Assembly (NCBI RefSeq): GCF_013752535.1
Contig: NZ_CP058348.1
Coordinates: forward strand, 248,001 to 312,000
DNA: 64,000 nucleotides
Direction: 5' to 3'
From: Bdellovibrio sp. KM01
Lineage (GTDB): Bacteria; Bdellovibrionota; Bdellovibrionia; Bdellovibrionales; Bdellovibrionaceae
Part shown: piece by piece, positions 1 through 64,000 of the stretch
How the letters are laid out: each line of letters begins with the position of its first letter
Numbering within the stretch: position 1 is the first letter of the stretch
Translations under genes and position numbers: made by a program
The notes under the pieces: generated by a model
The model's database searches: none
The model's input: only the letters and a program-made list of their open reading frames with translations
Told to the model about the DNA's origin: nothing

Positions 1-2
1 AA

Positions 3-89
3 AACGGAGGCGATCGGGGAGGCCGAATCAACTTGAAAAGTGATTACCAGCCACGTGGAGCCCCAGATGAGAGTGCATATTGCATATAG
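3..89 (+). other. possible 3' end of a gene cut by the window edge
   Basis: One forward frame is open from the first bases to a TAG at 87-89, giving 28 codons rich in Gly, Arg and Asp. It could be the tail of a gene that starts outside the window, but a frame this short is often open by chance. Nothing else recognisable lies between here and the start codon at 219. Confidence 0.2.
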
Positions 90-218
90 AAGGAAATTCA
101 TGGAATCACAGTCGGTGAGGTCTCAGCTTAAGTCAAGAAATGGGACTTCCGGGTCCACCTTGTTGCGTATTCCTGCAACCATTAGTATTCTTCATATATT
201 GGCAAAGGACGGTTGTTA

Positions 219-662
219 GTGAAGAAGATTGTTTTTGCACTTATCACATTGATGGTAATGACGGTGTCAGCGGCACCTTTGAAAATGAAAGCGGCTCCTT
301 ATAAAAAAGGACCGGATTTTTATCGTGGTGTTGTATATTTTCATTACGATATTAAAGGCAAAAAAGAAAAAGAATCTTTGCACATTCAGCAAGACATCAT
401 TCGTGTGAATGCAGAACCGGTACAAAAAAAGAACTGGAAAAAAGGCGAGCCTGCAATGAAGGTTCTATTGAAGCTTGAGAAATCGTCGTCGGCAAAATGC
501 ACGGCCGGCAGTTACTCATTGCGGGTGGCTAAGGGCGAGCAAAAAAGCCAGGTGGAAAAAGGCTGCGTAGGTACGCCACGATTTAAACAGCTTCAGCAGG
601 CATTTGCGATTTTAAAAGACCTGGTGCCGAAGCAATACGATAAGAATCTAAATCCTCTTTAG
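219..662 (+). CDS. small secreted basic protein, function unknown
   Basis: A 147-residue protein. I chose the GTG at 219 because AAGGAC sits at a proper distance before it; a TTG two codons upstream is also possible. The N-terminus is a signal peptide with a KK pair, a hydrophobic run and a cleavage site near SAA-P. The mature part is Lys-rich with two cysteines (around residues 94 and 115), which could form a disulfide. No family is recognised. The gene ends just before a shared terminator and faces the GcvH-like gene tail to tail. Confidence 0.6.
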   Translation: MKKIVFALITLMVMTVSAAPLKMKAAPYKKGPDFYRGVVYFHYDIKGKKEKESLHIQQDIIRVNAEPVQKKNWKKGEPAMKVLLKLEKSSSAKCTAGSYSLRVAKGEQKSQVEKGCVGTPRFKQLQQAFAILKDLVPKQYDKNLNPL

Positions 663-670
663 AATGAAAA

Positions 671-703
671 AGAAAAAGCCCTGGTCTCCCAGGGCTTTTT
701 TTA
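671..703. terminator. bidirectional intrinsic terminator
   Basis: Perfect 11-bp arms at 674-684 and 689-699 with a TCTC loop, an A-tract on the left and a T-tract on the right. It can end both the secreted-protein gene and the converging GcvH-like gene. Confidence 0.85.
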
Positions 704-712
704 TGACCGGGA

Positions 713-1126
713 CTAGTCTTCGTCCTCGTCGTCATAATCCTCATCATCATCTTCGTCATCATCGTCGTCGTCTTCATCATCTTCGTCCTCATCTTCATCG
801 TCGACATCATCGCTCGATTCGATGCGAACCAACCAACCCTCTTCGTAAGGGTCTTCCATGATAAGAGACGGATCGTCGATCACCGAAGTGTTCACTTCGA
901 TAACAGTCCCATCAACCGGAGAATAAATATCCAAAGGACCGTCGCTGGTTTCGATAGATCCGATCACAGTTTCAGTATCCACTTCCTCTTGTTCAGCAGG
1001 AAGGTCCACAGTGCTGATAGATTCGAAATCCTCAAGTCCATCTTCGTTGATACCAATTGTGATCACGCCATCTTCTTGGCGGTACCACAAGTAGCCCATA
1101 TAATTTCTTACGTCATCTGATGCCAT
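713..1126 (-). CDS. GcvH-like protein without lipoyl lysine, with poly-Asp/Glu tail
   Basis: A 137-residue protein. Residues 10-103 follow glycine cleavage H protein: a GYLWYR start, an ITIGINEDGLEDF helix, VDLP, then DIYSPVDG and a PYEEGWLVRI end. In H protein a lysine just before DIY(A/S)P carries lipoate; here that place is Asp62 and the whole protein contains no lysine at all. Residues 107-137 are an almost unbroken Asp/Glu tail. It therefore cannot be lipoylated in the normal way and is unlikely to act in glycine cleavage. It lies 22 bp downstream of glnA in the same direction, so co-transcription with glnB-glnA is plausible. A structural or binding role is only a guess. Confidence 0.75.
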   Translation of the reverse strand: MASDDVRNYMGYLWYRQEDGVITIGINEDGLEDFESISTVDLPAEQEEVDTETVIGSIETSDGPLDIYSPVDGTVIEVNTSVIDDPSLIMEDPYEEGWLVRIESSDDVDDEDEDEDDEDDDDDDEDDDEDYDDEDED

Positions 1127-1148
1127 TTAATCTCCAGGAAAAAAACTA

Positions 1149-2564
1149 TTAACAATCGTAGTACAAGTGGAACTCGTAAGGAACTGGTCTTTGCTGTACT
1201 GGACGAACTTCTTTGTCGATTTTGTACTGCACCCAAGTTTCAATCAAGTCGTCACTGAAAACATCGCCTTTTTTCAAGAAGCTGCAATTTTTCATCAAAT
1301 TAGCCAGGGATTCTTCTAAAGTTCCCGGAACTGATGGGATTAAAGCGGCTTCTTGTGGTGGCAAGCCATAGATATCTTTATCTAGTGGGTCGCCTGGATT
1401 GATCTTATTAATGATACCATCCAAGCCGGCCATCAAAATAGCTGCCTCTGCCAAGTAAATGTTCGCAGTTGGATCTGGTGTACGGAATTCAATACGTTTT
1501 GCCTTAGGGTTTGGCCCAGAATTTGGAATACGCATTGCCGCCGAACGGTTTTTAAAGCTGTAAGCCAATTTCGTTGGAGCCTCAAAGCCTGGAACCAGGC
1601 GTTTGTAAGAGTTTGTCGTCGGATTGATGATGCCGCACAAAGCTGGAGCATGTTTCAATACGCCACCGATATAGTGAAGTGCCATTTCAGACAAGCCTGC
1701 GTATTTGTTGCCTGCAAAAAGATTTTTACCGTCTTTCCACAAAGACATGTGGATGTGCATTCCAGAACCGTTGTCACCGAAGATTGGTTTCGGCATGAAA
1801 GTCGCTGTTTTTCCATGGCGCATACAAACGTTCTTCACGATGTATTTGAACCACATCATTTTATCGCCCATGTTCAAGGCTGTGTCGTATTGGAAGTTGA
1901 TTTCGCATTGACCAGCAGAAGCTACTTCGTGGTGATGGCGTTCTACGCGCATGCCACAAAGTTCCATCTCTGCGCAAATTTCAGAGCGGATATCTTGCAA
2001 GGTATCTGTTGGAAGTGCTGGGAAATATCCTTCTTTAGAGCGGATTTTGTATCCAAGATTGCCGCCGCCTTCATCGCGACCTGTGTTCCATACGGCTTCA
2101 TTGCTGTCGACAGTATAGAATGCAGAGTTCGAAGTTTGTTCAAAGCGAACGTCATCAAAGATAAAGAATTCAGCTTCAGGTCCGAAGTAAGCTGTATCAG
2201 CAATGCCCGTTGACTGCATGTAGGCGATCGCTTTTTTAACGATCTGACGTGGGTCACGATCATATGGTTGAAGAGTCTCTGGCAAGCAAACATCGCAAAT
2301 CAATGACAATGTCGGCATTTCCATGAATGGATCCATCATCGCTGTTTTAGCATCAGGTCTGATAATCATGTCAGACTCTTCGATACCCTTCCAGCCACGA
2401 ATCGAGCTTCCATCAAAGCCAAATCCATTTTCAAAAGATTCTTCTTCAAGCTGGTGAAGAGGAATTGTTAAGTGTTGCCAAGTTCCGATCATGTCACAGA
2501 ACTTGAGGTCTACCATTTTCGCGCCTTTTTCGTGGGCGAATTTTAAAGCTTCCTTCGCAGTCAT
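1149..2564 (-). CDS. glnA: glutamine synthetase type I
   Basis: Makes glutamine from glutamate, ammonia and ATP in the cytoplasm as a dodecamer. I place the start at 2564 (MTAKEAL), since AAGGGAGA lies at the right distance; an in-frame TTG at 2582 would put that site inside the gene. The result is 471 residues, close to the usual 469 of the type I enzyme. Visible family blocks are the N-terminal FDGSSI, the [12 protein letters not shown] metal and substrate region, NRSAAMRIP, and [16 protein letters not shown] tyrosine in DIYGLPP, near residue 400, matches the adenylylation site of the GlnE-controlled enzymes. It follows glnB, with a hairpin between them. Confidence 0.97.
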
Positions 2565-2612
2565 TTTGCGTCTCCCTTGCAAAAATCAAAAATCAAAAAT
2601 CTGAAATCTAAA

Positions 2613-2641
2613 CAAAAAAATAGCCGTAGTATTTGCTATGG

Positions 2642-2644
<3 letters not shown>
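2613..2644 (-). terminator. terminator-like hairpin between glnB and glnA
   Basis: Read on the minus strand, 9-nt arms at 2644-2636 and 2629-2621 (one G-T pair) close a 6-nt loop and are followed by a run of seven T. The glnB stop codon lies inside the first arm. This has the form of an intrinsic terminator and may lower, or condition, read-through into glnA. Confidence 0.6.
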
Positions 2645-2995
<351 letters not shown>

Positions 2996-3217
2996 CTAAA
3001 GATGTCTAATTTCGTTGAAACCAAGAATAACAAAGGGTTGGAAGAATGCAAAAAGGACTCAAGCAATTTTATAATTTTAATTTTCTAATAACGCGAAACG
3101 ATAAGCGTTTCTAGGTTGAGCACTCTAGTTGTTTTTGGTACACAGCCCGTCCGCGTGTAGTTTTACTAGGCGCGTTTTGGATCGGAAAATCACTATTGTT
3201 GTCAGACCGGGGGGATT

Positions 3218-3820
3218 ATGACTGCAACACGTTTTTTCGTATATGGATCATTGACCGAGGGGATGGTTCATTACTCAAAAATTCAGAACTTCGTGGAATC
3301 ATTAAGCTTTGCCAGAATTAAGGCAACAGCATATCGTTTAAAAGTTGGCTTCCCAGCGCTTGTTAAAGGCGGCTCGGACCTGGTGCCAGGGCAGTTGGTG
3401 GAGTTAAAGGCCTCTGATTTGCTGATCAATTTGTTAGACGAATTTTATGGTTTTAACAGATTGGACTCGGACAAGAGTCTTTACTCCAGAGAAGAAGTTG
3501 ATGTGTACATCGAAGGCTCTTCTGAGCCGGTGAAGGCTTGGACCTACTTCTTAAATCCACTTAAGCTTCCAGTGAATGCGTCGGTTATTACCGGTGGCGA
3601 CTGGAAAAAATCAATCGAAGATCAACCTTTGATGACATCTAAGTTGACTGAAAAACAAGCAACTTATATTCAACGCCTGGGTCGTTCTTCAGGTCGGGAG
3701 ATCGTACCTATTGATTTGACGCTTTATCGTGAACTGATGAACCTTGAGTTGATCGTCGATAAGGGTCGCAGATTGGCTCTATCTAAATTGGGCCAAGAGG
3801 TATTTAAACATCTTGGATAA
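3218..3820 (+). CDS. gamma-glutamylcyclotransferase-like protein
   Basis: A 200-residue cytoplasmic protein. Residues 5-115 fit the GGCT/AIG2 fold: the substrate loop FVYGSLTEG at 7-15, then ATAYRL, a PALV strand, GQLVEL and DEFYGF, with the acidic residue of that last block placed like the general acid of the family. Family members release 5-oxoproline from gamma-glutamyl compounds. About 80 extra residues at the C-terminus are not part of the domain and resemble a small helical module. GGGGGA precedes the ATG. The stop overlaps the start of trmL by 8 bp, so the two are probably one transcript. Confidence 0.7.
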   Translation: MTATRFFVYGSLTEGMVHYSKIQNFVESLSFARIKATAYRLKVGFPALVKGGSDLVPGQLVELKASDLLINLLDEFYGFNRLDSDKSLYSREEVDVYIEGSSEPVKAWTYFLNPLKLPVNASVITGGDWKKSIEDQPLMTSKLTEKQATYIQRLGRSSGREIVPIDLTLYRELMNLELIVDKGRRLALSKLGQEVFKHLG

Positions 3821-4289
3821 TTCGAAAAAAATCTTCCGCATCGTTTTGATTGAGCCTGAAATCCCACAAAACACAGGGAACATCGGGCGAACATGTGTAG
3901 CTACGAACTGTGAGTTACATCTGGTGGGTAAGATGGGCTTCGAAATCAATGATACAAATCTAAAACGCGCGGGGCTGGATTACTGGCCCCATCTGACTTG
4001 GCATCGTCATGCTACGTTTGAAGACTGGTGGAAGCTGGTAGAGGATCCGTCGCGCGCTTGGTTCTTTACGACAAAAACAAAACGTACATACTTTGAGCCA
4101 CAATATCAGACTGGTGATTGGTTGGTGTTCGGTAAAGAAACCAAAGGTTTGGATCCAGATCTTTTGGCGAAATTTCCGAATCAAACAGTGACGATTCCGA
4201 TGATCGGCGAGGGTGCGCGCAGTTTGAATCTTGCAACAAGCGTTGCTATCGCAGCCTATGAAGGCGTCAGACAAAGTCGTTACACCTAA
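3813..4289 (+). CDS. trmL: tRNA (cytidine(34)-2'-O)-methyltransferase
   Basis: A 158-residue SPOUT methyltransferase, which is the full length for TrmL. It methylates the wobble base of tRNA-Leu. Seen directly: the opening IVLIEPEIPQNTGNIGRTC, the RAGLDYW segment, LVFGKETKGL (the knot strand) and the terminal SLNLATSVAIAAYE, all diagnostic of the TrmL branch. The start is a TTG inside the end of the previous gene. It is followed by about 220 bp without a gene, which contains a 15-bp palindrome. Confidence 0.92.
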   Translation: MDNSKKIFRIVLIEPEIPQNTGNIGRTCVATNCELHLVGKMGFEINDTNLKRAGLDYWPHLTWHRHATFEDWWKLVEDPSRAWFFTTKTKRTYFEPQYQTGDWLVFGKETKGLDPDLLAKFPNQTVTIPMIGEGARSLNLATSVAIAAYEGVRQSRYT

Positions 4290-4434
4290 GAACTCAAAGA
4301 GTATTTTGCGCGCGCAATATGGTAATTAAAATCCATTAATGCAAGTAAGGTGATTTCATTTTTTTATTATTATTTTTCGCTCTATGCCCACTGTGTTGGT
4401 CCTTAGTCTGGGTTTACGAATTTCCGAGTGATCT

Positions 4435-4449
4435 CGCGTCAATGACGCG
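4435..4449. promoter_or_regulatory. 15-bp palindrome upstream of secA
   Basis: CGCGTCA and TGACGCG flank a single central A, giving perfect dyad symmetry 60 bp before the secA start. There is no T-tract, so it is not a terminator. It has the form of an operator for a dimeric regulator, which I cannot name. Confidence 0.35.
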
Positions 4450-4508
4450 CCGATAAAAAGCCCCCTTGCCTTGCAGGCCTCCTCGTTATTGGGCTATCCT
4501 TAGCCACT

Positions 4509-7184
<2,676 letters not shown>

Positions 7185-7961
7185 TTGATCCAATGCCCGA
7201 ACTGCCAACAGCCAGTAGAGATTCTGGATAAACACATTGGGGCGCTGTTTACGTGTCCCCATTGTGCGGCGGTTTTCTTTGTAAATTATGATGGCCAACC
7301 GGAAATGGCTTCCCACGAAGCCGAACCGGCCCAGGAACAAAACGAAAATGCTTTTGTTCCGCCGATCTCTGAAACTCATTACGGCACTCCAGCTGCTGAA
7401 GAGTTCTCTCCTGCACAAGATCAATATCTCGAACCCACTGAAGAGCCGCAGTTTCAACAGCCGGCGGATTCCTTTGGTGAGTACAGCGCTGAATCTTCAG
7501 ACGGTGGTTTTAACGAAACTCCGCTGAATGAACAGTATTCTGAAGAGCTTTCCGAAGCGGCCACAGAATCAGAGCCAGCCTACGAGATGAATACATCTGA
7601 AAATTTTGATTATTCTGAAAACCTAAATCAGCCCGCGGAACCCATTGTCGAAAATAGAACATCGGATGATGCCAACTTTGCCGACGTCATTGATTTTGCC
7701 AATGCGAATTCCACGGCCGGGAACTTTTCCTATGCGGTGATTATCGAGGGTATCGATAGCAGCCAGTTGGTTTATCAACTGAAAGAGGCGATGACGGACT
7801 CAAAGTTCGGCTGGGATGTGAGTGAACTTTTAACTCATATCGGTGGTGGGAGATTGGTAGTCAAAGGTTTAAGCCCGGCTAAAGCTTCGGTCTTTATCAA
7901 CCGAATTAAATATCTGCCGTTTAAGGTCTCCTGGAGGCAAGATGTACTCTCTGGTTCTTAG
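7185..7961 (+). CDS. zinc-ribbon protein with long acidic linker
   Basis: A 258-residue protein starting with TTG directly after the secA stop. Residues 4-24 hold two CPxC pairs (CPNC and CPHC), a small zinc ribbon of the kind often found at the start of bacterial envelope and regulatory proteins. Residues 35-170 are a low-complexity stretch rich in Glu, Pro, Gln and Ser. The last 75 residues form a compact domain (YAVIIEGI to the C-terminus) with alternating strands and helices that I do not recognise. No signal peptide or membrane segment is visible. Coupling to secA suggests, but does not show, a role linked to secretion. Confidence 0.6.
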   Translation: MIQCPNCQQPVEILDKHIGALFTCPHCAAVFFVNYDGQPEMASHEAEPAQEQNENAFVPPISETHYGTPAAEEFSPAQDQYLEPTEEPQFQQPADSFGEYSAESSDGGFNETPLNEQYSEELSEAATESEPAYEMNTSENFDYSENLNQPAEPIVENRTSDDANFADVIDFANANSTAGNFSYAVIIEGIDSSQLVYQLKEAMTDSKFGWDVSELLTHIGGGRLVVKGLSPAKASVFINRIKYLPFKVSWRQDVLSGS

Positions 7962-8571
7962 ATCCCTGCTTATTTTAGTCACTGTGATGTCTGTTGCCGT
8001 GGCGGCATTTGCCAACGAAGGCGGTGGCGGTCATGGGGGCGGAGAAGAAAAGAAAGCCGAAGGCGGCGAGGGCGCTAAGGAAGAAAAAGCCGAGCCTAAA
8101 TCCGCTGAAGAAAGCTATGACAAGGTTGCAGCGAAAGTGGCTGCCTTGGAAGCTAAAATCCATTCTGGTCAGGAAGAAATCGAAAAACTGATCGAGGAAA
8201 AAGCGCACGCTAAGGACCCTGCGCAAATAAATGAAATCGTAAAACAAATGCTGACCTTGCACAAAGAACTGCAAAAAAACGTGCAGGAATATGATCAGGT
8301 CCGTGGTTTGATGAAGTACCGTTACCCTGAAAAAGGTCTTACAACCAAGCGCGAATACGAACGTATCGAAGTCAAATCGCTAGACGATATGGAGTCCGCG
8401 ATGAGTCTTTCCTCGTCGGTAAAGCGCACAATGAAGAAGGTTCGTAAGCAATACGAGACTCCAGAGCAGGCTAAGGCCCGTGTAGAGGCGGAAGCCAAAG
8501 GACACGGTGATGATTCTAAAAAGAAAAAGAAACCACCGGAACTGACTGAGCCGGTGATTCTTAAGAAATAG
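7942..8571 (+). CDS. secreted coiled-coil protein, function unknown
   Basis: A 209-residue protein whose start lies 20 bp inside the end of the zinc-ribbon gene. The N-terminus is a signal peptide ending near AFA-N. Then come a Gly/His patch (GGGGHGGG), a Lys/Glu-rich stretch, and a long helix from about residue 55 to 120 with heptad-like spacing, probably a coiled coil. The C-terminus is basic (KKKKK near residue 195). No family is recognised. The third member of the secA run by position; the run ends with a 5-bp hairpin just after the stop. Confidence 0.6.
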   Translation: MYSLVLRSLLILVTVMSVAVAAFANEGGGGHGGGEEKKAEGGEGAKEEKAEPKSAEESYDKVAAKVAALEAKIHSGQEEIEKLIEEKAHAKDPAQINEIVKQMLTLHKELQKNVQEYDQVRGLMKYRYPEKGLTTKREYERIEVKSLDDMESAMSLSSSVKRTMKKVRKQYETPEQAKARVEAEAKGHGDDSKKKKKPPELTEPVILKK

Positions 8572-8650
8572 TGTCTCAATACGAGACGGCGGTGGCGCCA
8601 GTCTTTCGATCCCAAGCTGGAACTGATATCTTAGAGGTGTGGGGGAAATC

Positions 8651-9094
8651 ATGTTACGACTGATGTCGATTCCGATCGTCGTTATAGGGCTGTTCACATC
8701 AGCTTGTCAGACATCCATGCTTAAGCAATTCGAGTCCATTAAACCCGGCATGGAAAAAGATGACGTTTTGGATTTAATGGGAAGCCCCAACCAAACCCAA
8801 CGTGTATCCGGCAAAGATCGCTGGTACTACACATTTTATGACAAACGCATTCGCTTTCAAAAAGAAGTTCAATTTGTGGATGGTGCCGCGATCTATATCG
8901 GTGAAGTTTATCAGCCACCTGCAGAGCAGACGGCTGTCGCTATTGACACTCGCAATGAGTCTCGAAATAAACAAATTGATGAAGAGATAAAAAAAGAAGT
9001 TCAGGAAAATCGTAAGGCCTATGATGCTTACGAATCGCAAACAAAAGGGACTGATAAAGTTCGTTACGTTCCTCAGTTCGAGCCTATTCGGTAA
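8651..9094 (+). CDS. BamE/SmpA-like lipoprotein
   Basis: A 147-residue protein. The ATG at 8651 follows GGGGGAA, so I prefer it to the GTG 12 bases earlier. The signal peptide ends in the lipobox FTSAC. The first half of the mature protein fits the SmpA/OmlA/BamE domain: a conserved helix with KPGMEKDDVLDLMGSPNQ, then a YYTFYD strand and a second strand with VQFVDG. BamE helps the Bam complex assemble outer-membrane proteins. The C-terminal 50 residues are charged and unlike BamE, so this may be a relative with another partner. It overlaps the next, converging gene by 11 bp. Confidence 0.65.
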   Translation: MLRLMSIPIVVIGLFTSACQTSMLKQFESIKPGMEKDDVLDLMGSPNQTQRVSGKDRWYYTFYDKRIRFQKEVQFVDGAAIYIGEVYQPPAEQTAVAIDTRNESRNKQIDEEIKKEVQENRKAYDAYESQTKGTDKVRYVPQFEPIR

Positions 9095-9674
9095 AATTAA
9101 GCGGCGATCCTAAAACAGAAATGATTTCGTAGCCATTTACTTCCAGGAAGTCGGATTTGTCGCGGCTATAAAGCTTAATGCCTGTCCAAACCCAATTGTA
9201 ACCCGCGGGCAGTTCAACCTTCACGCCATCTAAATGTAAACCATCTGGCGCCACTGAGCAGTGACCTTGAACAACGGTGTGTGGAATGTCGCCAGATACC
9301 GCCACCCCATCGGCAGAAAAAGTTAATTCAATATAAGGATAGCGCTGACACACGGAAACTTTGGCGCCGTCCTGATCAGCCATGAAAAAGTGCCCCAGGT
9401 GCAAGCGTTTGCCATCACTGAAATCAGTGACCTTGGCATCTTTTAGTAACTGATATTTGAAAGCTTTTAGGAAAGTTGTCGGATTGGATCCAGAAAGATC
9501 TGCACTGGCCAAAGCTGTGTCCATTTGCGCTTCTTGTTCAGTCGACGCGATTTTTCGAGAGCTGGACATGCGGTTATTCAGATAGGTAATCGCAATTGGA
9601 AATGCCAACAAGATCAGGAAGGTGATCGCGCTGCGTTTTCTATTTTTTATAACAGGCTTTTGTTCTTCACTCAT
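9084..9674 (-). CDS. membrane-anchored periplasmic protein, function unknown
   Basis: A 196-residue protein with a short basic cytoplasmic start (residues 1-15), one membrane segment (about 16-33) and a periplasmic part. Two cysteines (around 106 and 139) could pair. The periplasmic part is mostly predicted strands. No family is recognised. The ATG follows directly on the stop codon of the matrixin-type protease gene, so the two should be co-translated. It may be a partner or substrate-side factor of the protease, which is inference from order alone. Confidence 0.55.
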   Translation of the reverse strand: MSEEQKPVIKNRKRSAITFLILLAFPIAITYLNNRMSSSRKIASTEQEAQMDTALASADLSGSNPTTFLKAFKYQLLKDAKVTDFSDGKRLHLGHFFMADQDGAKVSVCQRYPYIELTFSADGVAVSGDIPHTVVQGHCSVAPDGLHLDGVKVELPAGYNWVWTGIKLYSRDKSDFLEVNGYEIISVLGSPLNFTE

Positions 9675-10310
9675 TTAATACTCACATTTCAGGGCTTTGC
9701 GATCAGCCTCTGTTAATACATCACGCTTTGTTCCAGCATTCAATACCGGCCACATGACTGTTGAAAGAGTGGATCTGTGTTTCAAACCTAATACGTGTCC
9801 GAACTCATGCACAATCAAGCTGTGCAAGTGAAGATCAGAAGTAAGTTCCGGATGTTCAATGTAAAAGCGGAAGTACTTTGCATCGACGGTCATGTCGGAT
9901 TCGGTGATTTTATTTCCGGTCCAATAAAGTGACGTCATCGCCTGTAAGTTTGGAGATTTGGTCCAATTGGTATTCCAGTAAATTCCGTTACGACCGTCTT
10001 TGCTGCCGTCATAAGAAATGTCATCTTCGTTGGTGATATTAAAAAGAGACATTCCAGCAGCGTCTTCCCAAACTTTCGCAGCCGATCTCACGATAGATTC
10101 ATATTCTGAAGGAACATTTTTTGAAATAAACATGTTAATCGGCAAGGTTGTTTTCCAGGAAACTCGCTGACCATAAACGTTTTGTACAAATCCGCATTCA
10201 TCTTGAGCGGCACTCGCAAGAGTCGTTTCAGAGCCAGGTCCTAGAGTCACGCCCTGTTGGCATCCACCGACTAAAAAGCTCAACAATGTGAATACTAAAA
10301 ATTTATACAT
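9675..10310 (-). CDS. matrixin-type zinc metalloprotease lipoprotein
   Basis: A 211-residue protein. The start at 10310 (MYKFLVF) has GGAGG just before it and gives a clean lipoprotein signal ending in LVGGC. The zinc site is HEFGHVLGLKH near the C-terminus, the HExxHxxGxxH motif of metzincins, followed by a methionine (TVMWP) that can serve as the Met-turn. The upstream part (KVWEDAAGMSLFNI) fits the start of a peptidase M10A fold. Secreted proteases of this kind are common in predatory bacteria. Only the catalytic domain is present; there is no propeptide cysteine switch. Confidence 0.82.
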   Translation of the reverse strand: MYKFLVFTLLSFLVGGCQQGVTLGPGSETTLASAAQDECGFVQNVYGQRVSWKTTLPINMFISKNVPSEYESIVRSAAKVWEDAAGMSLFNITNEDDISYDGSKDGRNGIYWNTNWTKSPNLQAMTSLYWTGNKITESDMTVDAKYFRFYIEHPELTSDLHLHSLIVHEFGHVLGLKHRSTLSTVMWPVLNAGTKRDVLTEADRKALKCEY

Positions 10311-10428
10311 ATCCTCCAATTTACCATTGAAACCGTGCTTATCCGAACAGCACTTTCTTATTCCCGACCTTTGACTGGTCCTGTGTCCTTCCTTGCTTCG
10401 TGAAGTCGTGGGGCGTAGGCTTTGGGGC

Positions 10429-11172
10429 ATGATAAATTTTAAGTTCATTAATAAGAATGCTGTAGTAACAGGTGGCGCTGCTGGTATTGGTCTTGAGATC
10501 TCTCAAAGCTTTCTAGCAGCTGGTGGGAACGTTTCCGTATGGGATTACTCTGAGAAGGCCTTGGCGGCAGCTCGGGATGAACTTTCCAAGTACGGCTCTC
10601 AGGTTCAGTACGTTCAAGTCGATATTACAAATCGCGATTCGGTCGCGAAAGCCGCTGCTGGCTTGCCTTGGGCTGTGGATATCCTTGTGAATAACGCCGG
10701 AATCACGCGTGATAAGTCATTTGCGAAAATGGGCGCGGATGACTGGGATGCTGTGATTAATACAAACTTAACTGGTTTGTTTAATGTCACAAAAACATTG
10801 CTTGAAAAGTTCAATCCGAATTCCCAACACAAACGCATTATCAACATCTCTTCGGTCGTGGGTATTTACGGAAATTTTGGTCAGACAAATTATGCTGCGG
10901 CAAAATCCGGCGTGATCGGCATGACGAAAACCTGGGGTAAAGAGTTGGGTCGTAAAGGTTTTACTTCCAACGCAATTGCTCCGGGGTTCATCAATACTGC
11001 GATGACGAAAGCGATGCCGAAAGAAGCGATCGATGCTATGGCAGCTAAGGTTCCAGTGATGCGCCTTGGCGAAACTTCTGACATTGCGAATGCTGTTCTG
11101 TTTTTAGCAAGCGAACAAGCCTCTTACATCAACGCTACTGTTATAAGTGTCGATGGTGGCATCACTTTATAA
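10429..11172 (+). CDS. FabG/PhaB-like short-chain dehydrogenase
   Basis: A 248-residue NAD(P)-dependent reductase. Seen: TGGAAGIG (dinucleotide loop), NNAGIT, the Ser of INISSVVG, the YAAAK catalytic pair, the APGFINTAMT loop and the terminal SVDGGITL. The order and length match 3-oxoacyl-ACP reductase and acetoacetyl-CoA reductase. The two cannot be separated from sequence alone; the absence of other fab genes nearby argues against the main fatty-acid operon. I use the ATG at 10429, which leaves the first codons of a longer frame outside. It diverges from the protease operon. Confidence 0.85.
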   Translation: MINFKFINKNAVVTGGAAGIGLEISQSFLAAGGNVSVWDYSEKALAAARDELSKYGSQVQYVQVDITNRDSVAKAAAGLPWAVDILVNNAGITRDKSFAKMGADDWDAVINTNLTGLFNVTKTLLEKFNPNSQHKRIINISSVVGIYGNFGQTNYAAAKSGVIGMTKTWGKELGRKGFTSNAIAPGFINTAMTKAMPKEAIDAMAAKVPVMRLGETSDIANAVLFLASEQASYINATVISVDGGITL

Positions 11173-11346
11173 AAAATTGAGAGCGAGTATCAGTGCCGCG
11201 ATTTGACCTTTTGCGGCGCAACAATAGCCCCTGGACAGTGTGGTGTAATTTGTTGCGGTCCCTAGGGTTTTCGGGTACTTAACTTAGATTATATTACAAT
11301 ACTGTGACAAAACTTTTTTGCGTCCGCCCTTTGGGAGTGCCAGCCT

Positions 11347-11880
11347 ATGTCTGAGAATAAAGATCATTATAACCGCGGTGGTTTGTTTGCATTCATGTTT
11401 TCTATGGCGTTTGTATTCGCCTTTTTCTTCTACCTAGTTGTAGTCAACAAAGGTGTGGATTTGGCAGAAAACGTTATCGATCCAAATGCTCCAGCAGCAG
11501 CGACAGGTCCCGTGTTTGATATCACGACGGTGAAAGAACCATGGGTAGAAACTCCTGAAATGATCACATACGGTCAAAAATTCTTCAAAACAAACTGTGC
11601 TATGTGCCACGGTGATACTGGTCACGGTGACGGTGCTGCGGGTGCGGCATTGAATCCTAAACCACGTAACTTGGTTGAAGGTAAATGGACTCAAGGTGAA
11701 GGTATCATCAACCACTTTAAAGTGGTTACGAATGGTATCCCGAACTCTTCAATGGCAGCATTCGGTCACTTCAAAGCGGCTGATCGTTGGGCTGTTGTTC
11801 ACTTCATTAATTCTATCACTAACAATAAATCTAAAGACGATCCTGCTAAAGTTGCTGAGTTTGCAAAAACCGCAAAATAA
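11347..11880 (+). CDS. membrane-anchored c-type cytochrome
   Basis: A 177-residue protein with an N-terminal membrane anchor (about residues 12-33) and one heme c site, Cys84-AM-Cys87-His88, in CAMCHGDTGHGDG. A methionine in NSSMAAF is the likely sixth ligand. It is the first gene of the oxidase operon, so it probably brings electrons to the oxidase or is a subunit of it. The 174-bp region upstream must hold the operon promoter; no clear consensus was picked out. Confidence 0.88.
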   Translation: MSENKDHYNRGGLFAFMFSMAFVFAFFFYLVVVNKGVDLAENVIDPNAPAAATGPVFDITTVKEPWVETPEMITYGQKFFKTNCAMCHGDTGHGDGAAGAALNPKPRNLVEGKWTQGEGIINHFKVVTNGIPNSSMAAFGHFKAADRWAVVHFINSITNNKSKDDPAKVAEFAKTAK

Positions 11881-11895
11881 TTAGGAAGTTATTTA

Positions 11896-12777
11896 ATGCT
11901 GAAAAGTCGTTTGGTTTTGAAAGCAAAAAAAATGGGAATAGTTCTGACTGGAACCGTTCTCGTTTTGTTTTCAGCAACAACGACTTTCGCATACAACGGA
12001 ACTGAAGCAGGAATGGCGGCGGGTGATAAAGCTCGCGAGCTTCAGGGAGTTGGGATCGAAGAAAAATTGGGCAAGAAGCTCGATTTGGGAATGAAGTTTA
12101 AGGACGAAACTGGCAAGGAAGTCGCACTGGGCGACTACTTTGACGGAAAACATCCCGTAATTATTTCGCCTGTGTATTTTTCTTGTCCTGGTTTGTGCAA
12201 CTTTCACCTGAACGGTCTGACAGATGCACTTAAAGTGATGGATAAGAATTGGACTGTTGGTGGCAAATTTAAAGTAGTCGCTATCAGTTTTGACTCGAAA
12301 GAGACGCCGGAAATCGCCGCTCATAAAAAAGAGCTTTATATGAAGCTTTATGATCGGCCGGGTTCCGAGTCGGGCTGGCACTTTTTGACCGGAAACGAGC
12401 AACAAGTAAGAGCTTTGACAGAGGCTATTGGATTTAAGTTCAGATGGGATGAAACTCAAAAGGAGTGGGCACATGCTTCAGCAGCAGTTGTCGCATCTCC
12501 TGAAGGCACGGTTTCTCGCTATCTTCCTGGGATTATGTTTAATCAGCAGGATATTAAGTTGGCTTTGAACGAAGCAACCGAAGGAAAGATCGGAAACTTT
12601 GTAGATAGCCTGGTGCTTTATTGTTTTCAGTATGATCCACACAAGAGCAAGTACTCGCTTGCCGCAGTTTCAATTATGAAAATGGGCGGGGGAGTGATGC
12701 TTCTGGTGATGGTTTTATGGTTATTGCCGCTTTATATTCGCTCTCGCAGAGCGAAGAAAAATGTGGCGGGGAGATAA
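11896..12777 (+). CDS. SCO1/SenC copper chaperone for the oxidase
   Basis: A 293-residue protein with a signal or anchor segment (about 13-31). The thioredoxin-like domain has Cys97-PGL-Cys101 (the CxxxC copper motif) and a histidine in EWAHASA, the third ligand. SCO proteins load copper into the CuA centre of subunit II, and the subunit II gene follows after 6 bp. Unlike typical SCO proteins of about 200 residues, this one continues into a second membrane segment near residue 265 and a basic tail. Confidence 0.9.
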   Translation: MLKSRLVLKAKKMGIVLTGTVLVLFSATTTFAYNGTEAGMAAGDKARELQGVGIEEKLGKKLDLGMKFKDETGKEVALGDYFDGKHPVIISPVYFSCPGLCNFHLNGLTDALKVMDKNWTVGGKFKVVAISFDSKETPEIAAHKKELYMKLYDRPGSESGWHFLTGNEQQVRALTEAIGFKFRWDETQKEWAHASAAVVASPEGTVSRYLPGIMFNQQDIKLALNEATEGKIGNFVDSLVLYCFQYDPHKSKYSLAAVSIMKMGGGVMLLVMVLWLLPLYIRSRRAKKNVAGR

Positions 12778-12783
12778 AGGTAC

Positions 12784-13740
12784 ATGATGTGGTTTAATAT
12801 TGCGAAGGCCCAATCCTTCATGCCAACGCAAGGAACCGAGATTGCCAAGCAGGTGGACAATCTTTACGGATTCTTGCTGATTACAAGTTTCATCGCCTGC
12901 GTGCTGGTTATCGGCGGGATGATTTACTTTGTACTTAAGTACAAGCGTAAGTCTGACAACGAAAAAACAGCATATATCTCTCACAACACAGCGTTGGAGT
13001 TCTTGTGGTCATTTATTCCACTTGTGATCTTCCTGGCGGTGTTCGCCTGGGGTTGGTACATTTACCACGGCATGAGAACTATGCCGAAAGACGCGTTAGA
13101 AATTAACGTTCTTGGTAAACAATGGGCTTGGGAAATCGAATACAAAAACGGTTTCAAAGCTGTGAACGAAGTCGTTGTTCCAGTGAATACAGACGTGAAG
13201 TTGCTTTTGACTTCTCAAGACGTAATCCACTCATTCTTCATCCCAAGCTTCCGTATTAAACAAGACGCCGTACCAGGTCGTTATACTGCTTTGTGGTTCC
13301 GCGCTGAAAAACTTGGTGAATTCCACGTTTTCTGTGCTGAGTACTGCGGTACTACTCACTCGGGTATGATCGGTAAAGTACGTGTTGTAACTCGTGCTGA
13401 GTTCGACAAGTACATGGAAGAAGGCCAAGAAGAAGGCCAATTGCCAATTGCTGAACGTGGTAAAAAACTTTTCGCGTTGAAAGCGTGCGCATCTTGCCAC
13501 GCTGTCGACAATCCTGCGGTAAAAGTTGGTCCATCATTGTTCCAGGTATTTGGTCACGAAGTTGACGTTGATGGCGGCGGAAAAGTTATCGCAGATGAAA
13601 ACTACATCCGCGAATCTATCCTTCAGCCAAATGCTAAAATCGTAAAAGGTTTCCCTAAAGGCGTTATGCCAACGTTCCAGGGTCAGATTAACGAAAACGA
13701 ACTTAACGCCCTTGTTGAGTACGTTAAGAGTTTGAAATAA
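12784..13740 (+). CDS. ctaC: cytochrome c oxidase subunit II with fused heme c domain
   Basis: A 318-residue subunit II. Two membrane segments lie in the first 100 residues. The cupredoxin domain binds CuA through the His of DVIHSFF, then FCAEYCGTTHSGM. A cytochrome c domain follows, with heme site CASCH near residue 236 and a late methionine in GVMPTF. This is the caa3 layout, in which soluble cytochrome c is built into the subunit. It receives electrons in the periplasm and passes them to subunit I. Confidence 0.96.
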   Translation: MMWFNIAKAQSFMPTQGTEIAKQVDNLYGFLLITSFIACVLVIGGMIYFVLKYKRKSDNEKTAYISHNTALEFLWSFIPLVIFLAVFAWGWYIYHGMRTMPKDALEINVLGKQWAWEIEYKNGFKAVNEVVVPVNTDVKLLLTSQDVIHSFFIPSFRIKQDAVPGRYTALWFRAEKLGEFHVFCAEYCGTTHSGMIGKVRVVTRAEFDKYMEEGQEEGQLPIAERGKKLFALKACASCHAVDNPAVKVGPSLFQVFGHEVDVDGGGKVIADENYIRESILQPNAKIVKGFPKGVMPTFQGQINENELNALVEYVKSLK

Positions 13741-13752
13741 GGAGTGCAGCTC

Positions 13753-15366
13753 ATGGGTAGTCATTCATCATCAGCTCACGGCGAAAATTATATTAATTGT
13801 GAAAAAGGCCTATGGTCTTGGTTAACTACGGTTGACCATAAACGTATCGGTCTTATGTACATGATTGCGGTTATGTTCTTCTTCTTTGTCGGCGGGGTTA
13901 TGGCCTTGCTTCTTCGTTTGGAACTTTTTGCTCCAAACGCGACAGCGGGTGTTGGGCAAGTTTTGAAAAACGGTGACGTTTACAATCAGGTACTGACTTA
14001 TCACGGTGCGATCATGGTCTTCATGGTTATCATCCCTGGTATCCCGGCCATCCTGGGTAACTTCTTCCTTCCAGTTCAATTGGGCGCAAAGGACGTGGCT
14101 TTCCCTAAAATCAACTTGGCTAGCTGGTACGTGTTCATGATTGGTGCTTTGATGGCAGTAGCGACTTTCTTCACTACTAAAATCGACACTGGTTGGACGT
14201 TCTACACTCCTTACTCCATCCGCACAGGAACTGCGACAGTTCTAATGGTTATCGCGGCTTTCGTAATGGGTATGTCTTCAATCCTGACGGGTTTGAATTT
14301 CATCGTAACTGTTCACAAACTAAGAGCTCCGGGCATGACAATGCACCGTATGCCTTTGTTCGTTTGGGCACTTTACTCAACTGCGATTCTGCAAATGCTT
14401 GCAACTCCGGTTTTGGGTATCACCTTGATGTTGTTGGCAGCGGAAAAAGTATTCGGTGTTGGTATCTTCGATCCGGCATTGGGCGGTGACCCGGTATTGT
14501 TCCAACATTTCTTCTGGTTCTACTCGCATCCAGCGGTTTACATCATGATCCTTCCAGCGATGGGTGTTGTGTCTGAATTGATCACAACGTTCTCTCGCAA
14601 AGTGATCTTCGGTTACACAGCGATCGCATACTCTTCTCTAGGTATCGCAGCGGTGTCCTTCTTCGTTTGGGGACATCACATGTTCGTATCTGGTCAGTCA
14701 GCAACTGCAGGTATCTTGTTCTCGTTCATCACGATGCTGGTTGGGGTTCCAACAGCGATCAAGATGTTCAACTGGGTGGCGACAATTTATAAAGGTTCTG
14801 TGAGCTTCGACTCCCCAATGTTGTTCGCTCTTGGTTTCTTGTTCTTGTTCGCAATCGGTGGTGTGACTGGTATCATGCTTGCGGTTCTTCCAATTGACGT
14901 TCACTTCCATGACACATACTTCGTGGTAGCCCATTTCCATTACGTGATGGTGGGTGGTACTTTGATGGCGTTGATGGGTGGCTTCTATTACTGGTTCCCG
15001 AAAATGTTCGGTAAGACTTTCAGCGAAGCAGCGGCTCGTATGTCTTTTGTGTTCATCTTCATCGGTTTCAACGTGACGTTCTTCCCTCAATTCATCTTGG
15101 GCGCGATGGGTATGCCACGTCGTTATTTCGACTACATCCCGAACTATGAACACTTGAATAAAGTGTCGACTGTAGGTTCGTGGTTGATCCTTACTGGTTT
15201 CTTGATCGGTCTTTACACGATTGTACAAGGTATCAGAAAAGGTGATAAAGCTCCGGCGAATCCTTGGGGCGGCAAAACTCTTGAGTGGCAGACGTCTTCT
15301 CCACCTCCACAATTTAACTTCGATGTTGAACCAGTAGTAACAGCGGGGCCTTATGAGTACAGATAA
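13753..15366 (+). CDS. ctaD: cytochrome c oxidase subunit I, A2-type
   Basis: A 537-residue, about 12-helix subunit. The ATG at 13753 follows AAGGAG; an earlier GTG falls within that site. Heme a and a3/CuB ligands are visible: YHGAIM, the SHPAVY block with the His-Tyr pair, WGHHMF and the FHYVMVGG block. The glutamate of the usual HPEVY motif is replaced by Ala, and YS precedes HP (FYSHPAVY), the mark of A2-type heme-copper oxidases, which route D-channel protons through Tyr/Ser. It reduces oxygen to water and pumps protons. Confidence 0.96.
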   Translation: MGSHSSSAHGENYINCEKGLWSWLTTVDHKRIGLMYMIAVMFFFFVGGVMALLLRLELFAPNATAGVGQVLKNGDVYNQVLTYHGAIMVFMVIIPGIPAILGNFFLPVQLGAKDVAFPKINLASWYVFMIGALMAVATFFTTKIDTGWTFYTPYSIRTGTATVLMVIAAFVMGMSSILTGLNFIVTVHKLRAPGMTMHRMPLFVWALYSTAILQMLATPVLGITLMLLAAEKVFGVGIFDPALGGDPVLFQHFFWFYSHPAVYIMILPAMGVVSELITTFSRKVIFGYTAIAYSSLGIAAVSFFVWGHHMFVSGQSATAGILFSFITMLVGVPTAIKMFNWVATIYKGSVSFDSPMLFALGFLFLFAIGGVTGIMLAVLPIDVHFHDTYFVVAHFHYVMVGGTLMALMGGFYYWFPKMFGKTFSEAAARMSFVFIFIGFNVTFFPQFILGAMGMPRRYFDYIPNYEHLNKVSTVGSWLILTGFLIGLYTIVQGIRKGDKAPANPWGGKTLEWQTSSPPPQFNFDVEPVVTAGPYEYR

Positions 15367-16015
15367 TGTAGCGAATCCACACGCAGCACATGTGTCGCAT
15401 CACTTTAAAGATGCGACTCAAGAATACGACAGCGGTAAGCAAGGTATTTGGTTGTTCATGGTTACCGAGATCCTTATGTTCGGCGCACTTTTGGTCGGCT
15501 ACGGGATCTTCCATGCTATTTATCCAGAGATGTTCGCTGAAGGTGCTAAACAGCTTGATTGGAAATTGGGTTTCATTAATACCCTGGTTCTAATCTTCTC
15601 TTCTTTCACAATGGCAATCTCGATTCAATTGATCCAGCGTAATCAAATCAAAAAGGCGGCGATGGCTTTGGCAATCACGATCCTTTGCGGTGCGATCTTC
15701 ATGGTCATCAAATACTTCGAGTGGACTCATAAATTCCACATGGGCTTCTATCCAGGTCGTTTCTTGGATATGGCTAAAACTGGTGCAGAACACGCGAACC
15801 TAGGTATGTACTTCGGTTTCTATTTCTGTATGACAGGTCTCCACGGTCTTCACGTGTTGATCGGTATGGGTTTGATCGCTTGGTTGTTGATCAGAACGAT
15901 TCGCGGTGATTTCCACTCTCAATACTGGATCCCAGTAGAAGGCGTTGGTATCTTCTGGCATATCGTCGATTTGATCTGGATCTTCCTATTCCCTCTTCTT
16001 TATCTGGTGGGTTAA
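15353..16015 (+). CDS. ctaE: cytochrome c oxidase subunit III
   Basis: A 220-residue membrane protein whose start lies 14 bp inside the end of subunit I. It has the short soluble N-terminus and five or so membrane helices of bacterial subunit III, with the family marks GLHGLHVLIG and the terminal YWHIVDLIWIF-type block (here FWHIVDLIWIF). Subunit III stabilises subunit I during turnover. Confidence 0.94.
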   Translation: MSTDNVANPHAAHVSHHFKDATQEYDSGKQGIWLFMVTEILMFGALLVGYGIFHAIYPEMFAEGAKQLDWKLGFINTLVLIFSSFTMAISIQLIQRNQIKKAAMALAITILCGAIFMVIKYFEWTHKFHMGFYPGRFLDMAKTGAEHANLGMYFGFYFCMTGLHGLHVLIGMGLIAWLLIRTIRGDFHSQYWIPVEGVGIFWHIVDLIWIFLFPLLYLVG

Positions 16016-16017
16016 CA

Positions 16018-16359
16018 ATGGCAGCAGCAAATAATCATAAACACGACCCTAACGTTCTTCATCCACACATCTCTCCAACTTCCATGTACTTGAAAGTTGC
16101 GGGGGCATTGTTTGCGCTAACTATCTTGACGGTAGTTGCGCATCAATTCCACGTGGCATTGGGTGCATTTGCAGCCGTCATCGCTTTCGCGATCGCAGCG
16201 GTAAAGGCAACTTTGGTTTTGTTGTACTTCATGCACTTGAAGGACGATAACAACATGAACCGTGTGATCTTCGCTTCTGGTTTCTTCTTTTTGCTAGTTC
16301 TTCTGTTCTTTAGCGTGATTGATATCCTGACTCGCGTTGCAGAAGTAAGTCCTCTATAA
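16018..16359 (+). CDS. ctaF: cytochrome c oxidase subunit IV-like protein
   Basis: A 113-residue protein with three membrane helices, starting two bases after subunit III. The block KATLVLLYFMHLKDD is typical of the small prokaryotic subunit IV of caa3 and bo3 oxidases. The His-rich, soluble first 20 residues are usual for the family. Its role is to assist assembly and stability. Confidence 0.9.
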   Translation: MAAANNHKHDPNVLHPHISPTSMYLKVAGALFALTILTVVAHQFHVALGAFAAVIAFAIAAVKATLVLLYFMHLKDDNNMNRVIFASGFFFLLVLLFFSVIDILTRVAEVSPL

Positions 16360-16363
16360 GACC

Positions 16364-17242
16364 GTGTTAAAGACTTACGCGGATCTTACTAAGTTTGGCA
16401 TAGTCGTGTTCTCCGTTCTTGCGGGATTGGCCGGCTATGCCACTGGTTTTCAAAGCGAAAATCCTTTCGACTGGAAAGCCATTCTTGAAACTCTTCTTGG
16501 AATCTATTTCTTAAGCTCGGGTTCTTTGGCCTTGAATCAAGTTCAAGACTATAAGCTCGATGCGAAAATGCCCCGAACAGCCAATCGTCCGATTCCTGCA
16601 GGTCGCCTAAAGCCAGCGGCGGCGGGCATTTTGTCTTTCTTCTTCTTGTTTGTGGGATTGCAGTTGTTGTTCACAGTGCAACCGATGGCAGGATTTGTTG
16701 GTTTGATCTGTGTCCTTTTCTATAACGGTCCTTACACTCTTTATCTTAAAAAGAAATGGGCGTACGGAGCGGTTCCGGGTGCAATCCCTGGTGCTTTGCC
16801 AGTGACGATCGGTTATGCGGCGGCCAACCCTGATATTTTTAATTCTGAATCGATCTACTTGTTCCTGATCATGTTCATCTGGCAAATGCCGCACTTCTGG
16901 GTGTTGGCTATTCGCTATAAAGATGACTATGCAGCAGGTGGTATCCCAGTTCTTCCAGTGGCTCGCGGAAACGAAAAGACTCTTCAGCAAATCGCTCTTT
17001 GGACCTTTGCTTATGTTGGGGTTGCTTTGGCAGCACCCTTGTTTGTTCATGCGAGCTGGCTTTACATCCTTTTGACTATTCCCTTCGTTTTCAAAGTTTT
17101 GCAGGAGCTTTACCGCTATTACAAATCTCACGGGACGGAACGTTGGTTGGCCTTTTTTATGTGGCTTAACGTGAGTATGCTGATTTTCATCATCATCCCG
17201 GTTATAGATAAATGGCACTTCCTGATCACTGAAAACAGATAA
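16364..17242 (+). CDS. ctaB: protoheme IX farnesyltransferase (heme O synthase)
   Basis: A 292-residue UbiA-type prenyltransferase with about nine membrane helices. It attaches farnesyl to heme b to make heme O, the first step to heme A. The first Mg-diphosphate motif is seen as NQVQDYKLDAKMPRTANRP, and the second as YKDDYAAGGIPVLP. The start is a GTG four bases after the subunit IV gene. It is the last gene of the oxidase operon. No ctaA (heme A synthase) gene is in the window, although an A-type oxidase would need one. Confidence 0.95.
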   Translation: MLKTYADLTKFGIVVFSVLAGLAGYATGFQSENPFDWKAILETLLGIYFLSSGSLALNQVQDYKLDAKMPRTANRPIPAGRLKPAAAGILSFFFLFVGLQLLFTVQPMAGFVGLICVLFYNGPYTLYLKKKWAYGAVPGAIPGALPVTIGYAAANPDIFNSESIYLFLIMFIWQMPHFWVLAIRYKDDYAAGGIPVLPVARGNEKTLQQIALWTFAYVGVALAAPLFVHASWLYILLTIPFVFKVLQELYRYYKSHGTERWLAFFMWLNVSMLIFIIIPVIDKWHFLITENR

Positions 17243-17243
17243 T

Positions 17244-17271
17244 AAAAAACCCGGTCTCCCGGGTTTTTTTA
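17244..17271. terminator. bidirectional terminator after the oxidase operon
   Basis: Perfect 11-bp arms at 17244-17254 and 17259-17269 with a TCTC loop and A/T tracts on both sides. It serves ctaB and the converging maiA. Confidence 0.9.
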
Positions 17272-17292
17272 TTTTGGCTGTCCAAGTTCGAA

Positions 17293-17952
17293 CTAGGGTT
17301 TGCGTAATTCTTCCGGTGTATCAATCTGCCGACTGAAGTGAGCCTTGATGAACATCGGGTGCTTATCTAAGTTATCGAAGATCTTCATCACAGTTGGATA
17401 CTTTGACAGGTCCATATGGAAGCGCTGGCAAGTGATGATCTGCGGATACAGAACGATATCAGCCATGGTGACTTCGTCGCCGAAGCAGTATTTCCCAGCG
17501 AATTCAGGCAATGTTTTTTCCAAAGCATCCAAACCTTGCATCACCCATTTTTGAACCCATTGGTCCTTTTGCTGTTGAGAATAGTCATGGGTTTCGCCCA
17601 GGTATTTCGTCACTTTCAAGTTTCCATAAGGGTGCATGGAGGCGTTAACGATCTCACAGACCTGACGAACGCGAGCGCGGTGATAGGGATCTTTCGGAAG
17701 GATCGAAGGTGAGGGATGAATCTCTTCCAGATATTCAAGGATCGCCATGGAATCTGGAATGATTTTATCATCGTGAATTAACGTCGGAATTCCGCCTAAG
17801 GGATTTAGTTTGCGATAGTCCGGGGAGTGCTGTTCATCCTTTAGTAAATTGATGGGCTTGTATTCAAAGGGGATATTTTTCAAGTGCAAGGCCACGCGGG
17901 CACGGAAGGATGTGGAGCTTCGAAAATAGTTGTAAAGCACGAACGAGGTCAT
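17293..17952 (-). CDS. maiA: maleylacetoacetate isomerase (zeta-class GST)
   Basis: A 219-residue zeta-class glutathione transferase, full family length. It turns maleylacetoacetate into fumarylacetoacetate in tyrosine breakdown. The N-terminal motif reads SSTSFRARVALHL against the usual SSCSxRVRIAL: the Ser pair that activates glutathione is kept, and the Cys is Thr. Further on are GGIPTLIHDD, the DSMAILEYLEE glutathione-binding block, and the C-terminal helical domain with GDEVTMADIVLYPQ. fahA and hmgA lie within 10 kb, which supports the assignment. Confidence 0.9.
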   Translation of the reverse strand: MTSFVLYNYFRSSTSFRARVALHLKNIPFEYKPINLLKDEQHSPDYRKLNPLGGIPTLIHDDKIIPDSMAILEYLEEIHPSPSILPKDPYHRARVRQVCEIVNASMHPYGNLKVTKYLGETHDYSQQQKDQWVQKWVMQGLDALEKTLPEFAGKYCFGDEVTMADIVLYPQIITCQRFHMDLSKYPTVMKIFDNLDKHPMFIKAHFSRQIDTPEELRKP

Positions 17953-18012
17953 ATACTAACTCCTGTTGAGGCGCATAATTAACAACTCAGATTCTCATCA
18001 AAGGGCGTTTTA

Positions 18013-18738
18013 ATGCCAAGCAGATTTATCTTTTCGTTACGCTTTTCCTCAAAGGTAATGGTTAAGCTTGCGAAGTTGTCTCTTGCCATGGTTTTGTTCA
18101 TGAGTCTTTTCAGACTGAACCTATTCTTTTTATCTGCGTTCGCCAAAGTTGAACACGCTACATTTTTAGAAATCGTTCAGTCTTTTGTGGCGGGCTTCCG
18201 TTTTGATATCCTGATTTTTGGTTTCTTATTGCTGCCGATTTATTTCGTTTTGATGATTCAGGCGATTTCAGAAAAGTGGCCGAATTGGATTTTCGTTCTT
18301 TATAAAATCTATTTTGCGATCATTTGGTTTATCATCTGCTTGATGTCTTTCGTCGACTTCTTTACTTATGCGCACCATGGCCGTCGCATGAGATTTGCGG
18401 AGTATTCCAGTTGGACGCCGGATCTGACCTGGGAGCAGATGCATGCCTTGCAAACCAATCAAGTGATCTTCTTTACGATCAGCACAGTAATTCTGTTTTC
18501 TTTGGGTTACATGATGATCCGAGGCATGCAGTTCGGTCAGTGGAAGGATGAGTATTCTCCTCAAAAAGGATCCTATGGAGAGATGGCATTGCGCATCGTA
18601 TTGCCTTTGCTTCTGATTGTTTTAGCAGCGCGTGGCACCGTGGAACCTCATCACTTGGCTTTAGAACACAGCCAGGTTTCTAATATTCCCGCCCTCAATG
18701 AAATGGCTCTGAATGCCGTTTGGTGTTTTGATAAATAG
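18013..18738 (+). CDS. membrane domain resembling the N-terminus of LTA synthase-like sulfatases
   Basis: A 241-residue protein with five likely membrane helices. The sequence around FRFDILIFG, the ARGTVEPHHL block and the final NIPALNEMALNAVWCFDK match what normally joins the membrane part to the catalytic part of LtaS-like and other alkaline-phosphatase-superfamily membrane enzymes. The protein then stops, so no sulfatase domain is present, and none is encoded in the next 600 bases in any frame. It may be a truncated gene or a free-standing membrane module. Resemblance is by eye only. Confidence 0.5.
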   Translation: MPSRFIFSLRFSSKVMVKLAKLSLAMVLFMSLFRLNLFFLSAFAKVEHATFLEIVQSFVAGFRFDILIFGFLLLPIYFVLMIQAISEKWPNWIFVLYKIYFAIIWFIICLMSFVDFFTYAHHGRRMRFAEYSSWTPDLTWEQMHALQTNQVIFFTISTVILFSLGYMMIRGMQFGQWKDEYSPQKGSYGEMALRIVLPLLLIVLAARGTVEPHHLALEHSQVSNIPALNEMALNAVWCFDK

Positions 18739-18743
18739 AAAAA

Positions 18744-18767
18744 CTTGTGGGAGACTATGCCCACAAG
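18744..18767 (+). promoter_or_regulatory. hairpin overlapping the ribosome binding site of the next gene
   Basis: Perfect 8-bp arms CTTGTGGG (18744-18751) and CCCACAAG (18760-18767). The second arm includes the first bases of AAGGAG at 18765-18770, the ribosome binding site of the ATG at 18776. There is no T-tract. When folded it would partly hide that site. Confidence 0.5.
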
Positions 18768-18775
18768 GAGTTCTT

Positions 18776-19345
18776 ATGAAAAAACTGGCACTGTCTTTAC
18801 TTGTCGTTTCAGGTCTTTTCTCTTCTGCAGCTTTCGCTGGTCTTAATTATGGAATCGAAGCGGGTATGCGCAGTCAATCTGGTGATACTGATGCAGCTGG
18901 TGGATCCACTGATTCTCAAACAGCTATGCAAGTGGGTATGTTCGGTATCATGCCGATCGCTAACGCCTGGAACATCCGCACTGGTTTGCTTTACACGCAA
19001 CGTCCTTTGACTGAAAAGAATAGCGGCGTAGAAAACAAAATCGATATGAACTATGTCGATATCCCTTTCAATATCATGTACAAATTCGAAGATTATGCGG
19101 GCGTGTATCTGGGCGTGAATCTTGCGATCAACATGGATAAAAAATGTAGTGCTACTGGATGTACAATGGGCGATGTCACTTCTCCATTGATTCCACTGGT
19201 GGTGGGTGCAGCCTTTAAATTTTCTCCAAATTTCGGTGTGAATGTTTACTTTGAAAGTGCCAGCGGAAAAGTTGTCACTGTAAATAATCACGATCTTAAA
19301 AATTACCGCGCAATTGGCGCGAACTTGCTACTGACTTTTGACTAA
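18776..19345 (+). CDS. small outer-membrane beta-barrel protein
   Basis: A 189-residue protein with a signal peptide ending AFA-G. The mature part alternates short amphipathic strands (for example NIRTGLLYTQRPL, YAGVYLGVNLAI, NFGVNVYFESASG) and ends LLLTFD, as in eight-stranded barrels of the OmpA/PorT-like type. Two cysteines near residues 126 and 131 sit in a predicted loop. No transport or binding role can be read from it. AAGGAG precedes the ATG, inside a hairpin. Confidence 0.7.
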   Translation: MKKLALSLLVVSGLFSSAAFAGLNYGIEAGMRSQSGDTDAAGGSTDSQTAMQVGMFGIMPIANAWNIRTGLLYTQRPLTEKNSGVENKIDMNYVDIPFNIMYKFEDYAGVYLGVNLAINMDKKCSATGCTMGDVTSPLIPLVVGAAFKFSPNFGVNVYFESASGKVVTVNNHDLKNYRAIGANLLLTFD

Positions 19346-19354
19346 GGATATTTT

Positions 19355-20335
19355 GTGAAATTAGGTTCTCTGAAATCAGCTCAAAGTTTGGACGGTGATC
19401 TGTGCGTGATCAGCCGTGATTTGAAAACAGCGGTGAAAGCGACTCATATCGCTCCGAACTTGCGCGAGGCTATGGAAAAATGGTCTGCGAAAGAAGCTGA
19501 TTTGAAAAAGTTGTACAGTGATCTGAACGAAGGCAAAGCATCTGCTGCTTTCCCGGTGAATGAAAAGGATTTCCATTCTGCATTGCCAAGAACCTGGTTG
19601 TTTGCGGATGGATCGGCTTTCATCTATCACATCAAACTTGTGCGTAAGGCTCGTAATGCTCCATTGCCAGAAACATTGTCGACAGTGCCTTTGATGTATC
19701 AAGGGGAGTGCGGTCAGTTCCTGGCGCCGACCGAAGACATTCCTCAGCGTGATTTTGCGCATGGAACTGACTTTGAGGGTGAAGTGGGCGTGATTACCGA
19801 CTTTGTTCCCATGGGTGTTACTCCTGAAGAAGCTTTAAAACACATCAAACTTTTTGTGTTGATCAACGACGTTTCCTTGCGTGGTTTGATCCCTGAGGAG
19901 CTTGCCGGTGGCTTTGGTTTCTTCCAAAGTAAACCAGCTTCCGCGCTTTCTCCATTTGCTGTAACTGCAGATGAATTGGCAGAGGGATACAAAGATGGCC
20001 GTGTTCATTTGCCCCTGGATGTGACTTACAACGGTGAGTTCTTTGGTAAAGCCAATGCGGGTGCGATGCACTTCCACTTTGGTCAATTGATTGCTCATGC
20101 AGCCAGAACACGCAACCTGCCTGCGGGTGCACTGATTGGCAGCGGTACGGTTTCCAATGAAGATCATTCAAAAGGTTCCAGCTGCTTGGCTGAAAAACGC
20201 ATGATTGAACAAATTGAAACAGGATCTATCAAAACGCCATTCATGAAGGCTGGCGATACGATTCAGATGCAGATGAATAATTCTAAAGGTGAAAATATCT
20301 TTGGGAAAATATCCCAGAAAGTTCGTTCCGTTTAA
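19355..20335 (+). CDS. fahA: fumarylacetoacetate hydrolase family protein
   Basis: A 326-residue enzyme starting with GTG. It should split fumarylacetoacetate into fumarate and acetoacetate, the last step of tyrosine breakdown. The metal-binding acidic block is seen as DFEGEVGVITD, followed by LINDVSLRG and the FFQSKPASALSPF loop, then SGTVSNED. It is shorter than animal FAH (about 420) but matches a common bacterial form. maiA and hmgA in the same 12 kb favour this over other FAH-superfamily hydrolases. Confidence 0.85.
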   Translation: MKLGSLKSAQSLDGDLCVISRDLKTAVKATHIAPNLREAMEKWSAKEADLKKLYSDLNEGKASAAFPVNEKDFHSALPRTWLFADGSAFIYHIKLVRKARNAPLPETLSTVPLMYQGECGQFLAPTEDIPQRDFAHGTDFEGEVGVITDFVPMGVTPEEALKHIKLFVLINDVSLRGLIPEELAGGFGFFQSKPASALSPFAVTADELAEGYKDGRVHLPLDVTYNGEFFGKANAGAMHFHFGQLIAHAARTRNLPAGALIGSGTVSNEDHSKGSSCLAEKRMIEQIETGSIKTPFMKAGDTIQMQMNNSKGENIFGKISQKVRSV

Positions 20336-20364
20336 AGAGCGAAATTTTAAAGCAGATATCAAAA

Positions 20365-20394
20365 AAAATGCCGGGGAGACCCGGCATTTTTTAT
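20365..20394. terminator. bidirectional terminator
   Basis: Perfect 11-bp arms at 20365-20375 and 20380-20390 with a GAGA loop, a left A-tract and a right T-tract. It lies between the converging fahA and sodC. Confidence 0.9.
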
Positions 20395-20414
20395 TCTAAT
20401 TTAGCTAGCCCAAA

Positions 20415-20957
20415 TTACATTGCTTCGATAACGCCGCAAGCTTCACGAGCTCCAGAGTTTCCAGCCGGTTGAGATTTCAAATCATCTTTACCTTTGTGGA
20501 TAACGATAGATTTACCGATGATGCCTTCTGGGCCATTCAAAGCAGCTTTCAAAGTCATCGCCGTGTTGCCTTTACCTTTTTTATCAGCCATCAAGTTACC
20601 CATGTCACCCAGGTGGCGCTCTTGAGCTGTTGGAGAACCGTGCTTTTTGCCTGTTGGGTTGAAGTGACCACCAGCAGAAGTGAAATCACCTTCACAAGTT
20701 CCAACTTCGTGAATGTGGAAACCATGAGGGCCGGCTTTCAAACCATCGATCATTGTTTCGACTTTGATTTCGCCATTTTCTTCAGTGAAGTGAACTACAC
20801 CTTTAATTTTAGAGCCTTTCGCCGCTTTCAATACAGCTTGAGCTTTTGTTGGAGGTGGTGGCGGTGGAGGAGTAGCTGCTACAACTGGAGCTTCCTCTTT
20901 GTGCGCACAAGCGCCGATTAGTAATGCCGCAAGGACTGGTGCAATAAATCTTTTCAT
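20415..20957 (-). CDS. sodC: Cu/Zn superoxide dismutase lipoprotein
   Basis: A 180-residue protein starting at 20957 after GGGAG. The signal ends in the lipobox LIGAC, so it is lipid-anchored, followed by a linker with seven prolines. The catalytic domain has HGFHIHE (copper ligands), GGHFNPTGKKHG and HLGDMGN (bridging and zinc ligands), VIHKGKDD (last copper His) and GNSGAREACGVI with the active-site Arg and disulfide Cys. It removes superoxide at the cell surface or in the periplasm. Confidence 0.95.
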   Translation of the reverse strand: MKRFIAPVLAALLIGACAHKEEAPVVAATPPPPPPPTKAQAVLKAAKGSKIKGVVHFTEENGEIKVETMIDGLKAGPHGFHIHEVGTCEGDFTSAGGHFNPTGKKHGSPTAQERHLGDMGNLMADKKGKGNTAMTLKAALNGPEGIIGKSIVIHKGKDDLKSQPAGNSGAREACGVIEAM

Positions 20958-21020
20958 GTTGATTCTCCCTTTAGTGGTTTTACATGAAAAGATGGTCACA
21001 GATTTTTATCAGGCTGTCAT

Positions 21021-21143
21021 TTATTGATTCGCAACTAGACGAATAAGCTCTACGGTTAAAAAAGTAACAATGTAAAACGCTAAGACTTTGCGTCCAGTTC
21101 TGATTTTAGATGCAAGCAATGCGCGAGTGCCAAGCGTAGTCAT
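21021..21143 (-). CDS. 40-residue basic single-span membrane protein
   Basis: A short frame preceded by AAAGGGGG seven bases before its ATG. The product begins MTTLGTRALL, has a basic patch KIRTGRK, then one hydrophobic helix (residues 20-38, VLAFYIVTFLTVELIRLVA). The pairing of a strong ribosome binding site and a clean membrane helix in an otherwise empty gap makes a real gene likely. No family is recognised. Confidence 0.55.
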   Translation of the reverse strand: MTTLGTRALLASKIRTGRKVLAFYIVTFLTVELIRLVANQ

Positions 21144-21237
21144 AACGACCCCCTTTACCTATTCAGTATCGGGCGTTCTTGATTATAGATCCAATTGATT
21201 AAATCTACTGGTCTTATAGATAAATACTATAATGCAG

Positions 21238-21648
21238 CTACGCTATATCATAGTGAAATAACACGGGAATTTGCATATCAGGATGCATGCTTTCTTTCAC
21301 GGGACAGCCCAATGCAAAGCCTTCGATCTTTTTGCGATAGTCATGGGGAATGCTCATTGGCAAATGTAGGACCACATTTAATTTTGCGATTCTTCTCGGA
21401 TTTGCAACCATCTCTTTTTCAACAGAAGCCCAAGCACCTTTAAGAACGATGCCGTCTTTCTCCGAATGAATAGCCATAGTGGTAAGCATGCAGCTACCCA
21501 TTGCTGCTCCTACCAAATCTGTCGGAGAGAAAAGCTCACCCTTACCATGATTGTCTTTTGGTGCGTCTGTCGCAATTCGAGCGCTGGAGGGTTCATGCGT
21601 GATTTCGCAGTGTTTTTCACCTTGATAGTGAGTCGTTGATTTAACCAT
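21238..21648 (-). CDS. OsmC/Ohr-family peroxidase-like protein
   Basis: A 136-residue protein of the OsmC fold. The two family cysteines are Cys53 in AAMGSCMLTT and Cys115 in GCPVKESMHP, the pair that reduces organic hydroperoxides. The middle has the long helix and the VEKEMVANPRRI strand-turn. It is closer to the OsmC-like than the Ohr branch. It is 15 bp upstream (in map terms) of the response-regulator stop and may be read through from that operon. Confidence 0.85.
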   Translation of the reverse strand: MVKSTTHYQGEKHCEITHEPSSARIATDAPKDNHGKGELFSPTDLVGAAMGSCMLTTMAIHSEKDGIVLKGAWASVEKEMVANPRRIAKLNVVLHLPMSIPHDYRKKIEGFALGCPVKESMHPDMQIPVLFHYDIA

Positions 21649-21663
21649 GGGACCTTCCAGGAA

Positions 21664-22164
21664 CTAATTAGACATCTGGTCAATAATCTTACGCAGACGC
21701 ATCTCTGATGATTTAGACATGTCGTTGTAGAGTTTGCGAAGATGTGTGGATTGAACAGCGTCGCCTTTTGAGGCTTTCATCTCACGACCGATTTTGATCG
21801 CAGAGCAAACGCTTTCGATAACGAATTTTCTTTTTGAATCTTTGGTGATGAAGTCAAAGGCTCCCAGGGACAGTGCTTCCAGGGCGCGAGCATGGTCTCC
21901 GTGTGCAGTCAGAACTACGAAAGGAGTCATGTGACCCAACGAGCGAACGTAAGCCAAAAACTTAAGACCGTTCATTTGTGGCATTTCGATATCAGATAGA
22001 ATTGTATCGAATTCTTTAGTCTTTACGTATTGTAAAGCGGCAGCGCCGTTTTCTGCCTCAACTATTTCATCGACGAACTCTTTCAAGAAATGCTTAAGGA
22101 GCTCGCGAATATCTGCGTCGTCCTCAACAATCAGCAATCTGCTTTTTTCTTCCTGTGGGTTCAT
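21664..22164 (-). CDS. response regulator, receiver domain plus short tail
   Basis: A 166-residue protein. Residues 9-125 are a receiver domain with the acidic pair ED (14-15), phospho-acceptor Asp58 in ILSDIEMP, Thr in VLTAHGD and a conserved Lys in FITKDS. The last 35 residues are a charged helix and not a DNA-binding domain. It is the last gene of the Hpt, hybrid kinase, regulator operon, 9 bp after the kinase, and is the likely final phosphate acceptor. Confidence 0.9.
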   Translation of the reverse strand: MNPQEEKSRLLIVEDDADIRELLKHFLKEFVDEIVEAENGAAALQYVKTKEFDTILSDIEMPQMNGLKFLAYVRSLGHMTPFVVLTAHGDHARALEALSLGAFDFITKDSKRKFVIESVCSAIKIGREMKASKGDAVQSTHLRKLYNDMSKSSEMRLRKIIDQMSN

Positions 22165-22173
22165 CTCGAATCC

Positions 22174-25100
22174 TTAGCTCATCGTGTAACGGTTAATCAC
22201 GCCAAGCAAAACGTCTTTCTTAAATGGTTTTGTGACGTGATCATCACAGCCTGCATTTAAGGACTTTTGTTTGTCATCAGAAAGGGCGTGTGCAGTCAGT
22301 GCGATAATTGGGATGTGTGAATGCTGAGTCGCGCGTTCCCATTCCCGGATAATCGACGTTGCGGCATAGCCGTCCATCTCTGGCATTTGAACGTCCATAA
22401 AGACGATATCAAACTCGTTCGATTTTATCTTATCTACTGCTTCAAGTCCATTCTCCGCTTCAATTATTTCAAACGGCTGGTTCTTAAAGAAATGCGTAAA
22501 TAAGATGCGATTGTCTTCGGTGTCGTCAGCTAACAAGATACGAACTTTTCTGGATTTGTCCAGTTCACGAGCTTCTATTTGATCAGCAAATGAAAGCAGG
22601 CTGGTTTCAGGCATTCTTACTGTTGCCAACTGAAGACCTGGAGACTGCTCACGGTAAGGAACCGTAAAGAAAAATGTTGTCCCAGCGTTTTCACGGCTCT
22701 TAAACCAAATTTGACCACCCATAAGTTCGACAAGGCTTTTGGAAATTGCCAGCCCCAATCCCGTTCCACCGTAGCGCCGCGTGATGGAGCTGTCGGCTTG
22801 GGAAAACTTCTGGAATATCAAATGTTGTTTTTGTGGAGCGATACCGACACCAGTGTCGCTGACACTGATCAGAAGGCTGTCTTTCTTGGTCGGATTTTTA
22901 ACAACTGTGACTTTGATTTCACCGCGCTCGGTAAACTTAATCGAGTTGCTAACCAAGTTGATCAGAACTTGACGTAATTTGGTTGGATCACCCATCAGGA
23001 ATGTGCTGACACCAGGACCGATATCAAAAGAGTACTCGACTCCTTTGATTTGTGCACGAGGACGCATCATCTCTTGGACGTCTGTCATCATCTTGTGAAG
23101 TTCGAACGAAATGTTTTCGATGGAAACTTCACCGGCTTCGATCTTGGAAAGATCCAGAATATCATTGATCAACGTCATCAGTACATCGCTGGCTTTCTGG
23201 AAAATCGTTAAGTAATAGCGTTGATCCGGATCAAGCTTCGTGTCTTTCAAAAGTTCGGCCATACCCATGATCGCATTCATTGGCGTACGAATTTCATGGG
23301 ACATGTGAGCCAGGAACTGAGATTTCGCCAAAGATGATTTCAAGGCCTCATCCTTCATGGCAATCAATTCTTGTTCTGCTTTTTTCATCTGCGTGATGTC
23401 TTGGTTAATACCCCAAGTACAGACGGGATTTCTTTTGTCGTCGTATTCAGTCAAGCCCATTAAATTTGTCCAAATGAACTCGTGGGTGTCGGCTCTGCGA
23501 ACACGAATTTCAAAGTGGAATTCGCGGATGCCGGATCCGGCTTGCTTAAGTGCCGTCTCTAATACGTGAACATCCTCATGATGGACCATGGCTTTGAAAA
23601 GATCATAGCTGGGCTGAACTTCGTTGGGATTTAAACCCAAGAGCTTAAACTGCTCATCTGACCAAATCATTTTGCCCAGACGGAAATCCCAACGGAAAGA
23701 CCCGGTTTTGGAAATCGCCTGAGAAGCCTTCAGCAAGTCTTCCTTCATCCGAAGTTCGCGTTCTGCCTCGAGCTTCCAACGCAAATCATCTCCGACAATC
23801 ACGAATCTTTCGCGTCCTGCAGAGTTGTTCATCGGTACCGTGGTGATAGCCAGTGGAATACGCTCTCCAGAAAGGCATTTCAAATGCGCTTCAGTTCTTT
23901 GCTGATCAATCAGGTCTTTAAGGTCAATTTCCAACCACAAAGATAACTCCGATCCAACCAGCGCCGCCTCGGGAGTGCCGATCAGTTCATTTGCAATCGG
24001 ATTGGATTTACGTATGATGGCTTTTAAGCTGCCACCAAAGCCAGGCATAATTTCAACCATGAACATCACTTTGTTAAGCGTGCGCACGACTTGCTCTAGA
24101 ACTGTTTTCTCCTGCTGTTCCTGGCCATAGGAGCTTGCAAGCTTGTTGAAGTCTTTAAAGATGTTGGCAAATTCATCTTGTGATGAATAACTGATTTCCT
24201 GAACTTTATTTCCCTGAGTGCTGATGCGGGAATGCAGGAAGTTCAGCGGTTGAATCAATTGCTTGGAAAAGAAGAAGGCGATCAAAAGGGAAATCAGCAA
24301 GAACAGGGAGCCAATGATCACAAAAATAATCAAATAGTGATTAATCGGCCCGGTCGTCTCGTTGAAATTAGACTTCGCCACCAGCGCCCACTCGACACCA
24401 CCTGGAAGTTGTACTTTCCCGATGGACATTAAGCTGAGGGCATTTAAATAGTCGGTGCCAGTTTCCACGATGTCGTCGTTACGCAAATAGTGACGAATTT
24501 TATCGGCGGGCAAGCTTACAGCCATCGCCGTAGTGCCGCTATCTTTTACCAGTTGCGGGGCCTGGGACTTATTTGCGCTGGATAACAGCTTTAGGAACTC
24601 GCCTGGATTTTCATAATGCAGACGAGAGTTGTTGCGCATAAATCCGTCAGGACCATAGGCGATCACCTCACCGGTTTCACGTAAGCCCGAACGCTTCCAT
24701 TGAAAGTTATCGCTAAGGATCTGATCGAAGCGATCCAGCGCGATTTGAAAGACCAAAGTTCCGATATAAGTTTTTTGATCGTAAATCGGGGCCGCAATAT
24801 AAGAAACATACTCAGGCAGAACTCCCGCCAGCGGAGCAAAGTCAAAGAAGCGAAATGTTTGTGGAGGCGCGCTTTGTGACCAGCGATAGACATCTGTTAA
24901 TCGTGTTGCGCTGAAAATGCCCGTGTTTAGATTGGCTCCCAGCTCAAAACCTTTTTGCACCGAATAGACGACGATGCCATCTTTATCGAGCAACAAGACA
25001 TCGGCCATTTGAAAACGATCAGCATAATCCGACATGAATGTGTGAATATCACTGTGAGTTTTAAAATACCCATAAGGATCGATGGTCTTTAAAGCCGTGA

Positions 25101-25542
25101 CGTTGCGGGGAGTACTTTCATTTCTTTCAGCCTCCTGTAAAATCATCGATTGCAGAATTACTGCAGGCTTGCTTAAGCGAGCTGCGATATTTTTTTCTTC
25201 CTCAAAACCAGGTTTGTTTTTGTAATAAGAGCTGACAATGCGGATGTCTTTCGCGGGCGCGATTTCGCCTGTACCGTCATTGATTTTTTTAAAGATTGCA
25301 TGGAAGGATAAAACTGCATCGCGCACTCGGCCCATCTCGGCAGCGACCAGCAAGTTATTACCAAGATTTTCAAGATCAGTTTTTAAAGCTTGAGCACGGT
25401 TGAGGCGAATCTGAATCAAACGCTCCGAATGACCGCTTTGGAGTGAGGAAGTACCCACTTTATAGCCCATAGTTCCGGCGGCAATCATGGCTCCAGTAAC
25501 AATGAGCAGTGTAAAGAGAAGTATCCTAACCCGTATTGTCAT
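22174..25542 (-). CDS. hybrid sensor histidine kinase with Cache-like sensor
   Basis: A 1122-residue inner-membrane kinase. A first membrane helix (about 7-27) and a second (about 403-428) enclose a 370-residue periplasmic sensor that looks like a double Cache domain. A HAMP-like link follows, then one or two PAS domains (about 480-730), the HisKA phospho-acceptor in FLAHMSHEIRTPMNA near residue 755, the ATPase domain (NLVSNSIKFT, DTGVGIA, GGTGLGLAI) and a C-terminal receiver with Asp in FDIVFMDVQMPEMDG. The Hpt protein is encoded 6 bp upstream. The ligand is unknown; a divergent PhnD-like binding protein is a candidate partner. Confidence 0.94.
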   Translation of the reverse strand: MTIRVRILLFTLLIVTGAMIAAGTMGYKVGTSSLQSGHSERLIQIRLNRAQALKTDLENLGNNLLVAAEMGRVRDAVLSFHAIFKKINDGTGEIAPAKDIRIVSSYYKNKPGFEEEKNIAARLSKPAVILQSMILQEAERNESTPRNVTALKTIDPYGYFKTHSDIHTFMSDYADRFQMADVLLLDKDGIVVYSVQKGFELGANLNTGIFSATRLTDVYRWSQSAPPQTFRFFDFAPLAGVLPEYVSYIAAPIYDQKTYIGTLVFQIALDRFDQILSDNFQWKRSGLRETGEVIAYGPDGFMRNNSRLHYENPGEFLKLLSSANKSQAPQLVKDSGTTAMAVSLPADKIRHYLRNDDIVETGTDYLNALSLMSIGKVQLPGGVEWALVAKSNFNETTGPINHYLIIFVIIGSLFLLISLLIAFFFSKQLIQPLNFLHSRISTQGNKVQEISYSSQDEFANIFKDFNKLASSYGQEQQEKTVLEQVVRTLNKVMFMVEIMPGFGGSLKAIIRKSNPIANELIGTPEAALVGSELSLWLEIDLKDLIDQQRTEAHLKCLSGERIPLAITTVPMNNSAGRERFVIVGDDLRWKLEAERELRMKEDLLKASQAISKTGSFRWDFRLGKMIWSDEQFKLLGLNPNEVQPSYDLFKAMVHHEDVHVLETALKQAGSGIREFHFEIRVRRADTHEFIWTNLMGLTEYDDKRNPVCTWGINQDITQMKKAEQELIAMKDEALKSSLAKSQFLAHMSHEIRTPMNAIMGMAELLKDTKLDPDQRYYLTIFQKASDVLMTLINDILDLSKIEAGEVSIENISFELHKMMTDVQEMMRPRAQIKGVEYSFDIGPGVSTFLMGDPTKLRQVLINLVSNSIKFTERGEIKVTVVKNPTKKDSLLISVSDTGVGIAPQKQHLIFQKFSQADSSITRRYGGTGLGLAISKSLVELMGGQIWFKSRENAGTTFFFTVPYREQSPGLQLATVRMPETSLLSFADQIEARELDKSRKVRILLADDTEDNRILFTHFFKNQPFEIIEAENGLEAVDKIKSNEFDIVFMDVQMPEMDGYAATSIIREWERATQHSHIPIIALTAHALSDDKQKSLNAGCDDHVTKPFKKDVLLGVINRYTMS

Positions 25543-25548
25543 CTTGCC

Positions 25549-25857
25549 CTAGGACATCGGAACAAATTGAATTTCAATATTTTCAAAATGGTTTTTCATG
25601 TCTTGAGCAAGAGCCGCAAGTTGAGTGCCCTCGTTGTTTTTAGAGAGTTTTTCCATTTGAGCAGCAATTTCACTTAATTGCATAAAACCGTAACTGGAAG
25701 CCGCACCCTTGATTTTATGGGTTAATGCCGCGATGGCTGGAAGATCATTTTTTGCAATGAGTTCTTCAAGGGCCAAAATGTCTTTTTTGCGATTCTCAGT
25801 GAACTGCGGAATTAGATCTTGAAGATCAGCGTCGATTTCTACTTTGATTTTTGCCAT
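25549..25857 (-). CDS. histidine phosphotransfer (Hpt) protein
   Basis: A 102-residue four-helix Hpt protein with phospho-acceptor His47 in LTHKIKGAASSYGF. It should carry phosphate from the receiver of the hybrid kinase to the response regulator encoded two genes later. It is the first gene of the three-gene operon. Confidence 0.92.
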   Translation of the reverse strand: MAKIKVEIDADLQDLIPQFTENRKKDILALEELIAKNDLPAIAALTHKIKGAASSYGFMQLSEIAAQMEKLSKNNEGTQLAALAQDMKNHFENIEIQFVPMS

Positions 25858-25983
25858 AGATGGGTCGGTTATCCTTTTTAGTGGTTCTCATTACAATAAA
25901 ATTTAGTTTACGAAGGCGTTTATTGCATAGATTTAATATCAACGGTAAATTCCTCTCTGCACACCATTTATGGGGCTGATTTT

Positions 25984-26874
25984 ATGAAGAAAATACTCAT
26001 TTTCCTGACGCTATTCTCCGCGCTTTCTTGTACTTCAAAGCACGAATTGGGGACGGAAGGAAATCCCATTCATTTTGCTCTAGTTCCCGGACAAGATGCA
26101 GCCGTTTTGTTAGAAAACGGGAAAATTTTAGAGCAGTGGTTGCGAAAGCAAACGGATTTAGTTGTTAAGATCCAGGTACCGACTAATTTCGTAGCTGTTA
26201 TTGAGGGCTTGGGATCTCAGCGAGTTGATTTTGCGATCATTAATACGTTTGGATATATCTTGGCCCACGACAAGTACCAGGCGAATGCAGTTTTGATTGG
26301 TGAAAACAATGGTCGCTCCGAATATTGGGGGCAGATTATTGCGAGAGATCCCAAAATTAAATCTCTTAAAGACATCAACGGAAAGAAAATGGCGTACGTT
26401 GACCCCGCGTCGACTTCTGGATACGTGCTGCCAGCTACGCTTTTAAAGGAAGCGGGTGTGAGTCCCAAAGAAGTCGTCTTCGCAGGTAAGCACGACAGTG
26501 TTGTCAGCATGGTTTACCAAGGCCAAGTGGATGCGGGAGCAACTTACCATACGCCGGCAGAAGATGGTAAACCTCAGGATGCGCGCCGTTTGGTGCTGAC
26601 TCAATTTCCCGATGTATTTGAAAAAGTTCGAATCATCGCGATGACGGGATCTATTCCGAGTGATCCCGTCGTATTTCGCGCGGGCTTTCCAGCTGAACAG
26701 CAAAAGAAATTGGTCGAGGCGCTAAAGAATTTTTCCGCTTCTGCAAATGGAAAGCAGACCTTGCGCAAACTTTATCACATCACGAATTTTAAAGATTGTA
26801 CCGATCAGACATTCGATCCGGTTCGCAAGATCCTGCTGAATCTGGGTAAGAATGCACAGGATCTGGTGAAATAG
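25984..26874 (+). CDS. PhnD-like periplasmic binding lipoprotein
   Basis: A 296-residue lipoprotein with lipobox ALSCT. The mature part is a type 2 periplasmic binding fold of the phosphate/phosphonate (PhnD) group: FALVPGQDA, the Q-V-DFAIINTFGY block, LKDINGKKMAYVDPASTSGYVLP and KHDSVVSMVYQGQVDAGATY. There are no ABC permease or ATPase genes beside it. Its start lies 126 bp from the divergent Hpt-kinase operon. Orphan PhnD-like proteins are known to serve as ligand-binding partners of sensor kinases, so a sensory role is plausible. The bound molecule cannot be told from sequence. Confidence 0.85.
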   Translation: MKKILIFLTLFSALSCTSKHELGTEGNPIHFALVPGQDAAVLLENGKILEQWLRKQTDLVVKIQVPTNFVAVIEGLGSQRVDFAIINTFGYILAHDKYQANAVLIGENNGRSEYWGQIIARDPKIKSLKDINGKKMAYVDPASTSGYVLPATLLKEAGVSPKEVVFAGKHDSVVSMVYQGQVDAGATYHTPAEDGKPQDARRLVLTQFPDVFEKVRIIAMTGSIPSDPVVFRAGFPAEQQKKLVEALKNFSASANGKQTLRKLYHITNFKDCTDQTFDPVRKILLNLGKNAQDLVK

Positions 26875-26904
26875 TAGGTTTGCACTTTGGCTTTGCCGAA
26901 TTAT

Positions 26905-27480
26905 CTAAAACATAAATGGCACACTGACGCTGATCATGCTGACTTTGTTGCCGAAGTCATCAAGGCTTGGAATTGAGCCCCAGTTACCTGTGCCTTTTGA
27001 GTATTTCAGATCCATGTACTCGAAATTAACTGCAATAAAAAAGATCTTAATTCCCAGTCCTACTTTAGGTCCTTTTGCTTCGTCGAATTTCACGTCAAAC
27101 AAGCCGCTTTCTTCTGGATCAAGCGTTCCCCCAAAAACATATCCTGCCCAAAAGCGCAAACCGACCAGGGGAGTTTGCACTCCGATAATGGCTCCATATG
27201 TGCTGGAAGTGGCATCGGCTTCATAGCCGGTATTATCATGTTTGAATTTTGGTTTGGAATAAGATCCATCAAGTCCCACAAACAGCATGTGCTCCACAAA
27301 GTGCATGCCCAGTTTCAGATCCAAGCCCATGCCTTTCGTGGTGGCGTCGGAATCATCAACGTCTACTTTGCCGGCGCCACTTTCATAAAAAACAGCAGGT
27401 TCGAAATAGAATCCGGTTGCCATGGCCTGTGCGGAAAAAAGCAGAATGGCTGCCGTAAAAGCCAACTTCAAAAACTTCAT
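26905..27480 (-). CDS. small outer-membrane beta-barrel protein
   Basis: A 191-residue protein with a signal peptide ending AMA-T. The mature part alternates strands and loops (GLDLKLGMHFVEHMLFVGLDGSY, GLRFWAGYVFGG, VGLGIKIFFIAVNFEYMDLKY) and ends in VPFMF, with the terminal Phe that the Bam complex recognises. It is probably an eight-stranded barrel. The role is unknown. It converges with the PhnD-like gene. Confidence 0.72.
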   Translation of the reverse strand: MKFLKLAFTAAILLFSAQAMATGFYFEPAVFYESGAGKVDVDDSDATTKGMGLDLKLGMHFVEHMLFVGLDGSYSKPKFKHDNTGYEADATSSTYGAIIGVQTPLVGLRFWAGYVFGGTLDPEESGLFDVKFDEAKGPKVGLGIKIFFIAVNFEYMDLKYSKGTGNWGSIPSLDDFGNKVSMISVSVPFMF

Positions 27481-27630
27481 GAGTGACCTCCATGGGAAAC
27501 AGGTTACTGCGAGTTTGAATTAACGTCGCACTGTGTTTTATCACTCGGCGGGCAAGCCCTGCTGTCAAACCGGGGTGGGTGTTGTGGCGATTTATTGACT
27601 TTGGTAGGTGAAACCTGATTATCATGACCT

Positions 27631-28914
27631 ATGGAAAATCAATATTTGTCAGGATTCGGAAATCATTTTTCTTCAGAGGCTCGCCCCGGTGCTTTGCCTG
27701 TGGATCAAAACTCGCCACAAAAAGTAGCTATGGGACTTTATGCTGAACAACTAAGTGGTTCAGCATTCACGGCTCCGAGACATCATAATCTTTATTCCTG
27801 GTTGTATCGTATTCGTCCATCGGTGGTTCATAAAGCTTTCGTACCGTTGAAAGACTTGACGGCGAAAACTTTCATGAAGCCTCAACATATCAATCCCAAT
27901 CAAATGCGCTGGAATCCTTTGGCAGCCTCAGGCGATGCTGATTTTATTGAGGGTATTCGCACAGTTTGTGGCGCGGGTGGCGCTGAAGATCATCGTGGTA
28001 TTGATGTGCATTTGTATTCCTTTAATAAAGCTATGGGAAAACGCTACTTCATGAATGCAGATGGTGATTTCCTGTTCGTTCCTCAGTCTGGTGCGATTCA
28101 GTTGAAAACTGAAGTTGGCGTGATTGAAGCAGAGCCTGGTGAAATCGCAGTGGTTCCGCGGGGAATGAAATTCCAGGTGAATCCACTGGGTGCTGGAAAA
28201 TGCACAGGCTATATCGGCGAAAATTTCGGCAGCCCTTTTCAGCTTCCTGAATTGGGTCCGATTGGTGCAAATGGTTTGGCGCACCGTCGTCACTTCCTGA
28301 CACCAAAAGCGGCTTTCGAGGATTTGGAAGGCCAATTTGAACTGGTCGGAAAATTTTCAGGTCAGTTGTGGGCGGCAGAGATGAGTCACTCACCACTGGA
28401 TGTGGTGGCGTGGCACGGGAATTACGTTTCTTATAAATACGATCTAAGAAAATTCAACGTCATCAATACCGTCAGCTTTGATCATCCAGATCCTTCTATT
28501 TTCACGGTCCTAACCTCTCCAAGCGAGACTCCAGGAACAGCGAATGTGGATTTTGCGATCTTCCCACCGCGCTGGATGGTGGCGGAAAATACATTCCGTC
28601 CTCCTTATTTCCATCGTAATTGTATGAGTGAATACATGGGCTTGATTTACGGCGAGTATGACGCAAAAACAGCTGGGGGTTTCGTTCCTGGTGGCGGTAG
28701 CTTACATAACTTCTATTCAGCGCATGGACCTGATGTGGATGCTTTTGAAAAAGCCAGCAATGCGGATCTGAAGCCGATTCGTTTGACGGCAACAATGGCG
28801 TTCATGTTTGAATCGCGCTCTCCGTATCGTGTGACCGATTTCGCGATGGGGAAAGATTTCTTGCAGGCAGATTACCAGTCTTGCTGGCAGGGTTTTAAAA
28901 AGTATTTCAAATAA
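27631..28914 (+). CDS. hmgA: homogentisate 1,2-dioxygenase
   Basis: A 427-residue iron enzyme that opens the ring of homogentisate to maleylacetoacetate. Diagnostic blocks are the N-terminal YLSGFGNHFSSEA, GALPVDQNSPQ, YSWLYRIRPS, and the C-terminal iron region PPYFHRNCMSEYMGLIYGEYD, with His and Glu ligands, then GGGSLHNFYSAHGPD with another His. Length fits the family. With maiA and fahA it makes the lower tyrosine pathway; the hydroxyphenylpyruvate dioxygenase gene is not in the window. Confidence 0.96.
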   Translation: MENQYLSGFGNHFSSEARPGALPVDQNSPQKVAMGLYAEQLSGSAFTAPRHHNLYSWLYRIRPSVVHKAFVPLKDLTAKTFMKPQHINPNQMRWNPLAASGDADFIEGIRTVCGAGGAEDHRGIDVHLYSFNKAMGKRYFMNADGDFLFVPQSGAIQLKTEVGVIEAEPGEIAVVPRGMKFQVNPLGAGKCTGYIGENFGSPFQLPELGPIGANGLAHRRHFLTPKAAFEDLEGQFELVGKFSGQLWAAEMSHSPLDVVAWHGNYVSYKYDLRKFNVINTVSFDHPDPSIFTVLTSPSETPGTANVDFAIFPPRWMVAENTFRPPYFHRNCMSEYMGLIYGEYDAKTAGGFVPGGGSLHNFYSAHGPDVDAFEKASNADLKPIRLTATMAFMFESRSPYRVTDFAMGKDFLQADYQSCWQGFKKYFK

Positions 28915-28936
28915 GCGGAATGCAAAAAATGGGAAA

Positions 28937-28970
28937 TAAAAAAAGGGCTCTTTTCGGAGCCCTTTTTTAT
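28937..28970. terminator. bidirectional terminator
   Basis: Perfect 11-bp arms at 28940-28950 and 28957-28967 with a TTTTCG loop, A-tract before and T-tract after. It lies between hmgA and the converging gene, whose stop codon overlaps its right edge. Confidence 0.9.
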
Positions 28971-29491
28971 TTTTCCAGATTTGAAAGTAATGTTTCAATT
29001 CGGCTGGCTAGTTCTTGGGTCTCAGGATTTTGGCGCATTTCCTCGAACTGTGTGAACGGGATGCGATCGTTGTTTGCTAAGCCAATGCTGGCAAAATAAT
29101 TATCGGGATTATCAAAGTGAAGAATGAAGCCTTCATTGTCTCTTTCAACTGTTACGGACTGGTGCAGATCCGTGATGCTTTGTTCAAGCATGTCCACTGC
29201 ATCTTCTGTCAGTTCCAGGTTGATATTGCGATGAACCACTTCGCCCGTTGTAGGCGGAGTTGCCATAGGTGTACCGTTTGGCATTGGGGCCGCGTTTGAT
29301 TCCGCTGTTTCAGGCGGGGGAGGGATATCGCCGCCAGGAAGTTCATTGTTTTGTGCAGGGGCAGTGCTTTCATCAGTAGCTACCTGTGCGGTTTCGGTTC
29401 CTGCGGATGTAGGATTTGGAGTAGTGAATTTGAAAACTCCCCAACCCACCAAAATACCTAAAGCAAATGCGATTAATAGATCCTTGTTCAT
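28967..29491 (-). CDS. membrane-anchored protein with Pro-rich linker and PDZ-like end
   Basis: A 174-residue protein counted from the Met at 29491. One membrane helix (residues 3-20) is followed by a 75-residue linker rich in Pro, Ala, Thr and Glu. The last 80 residues form a domain with FDNPDNYFASIGLANNDRIPF, which resembles the turn of a small PDZ domain as in GspC-type proteins. This likeness is weak. The cell location should be the inner membrane with the domain in the periplasm. Confidence 0.55.
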   Translation of the reverse strand: MNKDLLIAFALGILVGWGVFKFTTPNPTSAGTETAQVATDESTAPAQNNELPGGDIPPPPETAESNAAPMPNGTPMATPPTTGEVVHRNINLELTEDAVDMLEQSITDLHQSVTVERDNEGFILHFDNPDNYFASIGLANNDRIPFTQFEEMRQNPETQELASRIETLLSNLEK

Positions 29492-29651
29492 GGGCCCGAT
29501 ATTAGGCACCTCGACGAAAAAGGCAATAGGCTTTGTCTTATTTGCACGATTCTTAATGAATATCCCACGTCTGACAAATCCTGAATTGTCAGGATGGTGC
29601 GGGTCTTTACTATCACCCAGTGTTTATTTATGGTTATGACAGAGGTGAACG

Positions 29652-30632
29652 ATGAAGGTTATTGAAATCACTCGGCCCGGTGGCCCCGAAGTACTGGCAG
29701 TTGCGGATCGACCAGTTCCTAAGCCCGCAAACCATGAAGTTCTGATAAAAGTAAAAGCCGCGGGAGTGAACCGACCTGACTGTGCCCAGCGCCAGGGCAC
29801 GTATCCACCTCCACCAGGAGCTTCCGATCTTTTGGGTTTGGAAGTGGCTGGTGAAATTGTCGAAGTCGGCAGTCAGGTAACCCGTTGGAATAAAGGTGAT
29901 CCCGTCTGTGCCTTGGTTTCCGGTGGTGGCTATGCGGAATTTGTAGTGGCCCCCGCGGGACAGTGTCTGCCCATCCCATATGATTTAGATTTCACTCATG
30001 CAGCAGCATTGCCAGAAACTTTTTTCACAGTTTGGACCAATGTATTTGAAAGTGGTCAGCTAAAAAAGGGAGAAACGATCCTGGTTCATGGTGGTTCCGG
30101 CGGTATTGGAACCACGGCCATTCAGTTGGCTCATCAAATGGGCGCGCGGGTATTGACCACGGTTGGAAAGGAATCCGCTATAAAACCTTGTCAGGATTTA
30201 GGCGCTGAAAAAGTCATTCAATACAAAAAAGAAGACTTTGTCGCTGTCGTCAAAGAAGCGACGGGTGGAAAAGGCGTCGACGTTATTTTAGATATGGTGG
30301 GCGGGGAGTATTTCCCTCGTAATATCGAGTGTCTGGCGCCGCTGGGGCGTCTGGTACAAATCGCGACATTGCAAGGTTCGACGGCCACTTTTGATTTAAG
30401 AAAAATGATGGCGAAAAGATTAGTGATTACGGGATCTACATTGCGCCCTCGTTCTGTGGAAGAAAAAGCCCGAATTGCAAAAAGCCTGGAAGATCATGTG
30501 TGGCCGTTATTAAATAAGGGCCGACTGAAGCCCGTTATTTTCAAAGAGTTTAAACTTGAACAAGCCCGTGAAGCCCACGAGCTGATGGAATCCAGTGCCC
30601 ATACTGGAAAAATCGTATTGAACGTCAATTAA
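29652..30632 (+). CDS. NADPH:quinone oxidoreductase, PIG3-like
   Basis: A 326-residue zinc-free medium-chain reductase. Seen: AAGVNRPDCAQRQGTYPPPPGAS near the N-terminus, typical of the TP53I3/PIG3 branch, the LGLEVAGEIVEVG strand, LPETFFTVW, the NADPH loop HGGSGGIGTTAIQLA, and DMVGGEY. It reduces quinones with NADPH. It may share a transcript with the membrane protein that starts 17 bp later. Confidence 0.88.
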   Translation: MKVIEITRPGGPEVLAVADRPVPKPANHEVLIKVKAAGVNRPDCAQRQGTYPPPPGASDLLGLEVAGEIVEVGSQVTRWNKGDPVCALVSGGGYAEFVVAPAGQCLPIPYDLDFTHAAALPETFFTVWTNVFESGQLKKGETILVHGGSGGIGTTAIQLAHQMGARVLTTVGKESAIKPCQDLGAEKVIQYKKEDFVAVVKEATGGKGVDVILDMVGGEYFPRNIECLAPLGRLVQIATLQGSTATFDLRKMMAKRLVITGSTLRPRSVEEKARIAKSLEDHVWPLLNKGRLKPVIFKEFKLEQAREAHELMESSAHTGKIVLNVN

Positions 30633-30649
30633 CTTAAACGGAGGTCTTT

Positions 30650-31345
30650 ATGGTCTTCTCGCCGGCCGGAGGTTTATCTGTCCTGCTTTTCATGGCGGTG
30701 GTTATTGGCGTTTGTATTATGTTTATCGGCGCTGTCGGCGTGGCTAGTGAGCGGTTGGAGTTTTCCGTAAACCGCGAAGTTATTAAAGTGACGGTATTTA
30801 CTTTGTTATGGCTCGCATTCGGTACATTCCTAACGTACACCAAAATCTTTCAGTTTCGTCCTTATCCGATGGCTCTGGCATATTTCATTCTGGTGTTGTT
30901 GTTATCGATCGGCCTTGCTTTATCCCGCTATGGAAATCGCCTGGCGTTGGGGCTTTCATTGTCTGCCTTAGTTTTGTTTCACGGCTTTCGACTGCCCTTG
31001 GAAATAATTCTGCACCAATGGGCCGAGCAGGGAACTATGCCAACCACCATGACCTGGACCGGATATAACTATGATGTTGTGGCGGGGCTACTGGCCTTGG
31101 TGATTGCTCCATTTGCAAATAGTCACAAGTGGCTTGCCTGGATATTTAATATTGTCGGACTTGCTTTGGCCGTGAATGCGGTTTACGTCGGATTGATGTC
31201 GTCACCCTTGCCATTCGCCTGGCAGATCGAGCCCCGGCTTTTACTTCTTTATCATATTCCATACTTCTTAGTAATGCCTGTCTGTGTGGGAGGTGGTATC
31301 GCTGGACATGTGATTTTGACAAAGGCCTTGTTGTACCGGGCTTAA
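30650..31345 (+). CDS. integral membrane protein, seven helices, function unknown
   Basis: A 231-residue protein that is almost entirely hydrophobic helices, about seven. The first two are rich in small residues. A conserved-looking motif FHGFRLPLEIILH in the middle and an arginine/histidine content in loops suggest a family of small bacterial membrane proteins, but I cannot name it. It has GGAGG before the ATG. Confidence 0.6.
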   Translation: MVFSPAGGLSVLLFMAVVIGVCIMFIGAVGVASERLEFSVNREVIKVTVFTLLWLAFGTFLTYTKIFQFRPYPMALAYFILVLLLSIGLALSRYGNRLALGLSLSALVLFHGFRLPLEIILHQWAEQGTMPTTMTWTGYNYDVVAGLLALVIAPFANSHKWLAWIFNIVGLALAVNAVYVGLMSSPLPFAWQIEPRLLLLYHIPYFLVMPVCVGGGIAGHVILTKALLYRA

Positions 31346-31376
31346 CTTCCGAAAATGAGTGTTGTGGAGGGCACCG

Positions 31377-31808
31377 ATGGAATCCCAAAAACAACAGGAA
31401 ACAGATTTTATTTCTCCCACGGGAGCTTTGAATTTTTCTGAATTCATTGCCTCGCTGGAGCAAACTCTGGTCGACTATTGCCGTGTGGATTTTTTGGAAG
31501 GTCGATTGATTTTTGTTGCTGATGATGGCGAAGTCTATTCAGATACTCTTGATATAAAATCCGACATTGCCGAAAAATTTGATGATGGTGGAGTACGCCA
31601 AGCCATTCTGGAAAATCAATCGGATCGCCTCAGTTTCAAAGATTTCGTCTTGGCGCTGATGAATAGCGGAGTCGTGAGTTACACAATTCATCTTTCCGGA
31701 AATAAAGTGATCTATTTTGGAAAAAACGGCGATTGTTGCTATGAAAATCTTAAATTAAAACCAGGTGCCGCTCGACGTCCAGCACTGGGGACTTCAGCGG
31801 TTCAATAG
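31377..31808 (+). CDS. DUF1398-like protein
   Basis: A 143-residue protein; GGAGG precedes the ATG at 31377. The C-terminal half has FKDFVLALMNSGVVSYTIHLSGNKVIYFGKNGD, which follows the pattern of the DUF1398 (YbcV) family: a helix, GVV, a strand pair, then YxGxNG. A second member is at 43014. The first 60 residues differ from the family. The last 15 or so residues are read from DNA that is also the 3' end of rsmG on the other strand. Function unknown. Confidence 0.6.
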   Translation: MESQKQQETDFISPTGALNFSEFIASLEQTLVDYCRVDFLEGRLIFVADDGEVYSDTLDIKSDIAEKFDDGGVRQAILENQSDRLSFKDFVLALMNSGVVSYTIHLSGNKVIYFGKNGDCCYENLKLKPGAARRPALGTSAVQ

Positions 31809-32361
31809 TAACAGACAGATCTTTAAATTTTTTACGAGCCAGCAATAGCTCTTCATCGATCTTTTCTTTACGCGCTTTTAGAAGGAAGTATTTTCCTTTT
31901 TTTGCGTAATAAGTGCGGCTTACATCCAAGATCACATCAACAGGTTTAAAACCGCGGGCTGTGACAACATCGACGGCCCCAAGGTCTTTGGGAATTTCTC
32001 CGTGTACATGAAGATTCGGTGCAATTTTTTTGCAGTTGTTCAAAAAGTTTTGTTTAAGAACGCTTTTTTCGTACAAGTGAAATTGAACTTCTGGAAATTG
32101 AATGGCGTAAATCACGCCAGGCAAGCCACCGCCGGAACCAAAATCGGCTGCGACCTTTATGTTTTTTGGAAAGTATTTAAGCGGTAACAAGCAATCAACG
32201 ACGTGATTATCCAGCAGTTCATCAAAAGTCATTTTGCGGCTGATAAGGTTCAGCTCCTCGTTGGAGCTCCAAAGAAGATCGATATAACTTTTCAGCTGAT
32301 CAATGGCCTCTTTGCGGAAACCTAAATCCAAAATCGTGGGGACTCGTTGCTCAAATGACAT
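31750..32361 (-). CDS. rsmG: 16S rRNA (guanine(527)-N7)-methyltransferase
   Basis: A 203-residue enzyme that methylates G527 of 16S rRNA. The helical N-terminus has NLISRKMTFDELLDNHVVDCL, and the methyltransferase core has DFGSGGGLPGVIYAI (SAM loop), the EKSVLKQNFL strand and TARGFKPV. Length fits GidB/RsmG. It overlaps the end of the DUF1398-like gene on the other strand by 59 bp, an unusually long tail-to-tail overlap. Confidence 0.92.
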   Translation of the reverse strand: MSFEQRVPTILDLGFRKEAIDQLKSYIDLLWSSNEELNLISRKMTFDELLDNHVVDCLLPLKYFPKNIKVAADFGSGGGLPGVIYAIQFPEVQFHLYEKSVLKQNFLNNCKKIAPNLHVHGEIPKDLGAVDVVTARGFKPVDVILDVSRTYYAKKGKYFLLKARKEKIDEELLLARKKFKDLSVTIEPLKSPVLDVERHLVLI

Positions 32362-32376
32362 GGGCCTACTTATACC

Positions 32377-33030
32377 TTATAGGCCGTTTTTTGGTAGTTC
32401 CTTTTGCACGAATAGAAAGAAATCACGATCGTTGTACTTTCGTAGGAAAAAATACAACTGCTTGGGATCCTTCATCTTTCTGTGAATCTCGCGGACCGAA
32501 ACGGGGGTTACGCAATCCAGGGTCAGACGCTGTTGTTGATCGCAGTATTCGGGTACGATTTCGTCCCCATTAAAGGGCATCGTTGTGATCGTGATATGGG
32601 CTTTTTGGGTCGGCTCAATCTTGCTGCTGATAAATTCGTTGGTCGATAGTTCATTGGCCTGGTCATGAGGCATCTTGATCCAGCACGGTTTTTTACAATT
32701 TTGGATCTCCTCTGCCGATGCTTCCAACCCGTTTTGGATGATGTGAACCGGGATCTGCAGCTTTTTGTAGTACTCTTCTAAGAAATGGGTCATCAGAAGT
32801 TGGGTATCAGGTGTTTCTGGCAGCACGCCCCAAATTACGTAGTGGTTTGACTGAAGATCTGGAAAAATTCGCAAGACCGTGTGGCTGGAGATATTACGCT
32901 GATCCGCGCTGATTACGGTCGGGCGGATCAGAGGCTCCGAACGCAGGCTGACTCCTTTGCGGACCAAATAGATCATGCAAAAGGTGATGATGATGAAAAC
33001 CAGGCCTAGGATGGTGAATATCTTCTTCAT
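32377..33030 (-). CDS. membrane-anchored periplasmic protein, function unknown
   Basis: A 217-residue protein with an N-terminal membrane helix (residues 4-23) after KK and a periplasmic body. Four cysteines in the body (around 121, 125, 172 and 181) could form two disulfides. No family is recognised. It is 15 bp upstream of rsmG in the same direction, so they may share a transcript. Confidence 0.55.
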   Translation of the reverse strand: MKKIFTILGLVFIIITFCMIYLVRKGVSLRSEPLIRPTVISADQRNISSHTVLRIFPDLQSNHYVIWGVLPETPDTQLLMTHFLEEYYKKLQIPVHIIQNGLEASAEEIQNCKKPCWIKMPHDQANELSTNEFISSKIEPTQKAHITITTMPFNGDEIVPEYCDQQQRLTLDCVTPVSVREIHRKMKDPKQLYFFLRKYNDRDFFLFVQKELPKNGL

Positions 33031-33124
33031 ACTTAAGCGCAGACTAGGATCTCACGGCCCTTGAAGTCAAGACGTGACGGGCCTTCCGGAAAGAAGTAAA
33101 CCCAGATGATCAAAGGAGTATTCC

Positions 33125-33622
33125 ATGGCATCTATCACACTTAAAGGCAACCCAGTCCAAACTTCCGGTCAGATTCCTGCCAAGGGTTCTGTAGCTAAGG
33201 ATTTTAAATTGGTTCGTAATGATCTTTCTGAAGTAAGTCTTGCTGACTATGCTGGTAAAAAGAAAGTTCTTAACATCTTCCCAAGCATCGATACTGCAAC
33301 TTGCGCAACTTCTGTACGTCACTTTAACCAGGACGCAACTAAGCTTGCTAACACCGTCGTATTGAATATCTCTATGGACCTACCTTTCGCACAGACTCGC
33401 TTTTGCGGTATCGAAGGCATCAAAAACTCTGAATCACTATCTGCTTTCCGCAGCACTTTTGGTAAGGACTGGGGCTTGGAAATCATGGATTCTCCTCTGA
33501 AAGGTCTTCTTTCACGAGTCGTGGTCACTTTGTCTGAAGATAACAAGGTGTTGCACGCGGAACAGGTTTCTGAGATTGCTCACGAGCCGAACTACGACGC
33601 AGCTTTGTCTTCTCTTCGCTAG
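33125..33622 (+). CDS. tpx: thiol peroxidase
   Basis: A 165-residue atypical two-cysteine peroxiredoxin that removes hydroperoxides using thioredoxin. The peroxidatic Cys60 lies in PSIDTATCATSVRHFNQ and the resolving Cys94 in TRFCGIEG, spacing as in the Tpx family. The start GNPVQTSGQIPAKG and the RVVVTLSEDNKV strand also match. GGAG precedes the ATG. Confidence 0.96.
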   Translation: MASITLKGNPVQTSGQIPAKGSVAKDFKLVRNDLSEVSLADYAGKKKVLNIFPSIDTATCATSVRHFNQDATKLANTVVLNISMDLPFAQTRFCGIEGIKNSESLSAFRSTFGKDWGLEIMDSPLKGLLSRVVVTLSEDNKVLHAEQVSEIAHEPNYDAALSSLR

Positions 33623-33639
33623 TATTTTTTATAAAAGCA

Positions 33640-33686
33640 GCGGCCTCGGTGCAGATTGAGGCCGCCTGTGATAGACCTTCGGGTCT
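33640..33686 (+). promoter_or_regulatory. two hairpins immediately before a helicase start codon
   Basis: The first hairpin has 8-bp arms GCGGCCTC (33640-33647) and GAGGCCGC (33658-33665). The second is AGACC-TTCG-GGTCT (33673-33686), a C(UUCG)G tetraloop stem in RNA, which is very stable. It ends one base before the ATG at 33688 and occupies the place of the ribosome binding site. Neither is followed by a T-tract, so neither is a normal terminator. Confidence 0.6.
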
Positions 33687-33687
33687 T

Positions 33688-34965
33688 ATGAAATTCCAAA
33701 CGTCTTCTCTTCGTCAGAACTCCTTCCAAGATATGAATCTGTCTCCGGTGCTTTTCGCGGCACTCGAGAAAATGTCCATCAAAAAACCCACACCAATTCA
33801 GTCCCAAGCTATTCCTGTAGTTATGAATGGATCTGATCTAATCGGAATTGCACAGACGGGGAGTGGTAAAACATTAGCTTATGCGCTGTCCGTGTTGACG
33901 GGGCTTGCGAATAAACCGAACTCCAGAGCACTTATCTTGGCTCCAAGCCGTGAGATGGCGCAACAAATCTACGAAGTGTTCTTGGATCTTTGCAAAGAAA
34001 TGCCAGTTTCCGTCTGTCTGGCTATTGGCGGAACAACGGGTTCCAAGCAAGCCAATCAGCTTAAGAAAAATCCAAAAATCATTATCGCAACTCCCGGTCG
34101 CATGAATGATCACTTGCAGACGAATAAGCTTCTTTTGAAGGATGTCGAGTATGTGGTGATCGACGAAGCGGATCGCATGCTGGATATGGGCTTTGCTCCG
34201 CAACTTAAAAATATTCAGGCGACATTGCGCGGGAACCGTCAAACTTTGATGTTCTCTGCCAGCTTTGGTCATAACGTGGATATGATCGCTCAGCTTTTCT
34301 TGCATCCTAAAGCTGTGATGATTCGCTCCGAACAAGCCGAAGCACCGGTTGAAAGTTTGAAACAAAAAGTTCTGTTCCTGGATCGTACCATGAAAAACGA
34401 TCGCCTGTTGGATGAGTTGAATGCAACCCGCGGTGGAGTGATTGTATTTACGGGCAGTCAGGAAAGCTGTGAAAACGTTGGCGAGTATTTGAAGTCTTAT
34501 GGCTTTGATACGGATTTGATTCACGGGGGACTTTCACAGGGGCAACGTAATCGTGTGGTGCGTGCATTCCGTGAAGGCGAAATACGTATCATGGTGGCGA
34601 CAGATCTTTTGGCCCGCGGATTGGATGTGCCACACGTTGATCACGTCGTAAATTTTGATTTACCATTTCAGGCCGAAGACTTCCTACACCGCATCGGGCG
34701 CACAGCGCGTGCTGGCCGTAATGGTGAGGCGATCACGTTCGTGACGCCTTCCGATCATCGTATGTACAATAAGGTGAAGGTCTACCTTCAGGGGGCCAAA
34801 GAAGAACAAGTGGATCATTCATTTAAGTTTATTGATCGCTCAAAAAAGTTTGCCAAAAAATCTGATGCGGGACCTGCATCTAAAAGATCGGCTGGCAAAG
34901 GCGCGCCGCCGCCGAAAAAAGGTTCCGGAAAATCTTCTGTAAATCCTTTTAAAAAGCGTAGATAA
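33688..34965 (+). CDS. DEAD-box RNA helicase
   Basis: A 425-residue cytoplasmic RNA helicase. Motifs in order: the Q-motif PTPIQSQAIP, AQTGSGKT (I), PSRE (Ia), TPGR, DEAD (II), SAS in place of the common SAT (III), HGG, ATDLLARGLD (V) and HRIGRTAR (VI). The basic tail KKSDAGPASK to KKGSGKSSVNPFKKRR should bind RNA. It is of the RhlE/DbpA size class. I use the ATG at 33688, since the Q-motif helix starts soon after; a GTG at 33649 would read through the upstream hairpins. Confidence 0.93.
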   Translation: MKFQTSSLRQNSFQDMNLSPVLFAALEKMSIKKPTPIQSQAIPVVMNGSDLIGIAQTGSGKTLAYALSVLTGLANKPNSRALILAPSREMAQQIYEVFLDLCKEMPVSVCLAIGGTTGSKQANQLKKNPKIIIATPGRMNDHLQTNKLLLKDVEYVVIDEADRMLDMGFAPQLKNIQATLRGNRQTLMFSASFGHNVDMIAQLFLHPKAVMIRSEQAEAPVESLKQKVLFLDRTMKNDRLLDELNATRGGVIVFTGSQESCENVGEYLKSYGFDTDLIHGGLSQGQRNRVVRAFREGEIRIMVATDLLARGLDVPHVDHVVNFDLPFQAEDFLHRIGRTARAGRNGEAITFVTPSDHRMYNKVKVYLQGAKEEQVDHSFKFIDRSKKFAKKSDAGPASKRSAGKGAPPPKKGSGKSSVNPFKKRR

Positions 34966-34972
34966 TCCTCTC

Positions 34973-36697
34973 ATGTATCAGTTGCGCCCGTACCAACAAG
35001 AAGCGGTCCAAGCGACCCTTCAGCACTTTCGCAAAGAAAAATCGCCAGCGGTGATTGTGCTGCCAACGGGTGCAGGTAAAAGCCTGGTTATTGCCGAGCT
35101 TGCACGTCTGGCGCGGGGTCGCGTTCTGGTCATGGCGCATGTCAAAGAACTCGTCGAACAAAATCACGCAAAGTATATTTCCTTTGGCTTGGAGGCTGGG
35201 ATTTTCTCTGCGGGATTGGAGCGCAAGGATTCTTCCCAAAAAGTTATTTTTGGAAGTATTCAGTCGATCGCTCGTGCCGAGGAGGAATTCTTTCAGAATT
35301 TCTCATTGGTTGTTATCGACGAATGTCATCGTGTTTCCATGGAGGGTGAGACTCAGTATTTTCAGGTCGTTTCCAAATTGCAAAAGCACAATCCTGAGAT
35401 TTGTGTCTTGGGTTTGACGGCGACACCTTATCGGATGGGGCTTGGCTGGATCTATCAGTATCACGTGACGAAAAAGTTGCAGCAAACGACTGAAGAGCGC
35501 TTTTTTAAAAAATGTATCTATGAGCTTTCAATTGGATACATGATTAAGAATAAATATTTGACGCCACCATTGAAAATTGATTCTCCGGTAGCCTGTTATG
35601 ACTTTTCCAGTTTGAAACTGCATGGCACCAGTTATGTCACAGCTCAGATTGAAGCTTTATTGAAAGATCAAAAGCGGATCACGCCTTTGATTATTAAAAA
35701 CATCGTAGATATGTCTGTGGAACGTCATGGTGTTATGATTTTCACCAGCTCGGTCAATCACGCTGTAGAAATTATGAAAAGCCTGCCTCCCTATGTTTCG
35801 GCGTTAGTGGTGGGGGACACTGAAATTCAAGAGCGCGACGAAATCATCGAGGCATTTAAAGAGCGCAAACTTAAGTACCTGGTGAACGTCTCGGTTTTAA
35901 CGACGGGGTTTGATGCTCCTCATGTGGATGTTATTGCAGTTTTAAGACCCACGGAATCTGTGAGTTTGTATCAGCAGATTATAGGGCGCGGTTTGCGACT
36001 CAGTCCGGGAAAATCTGATTGTCTGATATTGGATTATACGGGTCAGAACCATGACCTATTTGCACCTGAAATTGACGATGACAAACCGACTTCTGGTTCC
36101 GTTATGGTGGAAGTTCCATGCCCTGAATGTGGAACAGTTAACAATTTTTGGGGTATCAAAGATCACGAAGGCGAAGTGGAAGAACACTTTGGACGTCGCT
36201 GTAAGGGAGCCTTTCAAGATCCCGTCAGTGGCGAGATCGAAGCCTGTGGATTTCGATTTCGCTTTAAACGCTGTCCCGATTGTGGACATGAAAATGATAT
36301 CGCGGCTCGAATTTGCGAAGGTTGTCAGGCTGTTTTAGTTGATAACGATAAAAAGCTTAAAGAGGCGATGGCATTAAAAGATGCCCACGTGCTTCGCGTA
36401 GACTCGGTTACCTACTCCAAGGGATATGATAAAAAGGGCAATGAGCGTTTGGAAGTTAAATACTATGATGTCGATGCGAAAGCTTTGACCGAATATTTCT
36501 ATCTGAATTCTGCATCTGACAGTCGTGCTTTTTATTTTAACTTCACCCGTATGCACCAGCGCCTGCCGGGCAAAAAGATCTTCATCAAGTCCGCGGATGA
36601 GGCTATCAATCTTAAAGATCAGTTCCGATCTCCTATGTTTGTAATTGCCCGAAAACAAAAGAGCTTCTGGGCTATTCGCGAGAAGATTTTCGAGTAA
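34973..36697 (+). CDS. radD: RadD-like SF2 helicase
   Basis: A 574-residue superfamily 2 ATPase, close to the 586 of E. coli RadD (YejH), which helps RecA-linked repair. Seen: RPYQQEAV, PTGAGKS (I), DECH (II), TATPYR (III), TTGFDAPHVD (V), QIIGRGLR (VI). A zinc-binding region follows at about 380-445 with CPECG, a Cys in GRRCKG, CPDCG and CEGC, as in RadD. The C-terminal part (KYYDVDAKALTEYF) fits the RadD tail. It starts 7 bp after the DEAD-box helicase, likely one transcript. Confidence 0.88.
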   Translation: MYQLRPYQQEAVQATLQHFRKEKSPAVIVLPTGAGKSLVIAELARLARGRVLVMAHVKELVEQNHAKYISFGLEAGIFSAGLERKDSSQKVIFGSIQSIARAEEEFFQNFSLVVIDECHRVSMEGETQYFQVVSKLQKHNPEICVLGLTATPYRMGLGWIYQYHVTKKLQQTTEERFFKKCIYELSIGYMIKNKYLTPPLKIDSPVACYDFSSLKLHGTSYVTAQIEALLKDQKRITPLIIKNIVDMSVERHGVMIFTSSVNHAVEIMKSLPPYVSALVVGDTEIQERDEIIEAFKERKLKYLVNVSVLTTGFDAPHVDVIAVLRPTESVSLYQQIIGRGLRLSPGKSDCLILDYTGQNHDLFAPEIDDDKPTSGSVMVEVPCPECGTVNNFWGIKDHEGEVEEHFGRRCKGAFQDPVSGEIEACGFRFRFKRCPDCGHENDIAARICEGCQAVLVDNDKKLKEAMALKDAHVLRVDSVTYSKGYDKKGNERLEVKYYDVDAKALTEYFYLNSASDSRAFYFNFTRMHQRLPGKKIFIKSADEAINLKDQFRSPMFVIARKQKSFWAIREKIFE

Positions 36698-36845
36698 AAA
36701 GTACCCATTTTCTCTGTCTAAACTTTTGACGATCAAGGAACTTTGCCAAATAAAGGTGGCATTTTCGGCTGTTCCCTTGCGCAAACCCCCTTGCCGGAGG
36801 TATTTCTCGTCAGTCCTTCAATTTTCTTTCTGAAAGAGGTTTTTT

Positions 36846-37112
36846 ATGAAAATGATGATCGCTGCTCTTATGCTGGTTTCTACTTCTGCACTTGCTAACT
36901 CTGGTTCTGGTCCTAAATTTGATGAAATTCCAAGAATCCAAGGAAGTACATGTAGCTATGATCGTTCGTTGCTTTTAGGCAAAGATGGTACTCTTATTCA
37001 AGAGTGCGCAGTTGAGGAGATCTGTACTGAGCGAGTTTTCGTCAATTACAGAGGATTCGAAACTGTGAAGGCTAAATGTGAAGTAAGAACTAAAGAAAAC
37101 GGTGGCTTATAA
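36846..37112 (+). CDS. small secreted cysteine-containing protein
   Basis: An 88-residue protein with a signal peptide ending ALA-N. The mature 70 residues have four cysteines (STCSY, QECAV, EICTER, AKCEV), enough for two disulfides. Function unknown. GAAAGAGG lies before the ATG. No terminator is clear after it. Confidence 0.6.
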   Translation: MKMMIAALMLVSTSALANSGSGPKFDEIPRIQGSTCSYDRSLLLGKDGTLIQECAVEEICTERVFVNYRGFETVKAKCEVRTKENGGL

Positions 37113-37163
37113 TTGAAAATATGTCTTCTTGCTGAAGATATAGATCACTGTTAGCCTTCTGAG

Positions 37164-38204
37164 ATGACCCAAGCTCAAAAGGCCTTTGGGGACCTCCTAA
37201 GAAGAGGTCCTTCTTTTTTTTCTGATCTCCAGTTTCTGAACACTCAGAATTTGGCGGAAGTCTATGTGCTTGCCGCCTTCTCCCAAACGGCCATTCCTTT
37301 CATAACCGAATCTCATTGGCTCTATCGCAAACAGAATGGAGCAGCTCCGGTTCTTCCGATCTTCTTGGAGTCTTTTTTTAGAAAAGAACTCATGCGCTTA
37401 AGCTTTTTCCGATCTTATTTGGAGGAAATCGAGCTTAAGGGTTTTAAAGAATTAAAAGAACATCTGCATCGTTTAGAAGTTGCAGTGATTGAGTATATCC
37501 GAACTCGCCCAGCTCTTGAACAGCGCGAGTTTTCCCATTCTTCTTTGCTTCAGATGTCAGCCCTCTTCGCGGAAGAAGAAAGCTGGCAGCCGACCGGGAT
37601 TTCGCTTTATAGAACTTTCGATCGGCTGGATGAAGTTTTTGAACTTAATTACGAAGCTGATGCCGGAATGAAAATCGAGACGATTGATGGTGGGGAGCGC
37701 CTTTACGAGGGGGCGGGCGTGGGTGTGCAGTCCGGATACTCGACGGTATTAACGGCGCTCAATCATCTGCAGCTTGCCGATTCTGCGCGATTTGTCGATT
37801 TGGGTTCTGGCTATGGCCGAGTCGGTTTGGTTGTGGGACTGCTTAGACCCGATATCAACTTCGTGGGATATGAATATGTTCCCCATCGAGTTCATATTTC
37901 TGCAAAGACGGCTGAACGCTTTCAATTGCATGAACACGTTAAATTCGAAATTCAGGATTTGTCTTTAGAAGAGTTCTCGATTCCTGAGGCAGAGGTTTAC
38001 TATCTCTATGATCCTTTCAGTGAAGAGACCTACAAATACGTCTTGGATCAATTAATTGAAATCAGTCGCAGAAAATCCATCGTGATTGTTACTAAAGGAA
38101 ATGCCAGAAAGTGGCTGTTAGATGTAGCGGCGAGAGAGAATTGGTCTCAGCCAAAGCAATACGACAGCGGAAACCTGTGCGTATTCCGCACAAGGTCCGC
38201 CTAA
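37164..38204 (+). CDS. SAM-dependent methyltransferase, DOT1-like core
   Basis: A 346-residue protein. Residues 1-195 are an unknown helical part. From about residue 205 comes a class I methyltransferase core: FVDLGSGYGRVGLVVG (SAM loop), VGYEYVPHRVHIS (acidic end of strand 2) and YYLYDPFSEETY (motif IV). The layout of the core, with GRV and YEYVP, is like the methyltransferases related to DOT1 found in bacteria. The target is unknown. Confidence 0.7.
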   Translation: MTQAQKAFGDLLRRGPSFFSDLQFLNTQNLAEVYVLAAFSQTAIPFITESHWLYRKQNGAAPVLPIFLESFFRKELMRLSFFRSYLEEIELKGFKELKEHLHRLEVAVIEYIRTRPALEQREFSHSSLLQMSALFAEEESWQPTGISLYRTFDRLDEVFELNYEADAGMKIETIDGGERLYEGAGVGVQSGYSTVLTALNHLQLADSARFVDLGSGYGRVGLVVGLLRPDINFVGYEYVPHRVHISAKTAERFQLHEHVKFEIQDLSLEEFSIPEAEVYYLYDPFSEETYKYVLDQLIEISRRKSIVIVTKGNARKWLLDVAARENWSQPKQYDSGNLCVFRTRSA

Positions 38205-38217
38205 TAAGTCTTAAGTT

Positions 38218-38724
38218 TTAGTGTCTTAAATTCAGCTCCCCGTGATTGCCCATCTTAATGTGACGGGAGCCAGTGGTTAGTTTCACAAACTCCAGAATTT
38301 TGGCAACGGGGTTTGAATGTCCTTCCCAGTACTCGGCCTTCTCAATATCAATTCTTAAAAGCTGTACGTTGGGATCATTGGGGCCTTGTGGAAACCATAC
38401 TTCGTATGCTTTTGACCAAAGCTCACGAACTTTATCTGGCTGATTGTCGACGAGCTCTGCTACACCCGTCACGGAAATATACTTGCTGTGTCCGGAGTAA
38501 ATAACATTGACGCGATTTTCGTTGTGAATGTCAGAGGCCTTTTGCGAAGCTTTGGAAATGATAAACCAGAGACTGCCGTCGAAATCCACTTCCTGTGTCA
38601 TCAAGGGTGCGCTATGCAAACTATTGCCACCGGAAACTGTGACCAGCATCGCGATTTTGATATCTCGGATTAAATCTCCAAGCTTCTTGATTTCGGGAAT
38701 GGAGTTTGTTGTGTTATCTTCCAT
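38218..38724 (-). CDS. pyridoxamine 5'-phosphate oxidase-like (general stress 26 type) protein
   Basis: A 168-residue flavin-binding split-barrel protein. The pattern LVTVSGGNSLHSAPLMTQEVDFDGSLWF, followed by DIHNENRVNVIYSGHSKYISVTG, is that of the general stress protein 26 group. Such proteins bind FMN or related cofactors; the reaction is usually unknown. It converges with the methyltransferase gene with only 13 bp between. Confidence 0.82.
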   Translation of the reverse strand: MEDNTTNSIPEIKKLGDLIRDIKIAMLVTVSGGNSLHSAPLMTQEVDFDGSLWFIISKASQKASDIHNENRVNVIYSGHSKYISVTGVAELVDNQPDKVRELWSKAYEVWFPQGPNDPNVQLLRIDIEKAEYWEGHSNPVAKILEFVKLTTGSRHIKMGNHGELNLRH

Positions 38725-38915
38725 GAGGCCTCCTAGTCTTCATAAAAAATTATCGCGCGAAACTTGTGTCCTCACCAAGGTGACTTTCTACACAGGTTTG
38801 TCAGCTGCCTGATTCCCAGACAAAGATCGATTGTGATTTTGCACGTAAATCCAAAATATTTTCCCTTCCAAAATGGAGACGCCTAGTCTGAGGTCCTTCA
38901 CTGAGGGGAAACAAC

Positions 38916-40514
38916 ATGGAAGTCGTTCGTTTTGCGAACCGAATTCTAGTCGCGTTGCTACTGTTACCCGCGCTCGCGTGGGCACAACTGCATACCAGTG
39001 CTAAGCCAAGGCCGGCTGAGCCACTTGACTATGAAACGGTCATTTCAAATATTTCAATCGGAGATATGCGCGCAGCTATTAAAGAAAGCTGGAAGCATGG
39101 CCTGAATCCAAAACTTTATTGGACGGACAGTCTGGAATCCAAGTATTCCAAGGGAGCAAACGTTCGTGCGGCAGCGAACCAAGCCTATCTTCGAATGCTG
39201 AATCACCTTTATGGTGGAAGTGTTAACCCACAATTTGTGGGTTACGATGTTAAGTTCGTAAAAAAAGATTTTCTAACACCCAAACAGCTTCGTGCGATCG
39301 TTCTTGCTACGGGCAACGACGCCAAAAGCCTGGTTGACGAGGTGGCACCACAAAATGCTCCCTATCAATCCGTACGTCAGGGGTTCGTGAAAGTTTATCC
39401 TGCATGCACTAATGGAACTTGGTCGGAGATCGTTCCTGTGAATACGTCGCTTAGACTGTATTCAAAAAATCCGGTGATCTCGCAAATCAAAAGGCGTCTG
39501 ACGATCTTGGGCTATAAAATGTCTAATTCCGACGACGTTTTTGACGGTGACCTACTGAATGCTATCACCGATATTCAATGGAATCTGCGTATCAAGCCTG
39601 ACGGGGAAATTTCTCCAAAAGGCAAAGTATGGCAGTTCTTAAGTGTTCCTTGTCAGGAACGCGTACGTCAGTTGCAAGTCGATATGGAAAAAATGCGCTG
39701 GTTCCCGCAGTACTTTGAAGATCGCTATATCTTCGTGAATCTTGCGATGTCGTATTTCATCTTAATGGATACGTCCAACCCAGATTATCAGCGTGTGATG
39801 AGTTTCAGAACGGTCAATGGCCGACCTTCTCGCAAATCACCGACTATGCGGGATTTGATCGTCAAAGTGATTTTGAATCCATACTGGACCGTGCCACCCA
39901 CGATCTTCAGTGAAGACAAAGTCAACGATTTGAAGGTTTTAACGAAAGCGCAGATTCGCGAGTACTTTGATTCCCATCACTATGAAGTGTGGTCCGGCGA
40001 CTGGAAACGTCGTATTGATCCAACCTCGATTGATTGGATGGCTTTAAGTCAGGGTCGCGTCAGTTACGACATCAGCATCCGTCAGTTGCCTCACTTGGGG
40101 AATGCTCTTGGTGTTGTGAAATTCGATTTAACCAATGGATTCTTGATTTATCTTCATGACACCAATCAAAGGGAACTTTTCGACGTGCCCATGCGGCAGC
40201 TCAGCAGCGGTTGCATGCGCTTGGAAAAGCCATTTGATTTGGCCGAGTACTTACTGGAAGACACAGCTTGGGATCGCAAAACTATCGAATCGATGGTGGC
40301 TCGTCCAGGCGAAGTGTTAAGTAAGTCCACCGAGATTCCAGTACCGAAAGCTAAGCAAACACCAGTGTACACAGCCTATCTTACTTCGATGATGAGCTCA
40401 GATGGAGTCGTACGTTTTGTCGACGATATCTATGGTCAGAATGCGACGATTAAGTCGTATCTTTCCCCGCTCTTTGTGGGAGAAGAAAGCAGTCAATACT
40501 GGGGCTTAAATTAA
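38916..40514 (+). CDS. YcbB-type L,D-transpeptidase
   Basis: A 532-residue secreted protein with a signal peptide ending AWA-Q. A peptidoglycan-binding helical domain is seen near residues 195-240 (ISQIKRRLTILGY, DGDLLNAITDIQWNL). The catalytic YkuD domain is at about 290-460, with the nucleophile Cys near residue 432 in QLSSGCMRLEKP and a His in LHDT shortly before it. The layout fits YcbB/LdtD, which makes 3-3 crosslinks in peptidoglycan. In a predator it could act on its own or the prey wall; sequence cannot say. Confidence 0.88.
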   Translation: MEVVRFANRILVALLLLPALAWAQLHTSAKPRPAEPLDYETVISNISIGDMRAAIKESWKHGLNPKLYWTDSLESKYSKGANVRAAANQAYLRMLNHLYGGSVNPQFVGYDVKFVKKDFLTPKQLRAIVLATGNDAKSLVDEVAPQNAPYQSVRQGFVKVYPACTNGTWSEIVPVNTSLRLYSKNPVISQIKRRLTILGYKMSNSDDVFDGDLLNAITDIQWNLRIKPDGEISPKGKVWQFLSVPCQERVRQLQVDMEKMRWFPQYFEDRYIFVNLAMSYFILMDTSNPDYQRVMSFRTVNGRPSRKSPTMRDLIVKVILNPYWTVPPTIFSEDKVNDLKVLTKAQIREYFDSHHYEVWSGDWKRRIDPTSIDWMALSQGRVSYDISIRQLPHLGNALGVVKFDLTNGFLIYLHDTNQRELFDVPMRQLSSGCMRLEKPFDLAEYLLEDTAWDRKTIESMVARPGEVLSKSTEIPVPKAKQTPVYTAYLTSMMSSDGVVRFVDDIYGQNATIKSYLSPLFVGEESSQYWGLN

Positions 40515-40545
40515 AATCAAACTGAAGGATGAAAAGGGGTTTCAA

Positions 40546-41901
40546 ATGCATTACGGTAAGATGTTACTTTTATTTCTAGCCAGCGCTCAAATGGCAAGTG
40601 CGGCACCGACTAACCATGCAGCGGCACCGGCAAAACCGGGAGCTTCAGAAAGTGTTTCTGATAAAGCTAAGCCGGATAAAGGCAATGGACAACTGCCTAA
40701 GCCTCCAGCTCCACCAACACAACCGACTCAACCACCGACTGAAAATCAGTATTCCGGTGTGGGAAAAGTTGATTCTGTTACCAGACAAAGTGGCGGCGAG
40801 GTTTACAGACTGGAATTGGTTAAGGCGATCCCATTGGTTCGTATTGAGCTAAAATCAAAATTAGGTCGTTCAAAAATTTACTCTGCAAGCTTAGTGACAG
40901 ATAAAAATGACCGTGTGCCTTTGCGTTTGCTAACAGGTATTAATATCGATGATGGTTCTGCCGCTGTCAGTTCGGAAATTCTGAATGTTCAAACAAATAT
41001 TGTAGCAGTTGAAATCTTGGCTGAGGCTATGGGTGGGGAATCTTCTGTGGATATCATTGCATACTCCACGAAAGAAGCTCCTCGTTTGGCATTGGCGAAT
41101 CGTGTGCCTGAATTTTCATGCAAACGCAGTCTGGATTCGTTGTTAAAAGATAAGTTGGATCCAGTGCAATTGTGGGTAGGTCGTGCGGAAGGTGCCGCTC
41201 CCGGATCTGTTCAGGAAAAATTTGCTGGTAACCAGTTGAAGGAACAAGTTCGCGATTTCGTTTCGACAATTAAATCAGGTGGCTCTTATACGACGCTTAA
41301 CTATTTGATCACTTTGATCAATTTCTTTGCTGATCAATACAACAACGTTCGCGTTGGGGGTGTATCAGAACCAGCATACCGTGATTTGCTGCAAGCAGGT
41401 AACGACGTGATGATGATTGCAATTCAAAATGAACTTCCTTGTCGCAAATTCCCAAGTGACACATTGATCAAAATCTCAACTGATTTCGCTAAGAAGCTTC
41501 AATCTATGCCGGCAGACGCTCGGGCTCGCGGATTATATGAAAAATTGACGACAAGAGTTCGTGACTATGCTCCAGATCAATATCGTAAAGAAATCGGCGC
41601 GGCGAATTTGTCTTTCCGTGATGCCGATAACGAAGGTATCAAACACTACAAAAACTACATCTCGGCTAAAGACGGTGAGTTCTTGAAAGAAACCAGCAAA
41701 AGCATGAGTGCTTACGCATTCATGGTTGCGGAAAATGCTTTGAAGGTTGAAGTAAAAATGATGGACGTGGAACAACGCTATCAGCTGATTGTTGAGTTCC
41801 AAGGAAAATACAACTCCAACGGGGAGTATCCACAAGCTGTTGCTGCCAGATATCTAAATATCCTGGCTGAACAGACCTTTGGCTATCGTTTATTCCGTTA
41901 A
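40546..41901 (+). CDS. secreted beta-sandwich protein with Pro-rich linker
   Basis: A 451-residue protein with a signal peptide ending ASA-A, a linker rich in Pro, Ala and Lys (to about residue 68), then a strand-rich domain of about 110 residues (VDSVTRQSGGEVYRLEL to VDIIAYS) that looks like a small beta sandwich, and a helical C-terminal half. Two cysteines (about 187 and 301) are far apart. No enzyme motif is seen. It is 31 bp after the L,D-transpeptidase and likely on the same transcript, so a cell-wall role is possible. Confidence 0.6.
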   Translation: MHYGKMLLLFLASAQMASAAPTNHAAAPAKPGASESVSDKAKPDKGNGQLPKPPAPPTQPTQPPTENQYSGVGKVDSVTRQSGGEVYRLELVKAIPLVRIELKSKLGRSKIYSASLVTDKNDRVPLRLLTGINIDDGSAAVSSEILNVQTNIVAVEILAEAMGGESSVDIIAYSTKEAPRLALANRVPEFSCKRSLDSLLKDKLDPVQLWVGRAEGAAPGSVQEKFAGNQLKEQVRDFVSTIKSGGSYTTLNYLITLINFFADQYNNVRVGGVSEPAYRDLLQAGNDVMMIAIQNELPCRKFPSDTLIKISTDFAKKLQSMPADARARGLYEKLTTRVRDYAPDQYRKEIGAANLSFRDADNEGIKHYKNYISAKDGEFLKETSKSMSAYAFMVAENALKVEVKMMDVEQRYQLIVEFQGKYNSNGEYPQAVAARYLNILAEQTFGYRLFR

Positions 41902-41922
41902 GAGTCTGTCCAGACCACCCCG

Positions 41923-41958
41923 AAGCTGCGGTTGCCAAACGACCGCAGCTTTTTTATT
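41923..41958 (+). terminator. intrinsic terminator
   Basis: Perfect 10-bp arms at 41923-41932 and 41942-41951 with a 9-nt loop, followed by a T-rich tract. It ends the L,D-transpeptidase transcript. Confidence 0.88.
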
Positions 41959-41966
41959 TTATATGC

Positions 41967-42821
41967 ATGTCTCAAGCGAAAGTAATTCCTGATCATACGG
42001 CTGTTCGAGTTGCGCTTTGGCGTGCGCTGCACGTGGAGCTTGATTCAGCTCCTTCAGTGCTTGTCGATACGGTCGGTTTAAAGTTAATCGCACCGGAAGA
42101 TGGCTGGAAAAATCGTGGGGACATGCATCCAATGGGAACTCGTGGCTACCGAGCCTCGATTGTGGGACGAGCTCGTTTGTTCGAAGATATCGTTGAAGAA
42201 AAAATTGGAAATGGAATCGATCAATACGTCATCTTAGGTGCGGGATTGGATACCTTTGCTCAGCGCCGTCCTGATTTAGCCGTAAAGGTGAAAGTTTTTG
42301 AAATCGATCAACCTGACACTCAAGCCTGGAAACGAAAACGTCTGGAAGAAACTGGATTCGGCATCGCTGAAAATTTGGTTTTGGTACCGGTCGACTTCGA
42401 ATCGGGTGAATCCTGGAGAAAAAAAATTTCTCAGCACGGCTTCAATGATCAAAAGCCAGCAGTGGTCACATCAACGGGTGTCTCTATGTATCTGAATCGT
42501 GAAACGAACAAAGCCATGATGACGGAAATTTCCCAGATGGCCCCGGGAACGACATTTGCGATGACCTTTATGCTTCCATTAGAAATGTTGCCAGCAGAAG
42601 ATCGCCCGGGTCATGAAAGAGTCTATGCGGCTGCAAAAGCCGCAGGCACGCCGTTTGTCAGTTTTTTTAAACCACCGGAGGCCGTTGCTTTGGCTTTGGA
42701 GGCTGGTTTTAAAACTGCGAAACATGTGTCCCGAGAAGAAGTTATTGAAAAGTATTTTAAAGGCCGTGCGGATGGACTTGAACCATCGCCTGGCGAAGAA
42801 TTTTTAATTGCCACGGTTTAA
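41967..42821 (+). CDS. class I methyltransferase, TIGR00027/LCMT-like
   Basis: A 284-residue protein. The start HTAVRVALWRALHVELD and the block RGYRASIVGRARLFEDIV, then QYVILGAGLDTFAQRRPD (SAM loop) and VFEIDQPDTQAWKRKRL, are characteristic of the TIGR00027 group, related to leucine carboxyl methyltransferases. VTSTGVSMYLNRE is motif IV. Substrates of the bacterial group are mostly unknown. Confidence 0.88.
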   Translation: MSQAKVIPDHTAVRVALWRALHVELDSAPSVLVDTVGLKLIAPEDGWKNRGDMHPMGTRGYRASIVGRARLFEDIVEEKIGNGIDQYVILGAGLDTFAQRRPDLAVKVKVFEIDQPDTQAWKRKRLEETGFGIAENLVLVPVDFESGESWRKKISQHGFNDQKPAVVTSTGVSMYLNRETNKAMMTEISQMAPGTTFAMTFMLPLEMLPAEDRPGHERVYAAAKAAGTPFVSFFKPPEAVALALEAGFKTAKHVSREEVIEKYFKGRADGLEPSPGEEFLIATV

Positions 42822-42832
42822 GTGAGGTCGCG

Positions 42833-43027
42833 ATGGATGAGCAGGACTTTGAAGGAACGTTAGTTTTAGAGAAGATCGCTGAAATCGGTAAGATAGACGA
42901 CTTCTTCGAAGCGATTGATTCCGATGACTTTGGCAAAGTGAAGGCACTGATGAAGCGTGCGAATGTGGATTCAGAAACGATTGAAATGGTTTTAAAAAAA
43001 ATGGGAGAAGCCGATGGCAAACACTAA
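42833..43027 (+). CDS. small acidic helical protein
   Basis: A 64-residue protein rich in Asp, Glu and Lys, predicted to be three helices. GAGG lies before the ATG. It starts 11 bp after the methyltransferase and overlaps the DUF1398 gene by 14 bp, so the three are probably one operon. No family is recognised. Confidence 0.55.
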   Translation: MDEQDFEGTLVLEKIAEIGKIDDFFEAIDSDDFGKVKALMKRANVDSETIEMVLKKMGEADGKH

Positions 43028-43454
43028 TAAAAACATCGAGAAACTAGTAGAAGCGCAAAAGCGTGCCATGTCTGTTCGTCCTAAAGTTGGTGGATTTCCC
43101 TATCTTGCAGAGGCGCTAAGACAAGCTGGTATTTTAAAAAATATTTGGTCGTTGCCCTCGTGCCAATCGGTTTATCTGATGAAAGAGGGCGGTGTGGTTC
43201 AGCAAGGAACACCTTTAGTAACGGGTACTCATTCCGTACCGAGTTTTGATAAAGATGCATTGATCAAAGCAATTCGCACCGATCAAGCAGGTAACAGTAC
43301 TTTTCCGGAATTCCTGGATTCAACTTGGAAAGCCGGGGTCGTGAAATATGAAGTGGATTTCTCTCGTCGCCAGGTGAACTATTGCGGTGCCAATGGAGAG
43401 TCTTATCTTGAGGAATATCCCGCTGTTGAAATCAAAGAATCCTTAGTTGGATAG
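43014..43454 (+). CDS. DUF1398 (YbcV-like) protein
   Basis: A 146-residue protein. The family block is clear: FPEFLDSTWKAGVVKYEVDFSRRQVNYCGANGESYLEEYP, as in E. coli YbcV. The first 70 residues include a helix (residues 5-17) and VGGFPYLAEALRQAGI. Function of the family is unknown. It converges on the nitronate monooxygenase-like gene with a 12-bp overlap. Confidence 0.8.
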   Translation: MANTNKNIEKLVEAQKRAMSVRPKVGGFPYLAEALRQAGILKNIWSLPSCQSVYLMKEGGVVQQGTPLVTGTHSVPSFDKDALIKAIRTDQAGNSTFPEFLDSTWKAGVVKYEVDFSRRQVNYCGANGESYLEEYPAVEIKESLVG

Positions 43455-44492
43455 GTATTCTTGCCAAAGGACTTCGACAAGTTCTTTGGTGGGCATTTTC
43501 CTGATTCTTGAAAAATTACTTCCCGCCCACAATGAAAGAAAGTCTGATTTTCCCATTTGCGCCGATTTGTTTCTGATGTCTCTGGTGAAATTATTCTGAG
43601 CCGGAAAAGGCAGAATGCTTTCTTTCTTGTTTTCCATTTCGCGCATAAAGCGATTTTCGATTCCACGGGCGATTCTCCCTGAGAATGCGCGAGTCAATTT
43701 GGTCGCATCAGGTGGCGAATCAGTGAGGGCCTGCCGATAGGGTGCTGAAGTTCCCGCTTCATCACACAAAAGAAATGCAGTTCCCATTTGAGCCACTTGT
43801 GCTCCGGCCGTAAGGGCTGCGCGAATGCCTTGACCATCCATGATGCCACCCGCTGCAATTACCGGAATTTTAGTGTTCTTTACGATGGATTTTGTCAGGT
43901 CCAATATTCCAATCAACGGATCTGGAGTTTCCGTCGAAAAAAGCCCGCGATGTCCCCCGGCTTCCACCCCTTGGGCCACGATCGCATCAGCTCCCAAATC
44001 TTCAAGTAGCAGAGCTTCCTCCAAAGTGGTTGCGGTTCCCATGGTGACAATCTTGTGGGATCTGCAGGCATTTATATGGTCTTTAGATATCAGACCAAAA
44101 GTGAAACTAAATCCAGCAGGAGCTGCCTTTAGAACAACTTCAAACTGCTTGTCAAAGTCATATGAAAATGGCGGTTTCAAAGATGGTGCTGAATTCAGTT
44201 CCAGTTCTTTTCTGTAGAGGGCAAGTGCCGCCGTTGCGGCCTCAATCTGGCTTTGTGAAAGAATCGGATCTGCTTGCGGTGCGAATAAGTTTACTGCAAA
44301 GGGTTTTGTCGTAAGTTCTTTGGTTTTACGAATAGTTTCATGAATCTGCTCGGGAGCTTCGTAGGCACAGCCCAGTGATCCCAAGATTCCCGCATTTGAC
44401 GCTGCCGCAACCAGCTGAGGAGTCGAAGGACCGCCTGCCATTGGAGCCAGAATCAAAGGTTTTTCAATGCCGAGTTCTTTTAAAAGATTCAT
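43443..44492 (-). CDS. nitronate monooxygenase-like flavoprotein
   Basis: A 349-residue FMN-dependent TIM-barrel enzyme of the 2-nitropropane dioxygenase/FabK group. Seen: ILAPMAGGPSTPQLVAAASNAGILGSLG, AVNLFAP, IVAQGVEAGGHRG with the family His, and VIAAGGIMDGQGIRAAL with the phosphate loop. It may detoxify alkyl nitronates such as propionate-3-nitronate. FabK-like enoyl-ACP reductase activity is less likely but not excluded. Confidence 0.85.
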   Translation of the reverse strand: MNLLKELGIEKPLILAPMAGGPSTPQLVAAASNAGILGSLGCAYEAPEQIHETIRKTKELTTKPFAVNLFAPQADPILSQSQIEAATAALALYRKELELNSAPSLKPPFSYDFDKQFEVVLKAAPAGFSFTFGLISKDHINACRSHKIVTMGTATTLEEALLLEDLGADAIVAQGVEAGGHRGLFSTETPDPLIGILDLTKSIVKNTKIPVIAAGGIMDGQGIRAALTAGAQVAQMGTAFLLCDEAGTSAPYRQALTDSPPDATKLTRAFSGRIARGIENRFMREMENKKESILPFPAQNNFTRDIRNKSAQMGKSDFLSLWAGSNFSRIRKMPTKELVEVLWQEYLSN

Positions 44493-44663
44493 GATGATTC
44501 AATTTTCATCCTGAACGCCGTCTAAGTCATGGGATTTATGTTCTTGGCCTTAGGATCTGATTTGGATCAAATAAATCGAAAATGTAGGATTGATATTTTC
44601 GGAAATGACCGGGAGACTAATTCAAGCGGGCCAAGGATGTGCACGCGTTCGGTTGGAGTTTCT

Positions 44664-45026
44664 ATGAAGAATGTATTCTTAGGTCTATTGCTTTTGTTGC
44701 CTGTCTCGGCATTCGCGGGAAATTATAATATTGAATGCACAGCTCAAGTTTACGAGTCATTTTCTGATGGAAGCTCCAGGCAGAATAAAGTTCCGATGGC
44801 CGTTGAGGTTGAGAATGCCGCACACATCGTGTTGTCGGCGGATCTTGAAGAACGCGCTTTTATTTTAAACGGGCCAAAGGAAGGTCCGTTTCGTATTAGT
44901 ATCATCGAGGCTCCTAACTATACAAAAGGATCTGTTTCAACAGCAGACTTCTCTAAAGACGGCCGCTTGCAACTTTCTACAGTGAATGGCCCTTTGATTT
45001 ACAAATTGGAATGCTTTAAAAATTAG
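44664..45026 (+). CDS. small secreted protein, function unknown
   Basis: A 120-residue protein. I use the ATG at 44664, after TTGGAG, because it opens with a signal peptide (MKNVFLGLLLLLPVSAFA-G). The mature part is about 100 residues of predicted strands, with a cysteine near each end (IECTAQ and LECFKN) that likely pair. Function unknown. Confidence 0.6.
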   Translation: MKNVFLGLLLLLPVSAFAGNYNIECTAQVYESFSDGSSRQNKVPMAVEVENAAHIVLSADLEERAFILNGPKEGPFRISIIEAPNYTKGSVSTADFSKDGRLQLSTVNGPLIYKLECFKN

Positions 45027-45058
45027 TGATCGATCTTAATTCGTGATACGGTTTTCCC

Positions 45059-45820
45059 ATGGAATTGTTTGTGAATGTTCCCGGTGGAAAAGTATATGCG
45101 AATTCATGGACTCCGGAACGAACAGAGGGTCTTGCGCCTATCATTTTATTTCATGATTCCCTGGGATGCGTGGATTTGTGGAGGGACTTTCCCCAAGTCT
45201 TGAGTGAGTCCTTGAAGCGACCGGTGATTGCTTATGATCGCCTGGGATTTGGTCGTTCCGACAAAAGAGCCGATCTACCATCGATCCATTTCATCGAAGA
45301 AGAGTCGGATATTTTTCCTCACCTGCTAAGGGCATTCGGTATTTCTAAGTGTAGTTTGTTCGGTCACAGTGTGGGCGGAGCAATGGCGATTGCCTGGGCT
45401 GCGCGATACGTTGACAACGTGACCGCTGTGATCACCGAGTCCACCCAGGCCTTCGTTGAAGACGTGACTGTCGCAGGAATTTCTAAAGCCGCCCAAGATT
45501 TCAAAGATCCCAAGATGATTGAAAGGCTGCGCAAATATCACGGTGATAAAACAGAATGGGTTTTAAGTGCGTGGATTGACGTATGGCTTTCGAAGGATTT
45601 TTCCTCCTGGAGTTTAAGAAAAGATCTGCCCTTGGTGCAATGTCCCGTCATGGCAATTCACGGAGATCGCGATGAATACGGATCACGCAAATTTCCAGAA
45701 ATGATCAGTGAGCTTGCGGGTGGTGTCAGTGAAATGCATTTACTTAAAGATTGTGGTCATGTCCCGCACCGGGAACAGCAACCCGTCGTTCTTGATTTGG
45801 TTCGGAACTTTCTAGCCTGA
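45059..45820 (+). CDS. alpha/beta hydrolase
   Basis: A 253-residue hydrolase with no signal peptide. Nucleophile Ser104 in FGHSVGG, acid Asp in AIHGDRDEYG, and His in KDCGHVPHRE form the triad. HDSLGCVDLW holds the oxyanion region. The overall pattern is that of small-molecule esterases and related enzymes; the substrate is unknown. It overlaps the next, converging gene by 9 bp. Confidence 0.85.
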   Translation: MELFVNVPGGKVYANSWTPERTEGLAPIILFHDSLGCVDLWRDFPQVLSESLKRPVIAYDRLGFGRSDKRADLPSIHFIEEESDIFPHLLRAFGISKCSLFGHSVGGAMAIAWAARYVDNVTAVITESTQAFVEDVTVAGISKAAQDFKDPKMIERLRKYHGDKTEWVLSAWIDVWLSKDFSSWSLRKDLPLVQCPVMAIHGDRDEYGSRKFPEMISELAGGVSEMHLLKDCGHVPHREQQPVVLDLVRNFLA

Positions 45821-46702
45821 TTTCTTGGAATTTATATAGTTGTCTAAAATCGCCTGTCCCTCAGGATTCAGGTGCTTTTGAAGTTCAGTGATCACTTCCC
45901 AAGGAATCAGAATCGCATCCAAACTTATCAGATAAGTCTTAAGATCCTTATCAAGATGTTCTGGAAGAGGCGGATGAGGCTTTCCGCTTTCTGTTGATTT
46001 TATCGATTGCTCGATAAAGGAAACATACTCTTTTATAATTTCCGAGAGCGGAGTAAGTAGTCGCTGATCTTTGTTTAAAGCCATGCCAATTGTATCGTCA
46101 ATTTTTTGCGAGTACTCCGCAAGTAACGGCCACGTAGCTGATCTGGCTTTTACGCCCAATTCCTGAATGCTCTGAAGGCAGCCAGAAAGGTCCAAGGCAT
46201 TTTTTAAGGGTAAAAAGTGCTGAATCTCCTTCAGATATTGTCTGGCTTCATTCGGAAATGAATCTGATTTTGGAATCTTGGATTCGTTGATGACGGAAAT
46301 TCTTTTTTGCAAGTAAGAGTGGATTTCGGGAGCAGTTGTCGGTTTCTTCAAAAGACCAGCAGCTCCGTACGTAACCGCCGTCACCAAGCTGGAGTTTTCA
46401 TATTCTGAAGTTAAGAAAAACACGGGCAGTCTGTGATAGGCCGGGTGTGATTTCAAGATGCACAATAAATTGAAGCCGCTTTTTCCGGGCATCAACCAGT
46501 CTGTTAGAATCACATCGAATTGTTTTCCCGAGAACAGAAGTTCCAACGCTTCATCAACTGAACCCACTTGAGTGAGTTCATAATTGTTTTTAAATTCTTC
46601 CATGCCACGGCTGACTGTTTTGCGCAGGATAGAGGAGTCATCTATGTGAAGTATTTTTAGTGGCTTCGTTGTCACGAAGAACTTATCGAAAATTATTCGC
46701 AT
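45812..46702 (-). CDS. response regulator with helical output domain
   Basis: A 296-residue protein. A receiver domain at about 15-135 has the acidic pair (HIDDSS, 21-22), phospho-acceptor Asp68 in ILTDWLMPGKSG, Thr in FLTSEYE and a Lys in LLKKPT. The remaining 160 residues are helical and do not look like a DNA-binding or GGDEF domain. There is no kinase gene beside it. Start choice is uncertain: no ribosome binding site is clear before the ATG at 46702, and a GTG nine codons later is possible. Confidence 0.78.
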   Translation of the reverse strand: MRIIFDKFFVTTKPLKILHIDDSSILRKTVSRGMEEFKNNYELTQVGSVDEALELLFSGKQFDVILTDWLMPGKSGFNLLCILKSHPAYHRLPVFFLTSEYENSSLVTAVTYGAAGLLKKPTTAPEIHSYLQKRISVINESKIPKSDSFPNEARQYLKEIQHFLPLKNALDLSGCLQSIQELGVKARSATWPLLAEYSQKIDDTIGMALNKDQRLLTPLSEIIKEYVSFIEQSIKSTESGKPHPPLPEHLDKDLKTYLISLDAILIPWEVITELQKHLNPEGQAILDNYINSKKSG

Positions 46703-46837
46703 AAGCTGAAGCTTTGGGCATTAAAGAGAAGTAAGGAATAATTTATAGGTGAGAGTCTTCTCGGAATGAGGCGAATATCTGAGCAATACTTTATGTCCAT
46801 CAGAGTTTCATAGGCTCTGATGGACATATCAATCATG

Positions 46838-47449
46838 TTAACGAAGAGCCATTCTTTGTGCGCGCTCATAAGAAGCGCCTGTTCTAATGACTCTTTCAAA
46901 CACGTACATATCGATGCGATTCTGCGCAGATAGTTCTCCAATTTCTTGGGCTCTCCCGTAAGATGCACCTAAGCTAACGGCTTTTTCAAATGCGTTGATA
47001 TCAAATTGTCCTACAGCTGCTTTCATAGCTAATTCTTGTGCTCGTCCATAGCTAGCACCTTTTGAAAGTGCTCGTTCAAAGACATTAATACTTAAGCGAC
47101 CATTTGCTACTAGGATACCGACTTCCTGTGCACGAGCATATGATGCACCACTGCGGATTGCTCTTGCGAACGCATCCATGCTGAGCTCACAGCGGCTTGC
47201 TAATCTTGCCAATTCCTCAGCGCGACCGTACGAGCTTCCCAAGGAAATTGCGCGTTCATATGCGCTAATATCCGGTGTATTTAAGTCGCACGTATATTCT
47301 GGATAAGAGCGTTCAAGCTTCTCTCCTTGCTCGGTCTGAACGATCTCAATTGTCGTCACGGTTTTAGTAGTTGTCGTAACTACGACCGTCGTATTAGCAA
47401 AAACCGGGGTCGCGGCTAACATAGCTAGGCCTAAAACAAGCGTCTTCAT
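46838..47449 (-). CDS. secreted protein of five 30-residue helical repeats
   Basis: A 203-residue protein with a signal peptide ending VFA-N and a Thr/Val-rich stretch (VVVTTTTKTVTT). From residue 61 it is five tandem repeats of 30 residues, the last one short. Each reads roughly I-x-AFERAI-S-GASYGRAQELA-x-x-A-x-x-x-x. The constant GASYGRAQE suggests a solenoid of paired helices, like tetratricopeptide or Sel1-type repeats but with a different signature. I do not know the family. GGAG lies before the ATG. Confidence 0.75.
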   Translation of the reverse strand: MKTLVLGLAMLAATPVFANTTVVVTTTTKTVTTIEIVQTEQGEKLERSYPEYTCDLNTPDISAYERAISLGSSYGRAEELARLASRCELSMDAFARAIRSGASYARAQEVGILVANGRLSINVFERALSKGASYGRAQELAMKAAVGQFDINAFEKAVSLGASYGRAQEIGELSAQNRIDMYVFERVIRTGASYERAQRMALR

Positions 47450-47634
47450 ATAATTCTCCTTTAGATTTTATGTTCCGACGCTGATTTAGCAGTTTCCGTG
47501 CCTCTAAATCTGACCCTAAATCGTGTTTATTAGAGCTGGGAAGCAAGAACTTAAGGTGGCCGCCGAATTAAAGCTGCGCATGGCCCGAGAAGGTTACTTA
47601 CGTAATCTAAAAGAAAACAGAGTGAAAGGAGTTA

Positions 47635-49113
47635 TTAGTAGCCGTGGCTTCTTTCAAATTGGTGGAATCTCTTGGATAAAGCCCTGATGAGGGACTGTTT
47701 ATCATATTCCGAGGCAAATGACGTGCTGATGGAATTATACGCCATCTTTTTTAACTCTGAATATGTCACATCCGTTTGTTCAATCGCGATTTGGCATTCG
47801 TGATTTATGTCGATATCGAAAATTCCTTCGTCATCCGTGCTTAGGCTTACGGGTAATCCCAGGCGCAGGTAATTCAAAAACGGATGCTCTGATATTTTCT
47901 CAACGTCTGTTAGGCGCAGGTTGCTTGAAAGATTGATCTCGATGGGCTCATGAATTTTCGCGGCATATTCCAAAGCTACCGGATCTTTCGCAAGATTCAC
48001 TCCGTGACCAAGGCGTTCTGCTCCCATAATCATTGCATCACGAGGATTGCGAATATCGCCGATTTCTCCCGAGTGCATTGTGCGGCGGAGTTTGGATTGA
48101 CCTGTCATGCTTTTATGTAAAAGCGTTCCGTATAAAATTTGACCTTTTTCCAAAGCAGGATTTGTACCTTCGTTATCCAAAAAGTCGATACCTACAAGGT
48201 GGATGTTCCCCGGGTAACTTAAGAGGGCTTGAAGTCCATTATCCAAAGTATCCAAGTCACGTGTGCGGTTAAATGCATTGTTCACGCGAATGACAAGCCC
48301 AGTCTGCTGTTCCACGACTGCGATGGCTTTAAATAAATCATCACTCGTGCTGGTAGTTAGTTCGGCGTAAAGAACGCCTTGGCGAACTGCTTTTTGTGCG
48401 AAGTTCAGTAGAACCTGATCGTATTGTTCCCACTCGGGAAATGCATATCCCAAGAATGAAAAAACACTATTGAATCTTGGAAAAGGCTGTTTTCCGGGAG
48501 GTAGGAACAAGTAGCTAGAAAATGTCTTTTGGTCCTCGGGTGACAACGTCAGATAGTTCGCATCGGCGGGGATTTGTGACAGCCACGCACGCTCTTCTGG
48601 GAATAACATAGAGTTACCACCCGTGCTGTCGATATGCTTAATCAATTCTTCCGCTTCAATCTTAGCGTTCACATCTGCTAGCAACTTTGCCGCAAGAGCA
48701 CGATCTAATGTTCCGCCCGGATGGATATGAAGCATGCCTCCTTTGGGGATTTTCTCGCAGAACTGTTTGGCAGTTTTTTTAGCGCGAATGCGATCCAAAT
48801 TGATAATGGATTCAAGCTTGGCTTTTTCTTTCGCGATTTGAATGCGACGAGCTTGGATATTTTCTAAATCAGAAAGATCTTGCGGAGTGAAAGCATAGTC
48901 CTCCGGAAGTTGAAGGATTTTCTCCCAAGCTTCACGAGAGATCGCACGTTGAGAAGCCGGGATATCAGTTTTCTGAACTTGCTCTAGCAATAAGGCGCGA
49001 GCTTGATCATAACGTTTCCACTGTTCAGTCAGTTTCTCCTGAAGAGTCGGGGCTGCAACCGCAGACGCTGTAGTAATGAACAAGAATAGCGACAAGATAG
49101 CCTGGAATCTCAT
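47635..49113 (-). CDS. periplasmic adenosine deaminase, ADGF-like
   Basis: A 492-residue protein. The start at 49113 has GGGGG before it and a signal peptide ending AVA-A. It then follows the long ADGF/CECR1 type of adenosine deaminase, with an extra N-terminal helical part (to about 140). Metal and active-site blocks are MLHIHPGGTLD, MHSGEIGDI, AERLGHGVNL, INLSSNLRL and SLSTDDEGIF, matching HxH, HxGE, GHG, SN and DD of the family. It should turn adenosine to inosine outside the cytoplasm, which fits use of prey nucleosides. Confidence 0.9.
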   Translation of the reverse strand: MRFQAILSLFLFITTASAVAAPTLQEKLTEQWKRYDQARALLLEQVQKTDIPASQRAISREAWEKILQLPEDYAFTPQDLSDLENIQARRIQIAKEKAKLESIINLDRIRAKKTAKQFCEKIPKGGMLHIHPGGTLDRALAAKLLADVNAKIEAEELIKHIDSTGGNSMLFPEERAWLSQIPADANYLTLSPEDQKTFSSYLFLPPGKQPFPRFNSVFSFLGYAFPEWEQYDQVLLNFAQKAVRQGVLYAELTTSTSDDLFKAIAVVEQQTGLVIRVNNAFNRTRDLDTLDNGLQALLSYPGNIHLVGIDFLDNEGTNPALEKGQILYGTLLHKSMTGQSKLRRTMHSGEIGDIRNPRDAMIMGAERLGHGVNLAKDPVALEYAAKIHEPIEINLSSNLRLTDVEKISEHPFLNYLRLGLPVSLSTDDEGIFDIDINHECQIAIEQTDVTYSELKKMAYNSISTSFASEYDKQSLIRALSKRFHQFERSHGY

Positions 49114-49190
49114 AAACACCCCCGAGTGGTAATCAGCTACCACAAGGCCTTTTGGGGATTCAACATAAAAGGGTGTAATTCACATTTAAA

Positions 49191-49745
49191 CTAAATATGA
49201 ATAGACGAAATCTTTTGATAAAGCTTTAGGCCAATCCACGCATCGGTTGCTGCGTACAGAATCTGCTTATGAGTCAGTTCGTTTGCTTCCCAGTTCGTCG
49301 TCTTGGGGCCTTTGGTGATCGTTCCATCCAGAACTTCTTCGGTCATACTCTTTAGGCCAAAGTTATTCAGGTTCTTGGTTTTTGCAAGCGTCTGCAGCTC
49401 CACGAAGCCATCGGGAACAAACTGAAAACGTTTGTTCAGGTTTTTGATGTCGTCTCTGATCGCGACACCGGCTTTGATTACGTTGGGATTCTCGAAAATA
49501 TTTTTAATCATTCCGAAATTTCTGATGTGTTTAAGGCGAATGACATAGGCGTCGGTATCCGTCGCCAACTGTAACAAAGCAACCTGATGCACTTCGCCCT
49601 TTTTAAACGCGGGCCGCGTTTCCGTATCAAAACCCAACTCATTCGCGGATTCAAGCGCACTTGCCGCGGCTTGGAGTTCGTGGTCGGTATTAATTAGGTG
49701 AATCTTTCCCGTGAAAGATAGAATTTTGAATGCCGGTTGAGTCAT
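49191..49745 (-). CDS. RNase D-like 3'-5' exonuclease
   Basis: A 184-residue DEDDy exonuclease domain. Seen: ELGFDTETRP (first Asp and Glu), AGVAIRDDIKNL (second Asp block), and YAATDAWIGLKLY (Tyr and last Asp). It lacks the HRDC domains of RNase D, so it is a domain-only type as found in many bacteria. It acts on RNA or DNA; substrate unknown. It starts 2 bp after the ArsC-like gene. Confidence 0.9.
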   Translation of the reverse strand: MTQPAFKILSFTGKIHLINTDHELQAAASALESANELGFDTETRPAFKKGEVHQVALLQLATDTDAYVIRLKHIRNFGMIKNIFENPNVIKAGVAIRDDIKNLNKRFQFVPDGFVELQTLAKTKNLNNFGLKSMTEEVLDGTITKGPKTTNWEANELTHKQILYAATDAWIGLKLYQKISSIHI

Positions 49746-49747
49746 AT

Positions 49748-50098
49748 TTATTTCTTTATCAATTCTTTGATGTTTTCCAAAGGGCGGCCTACGACGGCTT
49801 TGCCTTTTCCCTGCAGGACAGGGCGCTCCATCAATTGGGGTTTTTCGGAAAGTCGCAGTGCTACTTCTTCTGCCGAATTTACGTCAAATGGAGCGGCGGT
49901 GAATTCAACATCTTTAGTTCGCACCATCGCAGAAAGTGGACCTGTCATTTGTGCGATTAATTCACGGAATTCACCTCGGGACGGTGGATTTTTGATGTAT
50001 TCCACAGTCTTAAAGTCGACAGCTTCAGCTTCAAGGAAAGCCAAGGCTTCGCGACTCTTACTGCAATGGGGGTTGTGATAGAACTTCCATGATGACAT
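49748..50098 (-). CDS. ArsC/Spx-family thioredoxin-like protein
   Basis: A 116-residue protein of the ArsC fold. Cys12 in HNPHCSKSREAL is the family nucleophile, and RPVLQ near residue 93 holds the Arg of the arsenate reductase site. It may reduce arsenate with glutathione and glutaredoxin, or be a related oxidoreductase. No other ars genes are present, so detoxification is unproven. Confidence 0.85.
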   Translation of the reverse strand: MSSWKFYHNPHCSKSREALAFLEAEAVDFKTVEYIKNPPSRGEFRELIAQMTGPLSAMVRTKDVEFTAAPFDVNSAEEVALRLSEKPQLMERPVLQGKGKAVVGRPLENIKELIKK

Positions 50099-50171
50099 AC
50101 ATTTTATCTATACCGGAAGGTGGGGATTGGCAAAGGCATAGTAGTCCAGAAGCCCCGAAGGAGCTGCGTGG

Positions 50172-50627
50172 TTGGCAGAAAAGATTGAAAATATCGGTGC
50201 TCATCTGTTGGGAAGAAAAGCATTCACACAGCTTGGCTCCTTTTGGCCCACAGCTCCCGGAGTCGTGGCGAAACACATGAATGAAATCCCCAAGATCGCA
50301 TTTTCCCGTAACGGCTTCGATCCTTCTCAGGTTGTGAGTGCAAAATCCTGGTCAGACGCAAAAGTGTTCACTGGTGACTTGGCAGAAGGAATCGCAAAAC
50401 TAAAAAATGAATCTGGGAAAGACCTTTTAGCGCATGGTGGAGTGGAGTTTGCACAAAATTTGGTTCAAACGGGATTAGTTGACGAGTTCTGGATTGCCAC
50501 TCATCCCCTTGCAGCAGGGAGCGGGTCTGCCCTGTTTGCCAAGTTGGATAAACCTTTATATCTAAAGTTAGTTGAGTCGAAAGTGTTCAGCACGGGCGCG
50601 ATAATGAACGTTTATCGGCCAGAATAG
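50172..50627 (+). pseudogene. N-terminally truncated DHFR-like (RibD C-terminal) protein
   Basis: A 151-residue frame opening with TTG. HLLGRKAFTQLGSFWP, then MNEIPKIAFSRNGF, DLLAHGGVEFAQNLVQTGLVDEFWI and PLAAGSGSALFAKLDKPL are typical of the YyaP/YwjB-type DHFR-like family. The usual first 40 or so residues, with the strand and SLDG loop that bind NADPH, are missing: two TAG codons precede it in frame at 50139-50144. The gene may be a remnant or make a protein without cofactor binding. Confidence 0.6.
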
Positions 50628-50638
50628 AGAGCGAAAAT

Positions 50639-50672
50639 AAAGCCTCCCAGAAATCTCTAGGAGGCTTTTGTT
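50639..50672. terminator. bidirectional terminator
   Basis: Perfect 9-bp arms at 50639-50647 and 50660-50668 with a 12-nt loop, followed by a T-rich tract. It separates the converging DHFR-like and aromatic-rich protein genes. Confidence 0.82.
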
Positions 50673-50673
50673 T

Positions 50674-51099
50674 TTACATAGCTTTCAAGTAGTATCCGGT
50701 GTCTTTAGAAGTCATCGTGTTTGATTTCTTCATCTTCATGTAGCGGTTAAAATCTTTAGTGTACGCTTTTTTGAAGTTTGTTTCGTGCTTGTTAAACATT
50801 TTATCCAACCAAGTGTAGTAGCAAGTGTACATGTGGTTAGATAGGAAATTGCAGTACCAAGCGAACGGCATGTTTGCGGAGAAGTTGAATTTTTTAGAGA
50901 AAGCCATGATCTCTTTGTTGAACATGCTCCACCATTGTGTCGCTTCAGTTTTATGAACAAAGTTACCCACCCAATAAGTGCGGTTACCTTGTTTAAAACC
51001 AACTTCCCAACCATTGCCTACAGCTTTAAAATAAGATTTGAAAGTGTAAGGACCGTATTGGTACGTTTTCATTTTCATCGTTGTCTTTGTGTTCATCAT
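50674..51099 (-). CDS. aromatic- and lysine-rich small protein
   Basis: A 141-residue protein. The start at 51099 has AAGGAAGG before it. The composition is odd: many Tyr, Trp, Phe, Lys, Met and Asn, with few small aliphatic residues. It has no signal peptide and no membrane helix. The block YWVGNFVHKTEATQWWSMF looks like a small strand-helix unit. I do not recognise a family. Confidence 0.6.
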   Translation of the reverse strand: MMNTKTTMKMKTYQYGPYTFKSYFKAVGNGWEVGFKQGNRTYWVGNFVHKTEATQWWSMFNKEIMAFSKKFNFSANMPFAWYCNFLSNHMYTCYYTWLDKMFNKHETNFKKAYTKDFNRYMKMKKSNTMTSKDTGYYLKAM

Positions 51100-51346
51100 G
51101 TTGCCTTCCTTCTTTGTTTGGCGTTGAAGCAGCATTCATCTTGCGCACAATTTCTTTCTCACTAAACAAATTTCCTGATTTGTTCGGTTGAGGCGGAAAA
51201 AACTGGTCAGTGGTCTCAATGTTTCCAATGAGCGTTCTGTAGCACTTGTTGGATTTCTCGTGGTTGTTTACGAATTAGGGGCAGGGAACGATGTGTTCAT
51301 TTTTTTCGAATGGATTCACCGAACGTCGAGTAACAGGAGGATTAAG

Positions 51347-51742
51347 ATGTGCAAAACAATAAAACAAAAGGTTCATTTTAAAGCGCCACCTGAAGTGATT
51401 TACAGTTTGCTCACTGATTCCAAAAAGTATGCAGCCTTAACTGGAAAAAAAGCCACTATCGGAAAGAAGGCCGGAGCCGCGTTTTCGGTTTATGGAGGGC
51501 AAGCAACAGGAATCATCGTGGAGCTCGTTCGCAACAAAAGAATTGTCCAAGCATGGCAGGGGCACAGCTTCCCTGATGGAATATTCTCGATGGCAACTTT
51601 CAATTTGAAGCCATCCAAGACCGGCACCGAACTTGTTCTGATTCATCGAGGCGTACCAAAGCAAATGATTCCCTCTATTGAGCTGGGATGGCGCAAATAC
51701 AATTGGGATCCGATAAAAAGATATTTGGAAAAGCAGGCGTAA
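51347..51742 (+). CDS. AHSA1/SRPBCC-domain protein
   Basis: A 131-residue protein; AGGAGG lies seven bases before the ATG at 51347, so the longer upstream frame is not used. The fold is SRPBCC (START-like): KQKVHFKAPPEVIYSLLTDSKKYAALTG, then GAAFSVYGGQATGIIVELVRNKRIVQAW and a C-terminal helix with GWRKYNWDPIKRYLE. Such proteins bind hydrophobic ligands or chaperones. The role is unknown. Confidence 0.82.
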   Translation: MCKTIKQKVHFKAPPEVIYSLLTDSKKYAALTGKKATIGKKAGAAFSVYGGQATGIIVELVRNKRIVQAWQGHSFPDGIFSMATFNLKPSKTGTELVLIHRGVPKQMIPSIELGWRKYNWDPIKRYLEKQA

Positions 51743-51756
51743 TTGGACGCTGTTTT

Positions 51757-52110
51757 TTAGGAGTGAGCTTGGACTAGTTTGGTTAGCATTTTTCCGATTG
51801 CATCCATATCTTGTCTAAGATTGTTGTATTGAGTCTCTGTCAGACAACTTTTGCTGTTAAGAATCTCGATCAGTGACACACATTCGAATACAGATCCTCG
51901 AGCAATCCAAAAGAATTGGCGTTTATCTCCCTGATGCCATCGCCCATTTCCTTCGGCAATATTAAGGGGAATCGAAAGAGATGCCCGAGACAGTTGATCA
52001 CCAAAGCCACGATTAAAAGACTCCTGATGCTCAACGAGAAGCTCTTCGATCGTAGTTGCAAATTGAAGGGAGCGTTTATAAACGTCCAAATTTTCAAAAG
52101 TAAATGCCAT
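51757..52110 (-). CDS. four-helix bundle protein (S23/IVP family)
   Basis: A 117-residue protein. FENLDVYKRSLQFATTIEE and RASLSIPLNIAEGNGRW, then FFWIARGSVFECVSLIEI are the family marks. Members are encoded in insertions in 23S rRNA genes or at free-standing spots, often with repeats, and are related to the accessory protein of diversity-generating retroelements. No reverse transcriptase or variable repeat was seen here. I use the Met at 52110, since the earlier TTG adds residues outside the family. Confidence 0.85.
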   Translation of the reverse strand: MAFTFENLDVYKRSLQFATTIEELLVEHQESFNRGFGDQLSRASLSIPLNIAEGNGRWHQGDKRQFFWIARGSVFECVSLIEILNSKSCLTETQYNNLRQDMDAIGKMLTKLVQAHS

Positions 52111-52185
52111 ACAGAGTAGTGATGCAACCAAGTCGCCAGAACTATCATCTGATTGGTTGCCAAAGAAGGTCTATCGATAATCGAA

Positions 52186-52196
52186 ATTCGAACTCT
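52186..52196. repeat. candidate left attachment core
   Basis: ATTCGAACTCT, in direct orientation with the copy in the T-arm of tRNA-Ser at 57970-57980. It lies where the gene-poor repeat cluster begins. Confidence 0.3.
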
Positions 52197-52197
52197 T

Positions 52198-52308
52198 CCA
52201 TTTTCGATTTTCTATTTTCGTTTTTGCGTGGGTAATTTTTGGCTCGTGCTGCGCACGTCGCGGCGAGAATGGAAAATCGAAAATAGAGGATTTTTGCTTC
52301 GCAAAAAT
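52198..52308. repeat. cluster of inverted repeats in a gene-poor gap
   Basis: Between 52111 and 52568 no intact gene is seen. It holds ATTTTCGATTTTC near 52201 and its reverse complement in GGAAAATCGAAAAT near 52271, a short CGTGC-TGC-GCACG hairpin between them, and a perfect hairpin ATTTTTGC-TTC-GCAAAAAT at 52290-52308. None has a T-tract of terminator type after it. Confidence 0.5.
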
Positions 52309-52344
52309 GGCGGAGAGAGCCACAAAGTAGACGAACACTCTCCG

Positions 52345-52512
52345 GTGGTTATCTTTGAGTTGGAGGCGTATCCAGAACCTAAAGCTTTGTCTGTAGGGGC
52401 TCTTAAGGAGCTTATGGCCGTTTTGGGGTCGACAGTGAAGGTGGCCAAGCATATTGGGGCTTCTCAAGCATTTGTATGGGATAAGCTCGATCGGGCCAAG
52501 AAAAGCCGCTGA
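52345..52512 (+). pseudogene. remnant of a Cro-like helix-turn-helix protein
   Basis: From a GTG at 52345 the frame gives 55 residues. The C-terminal 35 (LKELMAVLGSTVKVAKHIGASQAFVWDKL) read as a helix-turn-helix of the Cro/YdaS kind. The frame is open further upstream, but only through repeat sequence. There is no ribosome binding site. It may be a degraded phage- or element-type regulator. Confidence 0.35.
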
Positions 52513-52568
52513 TAGAGGCCAAATCCATTTAGTCAGTGCTTAAAGAGCCAATGGATGGCTCTTTGGCA

Positions 52569-53381
52569 TTACTTTCTTAAATTGAAAAAATCGATAGCTA
52601 TCGCGCAAAGTTCTTCTTCTTTAGAATCTTTAATTAACGCTTGAGATGTTTTTACTGCATCTAAAAGAATATTTTTAACTTTAATTACGTCGGCCTTCGA
52701 GAGGCTTACAACACCCGAGTAGTGCATGTCTGTAAGTTGCTCTCGATCTAAGGACTCCGCGGATTGAAGACGCCAGTTGGTATGATGTTTTAAAATATTC
52801 TTCGAATCATTACCCAATCGGATTTGTGCTTTGGTCACTGCATAGCCATTTCCTGTGCTAGCGACAAGCCCCGCGCTAATCAAAAAATCTAAAGCTTCGG
52901 TAATTTTTCTTATGGGTAAATGAAAGTAATCAGACAGTGCTTCTCTTGTCCTTAGCTCTGGGATCGTGAGCGCAATATGAAGAGCAGCATAGATCCATGA
53001 ACTATAATAAGTTGCCTGATCAACTTCACTTAATACGTCTTTAGGACCGAGGCGCTTGGTTAAGACGAGTCTTCTCCGCAAGGCTTCATCGATTTGCTCT
53101 TGGAAGAATTCTCTCAAAGCTTTAGTTCCTGCACGATCTTTCTGAACGAGTAGTAAAAAATAAAAGGCTTCTTCTTTAGAATGAGAGAAAAAACCATTCA
53201 GTATCTCTGCCTGCTCAAGGCTTAGATGAGCCTTCTCATGTAGAACCTGTGAAATATAAGTTGGCTGACAATGAAGGGCTTTTGCCATAGCCGCTTTCAC
53301 CCCTTTACGAGTTCCGGGGGCTCCTGTCTTAGCCTCCAAATAGCTTCTGTAGTCTGAAAAATCGAATATTGATTTGTCCAT
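52569..53381 (-). CDS. TIGR02147/DUF4423-family regulator
   Basis: A 270-residue protein. The opening SIFDFSDYRSYLE and the helix-turn-helix-like block GVKAAMAKALHCQPTYISQVLHEKAHLSLEQAEILNGFF define the family, abundant in Bdellovibrio and Fibrobacter. The second half has a winged-helix-like part (REALSDYFHLPIRKITEALDFLISAGLV) and MHYSGVVSLSK. These proteins often sit divergent from a secreted-protein gene, as here, and are thought to be local transcription regulators. Confidence 0.88.
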   Translation of the reverse strand: MDKSIFDFSDYRSYLEAKTGAPGTRKGVKAAMAKALHCQPTYISQVLHEKAHLSLEQAEILNGFFSHSKEEAFYFLLLVQKDRAGTKALREFFQEQIDEALRRRLVLTKRLGPKDVLSEVDQATYYSSWIYAALHIALTIPELRTREALSDYFHLPIRKITEALDFLISAGLVASTGNGYAVTKAQIRLGNDSKNILKHHTNWRLQSAESLDREQLTDMHYSGVVSLSKADVIKVKNILLDAVKTSQALIKDSKEEELCAIAIDFFNLRK

Positions 53382-53408
53382 AAATTCAATACCTTATCGC
53401 CATTATGG

Positions 53409-53446
53409 CAGTAAAACTTTAGTAGTAGTAAATTAATTCAGTAAAA
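53409..53446. promoter_or_regulatory. paired direct repeats in the divergent promoter region
   Basis: CAGTAAAA occurs at 53409-53416 and 53439-53446, 30 bp apart, about three turns of the helix, between the regulator gene and the divergent secreted-protein genes. They could be operator half-sites. Confidence 0.3.
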
Positions 53447-53523
53447 TGATCTATCTCAAATTTATACAGCAAGTTATTTTGCGGGCACTGATAGCTCGAA
53501 ACAAACTAACAAGGAGAATAAAA

Positions 53524-53823
53524 ATGAATAGAAAAACAATGTTAATGATGGCTTTAGTTCTAGGTGGACTTTCAGCACAGGCACACGCCGCAGACCCATA
53601 TTTTGCGCAACGTCAGGTCGATGCGATCAAAAGCCAAGAAAGCCTTATACGTAACGGAATTGCTTCTGGGCAAATCTCAAAAGACCTTTGCATTTACTTT
53701 GTCCAAGGCTTGGCTGATATGAGAAAAAGCGCCTATGTGATAGCCGCGGCTACTGGTGGAGAAAGTTCTCAGTTAAATCAAATTAGTCAGTTAAAGACCA
53801 TGAATATTGATGAGTGCAAATAA
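53524..53823 (+). CDS. small secreted protein with shared C-terminal module
   Basis: A 99-residue protein; AAGGAG precedes the ATG at 53524. The signal peptide ends AHA-A. The mature part holds IASGQISKDLCIYFVQGLADMRKSAY and ends DECK. A similar block is at the C-terminus of the next gene. Two cysteines probably pair. Function unknown. It is divergent from the TIGR02147 gene. Confidence 0.65.
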   Translation: MNRKTMLMMALVLGGLSAQAHAADPYFAQRQVDAIKSQESLIRNGIASGQISKDLCIYFVQGLADMRKSAYVIAAATGGESSQLNQISQLKTMNIDECK

Positions 53824-53903
53824 AACTTAGTCAGAGTTCTTTCGAACAAACAGTGGAGGTTGCAAGTGGTATCCCCCTTGCAGCCTTTTTAATTGGAGGC
53901 TCA

Positions 53904-54950
53904 ATGAAACTGTCTCAAAATAAAACAGCCTATAGAATTCTTGCCTTGGCGACTTCTGTAATCGCTTGCAGCGTTTGCATGGCCTCCTCCAAGCCTGTGA
54001 GCGAAGATTCAATTCGATCTGGGGACTTTGATCAAACTCTCACAAAAGTTCTTAGTAACAAAAAAGAGCCTCTGTTAGATAAATTGACAGTCGACGAAAA
54101 GAGTCTAAAGAAAGCCATAGATCATTCGGTCGACGAGAAAAATGCATTGCGATCATTGGGTGGAAGCAGTGATGGTGGAGGCAATTCCGTCGGACCAACT
54201 TTGTTTGATTTCTACGAAAACCAGGGAACCATTGAAATTACAGTCAACGAACTCATTTCCTTGGAACCACTGGCGCAGAAAAATCTAGCATCTTTAGATA
54301 ATGCAATACCAGCTGTCGATAATATCTTTTCTGGTGGCTTAGGTGGAATCATCGCCAAGTCTTTAGCTGAAAAGAAAATATATCTTGAAAGTAAGCAGAT
54401 CACTTCAGATGCATGTATTAATCAAAGCATGGTTGGTGCGGGTTCGCAAAAAGTTGTAGCTTGTCAATCTGATCTCGAGGTTCGATTTGACGTAAAATGG
54501 TTACGAAATGCCAAACCTCGTGATCGCGCGGGGCTTATCATACATGAGATGCTTTTAGCCTGGGCTCGTACGCGATTAAACGATCCAAAAGATATTTTAG
54601 AGCAGAAAGTACGCATTGTGAATCGCATGATTTTTGACGGAAATATAAATCGCGATATTTTGAATAAGTACTTTGGAGCTCGGTCTTACACGAGAAGCCA
54701 AGTTCAGAGGGCTTCAGAGATCGCCGTCTCTATCAAAAGATTTGAAGCAGCCAATAAGGACCTGTTAAGAGATCCTTCCTACGAATTTGTTCGAATACTT
54801 TTCAAGGGTATTAAGGATGGAAGTATAACGGATGCAACATGCGAGAATTTTGTTGAGGGTTTGCCAGATATGCATAAACAGACTTACAGCACTCTACAGC
54901 AATCCCATCTAGCCACTCCAGAACAACTGTGTTTTGCAATAGTGGATTAA
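53904..54950 (+). CDS. secreted protein with shared C-terminal module
   Basis: A 348-residue protein; TTGGAGG precedes the ATG at 53904. The N-terminal signal has a cysteine-containing core (IACSVCMASS). The middle has a Gly-rich patch and RAGLIIHEMLLAWARTRL, an HE pair that recalls zinc peptidases but without a proven third ligand. The last 35 residues (GIKDGSITDATCENFVEGLPDMHK) resemble the small protein just upstream. Codon use is more AT-rich than in neighbouring chromosomal genes, by eye. Function unknown. Confidence 0.6.
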   Translation: MKLSQNKTAYRILALATSVIACSVCMASSKPVSEDSIRSGDFDQTLTKVLSNKKEPLLDKLTVDEKSLKKAIDHSVDEKNALRSLGGSSDGGGNSVGPTLFDFYENQGTIEITVNELISLEPLAQKNLASLDNAIPAVDNIFSGGLGGIIAKSLAEKKIYLESKQITSDACINQSMVGAGSQKVVACQSDLEVRFDVKWLRNAKPRDRAGLIIHEMLLAWARTRLNDPKDILEQKVRIVNRMIFDGNINRDILNKYFGARSYTRSQVQRASEIAVSIKRFEAANKDLLRDPSYEFVRILFKGIKDGSITDATCENFVEGLPDMHKQTYSTLQQSHLATPEQLCFAIVD

Positions 54951-54981
54951 GATCCTTGTTTCTAACCCAATATATTGATCA

Positions 54982-55019
54982 AAAGGCACAGACTTAAAAA
55001 AATGTGCCTTTATTTTTTT
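54982..55019 (+). terminator. intrinsic terminator
   Basis: Perfect 9-bp arms at 54982-54990 and 55003-55011 with a 12-nt A-rich loop, followed by A and seven T. It ends the secreted-protein transcript. Confidence 0.85.
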
Positions 55020-55112
55020 CGTGACCTTGCCAATTTTAAGATCGTTATCATCTTCCTAGGGCTCTTTATGAAAGGAGCCATATGAAAACATAATTACCTT
55101 AGGAGGTTACGC

Positions 55113-55133
55113 ATGAATCGAGATAAATTTTAA
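55113..55133 (+). CDS. six-codon mini-ORF before the relaxation-like gene
   Basis: ATG at 55113 has a near-perfect AGGAGG at 55101-55106 and encodes MNRDKF. Its TAA ends one base before the ATG of the next gene, so translation can restart there. The next gene has no ribosome binding site of its own. An even shorter ATG-AAA-ACA-TAA lies at 55082, after GAAAGGAG. Confidence 0.5.
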   Translation: MNRDKF

Positions 55134-55134
55134 C

Positions 55135-55959
55135 ATGATCCTTCAGCCAAGAGACCTGTTGCTCTTGGAAAGTCTTAAGAAATACGGTGTTCTTTCAACA
55201 CCTCAAGTGATCCGACTTCACTTCCAATCAATCGCAAAGACCACAGCACTCAGACGTTTACGAGCACTAGCTCATGGAACTTTCATCCGTCGTTCAGTTC
55301 CATTGGACGAGGGGACAAGTACATGGACTCTTGGACTCAAGGGAAAACGACTGCTCGCAGTTGAAGAGTCGATGCAGTTCTCAAATCGCAATACAATCTA
55401 TCATGATGTTCTTTTGAACGACGTTCGAATGAAATTTGAGTCCATGGGATTGGGAAGCGATTGGACTCCCGAGTACCATTTAAAGTCCCATGCTTTTAAA
55501 AACTATAAATATCGTCACGCTAAGGAACAACTCATCCCAGACGGATTGTTGGTTGAACCTATTAAAGGCAAAGACATTAAAATGGCCATTGAGCTGGAGC
55601 TCACCAGGAAAAGTGAATTAAGATACAAGAACATCTTTCATGAATACCGAAGTATTAACCTTGATCATGTGTGGTACTTCGTAAAAAGCATTAGGGACAA
55701 AGAAGCGATCAGCAAAATAGCTAAGAGCTGTTTTAATTTTGACCTAAAAATGCTCCTGTTTTCGACCATATCGGATTTTCTAAAGGATGAAATTCCTCAG
55801 ATCTACTTCGCTGACAAGCAAGAACCGATGCCACTAACGAGAATCCAATTTGATCACTCTATGATCTATTCCCCTGCTCATAGTTCTGATCATGGGGTGA
55901 GCAGGCTCGAGGACCAAGAAATTGAGATTATGGAAGAACCTATGTCCTTGATTTCATAA
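55135..55959 (+). CDS. replication-relaxation family protein
   Basis: A 274-residue protein. The N-terminal winged helix (LLLESLKKYGVLSTPQVIRLHF, TTALRRLRAL) is followed by a nuclease-like core with LIPDGLLVEP, then AIELELTRKSELRYKNIFHEY, which recalls a PD-(D/E)xK site. The family is found on plasmids and integrated elements and is named for a role in plasmid replication. The start lies one base after the stop of a mini-ORF with a strong ribosome binding site. It is upstream of the recombinase and part of the putative element. Confidence 0.8.
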   Translation: MILQPRDLLLLESLKKYGVLSTPQVIRLHFQSIAKTTALRRLRALAHGTFIRRSVPLDEGTSTWTLGLKGKRLLAVEESMQFSNRNTIYHDVLLNDVRMKFESMGLGSDWTPEYHLKSHAFKNYKYRHAKEQLIPDGLLVEPIKGKDIKMAIELELTRKSELRYKNIFHEYRSINLDHVWYFVKSIRDKEAISKIAKSCFNFDLKMLLFSTISDFLKDEIPQIYFADKQEPMPLTRIQFDHSMIYSPAHSSDHGVSRLEDQEIEIMEEPMSLIS

Positions 55960-55963
55960 CCCA

Positions 55964-56082
55964 ACTCCCTCATTCCAACGGCCCTGCAGGCCGGGCTTCT
56001 CCACTCCTGACCCCTCACCCCCAACGTATGGTGGTAAGGGGTCAGGAGTGGAGAAGCCAAGAGAGGAATGGAATGAGAGAGT
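55964..56082. repeat. compound inverted repeat, 22-bp perfect inner arms
   Basis: Inner arms of 22 bp at 55994-56015 and 56037-56058 match perfectly around a 21-nt loop. Outer arms of 14 bp at 55964-55977 and 56069-56082 match with one mismatch. A small CGGCC-CTGCA-GGCCG hairpin sits in the left internal loop near 55979-55993. There is no T-tract after it. It fills the gap between the relaxation-like gene and the recombinase unit. Confidence 0.85.
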
Positions 56083-56183
56083 TTAGTGTGTAGTGGTGGA
56101 TAAGAGTATGGGTAAGGAGAGAAGAAAGGAGTGGGAATAGAAGTTAGAAGAGATCGGTAACATTTTTTAAAGGAGGTATTTTT

Positions 56184-56210
56184 ATGAAAACAAAGGAACT
56201 ATTTAGTTGA
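56184..56210 (+). CDS. eight-codon mini-ORF overlapping the next start
   Basis: ATG at 56184 follows AAAGGAGG and encodes MKTKELFS. The TGA at 56208-56210 overlaps the TTG start of the following gene at 56207, the form expected for translational coupling. Confidence 0.5.
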   Translation: MKTKELFS

Positions 56211-56398
56211 TAATAGAGGACCTAAAGATTGAGCAGCAGCAAATCAGCATCGGTGAAAGCGAATTAAACCGCAAACGTTCGCAGCTGATAGCGGCCTTGC
56301 TTGAGATTGAAACACTCTTAAGATCCCAGGAGGAAAAGCTTTTAGTAACCACACAAAATGACCGACAAGAAGAGGTCGTTTGGAAGGAGGCCGCATGA
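56207..56398 (+). CDS. small coiled-coil protein before the recombinase
   Basis: A 63-residue acidic protein, one long helix with heptad-like Leu/Ile spacing. It opens with TTG inside the stop of an eight-codon mini-ORF and ends with an ATGA overlap with the recombinase gene. Its own ribosome binding site is absent, so it depends on coupling. It may be a recombinase partner such as a directionality factor, which is a guess. Confidence 0.55.
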   Translation: MIIEDLKIEQQQISIGESELNRKRSQLIAALLEIETLLRSQEEKLLVTTQNDRQEEVVWKEAA

Positions 56399-58077
56399 AT
56401 AGAGTTGCCATATATCTACGTGTATCGACCGAGGAGCAAGCAAAAATTTTGGAAGGCTCTCTGGTCTCTCAACGACGCCGAGCCGAAGAATACATCGAAG
56501 GACAAAATCGCAGAGAACCCAATTGGGGGATGATAGTTGATGTCTATTGTGATGAAGCCAAATCTGGCAAGGACATGAATCGTCCTGAGTTCCAAAGAAT
56601 GCTTTCGGATATTCGTGTGGGCAGAATCAACTTAGTTTTAGCATCCGAGCTATCAAGGTTGTCACGATCCATTAAGGATTTTTGCAGCCTCTTGGATTTT
56701 TTCAAAGAATACAAAGTTAAACTTGTAACCTTGCGCGAGCAGTTTGATACCACGACGGCTGCTGGTGAGCTGATGATGTTTAACCTCGTGAACTTCAATC
56801 AATTTGAACGCAAGCAAACTGGCGAGCGCATCACCGCCAACTTTACTAGCCGTGCGGAACGAGGCCTTTGGAATGGCGGCGTGATTCCGCTTGGGTACAA
56901 GCGCAATCCAGAAAATCCAGGAAATCTTTTGATAAATGAAGAAGAGTCATCGTCGATTAAGATGATTTTCCAAGTGTTCTTAGAAACGAAGAACCTTCGT
57001 CAGACTTGTTTGAAGTTGAATGCAATGGGCGTGCGCACGAAGGCCTATATTAATTCAAAAGGTGAATCACGAGGCGGAAACAAGTTTACGGTGGCAAGTC
57101 TTCATCATCTTTTAACCAACGCGACCCTTATAGGCATGAGAGAGATCAATAAGAAGCGTGGTGATATACGCCAAGTGAAAGCATCATGGTCCGCAATTAT
57201 TAATGCCGAAGACTTTGAGGTTGTGCAAAAGATACTCGAGTCCAATAGAAGAAGATTCAAGCCGAACGATTGGAAGACTTATCCCTATCCGTTAACGGGA
57301 AAGATCATTTGTGGCGATTGTGGTCGTCACTTGAATGGCAAGAGTGCTCATGGAAAAACTCAAAAGCACCACTACTATGATCACAATAGAACTTTAAATG
57401 CCGTCGGAGCACCGAAACACAAGTGTCAGATCCAGAGAGTTCGAGCTGGTAAGTTCGAAGATATGATTTTGGCATCGCTCAAAAGTATTTTGAGTCAGCC
57501 CTCACTAATTAAAAGTGCTATTGCTGCGTATGAGATTTCCAATAACAAAGAGCTGCCTTTGGTGGAATCAAGACTTAAAGCTGTTTCCTCTGAGATAAAA
57601 AGCCATGACAAGAAGGCTCAGAACATCATGCAAAGAATAGAAGAGTTACCGCCGGATCTATCTGCGGAATTGTTCTATAAACGTCTAACGGAAATAAATA
57701 GAAAGATTCAGGAACTCAAAGCACAGCATTTGGAGTTGGAGTCTCAAAAAAGAAAAACAAGTTTGCAGGGGGTTTCAGGGAGCTCGATCAAGGCTCGGAT
57801 TGAATATGCGATTAAACATCTCGCCGAAGCACCCAAGGAAAAACACCGTGAGGTGTTTGAGAATGTTCTGCAGTTCGCAGAGATTCATCCGACTAAAATT
57901 AAAATGGGTATTTATGGAGGTCACCCTATCGAGGGTTCGACTACTATCAAAATTGGCGGACAGGGAGAGATTCGAACTCTCGGTAGGCTTTTGACCTACA
58001 CACGCGTTCCAGGCGTGCGCCTTCAGCCACTCGGCCACCTGTCCATTCGGGAAAGTTCTGAAGAGGTGACAACATAA
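56395..58077 (+). CDS. large serine recombinase
   Basis: A 560-residue site-specific recombinase. The ATG at 56395 follows AAGGAGG and overlaps the previous stop. The resolvase domain has IYLRVSTEEQ with catalytic Ser11, SELSRLSRS and TAAGELMMFN. The recombinase domain follows (NLRQTCLKLNAMGVRT), a zinc ribbon at about 305-345 (ICGDCG and later HKCQ), and a coiled coil. The last 41 residues are abnormal: codons 520-550 are the antisense of tRNA-Ser and 551-560 run beyond it. It is the likely integrase of the element, placed at its own target site. Confidence 0.92.
   Translation: MNRVAIYLRVSTEEQAKILEGSLVSQRRRAEEYIEGQNRREPNWGMIVDVYCDEAKSGKDMNRPEFQRMLSDIRVGRINLVLASELSRLSRSIKDFCSLLDFFKEYKVKLVTLREQFDTTTAAGELMMFNLVNFNQFERKQTGERITANFTSRAERGLWNGGVIPLGYKRNPENPGNLLINEEESSSIKMIFQVFLETKNLRQTCLKLNAMGVRTKAYINSKGESRGGNKFTVASLHHLLTNATLIGMREINKKRGDIRQVKASWSAIINAEDFEVVQKILESNRRRFKPNDWKTYPYPLTGKIICGDCGRHLNGKSAHGKTQKHHYYDHNRTLNAVGAPKHKCQIQRVRAGKFEDMILASLKSILSQPSLIKSAIAAYEISNNKELPLVESRLKAVSSEIKSHDKKAQNIMQRIEELPPDLSAELFYKRLTEINRKIQELKAQHLELESQKRKTSLQGVSGSSIKARIEYAIKHLAEAPKEKHREVFENVLQFAEIHPTKIKMGIYGGHPIEGSTTIKIGGQGEIRTLGRLLTYTRVPGVRLQPLGHLSIRESSEEVTT
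57954..58044 (-). tRNA. tRNA-Ser(GGA)
   Basis: On the minus strand the acceptor stem GGACAGG pairs with CCTGTCC, followed by G and an encoded CCA. The anticodon stem CACGC/GCGTG closes loop CTGGAAC with anticodon GGA. A long variable arm (about 17 nt) is typical of tRNA-Ser, and GGTTCGAATC-type T-loop sequence is present as GTTCGAATC. The recombinase gene crosses it antisense. Confidence 0.96.
57970..57980. repeat. candidate right attachment core in tRNA-Ser
   Basis: ATTCGAACTCT in the T-arm is matched exactly at 52186-52196 (13 of 14 over a slightly longer stretch). An 11-bp match within 6 kb can occur by chance; a 10-bp match at 62738 shows the background. Confidence 0.3.
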
Positions 58078-58243
58078 CAATTGCCCCCTGGGAAATCAAG
58101 GACGTGGTTTAGGAATATCTGGGTGATATTCGGCTCTTGATTTGATGCGTTAACATTTGGATTGGTCTAAAACCCGGACCGAGGTCGAGTCATCAAAAAC
58201 CCTCTGATTGCCGAATAATATTAATCACTTCGGAGGATTTTAT

Positions 58244-59755
58244 ATGAATAAATTGGTCACGATTGCGACGGCAGCGGTGATGGGATTGATCTCGGCTTGT
58301 ACCAGCAGCTCAACCAAGCCAATGGAACCACGGTCTTATCGCAATCCAGCCAGTACGGGTGAGTTGATCACAGGTAGCCAAAAGGTTTTGGCTGATATCA
58401 ACAATGCTCAAATTTTCAATCCGCAAACTTGTGTGATGTTCGTGAACAATGTGACGGACTATCTTTATTATCTGCCAGCCGATCACTTCGTTCCAAAATC
58501 TTCTACGGAGCAAGAGAGCTTGCGAAAATATGGCCCGGAAGTTCTAGATACGATTTTCCAAATCCGCGTTTCTTTGCATGAGAAACTTCAGGAGTTCGAT
58601 ACACGCAGTGAGCTTAGCAAAGACTGCGCAACTAAAGCGCGTGAGGGATTTCAGTACGCACGTTTTGCTGAAGAGTATTTGTTGGATTGGTTGTATGCAC
58701 AGAAAGTTTATAACTTTAAAGCAGCTCCGATCCTGACAAATCAAAAACCAAGTACTTGGACCAATCCAAAATTTGAAGGTTTTGAATTGCAAGCCGGTGA
58801 CGTCATGATCATTCGCGGGAAGTCCTATGTCTCTGCGATGATCGCGCGTATCGCCGACGAAGAAGGAAATTTTTCGCATCTTGCAGTCGTGGGCGAAGAT
58901 AAAGCTGGCAAGAAATATGTAGTTGAAGCCCTTATTCAGTACGGTACGATTGTTACTCCGCTGGAAAAATGGCGTCAGTCTGCAGATGCCCGTGTGGCTT
59001 TGTTCCGTCACCCAGATCAAACGCTTGCAAAAAAAGCTTCTCGTTATATTTATGATTATGCCCAAGGAGCCTTGGACAAAGGCCAGGGTATCAAGTACGA
59101 CTTTTCGATGAATGATGACGACTATTCGACAATGTTTTGTTCTGAAGTCGTCAGAATGGCTTATGACAAGGCATCAAATGGTCAGCTGATCATTCCAAAA
59201 TTTCGTAGCACCGTCAGTAAATTCAAAGGCAATGCTTATCCACGCTCATTGGGTGTGACAAAAACTTCGTTGTTCGCCCCCTATGATGTGGAAGTCGATC
59301 CACGCTTTGATTTCGTCGCCGAGTTCAGACATATGCCACTTCTCCGTCAGGTCCGTATGCAAGACGCTGTTTTGCAAAGTGTTTACGGTTGGATGATCAC
59401 GAAGGGCTATAACTTCCACTGGGAGCCCAAGCATGCAGGCAAAGCATATCTTGCAAAAATGGTTCGTCAGTTCGGTGTCGCCAAAGACACTCTGCCGAAA
59501 TATATGCCAGTCGATAGCATCAAAACAAATGTGCAATTTGAAGTTGTGGCCAGTGCCTTGGAAAAGAATATTTATGCGAAAGAAGCTGAGTTCTATAAAA
59601 AGAACGGTTACCTTCCTTCATTTCAGGATCTATTGATTATCAATGAGGCTTATCGACGTAAGGACTGTACAGACGATAAAGCTCTTCATATCCCGGGTTT
59701 CGGCGGGTCACAGTTCCACTGGTTTTTCTATGACGATAACCACAAGTGCGACTAA
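58244..59755 (+). CDS. YiiX/YebB-like cysteine hydrolase lipoprotein
   Basis: A 503-residue lipoprotein; CGGAGG precedes the ATG at 58244 and the signal ends in ISACT. In the middle is a permuted papain-type (NlpC/P60 superfamily) domain: LQAGDVMIIRG, the His of NFSHLAVVGE, VVEALIQYGTIVTPLEKW, and Cys in STMFCSEVVRMAY. YiiX-type enzymes cut amide or ester links; some act on peptidoglycan or lipids. N- and C-terminal parts of about 180 residues each are unknown. It overlaps the converging gene by 4 bp. Confidence 0.82.
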   Translation: MNKLVTIATAAVMGLISACTSSSTKPMEPRSYRNPASTGELITGSQKVLADINNAQIFNPQTCVMFVNNVTDYLYYLPADHFVPKSSTEQESLRKYGPEVLDTIFQIRVSLHEKLQEFDTRSELSKDCATKAREGFQYARFAEEYLLDWLYAQKVYNFKAAPILTNQKPSTWTNPKFEGFELQAGDVMIIRGKSYVSAMIARIADEEGNFSHLAVVGEDKAGKKYVVEALIQYGTIVTPLEKWRQSADARVALFRHPDQTLAKKASRYIYDYAQGALDKGQGIKYDFSMNDDDYSTMFCSEVVRMAYDKASNGQLIIPKFRSTVSKFKGNAYPRSLGVTKTSLFAPYDVEVDPRFDFVAEFRHMPLLRQVRMQDAVLQSVYGWMITKGYNFHWEPKHAGKAYLAKMVRQFGVAKDTLPKYMPVDSIKTNVQFEVVASALEKNIYAKEAEFYKKNGYLPSFQDLLIINEAYRRKDCTDDKALHIPGFGGSQFHWFFYDDNHKCD

Positions 59756-60408
59756 AGAAATAAAGCATCGAGTTGCTTAAAATACCACTCCTGAAGAGAT
59801 TTTCTTAAAGGAAGGGAATTAAGCATCTCGGTTTTATTTTGCACATTTCCAGTTCGCGCCGAGAGATCTTTTTCCGAGCAGTATTTGATCCATTCATCCG
59901 TCGCTTCCGGATGAAATTGAGTGGCAACGATATTTTTGCCAACTCGATATGCCTGATTCTTACAAAAATCATTCGTCGCGAAAAGCTCGGCCCCTTTTGG
60001 TAAATCAAAAGTGCAAAGGTGAGATTGGAATACCTGCAACGTCTCGCCCGTTGACATTTTCACTGGGACGAAACCAGATTCCCAACCAGCTGGATGAATA
60101 AAAACTTTTTCTCCCAAGACATCCGCCAGGAGCTGGGCACCCAAACACAAACCAAAAACTTTCTGGTCGTTCTTAACCAATTTTTTAAGGAAGGCTTTTT
60201 CCGTCTGCAGCCACGGAAATTTGTCTTCTTCAAACGCGTTTGCCGTTCCGCCACAAATCACAACCCCCAGATAGGGTTTAAAATCTGGAGCCGGGGTCCC
60301 GTCAGCAGGATGCCAATACTCCACCTGAATACCATTCTTTTTTGCCCACTCAAGTGTCGAACCAGGAGGAACCGATTGCTGATGTTGGATAATTAAAAGC
60401 TTTTGCAT
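59752..60408 (-). CDS. class I glutamine amidotransferase-like protein
   Basis: A 218-residue protein with nucleophile Cys88 in FGLCLGAQLLADVLG and the His-x-Glu pair in ATQFHPEATDEW, the triad of class I amidotransferases. IQHQQSVPPG at the start and the WHPADG strand are like the stand-alone GMP-synthase-like group (YfeJ type). The acceptor is unknown. It has no fused synthase domain. Confidence 0.87.
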   Translation of the reverse strand: MQKLLIIQHQQSVPPGSTLEWAKKNGIQVEYWHPADGTPAPDFKPYLGVVICGGTANAFEEDKFPWLQTEKAFLKKLVKNDQKVFGLCLGAQLLADVLGEKVFIHPAGWESGFVPVKMSTGETLQVFQSHLCTFDLPKGAELFATNDFCKNQAYRVGKNIVATQFHPEATDEWIKYCSEKDLSARTGNVQNKTEMLNSLPLRKSLQEWYFKQLDALFL

Positions 60409-60517
60409 ACTTAAAAATGCTATCTGCGGATTGCTATTTTGGCAACGATGAGTTTAGTGGTTCAATCTCAAAATGAGATACATTAAGTAATGGTGAAGTT
60501 GTTCCGAAATATAAACA

Positions 60518-61747
60518 ATGAAAAGTTTTGCAAAAAAATATAAATGGATGATCATTGTGTTCCTTTCGCTATCGGCATCAATCTGTTACTTTCAGTTCAA
60601 TCAAGAGTTAAGTCCTAAAGATTTGGAAGTTAGCAGAATAGATTTCAGTGACAGGAAGGAAGTCCTAACGTCGAAAGATATCGACAAGGAAATAAAGTAT
60701 CTTCTGTATGCGTTTGATCATGCATACTCTGCGAAATCTATTTATCCGGATCAGTATCAGCGAATGATAGATGAGCTCCAGCTGTTGAGCGCTACCAAGA
60801 ATATGGCTATGGATGAATATCTAAATAAGCTACAGAAAATATTTTCAATTATTCCAGATGGTCATCTGCGTGTATCTCGGATCGAATCAGATGACTCCTC
60901 TTTAGAGTCTGCGCGCGCACCTAGCAGTGTATTCTCTGATCCCGTACTTTCATTAGACCCTCACAAAGTTGCTGTAAAACAAATACCCTCTTTCATTATG
61001 GAAGAAAAAGACATTCGCGACCTCATCGGTGAAGTTGAGAAAGATATGCAAAAGTCCAAAGCATTGGTATTTGACCTTCGGGGAAATAGTGGTGGGTATG
61101 TTGAGGTGCCACTGAAAATAGCCGCACTCTTGTGGGGTGAGCAATATCGAGAGGGAAGTGAAATTCAATACTTTCCGATGCCTATAAAAAGAAATGGAAA
61201 GATTGGTCACCCTGTTATTCACGCCTTAGGTAAGAATCATCTAATATTATTTCAAACAGAACGAGGAAAAAGAATCGATGCGGAAGCGAGAAGGGGAATG
61301 CTTCAAAAAATACTTGATTACAATGAGTACGAATACGGTGGCACAGTTAAGAAGTTGGTCTATGACGAGTATGCCTTTCAGCCGACGAACGAATATGAAG
61401 ACAATAATTTGACCTATGAGAATTCCCATCTGAAAGATCGTGGATACAATCGTCCTATTTATATAGTGATTGATGAAACTTGCGCTTCAGCTTGCGAGAG
61501 ATTCTTGGAGGCAATGGAGGAGCATCCTCATGCTAAAACTATTGGAAGTAGGAATACGCGTGGCTGTGTTCAGTTTGGTAATGTGGGTTTGTTAGTTCTG
61601 CCTGAGAGTCATCTTGCTGTCAGTATTTCCGCCAACTACATCAGTTATAAAGATGGGCGCATAGTGGAAAATATAGGGTATAAACCACAACTTTTGTTAA
61701 AAGATTCAGAAGATCCATTTCAGAGAATATCCACTTTAATAAAGTGA
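60518..61747 (+). CDS. S41-family (C-terminal processing type) peptidase
   Basis: A 409-residue protein with an N-terminal membrane segment (about 11-26) after basic residues. The S41 core has ALVFDLRGNSGGYVEVP and the catalytic Ser in DETCASACERFLEAM, then GSRNTRGCVQFGN. The Cys-flanked Ser is unusual next to the common GxTASASE form. No PDZ domain is evident. It should cut proteins in the periplasm. Confidence 0.82.
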   Translation: MKSFAKKYKWMIIVFLSLSASICYFQFNQELSPKDLEVSRIDFSDRKEVLTSKDIDKEIKYLLYAFDHAYSAKSIYPDQYQRMIDELQLLSATKNMAMDEYLNKLQKIFSIIPDGHLRVSRIESDDSSLESARAPSSVFSDPVLSLDPHKVAVKQIPSFIMEEKDIRDLIGEVEKDMQKSKALVFDLRGNSGGYVEVPLKIAALLWGEQYREGSEIQYFPMPIKRNGKIGHPVIHALGKNHLILFQTERGKRIDAEARRGMLQKILDYNEYEYGGTVKKLVYDEYAFQPTNEYEDNNLTYENSHLKDRGYNRPIYIVIDETCASACERFLEAMEEHPHAKTIGSRNTRGCVQFGNVGLLVLPESHLAVSISANYISYKDGRIVENIGYKPQLLLKDSEDPFQRISTLIK

Positions 61748-61804
61748 TGAATTTTTTGTTCAAATTGTCTTGAGTAATACTGAAGGACTTGTCAGTATTT
61801 AGCC

Positions 61805-62317
61805 ATGAAAACAATTATGCGTTCTTTTAAAGCTTTGGTGTTTTTGGGTGTGATCTTGAATAGCGGTCTTGCTTTAGCGGAAGGCATGGGTAAGTTGGGC
61901 CTATTGTATATGAGCTCTTCTTCCGAGGAATCAGGAGCTGAAAGTAAATCGACTCGTACTTTGTACGACGTCGCTCTTTACTATAAATTTCAAGGTTCGC
62001 CTTGGGTGCTGGGTGGACTTTATCAAAATGACGCTCAAGCATCTGATTCGGCAACGGTGAATCGCACTTCTTATGGCGTCAGCGGTGGTGTCATGACTCG
62101 TAAAGAAAGTGGTGGATATCTTTTGGCCACATACTTTGTTTCATCGACATATGGAGATTACAAAGAGGGTTCAGGATTCCAGTTGGATTTCGGTTATAAA
62201 GTTCCGACGAAAATTCCTTTGGCGTTTCAGCTGAGCTATAAAAGCTATGACTATTCCAAATACAATCATAAGGACACAAAACTTGATCCTTACTTTGTAG
62301 TGATCGCGGATTTCTAG
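61805..62317 (+). CDS. small outer-membrane beta-barrel protein
   Basis: A 170-residue protein with a signal peptide ending ALA-E. The mature part alternates strands (GKLGLLYMSSSS, LYDVALYYKFQG, YGVSGGVMTRK, GFQLDFGYKV, AFQLSYKSYDYSKY) and ends in VIADF with a terminal Phe. It is likely an eight-stranded barrel. Role unknown. Its stop codon overlaps the start of the GFA-like gene by one base. Confidence 0.7.
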   Translation: MKTIMRSFKALVFLGVILNSGLALAEGMGKLGLLYMSSSSEESGAESKSTRTLYDVALYYKFQGSPWVLGGLYQNDAQASDSATVNRTSYGVSGGVMTRKESGGYLLATYFVSSTYGDYKEGSGFQLDFGYKVPTKIPLAFQLSYKSYDYSKYNHKDTKLDPYFVVIADF

Positions 62318-62673
62318 TGGAAAAACAAATCGGCAGTTGTCACTGTGGCGAAGTAAAATACGAAGCTACAGGCAACTTCACAGAAGTTATCAGTTGCAAT
62401 TGTTCAATGTGCAGAAGAAAAGGCACCTTGCTGGCATTTGTACCAGTTGAGAATTTCAAAATGCTTTCCGGGGCTGAAGAGCTCGTCGACTATCAATTCG
62501 GCAAAAAGCAAATTCATCATACCTTTTGTGGTGAGTGTGGCGTGACTCCATTTGCACATGGCACGGCTCCAAATGGTGCAAAAATGGTAGCGATCAATGT
62601 ACGTTGTTTGGAAGACGTTGATCTGGATAGTCTGAAAATCACTAAAGTGGACGGAAAATCATTCCCGATCTAG
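62317..62673 (+). CDS. GFA/CENP-V-domain zinc protein
   Basis: A 118-residue protein with the family's cysteine sets: SCHCGE (Cys8, Cys10), CNCSMC and FCGECG, which bind two zinc ions, and the KMVAINVRCLE end. The name glutathione-dependent formaldehyde-activating enzyme is historic; the reaction in bacteria is mostly unproven. It starts with a GTG in the stop of the previous gene. Confidence 0.9.
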   Translation: MEKQIGSCHCGEVKYEATGNFTEVISCNCSMCRRKGTLLAFVPVENFKMLSGAEELVDYQFGKKQIHHTFCGECGVTPFAHGTAPNGAKMVAINVRCLEDVDLDSLKITKVDGKSFPI

Positions 62674-62777
62674 GCACCAGACGATAAACGCGTCCTCGAA
62701 ATGACTTATATCAAAGCCGGCTCTCTGATCTTGAAATACAGGGAGAGGGTGTTTGAAATAGAGTTTCGAGGTGTGCC

Positions 62778-63290
62778 ATGAATAAATACCTGAAAATTCA
62801 ACTTTCCATTTTGATTCTTTTTGCTTGTTCGCTCGGATCGTCCCAGATCAAAATGTTCAAAAACGTGGTTCGCCCCAGCAAAGGATTAGCCGTGACTTAT
62901 CCCGCAAAACAAATAAGCATTTCAATTGGGAAAAACGTGAATGAAGTTTATCAGTTTATTTCCACGCCGGAAAATATGCCTCGCTGGGCCGCGGGATTAA
63001 GCCAGGCCGAACTGGTTAAGTCCGGAGATGATTGGATAGCTGATTCTCCGATGGGAAAAGTGAAAGTTCGCTTTGTTGAAAAGAACAAATTCGGTGTCGT
63101 CGATCATGACGTCATTCTTCCGTCTGGAGAAGTGAATCACAATCCCTTAAGAGTAGTTAAGAACGCTGATGGCAGTGAAGTGATTTTTACTTTATATCGT
63201 CGTCCTAAAATGTCTGATGCGGATTTTGAGAACGATGCAAGGGCAGTCACCAAGGATTTGCAGAAGTTGAAACAGATACTGGAGAAATAG
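62778..63290 (+). CDS. SRPBCC-domain lipoprotein or secreted protein
   Basis: A 170-residue protein whose N-terminus is a signal peptide with LFACSLGSS, a possible lipobox. From about residue 48 it has the START-like pattern ISIGKNVNEVYQFISTPENMPRWAAGL, GKVKVRFVEKNKFGVVDHDV and a C-terminal helix with DLQKLKQIL. The secreted location is unusual for this fold. The stop is 9 bp before the next gene. Confidence 0.7.
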   Translation: MNKYLKIQLSILILFACSLGSSQIKMFKNVVRPSKGLAVTYPAKQISISIGKNVNEVYQFISTPENMPRWAAGLSQAELVKSGDDWIADSPMGKVKVRFVEKNKFGVVDHDVILPSGEVNHNPLRVVKNADGSEVIFTLYRRPKMSDADFENDARAVTKDLQKLKQILEK

Positions 63291-63299
63291 GAACAGCGA

Positions 63300-63800
63300 A
63301 TGGTTAATGCCTTTACGTCTTATCTTAGAAAAAGGGGATCTAACACTCCAGGCTGGCTTGTAAAGTACATGATCAGCTTTTGGACGCCTTATCTGGGGGC
63401 GGGGATCAAGATTGAAGAGATATCTTCTGATTATCGCTACATCAAAGTATGTCTGAAGCAAACATGGTACAATCGCAATTACGTGGGCACTCAATTCGGC
63501 GGATCTCTTTATGCCATGACGGACCCTTTTTACATGCTGATGCTGATCAATAACTTGGGGCAGGATTATTATGTTTGGGATAAAGGTGCCACCATAGACT
63601 TCGTAGCACCCGGAAAGACCAATGTTACGGCCGAATTTAGAATCAATGATGAAATCATCGAGAAAGTTCTTAAAGAAACCGCGTCTGGTGATAAGTACAT
63701 CTTTGATCTGCCAGTACAGGTGATTGATGCGAACGGGGAGTTGGTCGCGTCCGTTCTTAAAAAACTTTACGTTCGTAAGAAGAAAAAAGAACGCTCTTAG
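63300..63800 (+). CDS. DUF4442 thioesterase-like protein
   Basis: A 166-residue hotdog-fold protein of the DUF4442/PaaI-like group. The block NRNYVGTQFGGSLYAMTDPFYMLML holds the family helix with Gly-Gly and Asp, and WDKGATIDFVAPGKTNVTAEFRI follows. Such proteins cut acyl-CoA thioesters; the acyl group is unknown. The stop overlaps the next, converging gene by 4 bp. Confidence 0.82.
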   Translation: MVNAFTSYLRKRGSNTPGWLVKYMISFWTPYLGAGIKIEEISSDYRYIKVCLKQTWYNRNYVGTQFGGSLYAMTDPFYMLMLINNLGQDYYVWDKGATIDFVAPGKTNVTAEFRINDEIIEKVLKETASGDKYIFDLPVQVIDANGELVASVLKKLYVRKKKKERS

Positions 63801-64000
63801 AAAGAAATTTTAAAACTGATATCGATATTATTGGGAATGAATCCTGCCCGGTGACTGATCATATCTGTCGCATTAACTTCATTCGCAGTATATGTATCGT
63901 ATGCACCTTTTAACATGCTGGCGACTACACTTGAAGCGACACCAATCCAGTAAGCTTGTTTCTTGGTGATATTAAGTCCTTTATAGGCAAGCGCGGCACT
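63797..64000 (-). CDS. partial gene, C-terminus only, runs off the window
   Basis: The last 67 codons of a minus-strand gene ending in TAA at 63797. The fragment has a short hydrophobic helix (AYWIGVASSVVASMLKG) and ends in strand-like sequence IDISFKISF with a terminal Phe. The start lies outside the window, so no family can be given. Confidence 0.6.
   Translation of the reverse strand, partial: SAALAYKGLNITKKQAYWIGVASSVVASMLKGAYDTYTANEVNATDMISHRAGFIPNNIDISFKISF

Follow-up and report, generated by a model that had tools for sequence, protein, structure and literature searches.

What is the function of the compound inverted repeat which lies between a relaxase-like gene and a recombinase gene in Bdellovibrio sp. 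KM01? The initial annotation of the window, i.e. the 64,000-nt stretch that was analyzed as a whole (contig NZ_CP058348.1, positions 248,001 to 312,000), had described three nested or adjacent hairpins and left open whether they represent a replication origin, a transfer or recombination site, or a structured RNA. Locating the arms again, we recovered the perfect 22-bp inner repeat (55994-56015/56037-56058) and the side hairpin CGGCC-CTGCA-GGCCG (55979-55993), whose five pairs are sited between the outer and the inner arms, while the outer arms, previously given as 14 nt, measure 15 nt with one mismatch (55963-55977/56069-56083). When two mismatches are allowed, the inner arms extend to 30 nt (55994-56023/56029-56058; 93%) around a 5-nt loop. 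The single-stranded DNA fold of region 55940-56110 reached -47.7 kcal/mol as compared to -19.9 (sd 2.96) for 200 dinucleotide shuffles of the same region (z = -9.4), none of which (0/200) matched the native fold. No T tract follows 3' of the repeat, as had been noted before, and the scan for intrinsic terminators, i.e. GC-rich hairpins with a T tract, was likewise negative. The Rfam scan of the window returned a tRNA only and no family for the hairpin, and the scan for sigma-70 promoters gave nothing relevant to it.

Table. Features at the hairpin locus and of the surrounding element (window positions).
Feature	Position	Strand	Basis
Candidate origin of transfer (oriT), nested hairpin	55963..56083	+	arms located; kept with compensating changes in G022 and G020; match of covariance model R1 at 56002-56050
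Conserved motif of the apical loop, CACCCCCAACG; C-rich followed by (A/C/T)ACG in the family consensus	56016..56026	+	alignment A2 and loop tally over 77 unique loci
Gene for MOBC-family relaxase (PF13814 Replic_Relax), predicted winged-helix N-terminal domain and PD-(D/E)XK nuclease domain	55135..55959	+	profile, motif, fold
C-free purine-rich tract, 96 nt, directly 3' of the inner hairpin	56059..56154	+	C-free run scan of the window
Small coiled-coil-like ORF, 63 aa, TTG start	56207..56398	+	kept in G022 and G020
Putative integrative mobilizable element of roughly 6.2 kb with AATTGG at either end (51741-51746, 57951-57956); ends tentative	51741..57956		empty site in G012, junctions
Large serine recombinase, integrase of the element	56395..58077	+	PF00239, PF07508, PF13408
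tRNA-Ser(GGA), integration target	57954..58044	-	Rfam scan; empty site in G012

It had been argued that perfect arms of this length are maintained by selection, and that relatives carrying both flanking genes but no repeat, or one with decayed arms, would speak against a function. Genus-wide, only genomes G022 and G020 share both the relaxase and the recombinase gene with the window, and both have kept the structure. The lower stem and the side hairpin carry compensating changes: CGGCC/GGCCG of the window is replaced by CGCCA/TGGCG in the relatives, and the lower-stem positions change in step as well, while the upper stem and the loop are identical in all three. Arms that change in step among relatives support the idea that selection preserves them.

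The hairpin is not confined to these three genomes. In further genera and families, more distantly related PF13814 genes with unrelated genes downstream are likewise accompanied by a hairpin top of the form GACC[A/C]C ... C-rich ... [A/C/T]ACG ... GGTC. In a seed alignment of 19 hairpin tops (A2), which had been selected for exact stems of 9 or more bases, 93% of the cells pair and 70 cells are doubly changed over 15 pairs, with 0 one-sided changes; the covariation score of this alignment was 0.596 as compared to at most 0.107 when the arms were slid. A covariance model of the apical part of the hairpin (R1), built from Bdellovibrionota only, found matches in 77 of the 144 genomes of the class (E <= 0.01), with up to 14 copies per genome. 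Within the genus of the window, at least 13 of 24 genomes are without an R1 match and served as negative control. Three hairpin copies in genome G032 (contigs C26, C53 and C76) lie within 70 bases of contig ends, which might mean that assembly is interrupted by the hairpin or by some repeated element. Separately from R1, a DNA pattern of the hairpin top alone was used to scan 84,980 species and yielded 88 loci, mostly in Bdellovibrionota. The five pairs below the pattern, which the pattern leaves unconstrained, are 95% Watson-Crick and 1% G-T in the 77 unique loci, whereas Watson-Crick pairs amounted to 33-36% when the arms were slid by one base and to 42% with shuffled partners. Alignment A5, which mixes in reverse-strand matches, was left out of these pair counts, and a nearest-neighbor DNA match in G113 (E 0.002, 23 nt) was dropped as chance. 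The pattern also matched in the Thermoleophilia (Actinomycetota) MAGs RYN_232/237/238 (loci L123, L131, L148, L155, L169, L180, L192, L199 and L200), which represent either a third phylum or mis-binned contigs; only L123 among these loci has a relaxase-family gene near the hairpin.

Which enzyme could act on such a structure? The protein encoded next to the hairpin scored 36.7 bits against PF13814 (cut-off 25.3) and matched the NCBIfam model NF041423 'MobC family' with E 3.8e-8, albeit under the curated 200-bit cut-off of that model. A survey of streptococcal integrative mobilizable elements (IMEs) treated PF13814 as equivalent to MobC (PMC5357655). Residues H90, P135-D136, E153, E155, K159 and R163 are invariant in 26 relaxase sequences, and the PD...ExE...K motif corresponds to the pattern of PD-(D/E)XK nucleases, as which the MOBC relaxases have been described (PMC12857230). 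Aligned by hhalign, the relaxase family matched the relaxase of plasmid pAM373 over 182 columns at 17% identity (probability 94.6, E 6.8e-8); the latter protein also matches PF13814, and pAM373 is typed MOBC. The predicted structure of the window's relaxase contains a MarR-like winged helix. VIA-align of the whole model matched this winged-helix domain and nothing else, and therefore the nuclease domain was folded alone. The solved structures nearest to the C-terminal domain model were the restriction endonucleases PaqCI and FokI, with PaqCI at a probability of 0.98 but an E-value of only 6e-3. Taken together, profiles, motif, homology to the pAM373 relaxase and modeled fold indicate that the neighboring 'Replic_Relax' protein belongs to the MOBC relaxase family. 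Of the classical relaxase families, MOBC has remained the most poorly understood, and few of its origins have been characterized.

The location of the hairpin between a relaxase-like gene and a recombinase, to which the initial annotation had drawn attention, is true for the window but incidental, as elsewhere the hairpin lies beside the relaxase gene with other neighbors. A Replic_Relax gene is present within 1.5 kb of 26 of the 30 best R1 matches, on the same strand in all cases (26/26). Likewise, 56 of the 88 pattern loci have a relaxase-family gene within 1.5 kb and again always on the same strand (56/56), the gene being located 5' of the hairpin at 45 and 3' at 11 of them. Such a constant orientation, with the gene on either side, is more readily explained by a DNA site that acts in a strand-specific manner next to its enzyme's gene than by an element of an untranslated region. 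At the remaining 32 pattern loci, the search of the same 1.5-kb range yielded no relaxase gene; some of these are at contig ends and at least 8 have an integrase instead. At several of the loci without a detected relaxase gene, the hairpin is followed after 180-284 nt by the gene for a serine recombinase of the type seen in the window, two have tyrosine integrases, and G011 likewise combines hairpin and integrase. Such loci may be oriT-only elements, the alternatives being divergent relaxases and contig ends. Two peculiarities were seen in G020. The relaxase ORF at L005/L093 is devoid of the stop codon present in the window and reads through the whole hairpin. In addition, the left part of the element is present once more, as an incomplete copy at a contig start (L025; G020:C5:2-366), and here the 5' end of the relaxase gene is fused directly to recombinase sequence.

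Plasmid pAM373 carries upstream of its relaxase gene a 25-bp perfect repeat with CCTGACCA, which is accompanied by an outer repeat of 18 bp, also perfect, and by five direct repeats of 12 bp each. Model R1 matched this hairpin as well as hairpins of four more Enterococcus MOBC plasmids, with E-values of 9.5e-10 to 6.7e-4 in 65 kb. Each match is located just 5' of the relaxase gene and all five display nested inner and outer repeats, the outer ones being perfect and 17-19 bp in length; the loops are CAACG or CCACG. The window's hairpin resembles the oriT regions of the Enterococcus faecalis plasmids pAM373 and pAD1 (relaxase TraX/Orf8) in its adjoining, co-oriented MOBC relaxase gene, in an inner perfect inverted repeat with TTCCTGACCA and an (A/C)ACG loop (CTGACC and an ACG loop in the window), and in a second, outer inverted repeat, which is perfect there and has one mismatch in 15 nt here. 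It differs by the C-free tract 3' of the hairpin and the side hairpin. It is also found in another phylum, on an element that has a serine recombinase and is integrated at a tRNA gene, and the relaxase is a distant homolog. Moreover, the 4-5 short direct repeats that characterize enterococcal MOBC origins, and which we found in pAM373, L213, L214 and L211, were not detected in the window. In pAD1, TraX has its binding site in five direct repeats at a distance of about 70-120 bp from nic (PMC12857230). In L211, which is a relative rather than pAD1 itself, the last direct repeat ends at 2052 and the hairpin occupies 2104-2177; the pAD1 distance would accordingly place nic in or beside the hairpin. 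A search of the CloDF13 record NC_002119, in which the MobC gene is unannotated, with R1 revealed no hairpin.

The hairpin is part of a discrete insertion. In the close relative G012, synteny is maintained to the left and to the right whereas 51737-57948 is missing. G012 thus provides an empty site, and the region is therefore regarded as an insertion at the 3' end of a tRNA gene. The recombinase gene reads into tRNA-Ser(GGA) on the opposite strand, so that the tRNA-Ser sequence supplies its 3' end in the integrated state, and across the predicted circle junction the ORF has a different C terminus. At further hairpin loci, genes for recombinases of this type likewise terminate at or close to tRNA genes for Met, Ala, Val, Leu, Glu, Phe, Gln and Arg, and a viral-contig scan with the recombinase detected no relatives. 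With its empty site in a relative, its own integrase, a relaxase and a candidate oriT but no type IV secretion system (T4SS) genes of its own, the region has the makeup of an IME with a relaxase (iMOB), while the loci combining hairpin and integrase without a detected relaxase gene resemble oriT-only (iOriT) IMEs. MOBC relaxases are rare among described IMEs, with 2 in the streptococcal survey (PMC5357655), whereas a large set is found here in Bdellovibrionota. Further genes of the element encode a protein of the 23S rRNA-intervening-sequence family (PF05635; 51757-52131, minus strand), which is cargo at the left end, and a DUF4423 helix-turn-helix regulator (52569-53381, minus strand); a DUF4423 gene also adjoins the hairpin at L142. 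Islands integrated at tRNA genes have been noted earlier in Bdellovibrio and were only loosely attributed to ICE-like elements (PMC3539863).

Conjugation genes are found near many copies of the hairpin. A VirB4-type gene (PF19044) is present within 20 kb of 36 of the 100 R1 matches listed, at distances of 6-18 kb (median 7.5 kb; nearly all 7-10 kb). In G022, one operon encodes VirB2, VirB4, VirB6-, VirB8- and VirB9-like proteins, a coupling protein and the relaxase and includes the hairpin, and the serine recombinase of this conjugation element is 41% identical to that of the window over 366 residues. The same conjugation operon is present in G012. G013 and G023 have the hairpin ahead of the relaxase gene, and the gene that follows the latter encodes a protein resembling the coupling proteins of L014 and L018. 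The genome of the window itself (G000) yielded no VirB4 with profiles PF03135 and PF19044, and therefore the element would need a helper from outside. An apparent absence of VirB4 from the entire genus by PF03135 was discarded as a limit of that model, since PF19044 did find VirB4 in the genus.

The flank 3' of the hairpin is unusual in its composition. Its C-free run is the longest in the window, the runner-up having 37 bases. Downstream of the 77 unique hairpins the bases are 8% C and 33% G, with a median longest C-free run of 40 nt, and we therefore regard the C-poor flank as a trait of the family; it is possibly a relaxosome-binding or unstructured region. The 63-aa ORF farther downstream had no match in the family search. 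Its TTG start codon overlaps the stop codon of a very short leader ORF (about 56184-56210), which has a strong Shine-Dalgarno sequence. Tiny ORFs encoding MNRDKF and MKTKELFS precede the relaxase gene and the 63-aa ORF, respectively (55115-55137 and 56175-56210), and the second one is kept in G022 and G020. Both have strong Shine-Dalgarno sequences and stops that overlap or abut the next start, an arrangement which, judged from the sequence, suggests translational coupling.

How do the functions originally offered for the repeat fare in light of these data? The shared orientation of hairpin and relaxase gene, and the purine-rich leader with a strong Shine-Dalgarno sequence that follows the hairpin, could be expected from a structured RNA in the operon leader regulating the relaxase or recombinase genes. 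It could also be a separate sRNA, as in mobilization of SGI1, which requires an sRNA (PMC9299015). Covariation as strong as observed here would suit an RNA, but one-sided (G-U) changes are absent from the seed alignment, whose seeds were chosen by exact stems, and amount to 1% in the pattern set. This near-absence of G-U pairs favors a role as DNA over one as RNA. Because, in addition, neither a terminator nor an Rfam family was detected and the hairpin may stand on either side of the relaxase gene and have unrelated genes as neighbors, we disfavor the RNA option. An RNA would also have to accommodate the G020 relaxase ORF passing through it and leaves the match to the Enterococcus oriT region unexplained; altogether, we consider it quite unlikely. 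A role as double-strand or single-strand replication origin of the excised circle, possibly alongside transfer, draws on the precedent of rolling-circle replicons. CRESS viruses and pT181-type plasmids use hairpin nicking origins with conserved loops in variable stems. They share with the present family the variable covarying stem, the conserved loop and the adjoining gene for a nicking enzyme, but these enzymes are of the HUH or Rep_trans type, in contrast to the predicted PD-(D/E)XK nuclease domain found here. Relaxases are also able to start rolling-circle synthesis (PMC5357655). Nonetheless, no replication initiator was recognized among the family-searched proteins of the element, and the hairpins co-occur with complete conjugation operons, making an origin of replication a very improbable explanation.

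Location 5' of the recombinase gene in the window, and about 180-284 nt ahead of such a gene at several loci at which no relaxase gene was detected, could likewise point to a site used by the large serine recombinase, either attP or a regulatory one. But the element ends map elsewhere, away from the hairpin, which speaks strongly against it as the site of recombination. The hairpin also occurs with tyrosine integrases, with relaxase and coupling protein where no such recombinase is nearby, and on Enterococcus plasmids, leaving hardly any probability for this option. The transfer site, in contrast, is strongly supported by the linkage to the relaxase gene and by the match in Enterococcus. We conclude that the hairpin is very probably the oriT of a small, roughly 6.2-kb integrative mobilizable element at tRNA-Ser, which would be served by the adjacent MOBC-type relaxase.

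If the hairpin acts as oriT, the serine recombinase would excise the element, and the MOBC-type relaxase would recognize the hairpin by the shape of its stem and the conserved C-rich/ACG apical loop, probably in the form of an extruded cruciform or a single-stranded hairpin. The enzyme would then nick one strand in or beside the hairpin, presumably in or near the conserved loop, and the coupling protein and T4SS of a helper element would carry this strand into a new cell. There, it would be circularized and the serine recombinase would integrate the element at the 3' end of tRNA-Ser. More speculatively, a PD-(D/E)XK relaxase might cut the extruded single-stranded hairpin at the C-rich/ACG loop, as a structure-specific start of conjugation that, unlike the linear nic sites of HUH enzymes, would extend from Bacillota to Bdellovibrionota and be common to self-transmissible, relaxase-carrying and oriT-only elements. 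We put this generalization forward tentatively and consider it possible rather than probable.

MOBC origins as such are already known. New are the covarying consensus spanning two phyla, the many carriers in Bdellovibrionota, the form free of direct repeats and the C-poor flank; in the literature searched, which covered few subscription journals, we found no earlier description of this hairpin family. A covarying hairpin common to two phyla provides a testable consensus for MOBC origins, and its model a tool to search for oriT-only hitchhiker islands. The elements carrying the hairpin are a candidate route for the exchange of tRNA-integrated islands among predatory bacteria.
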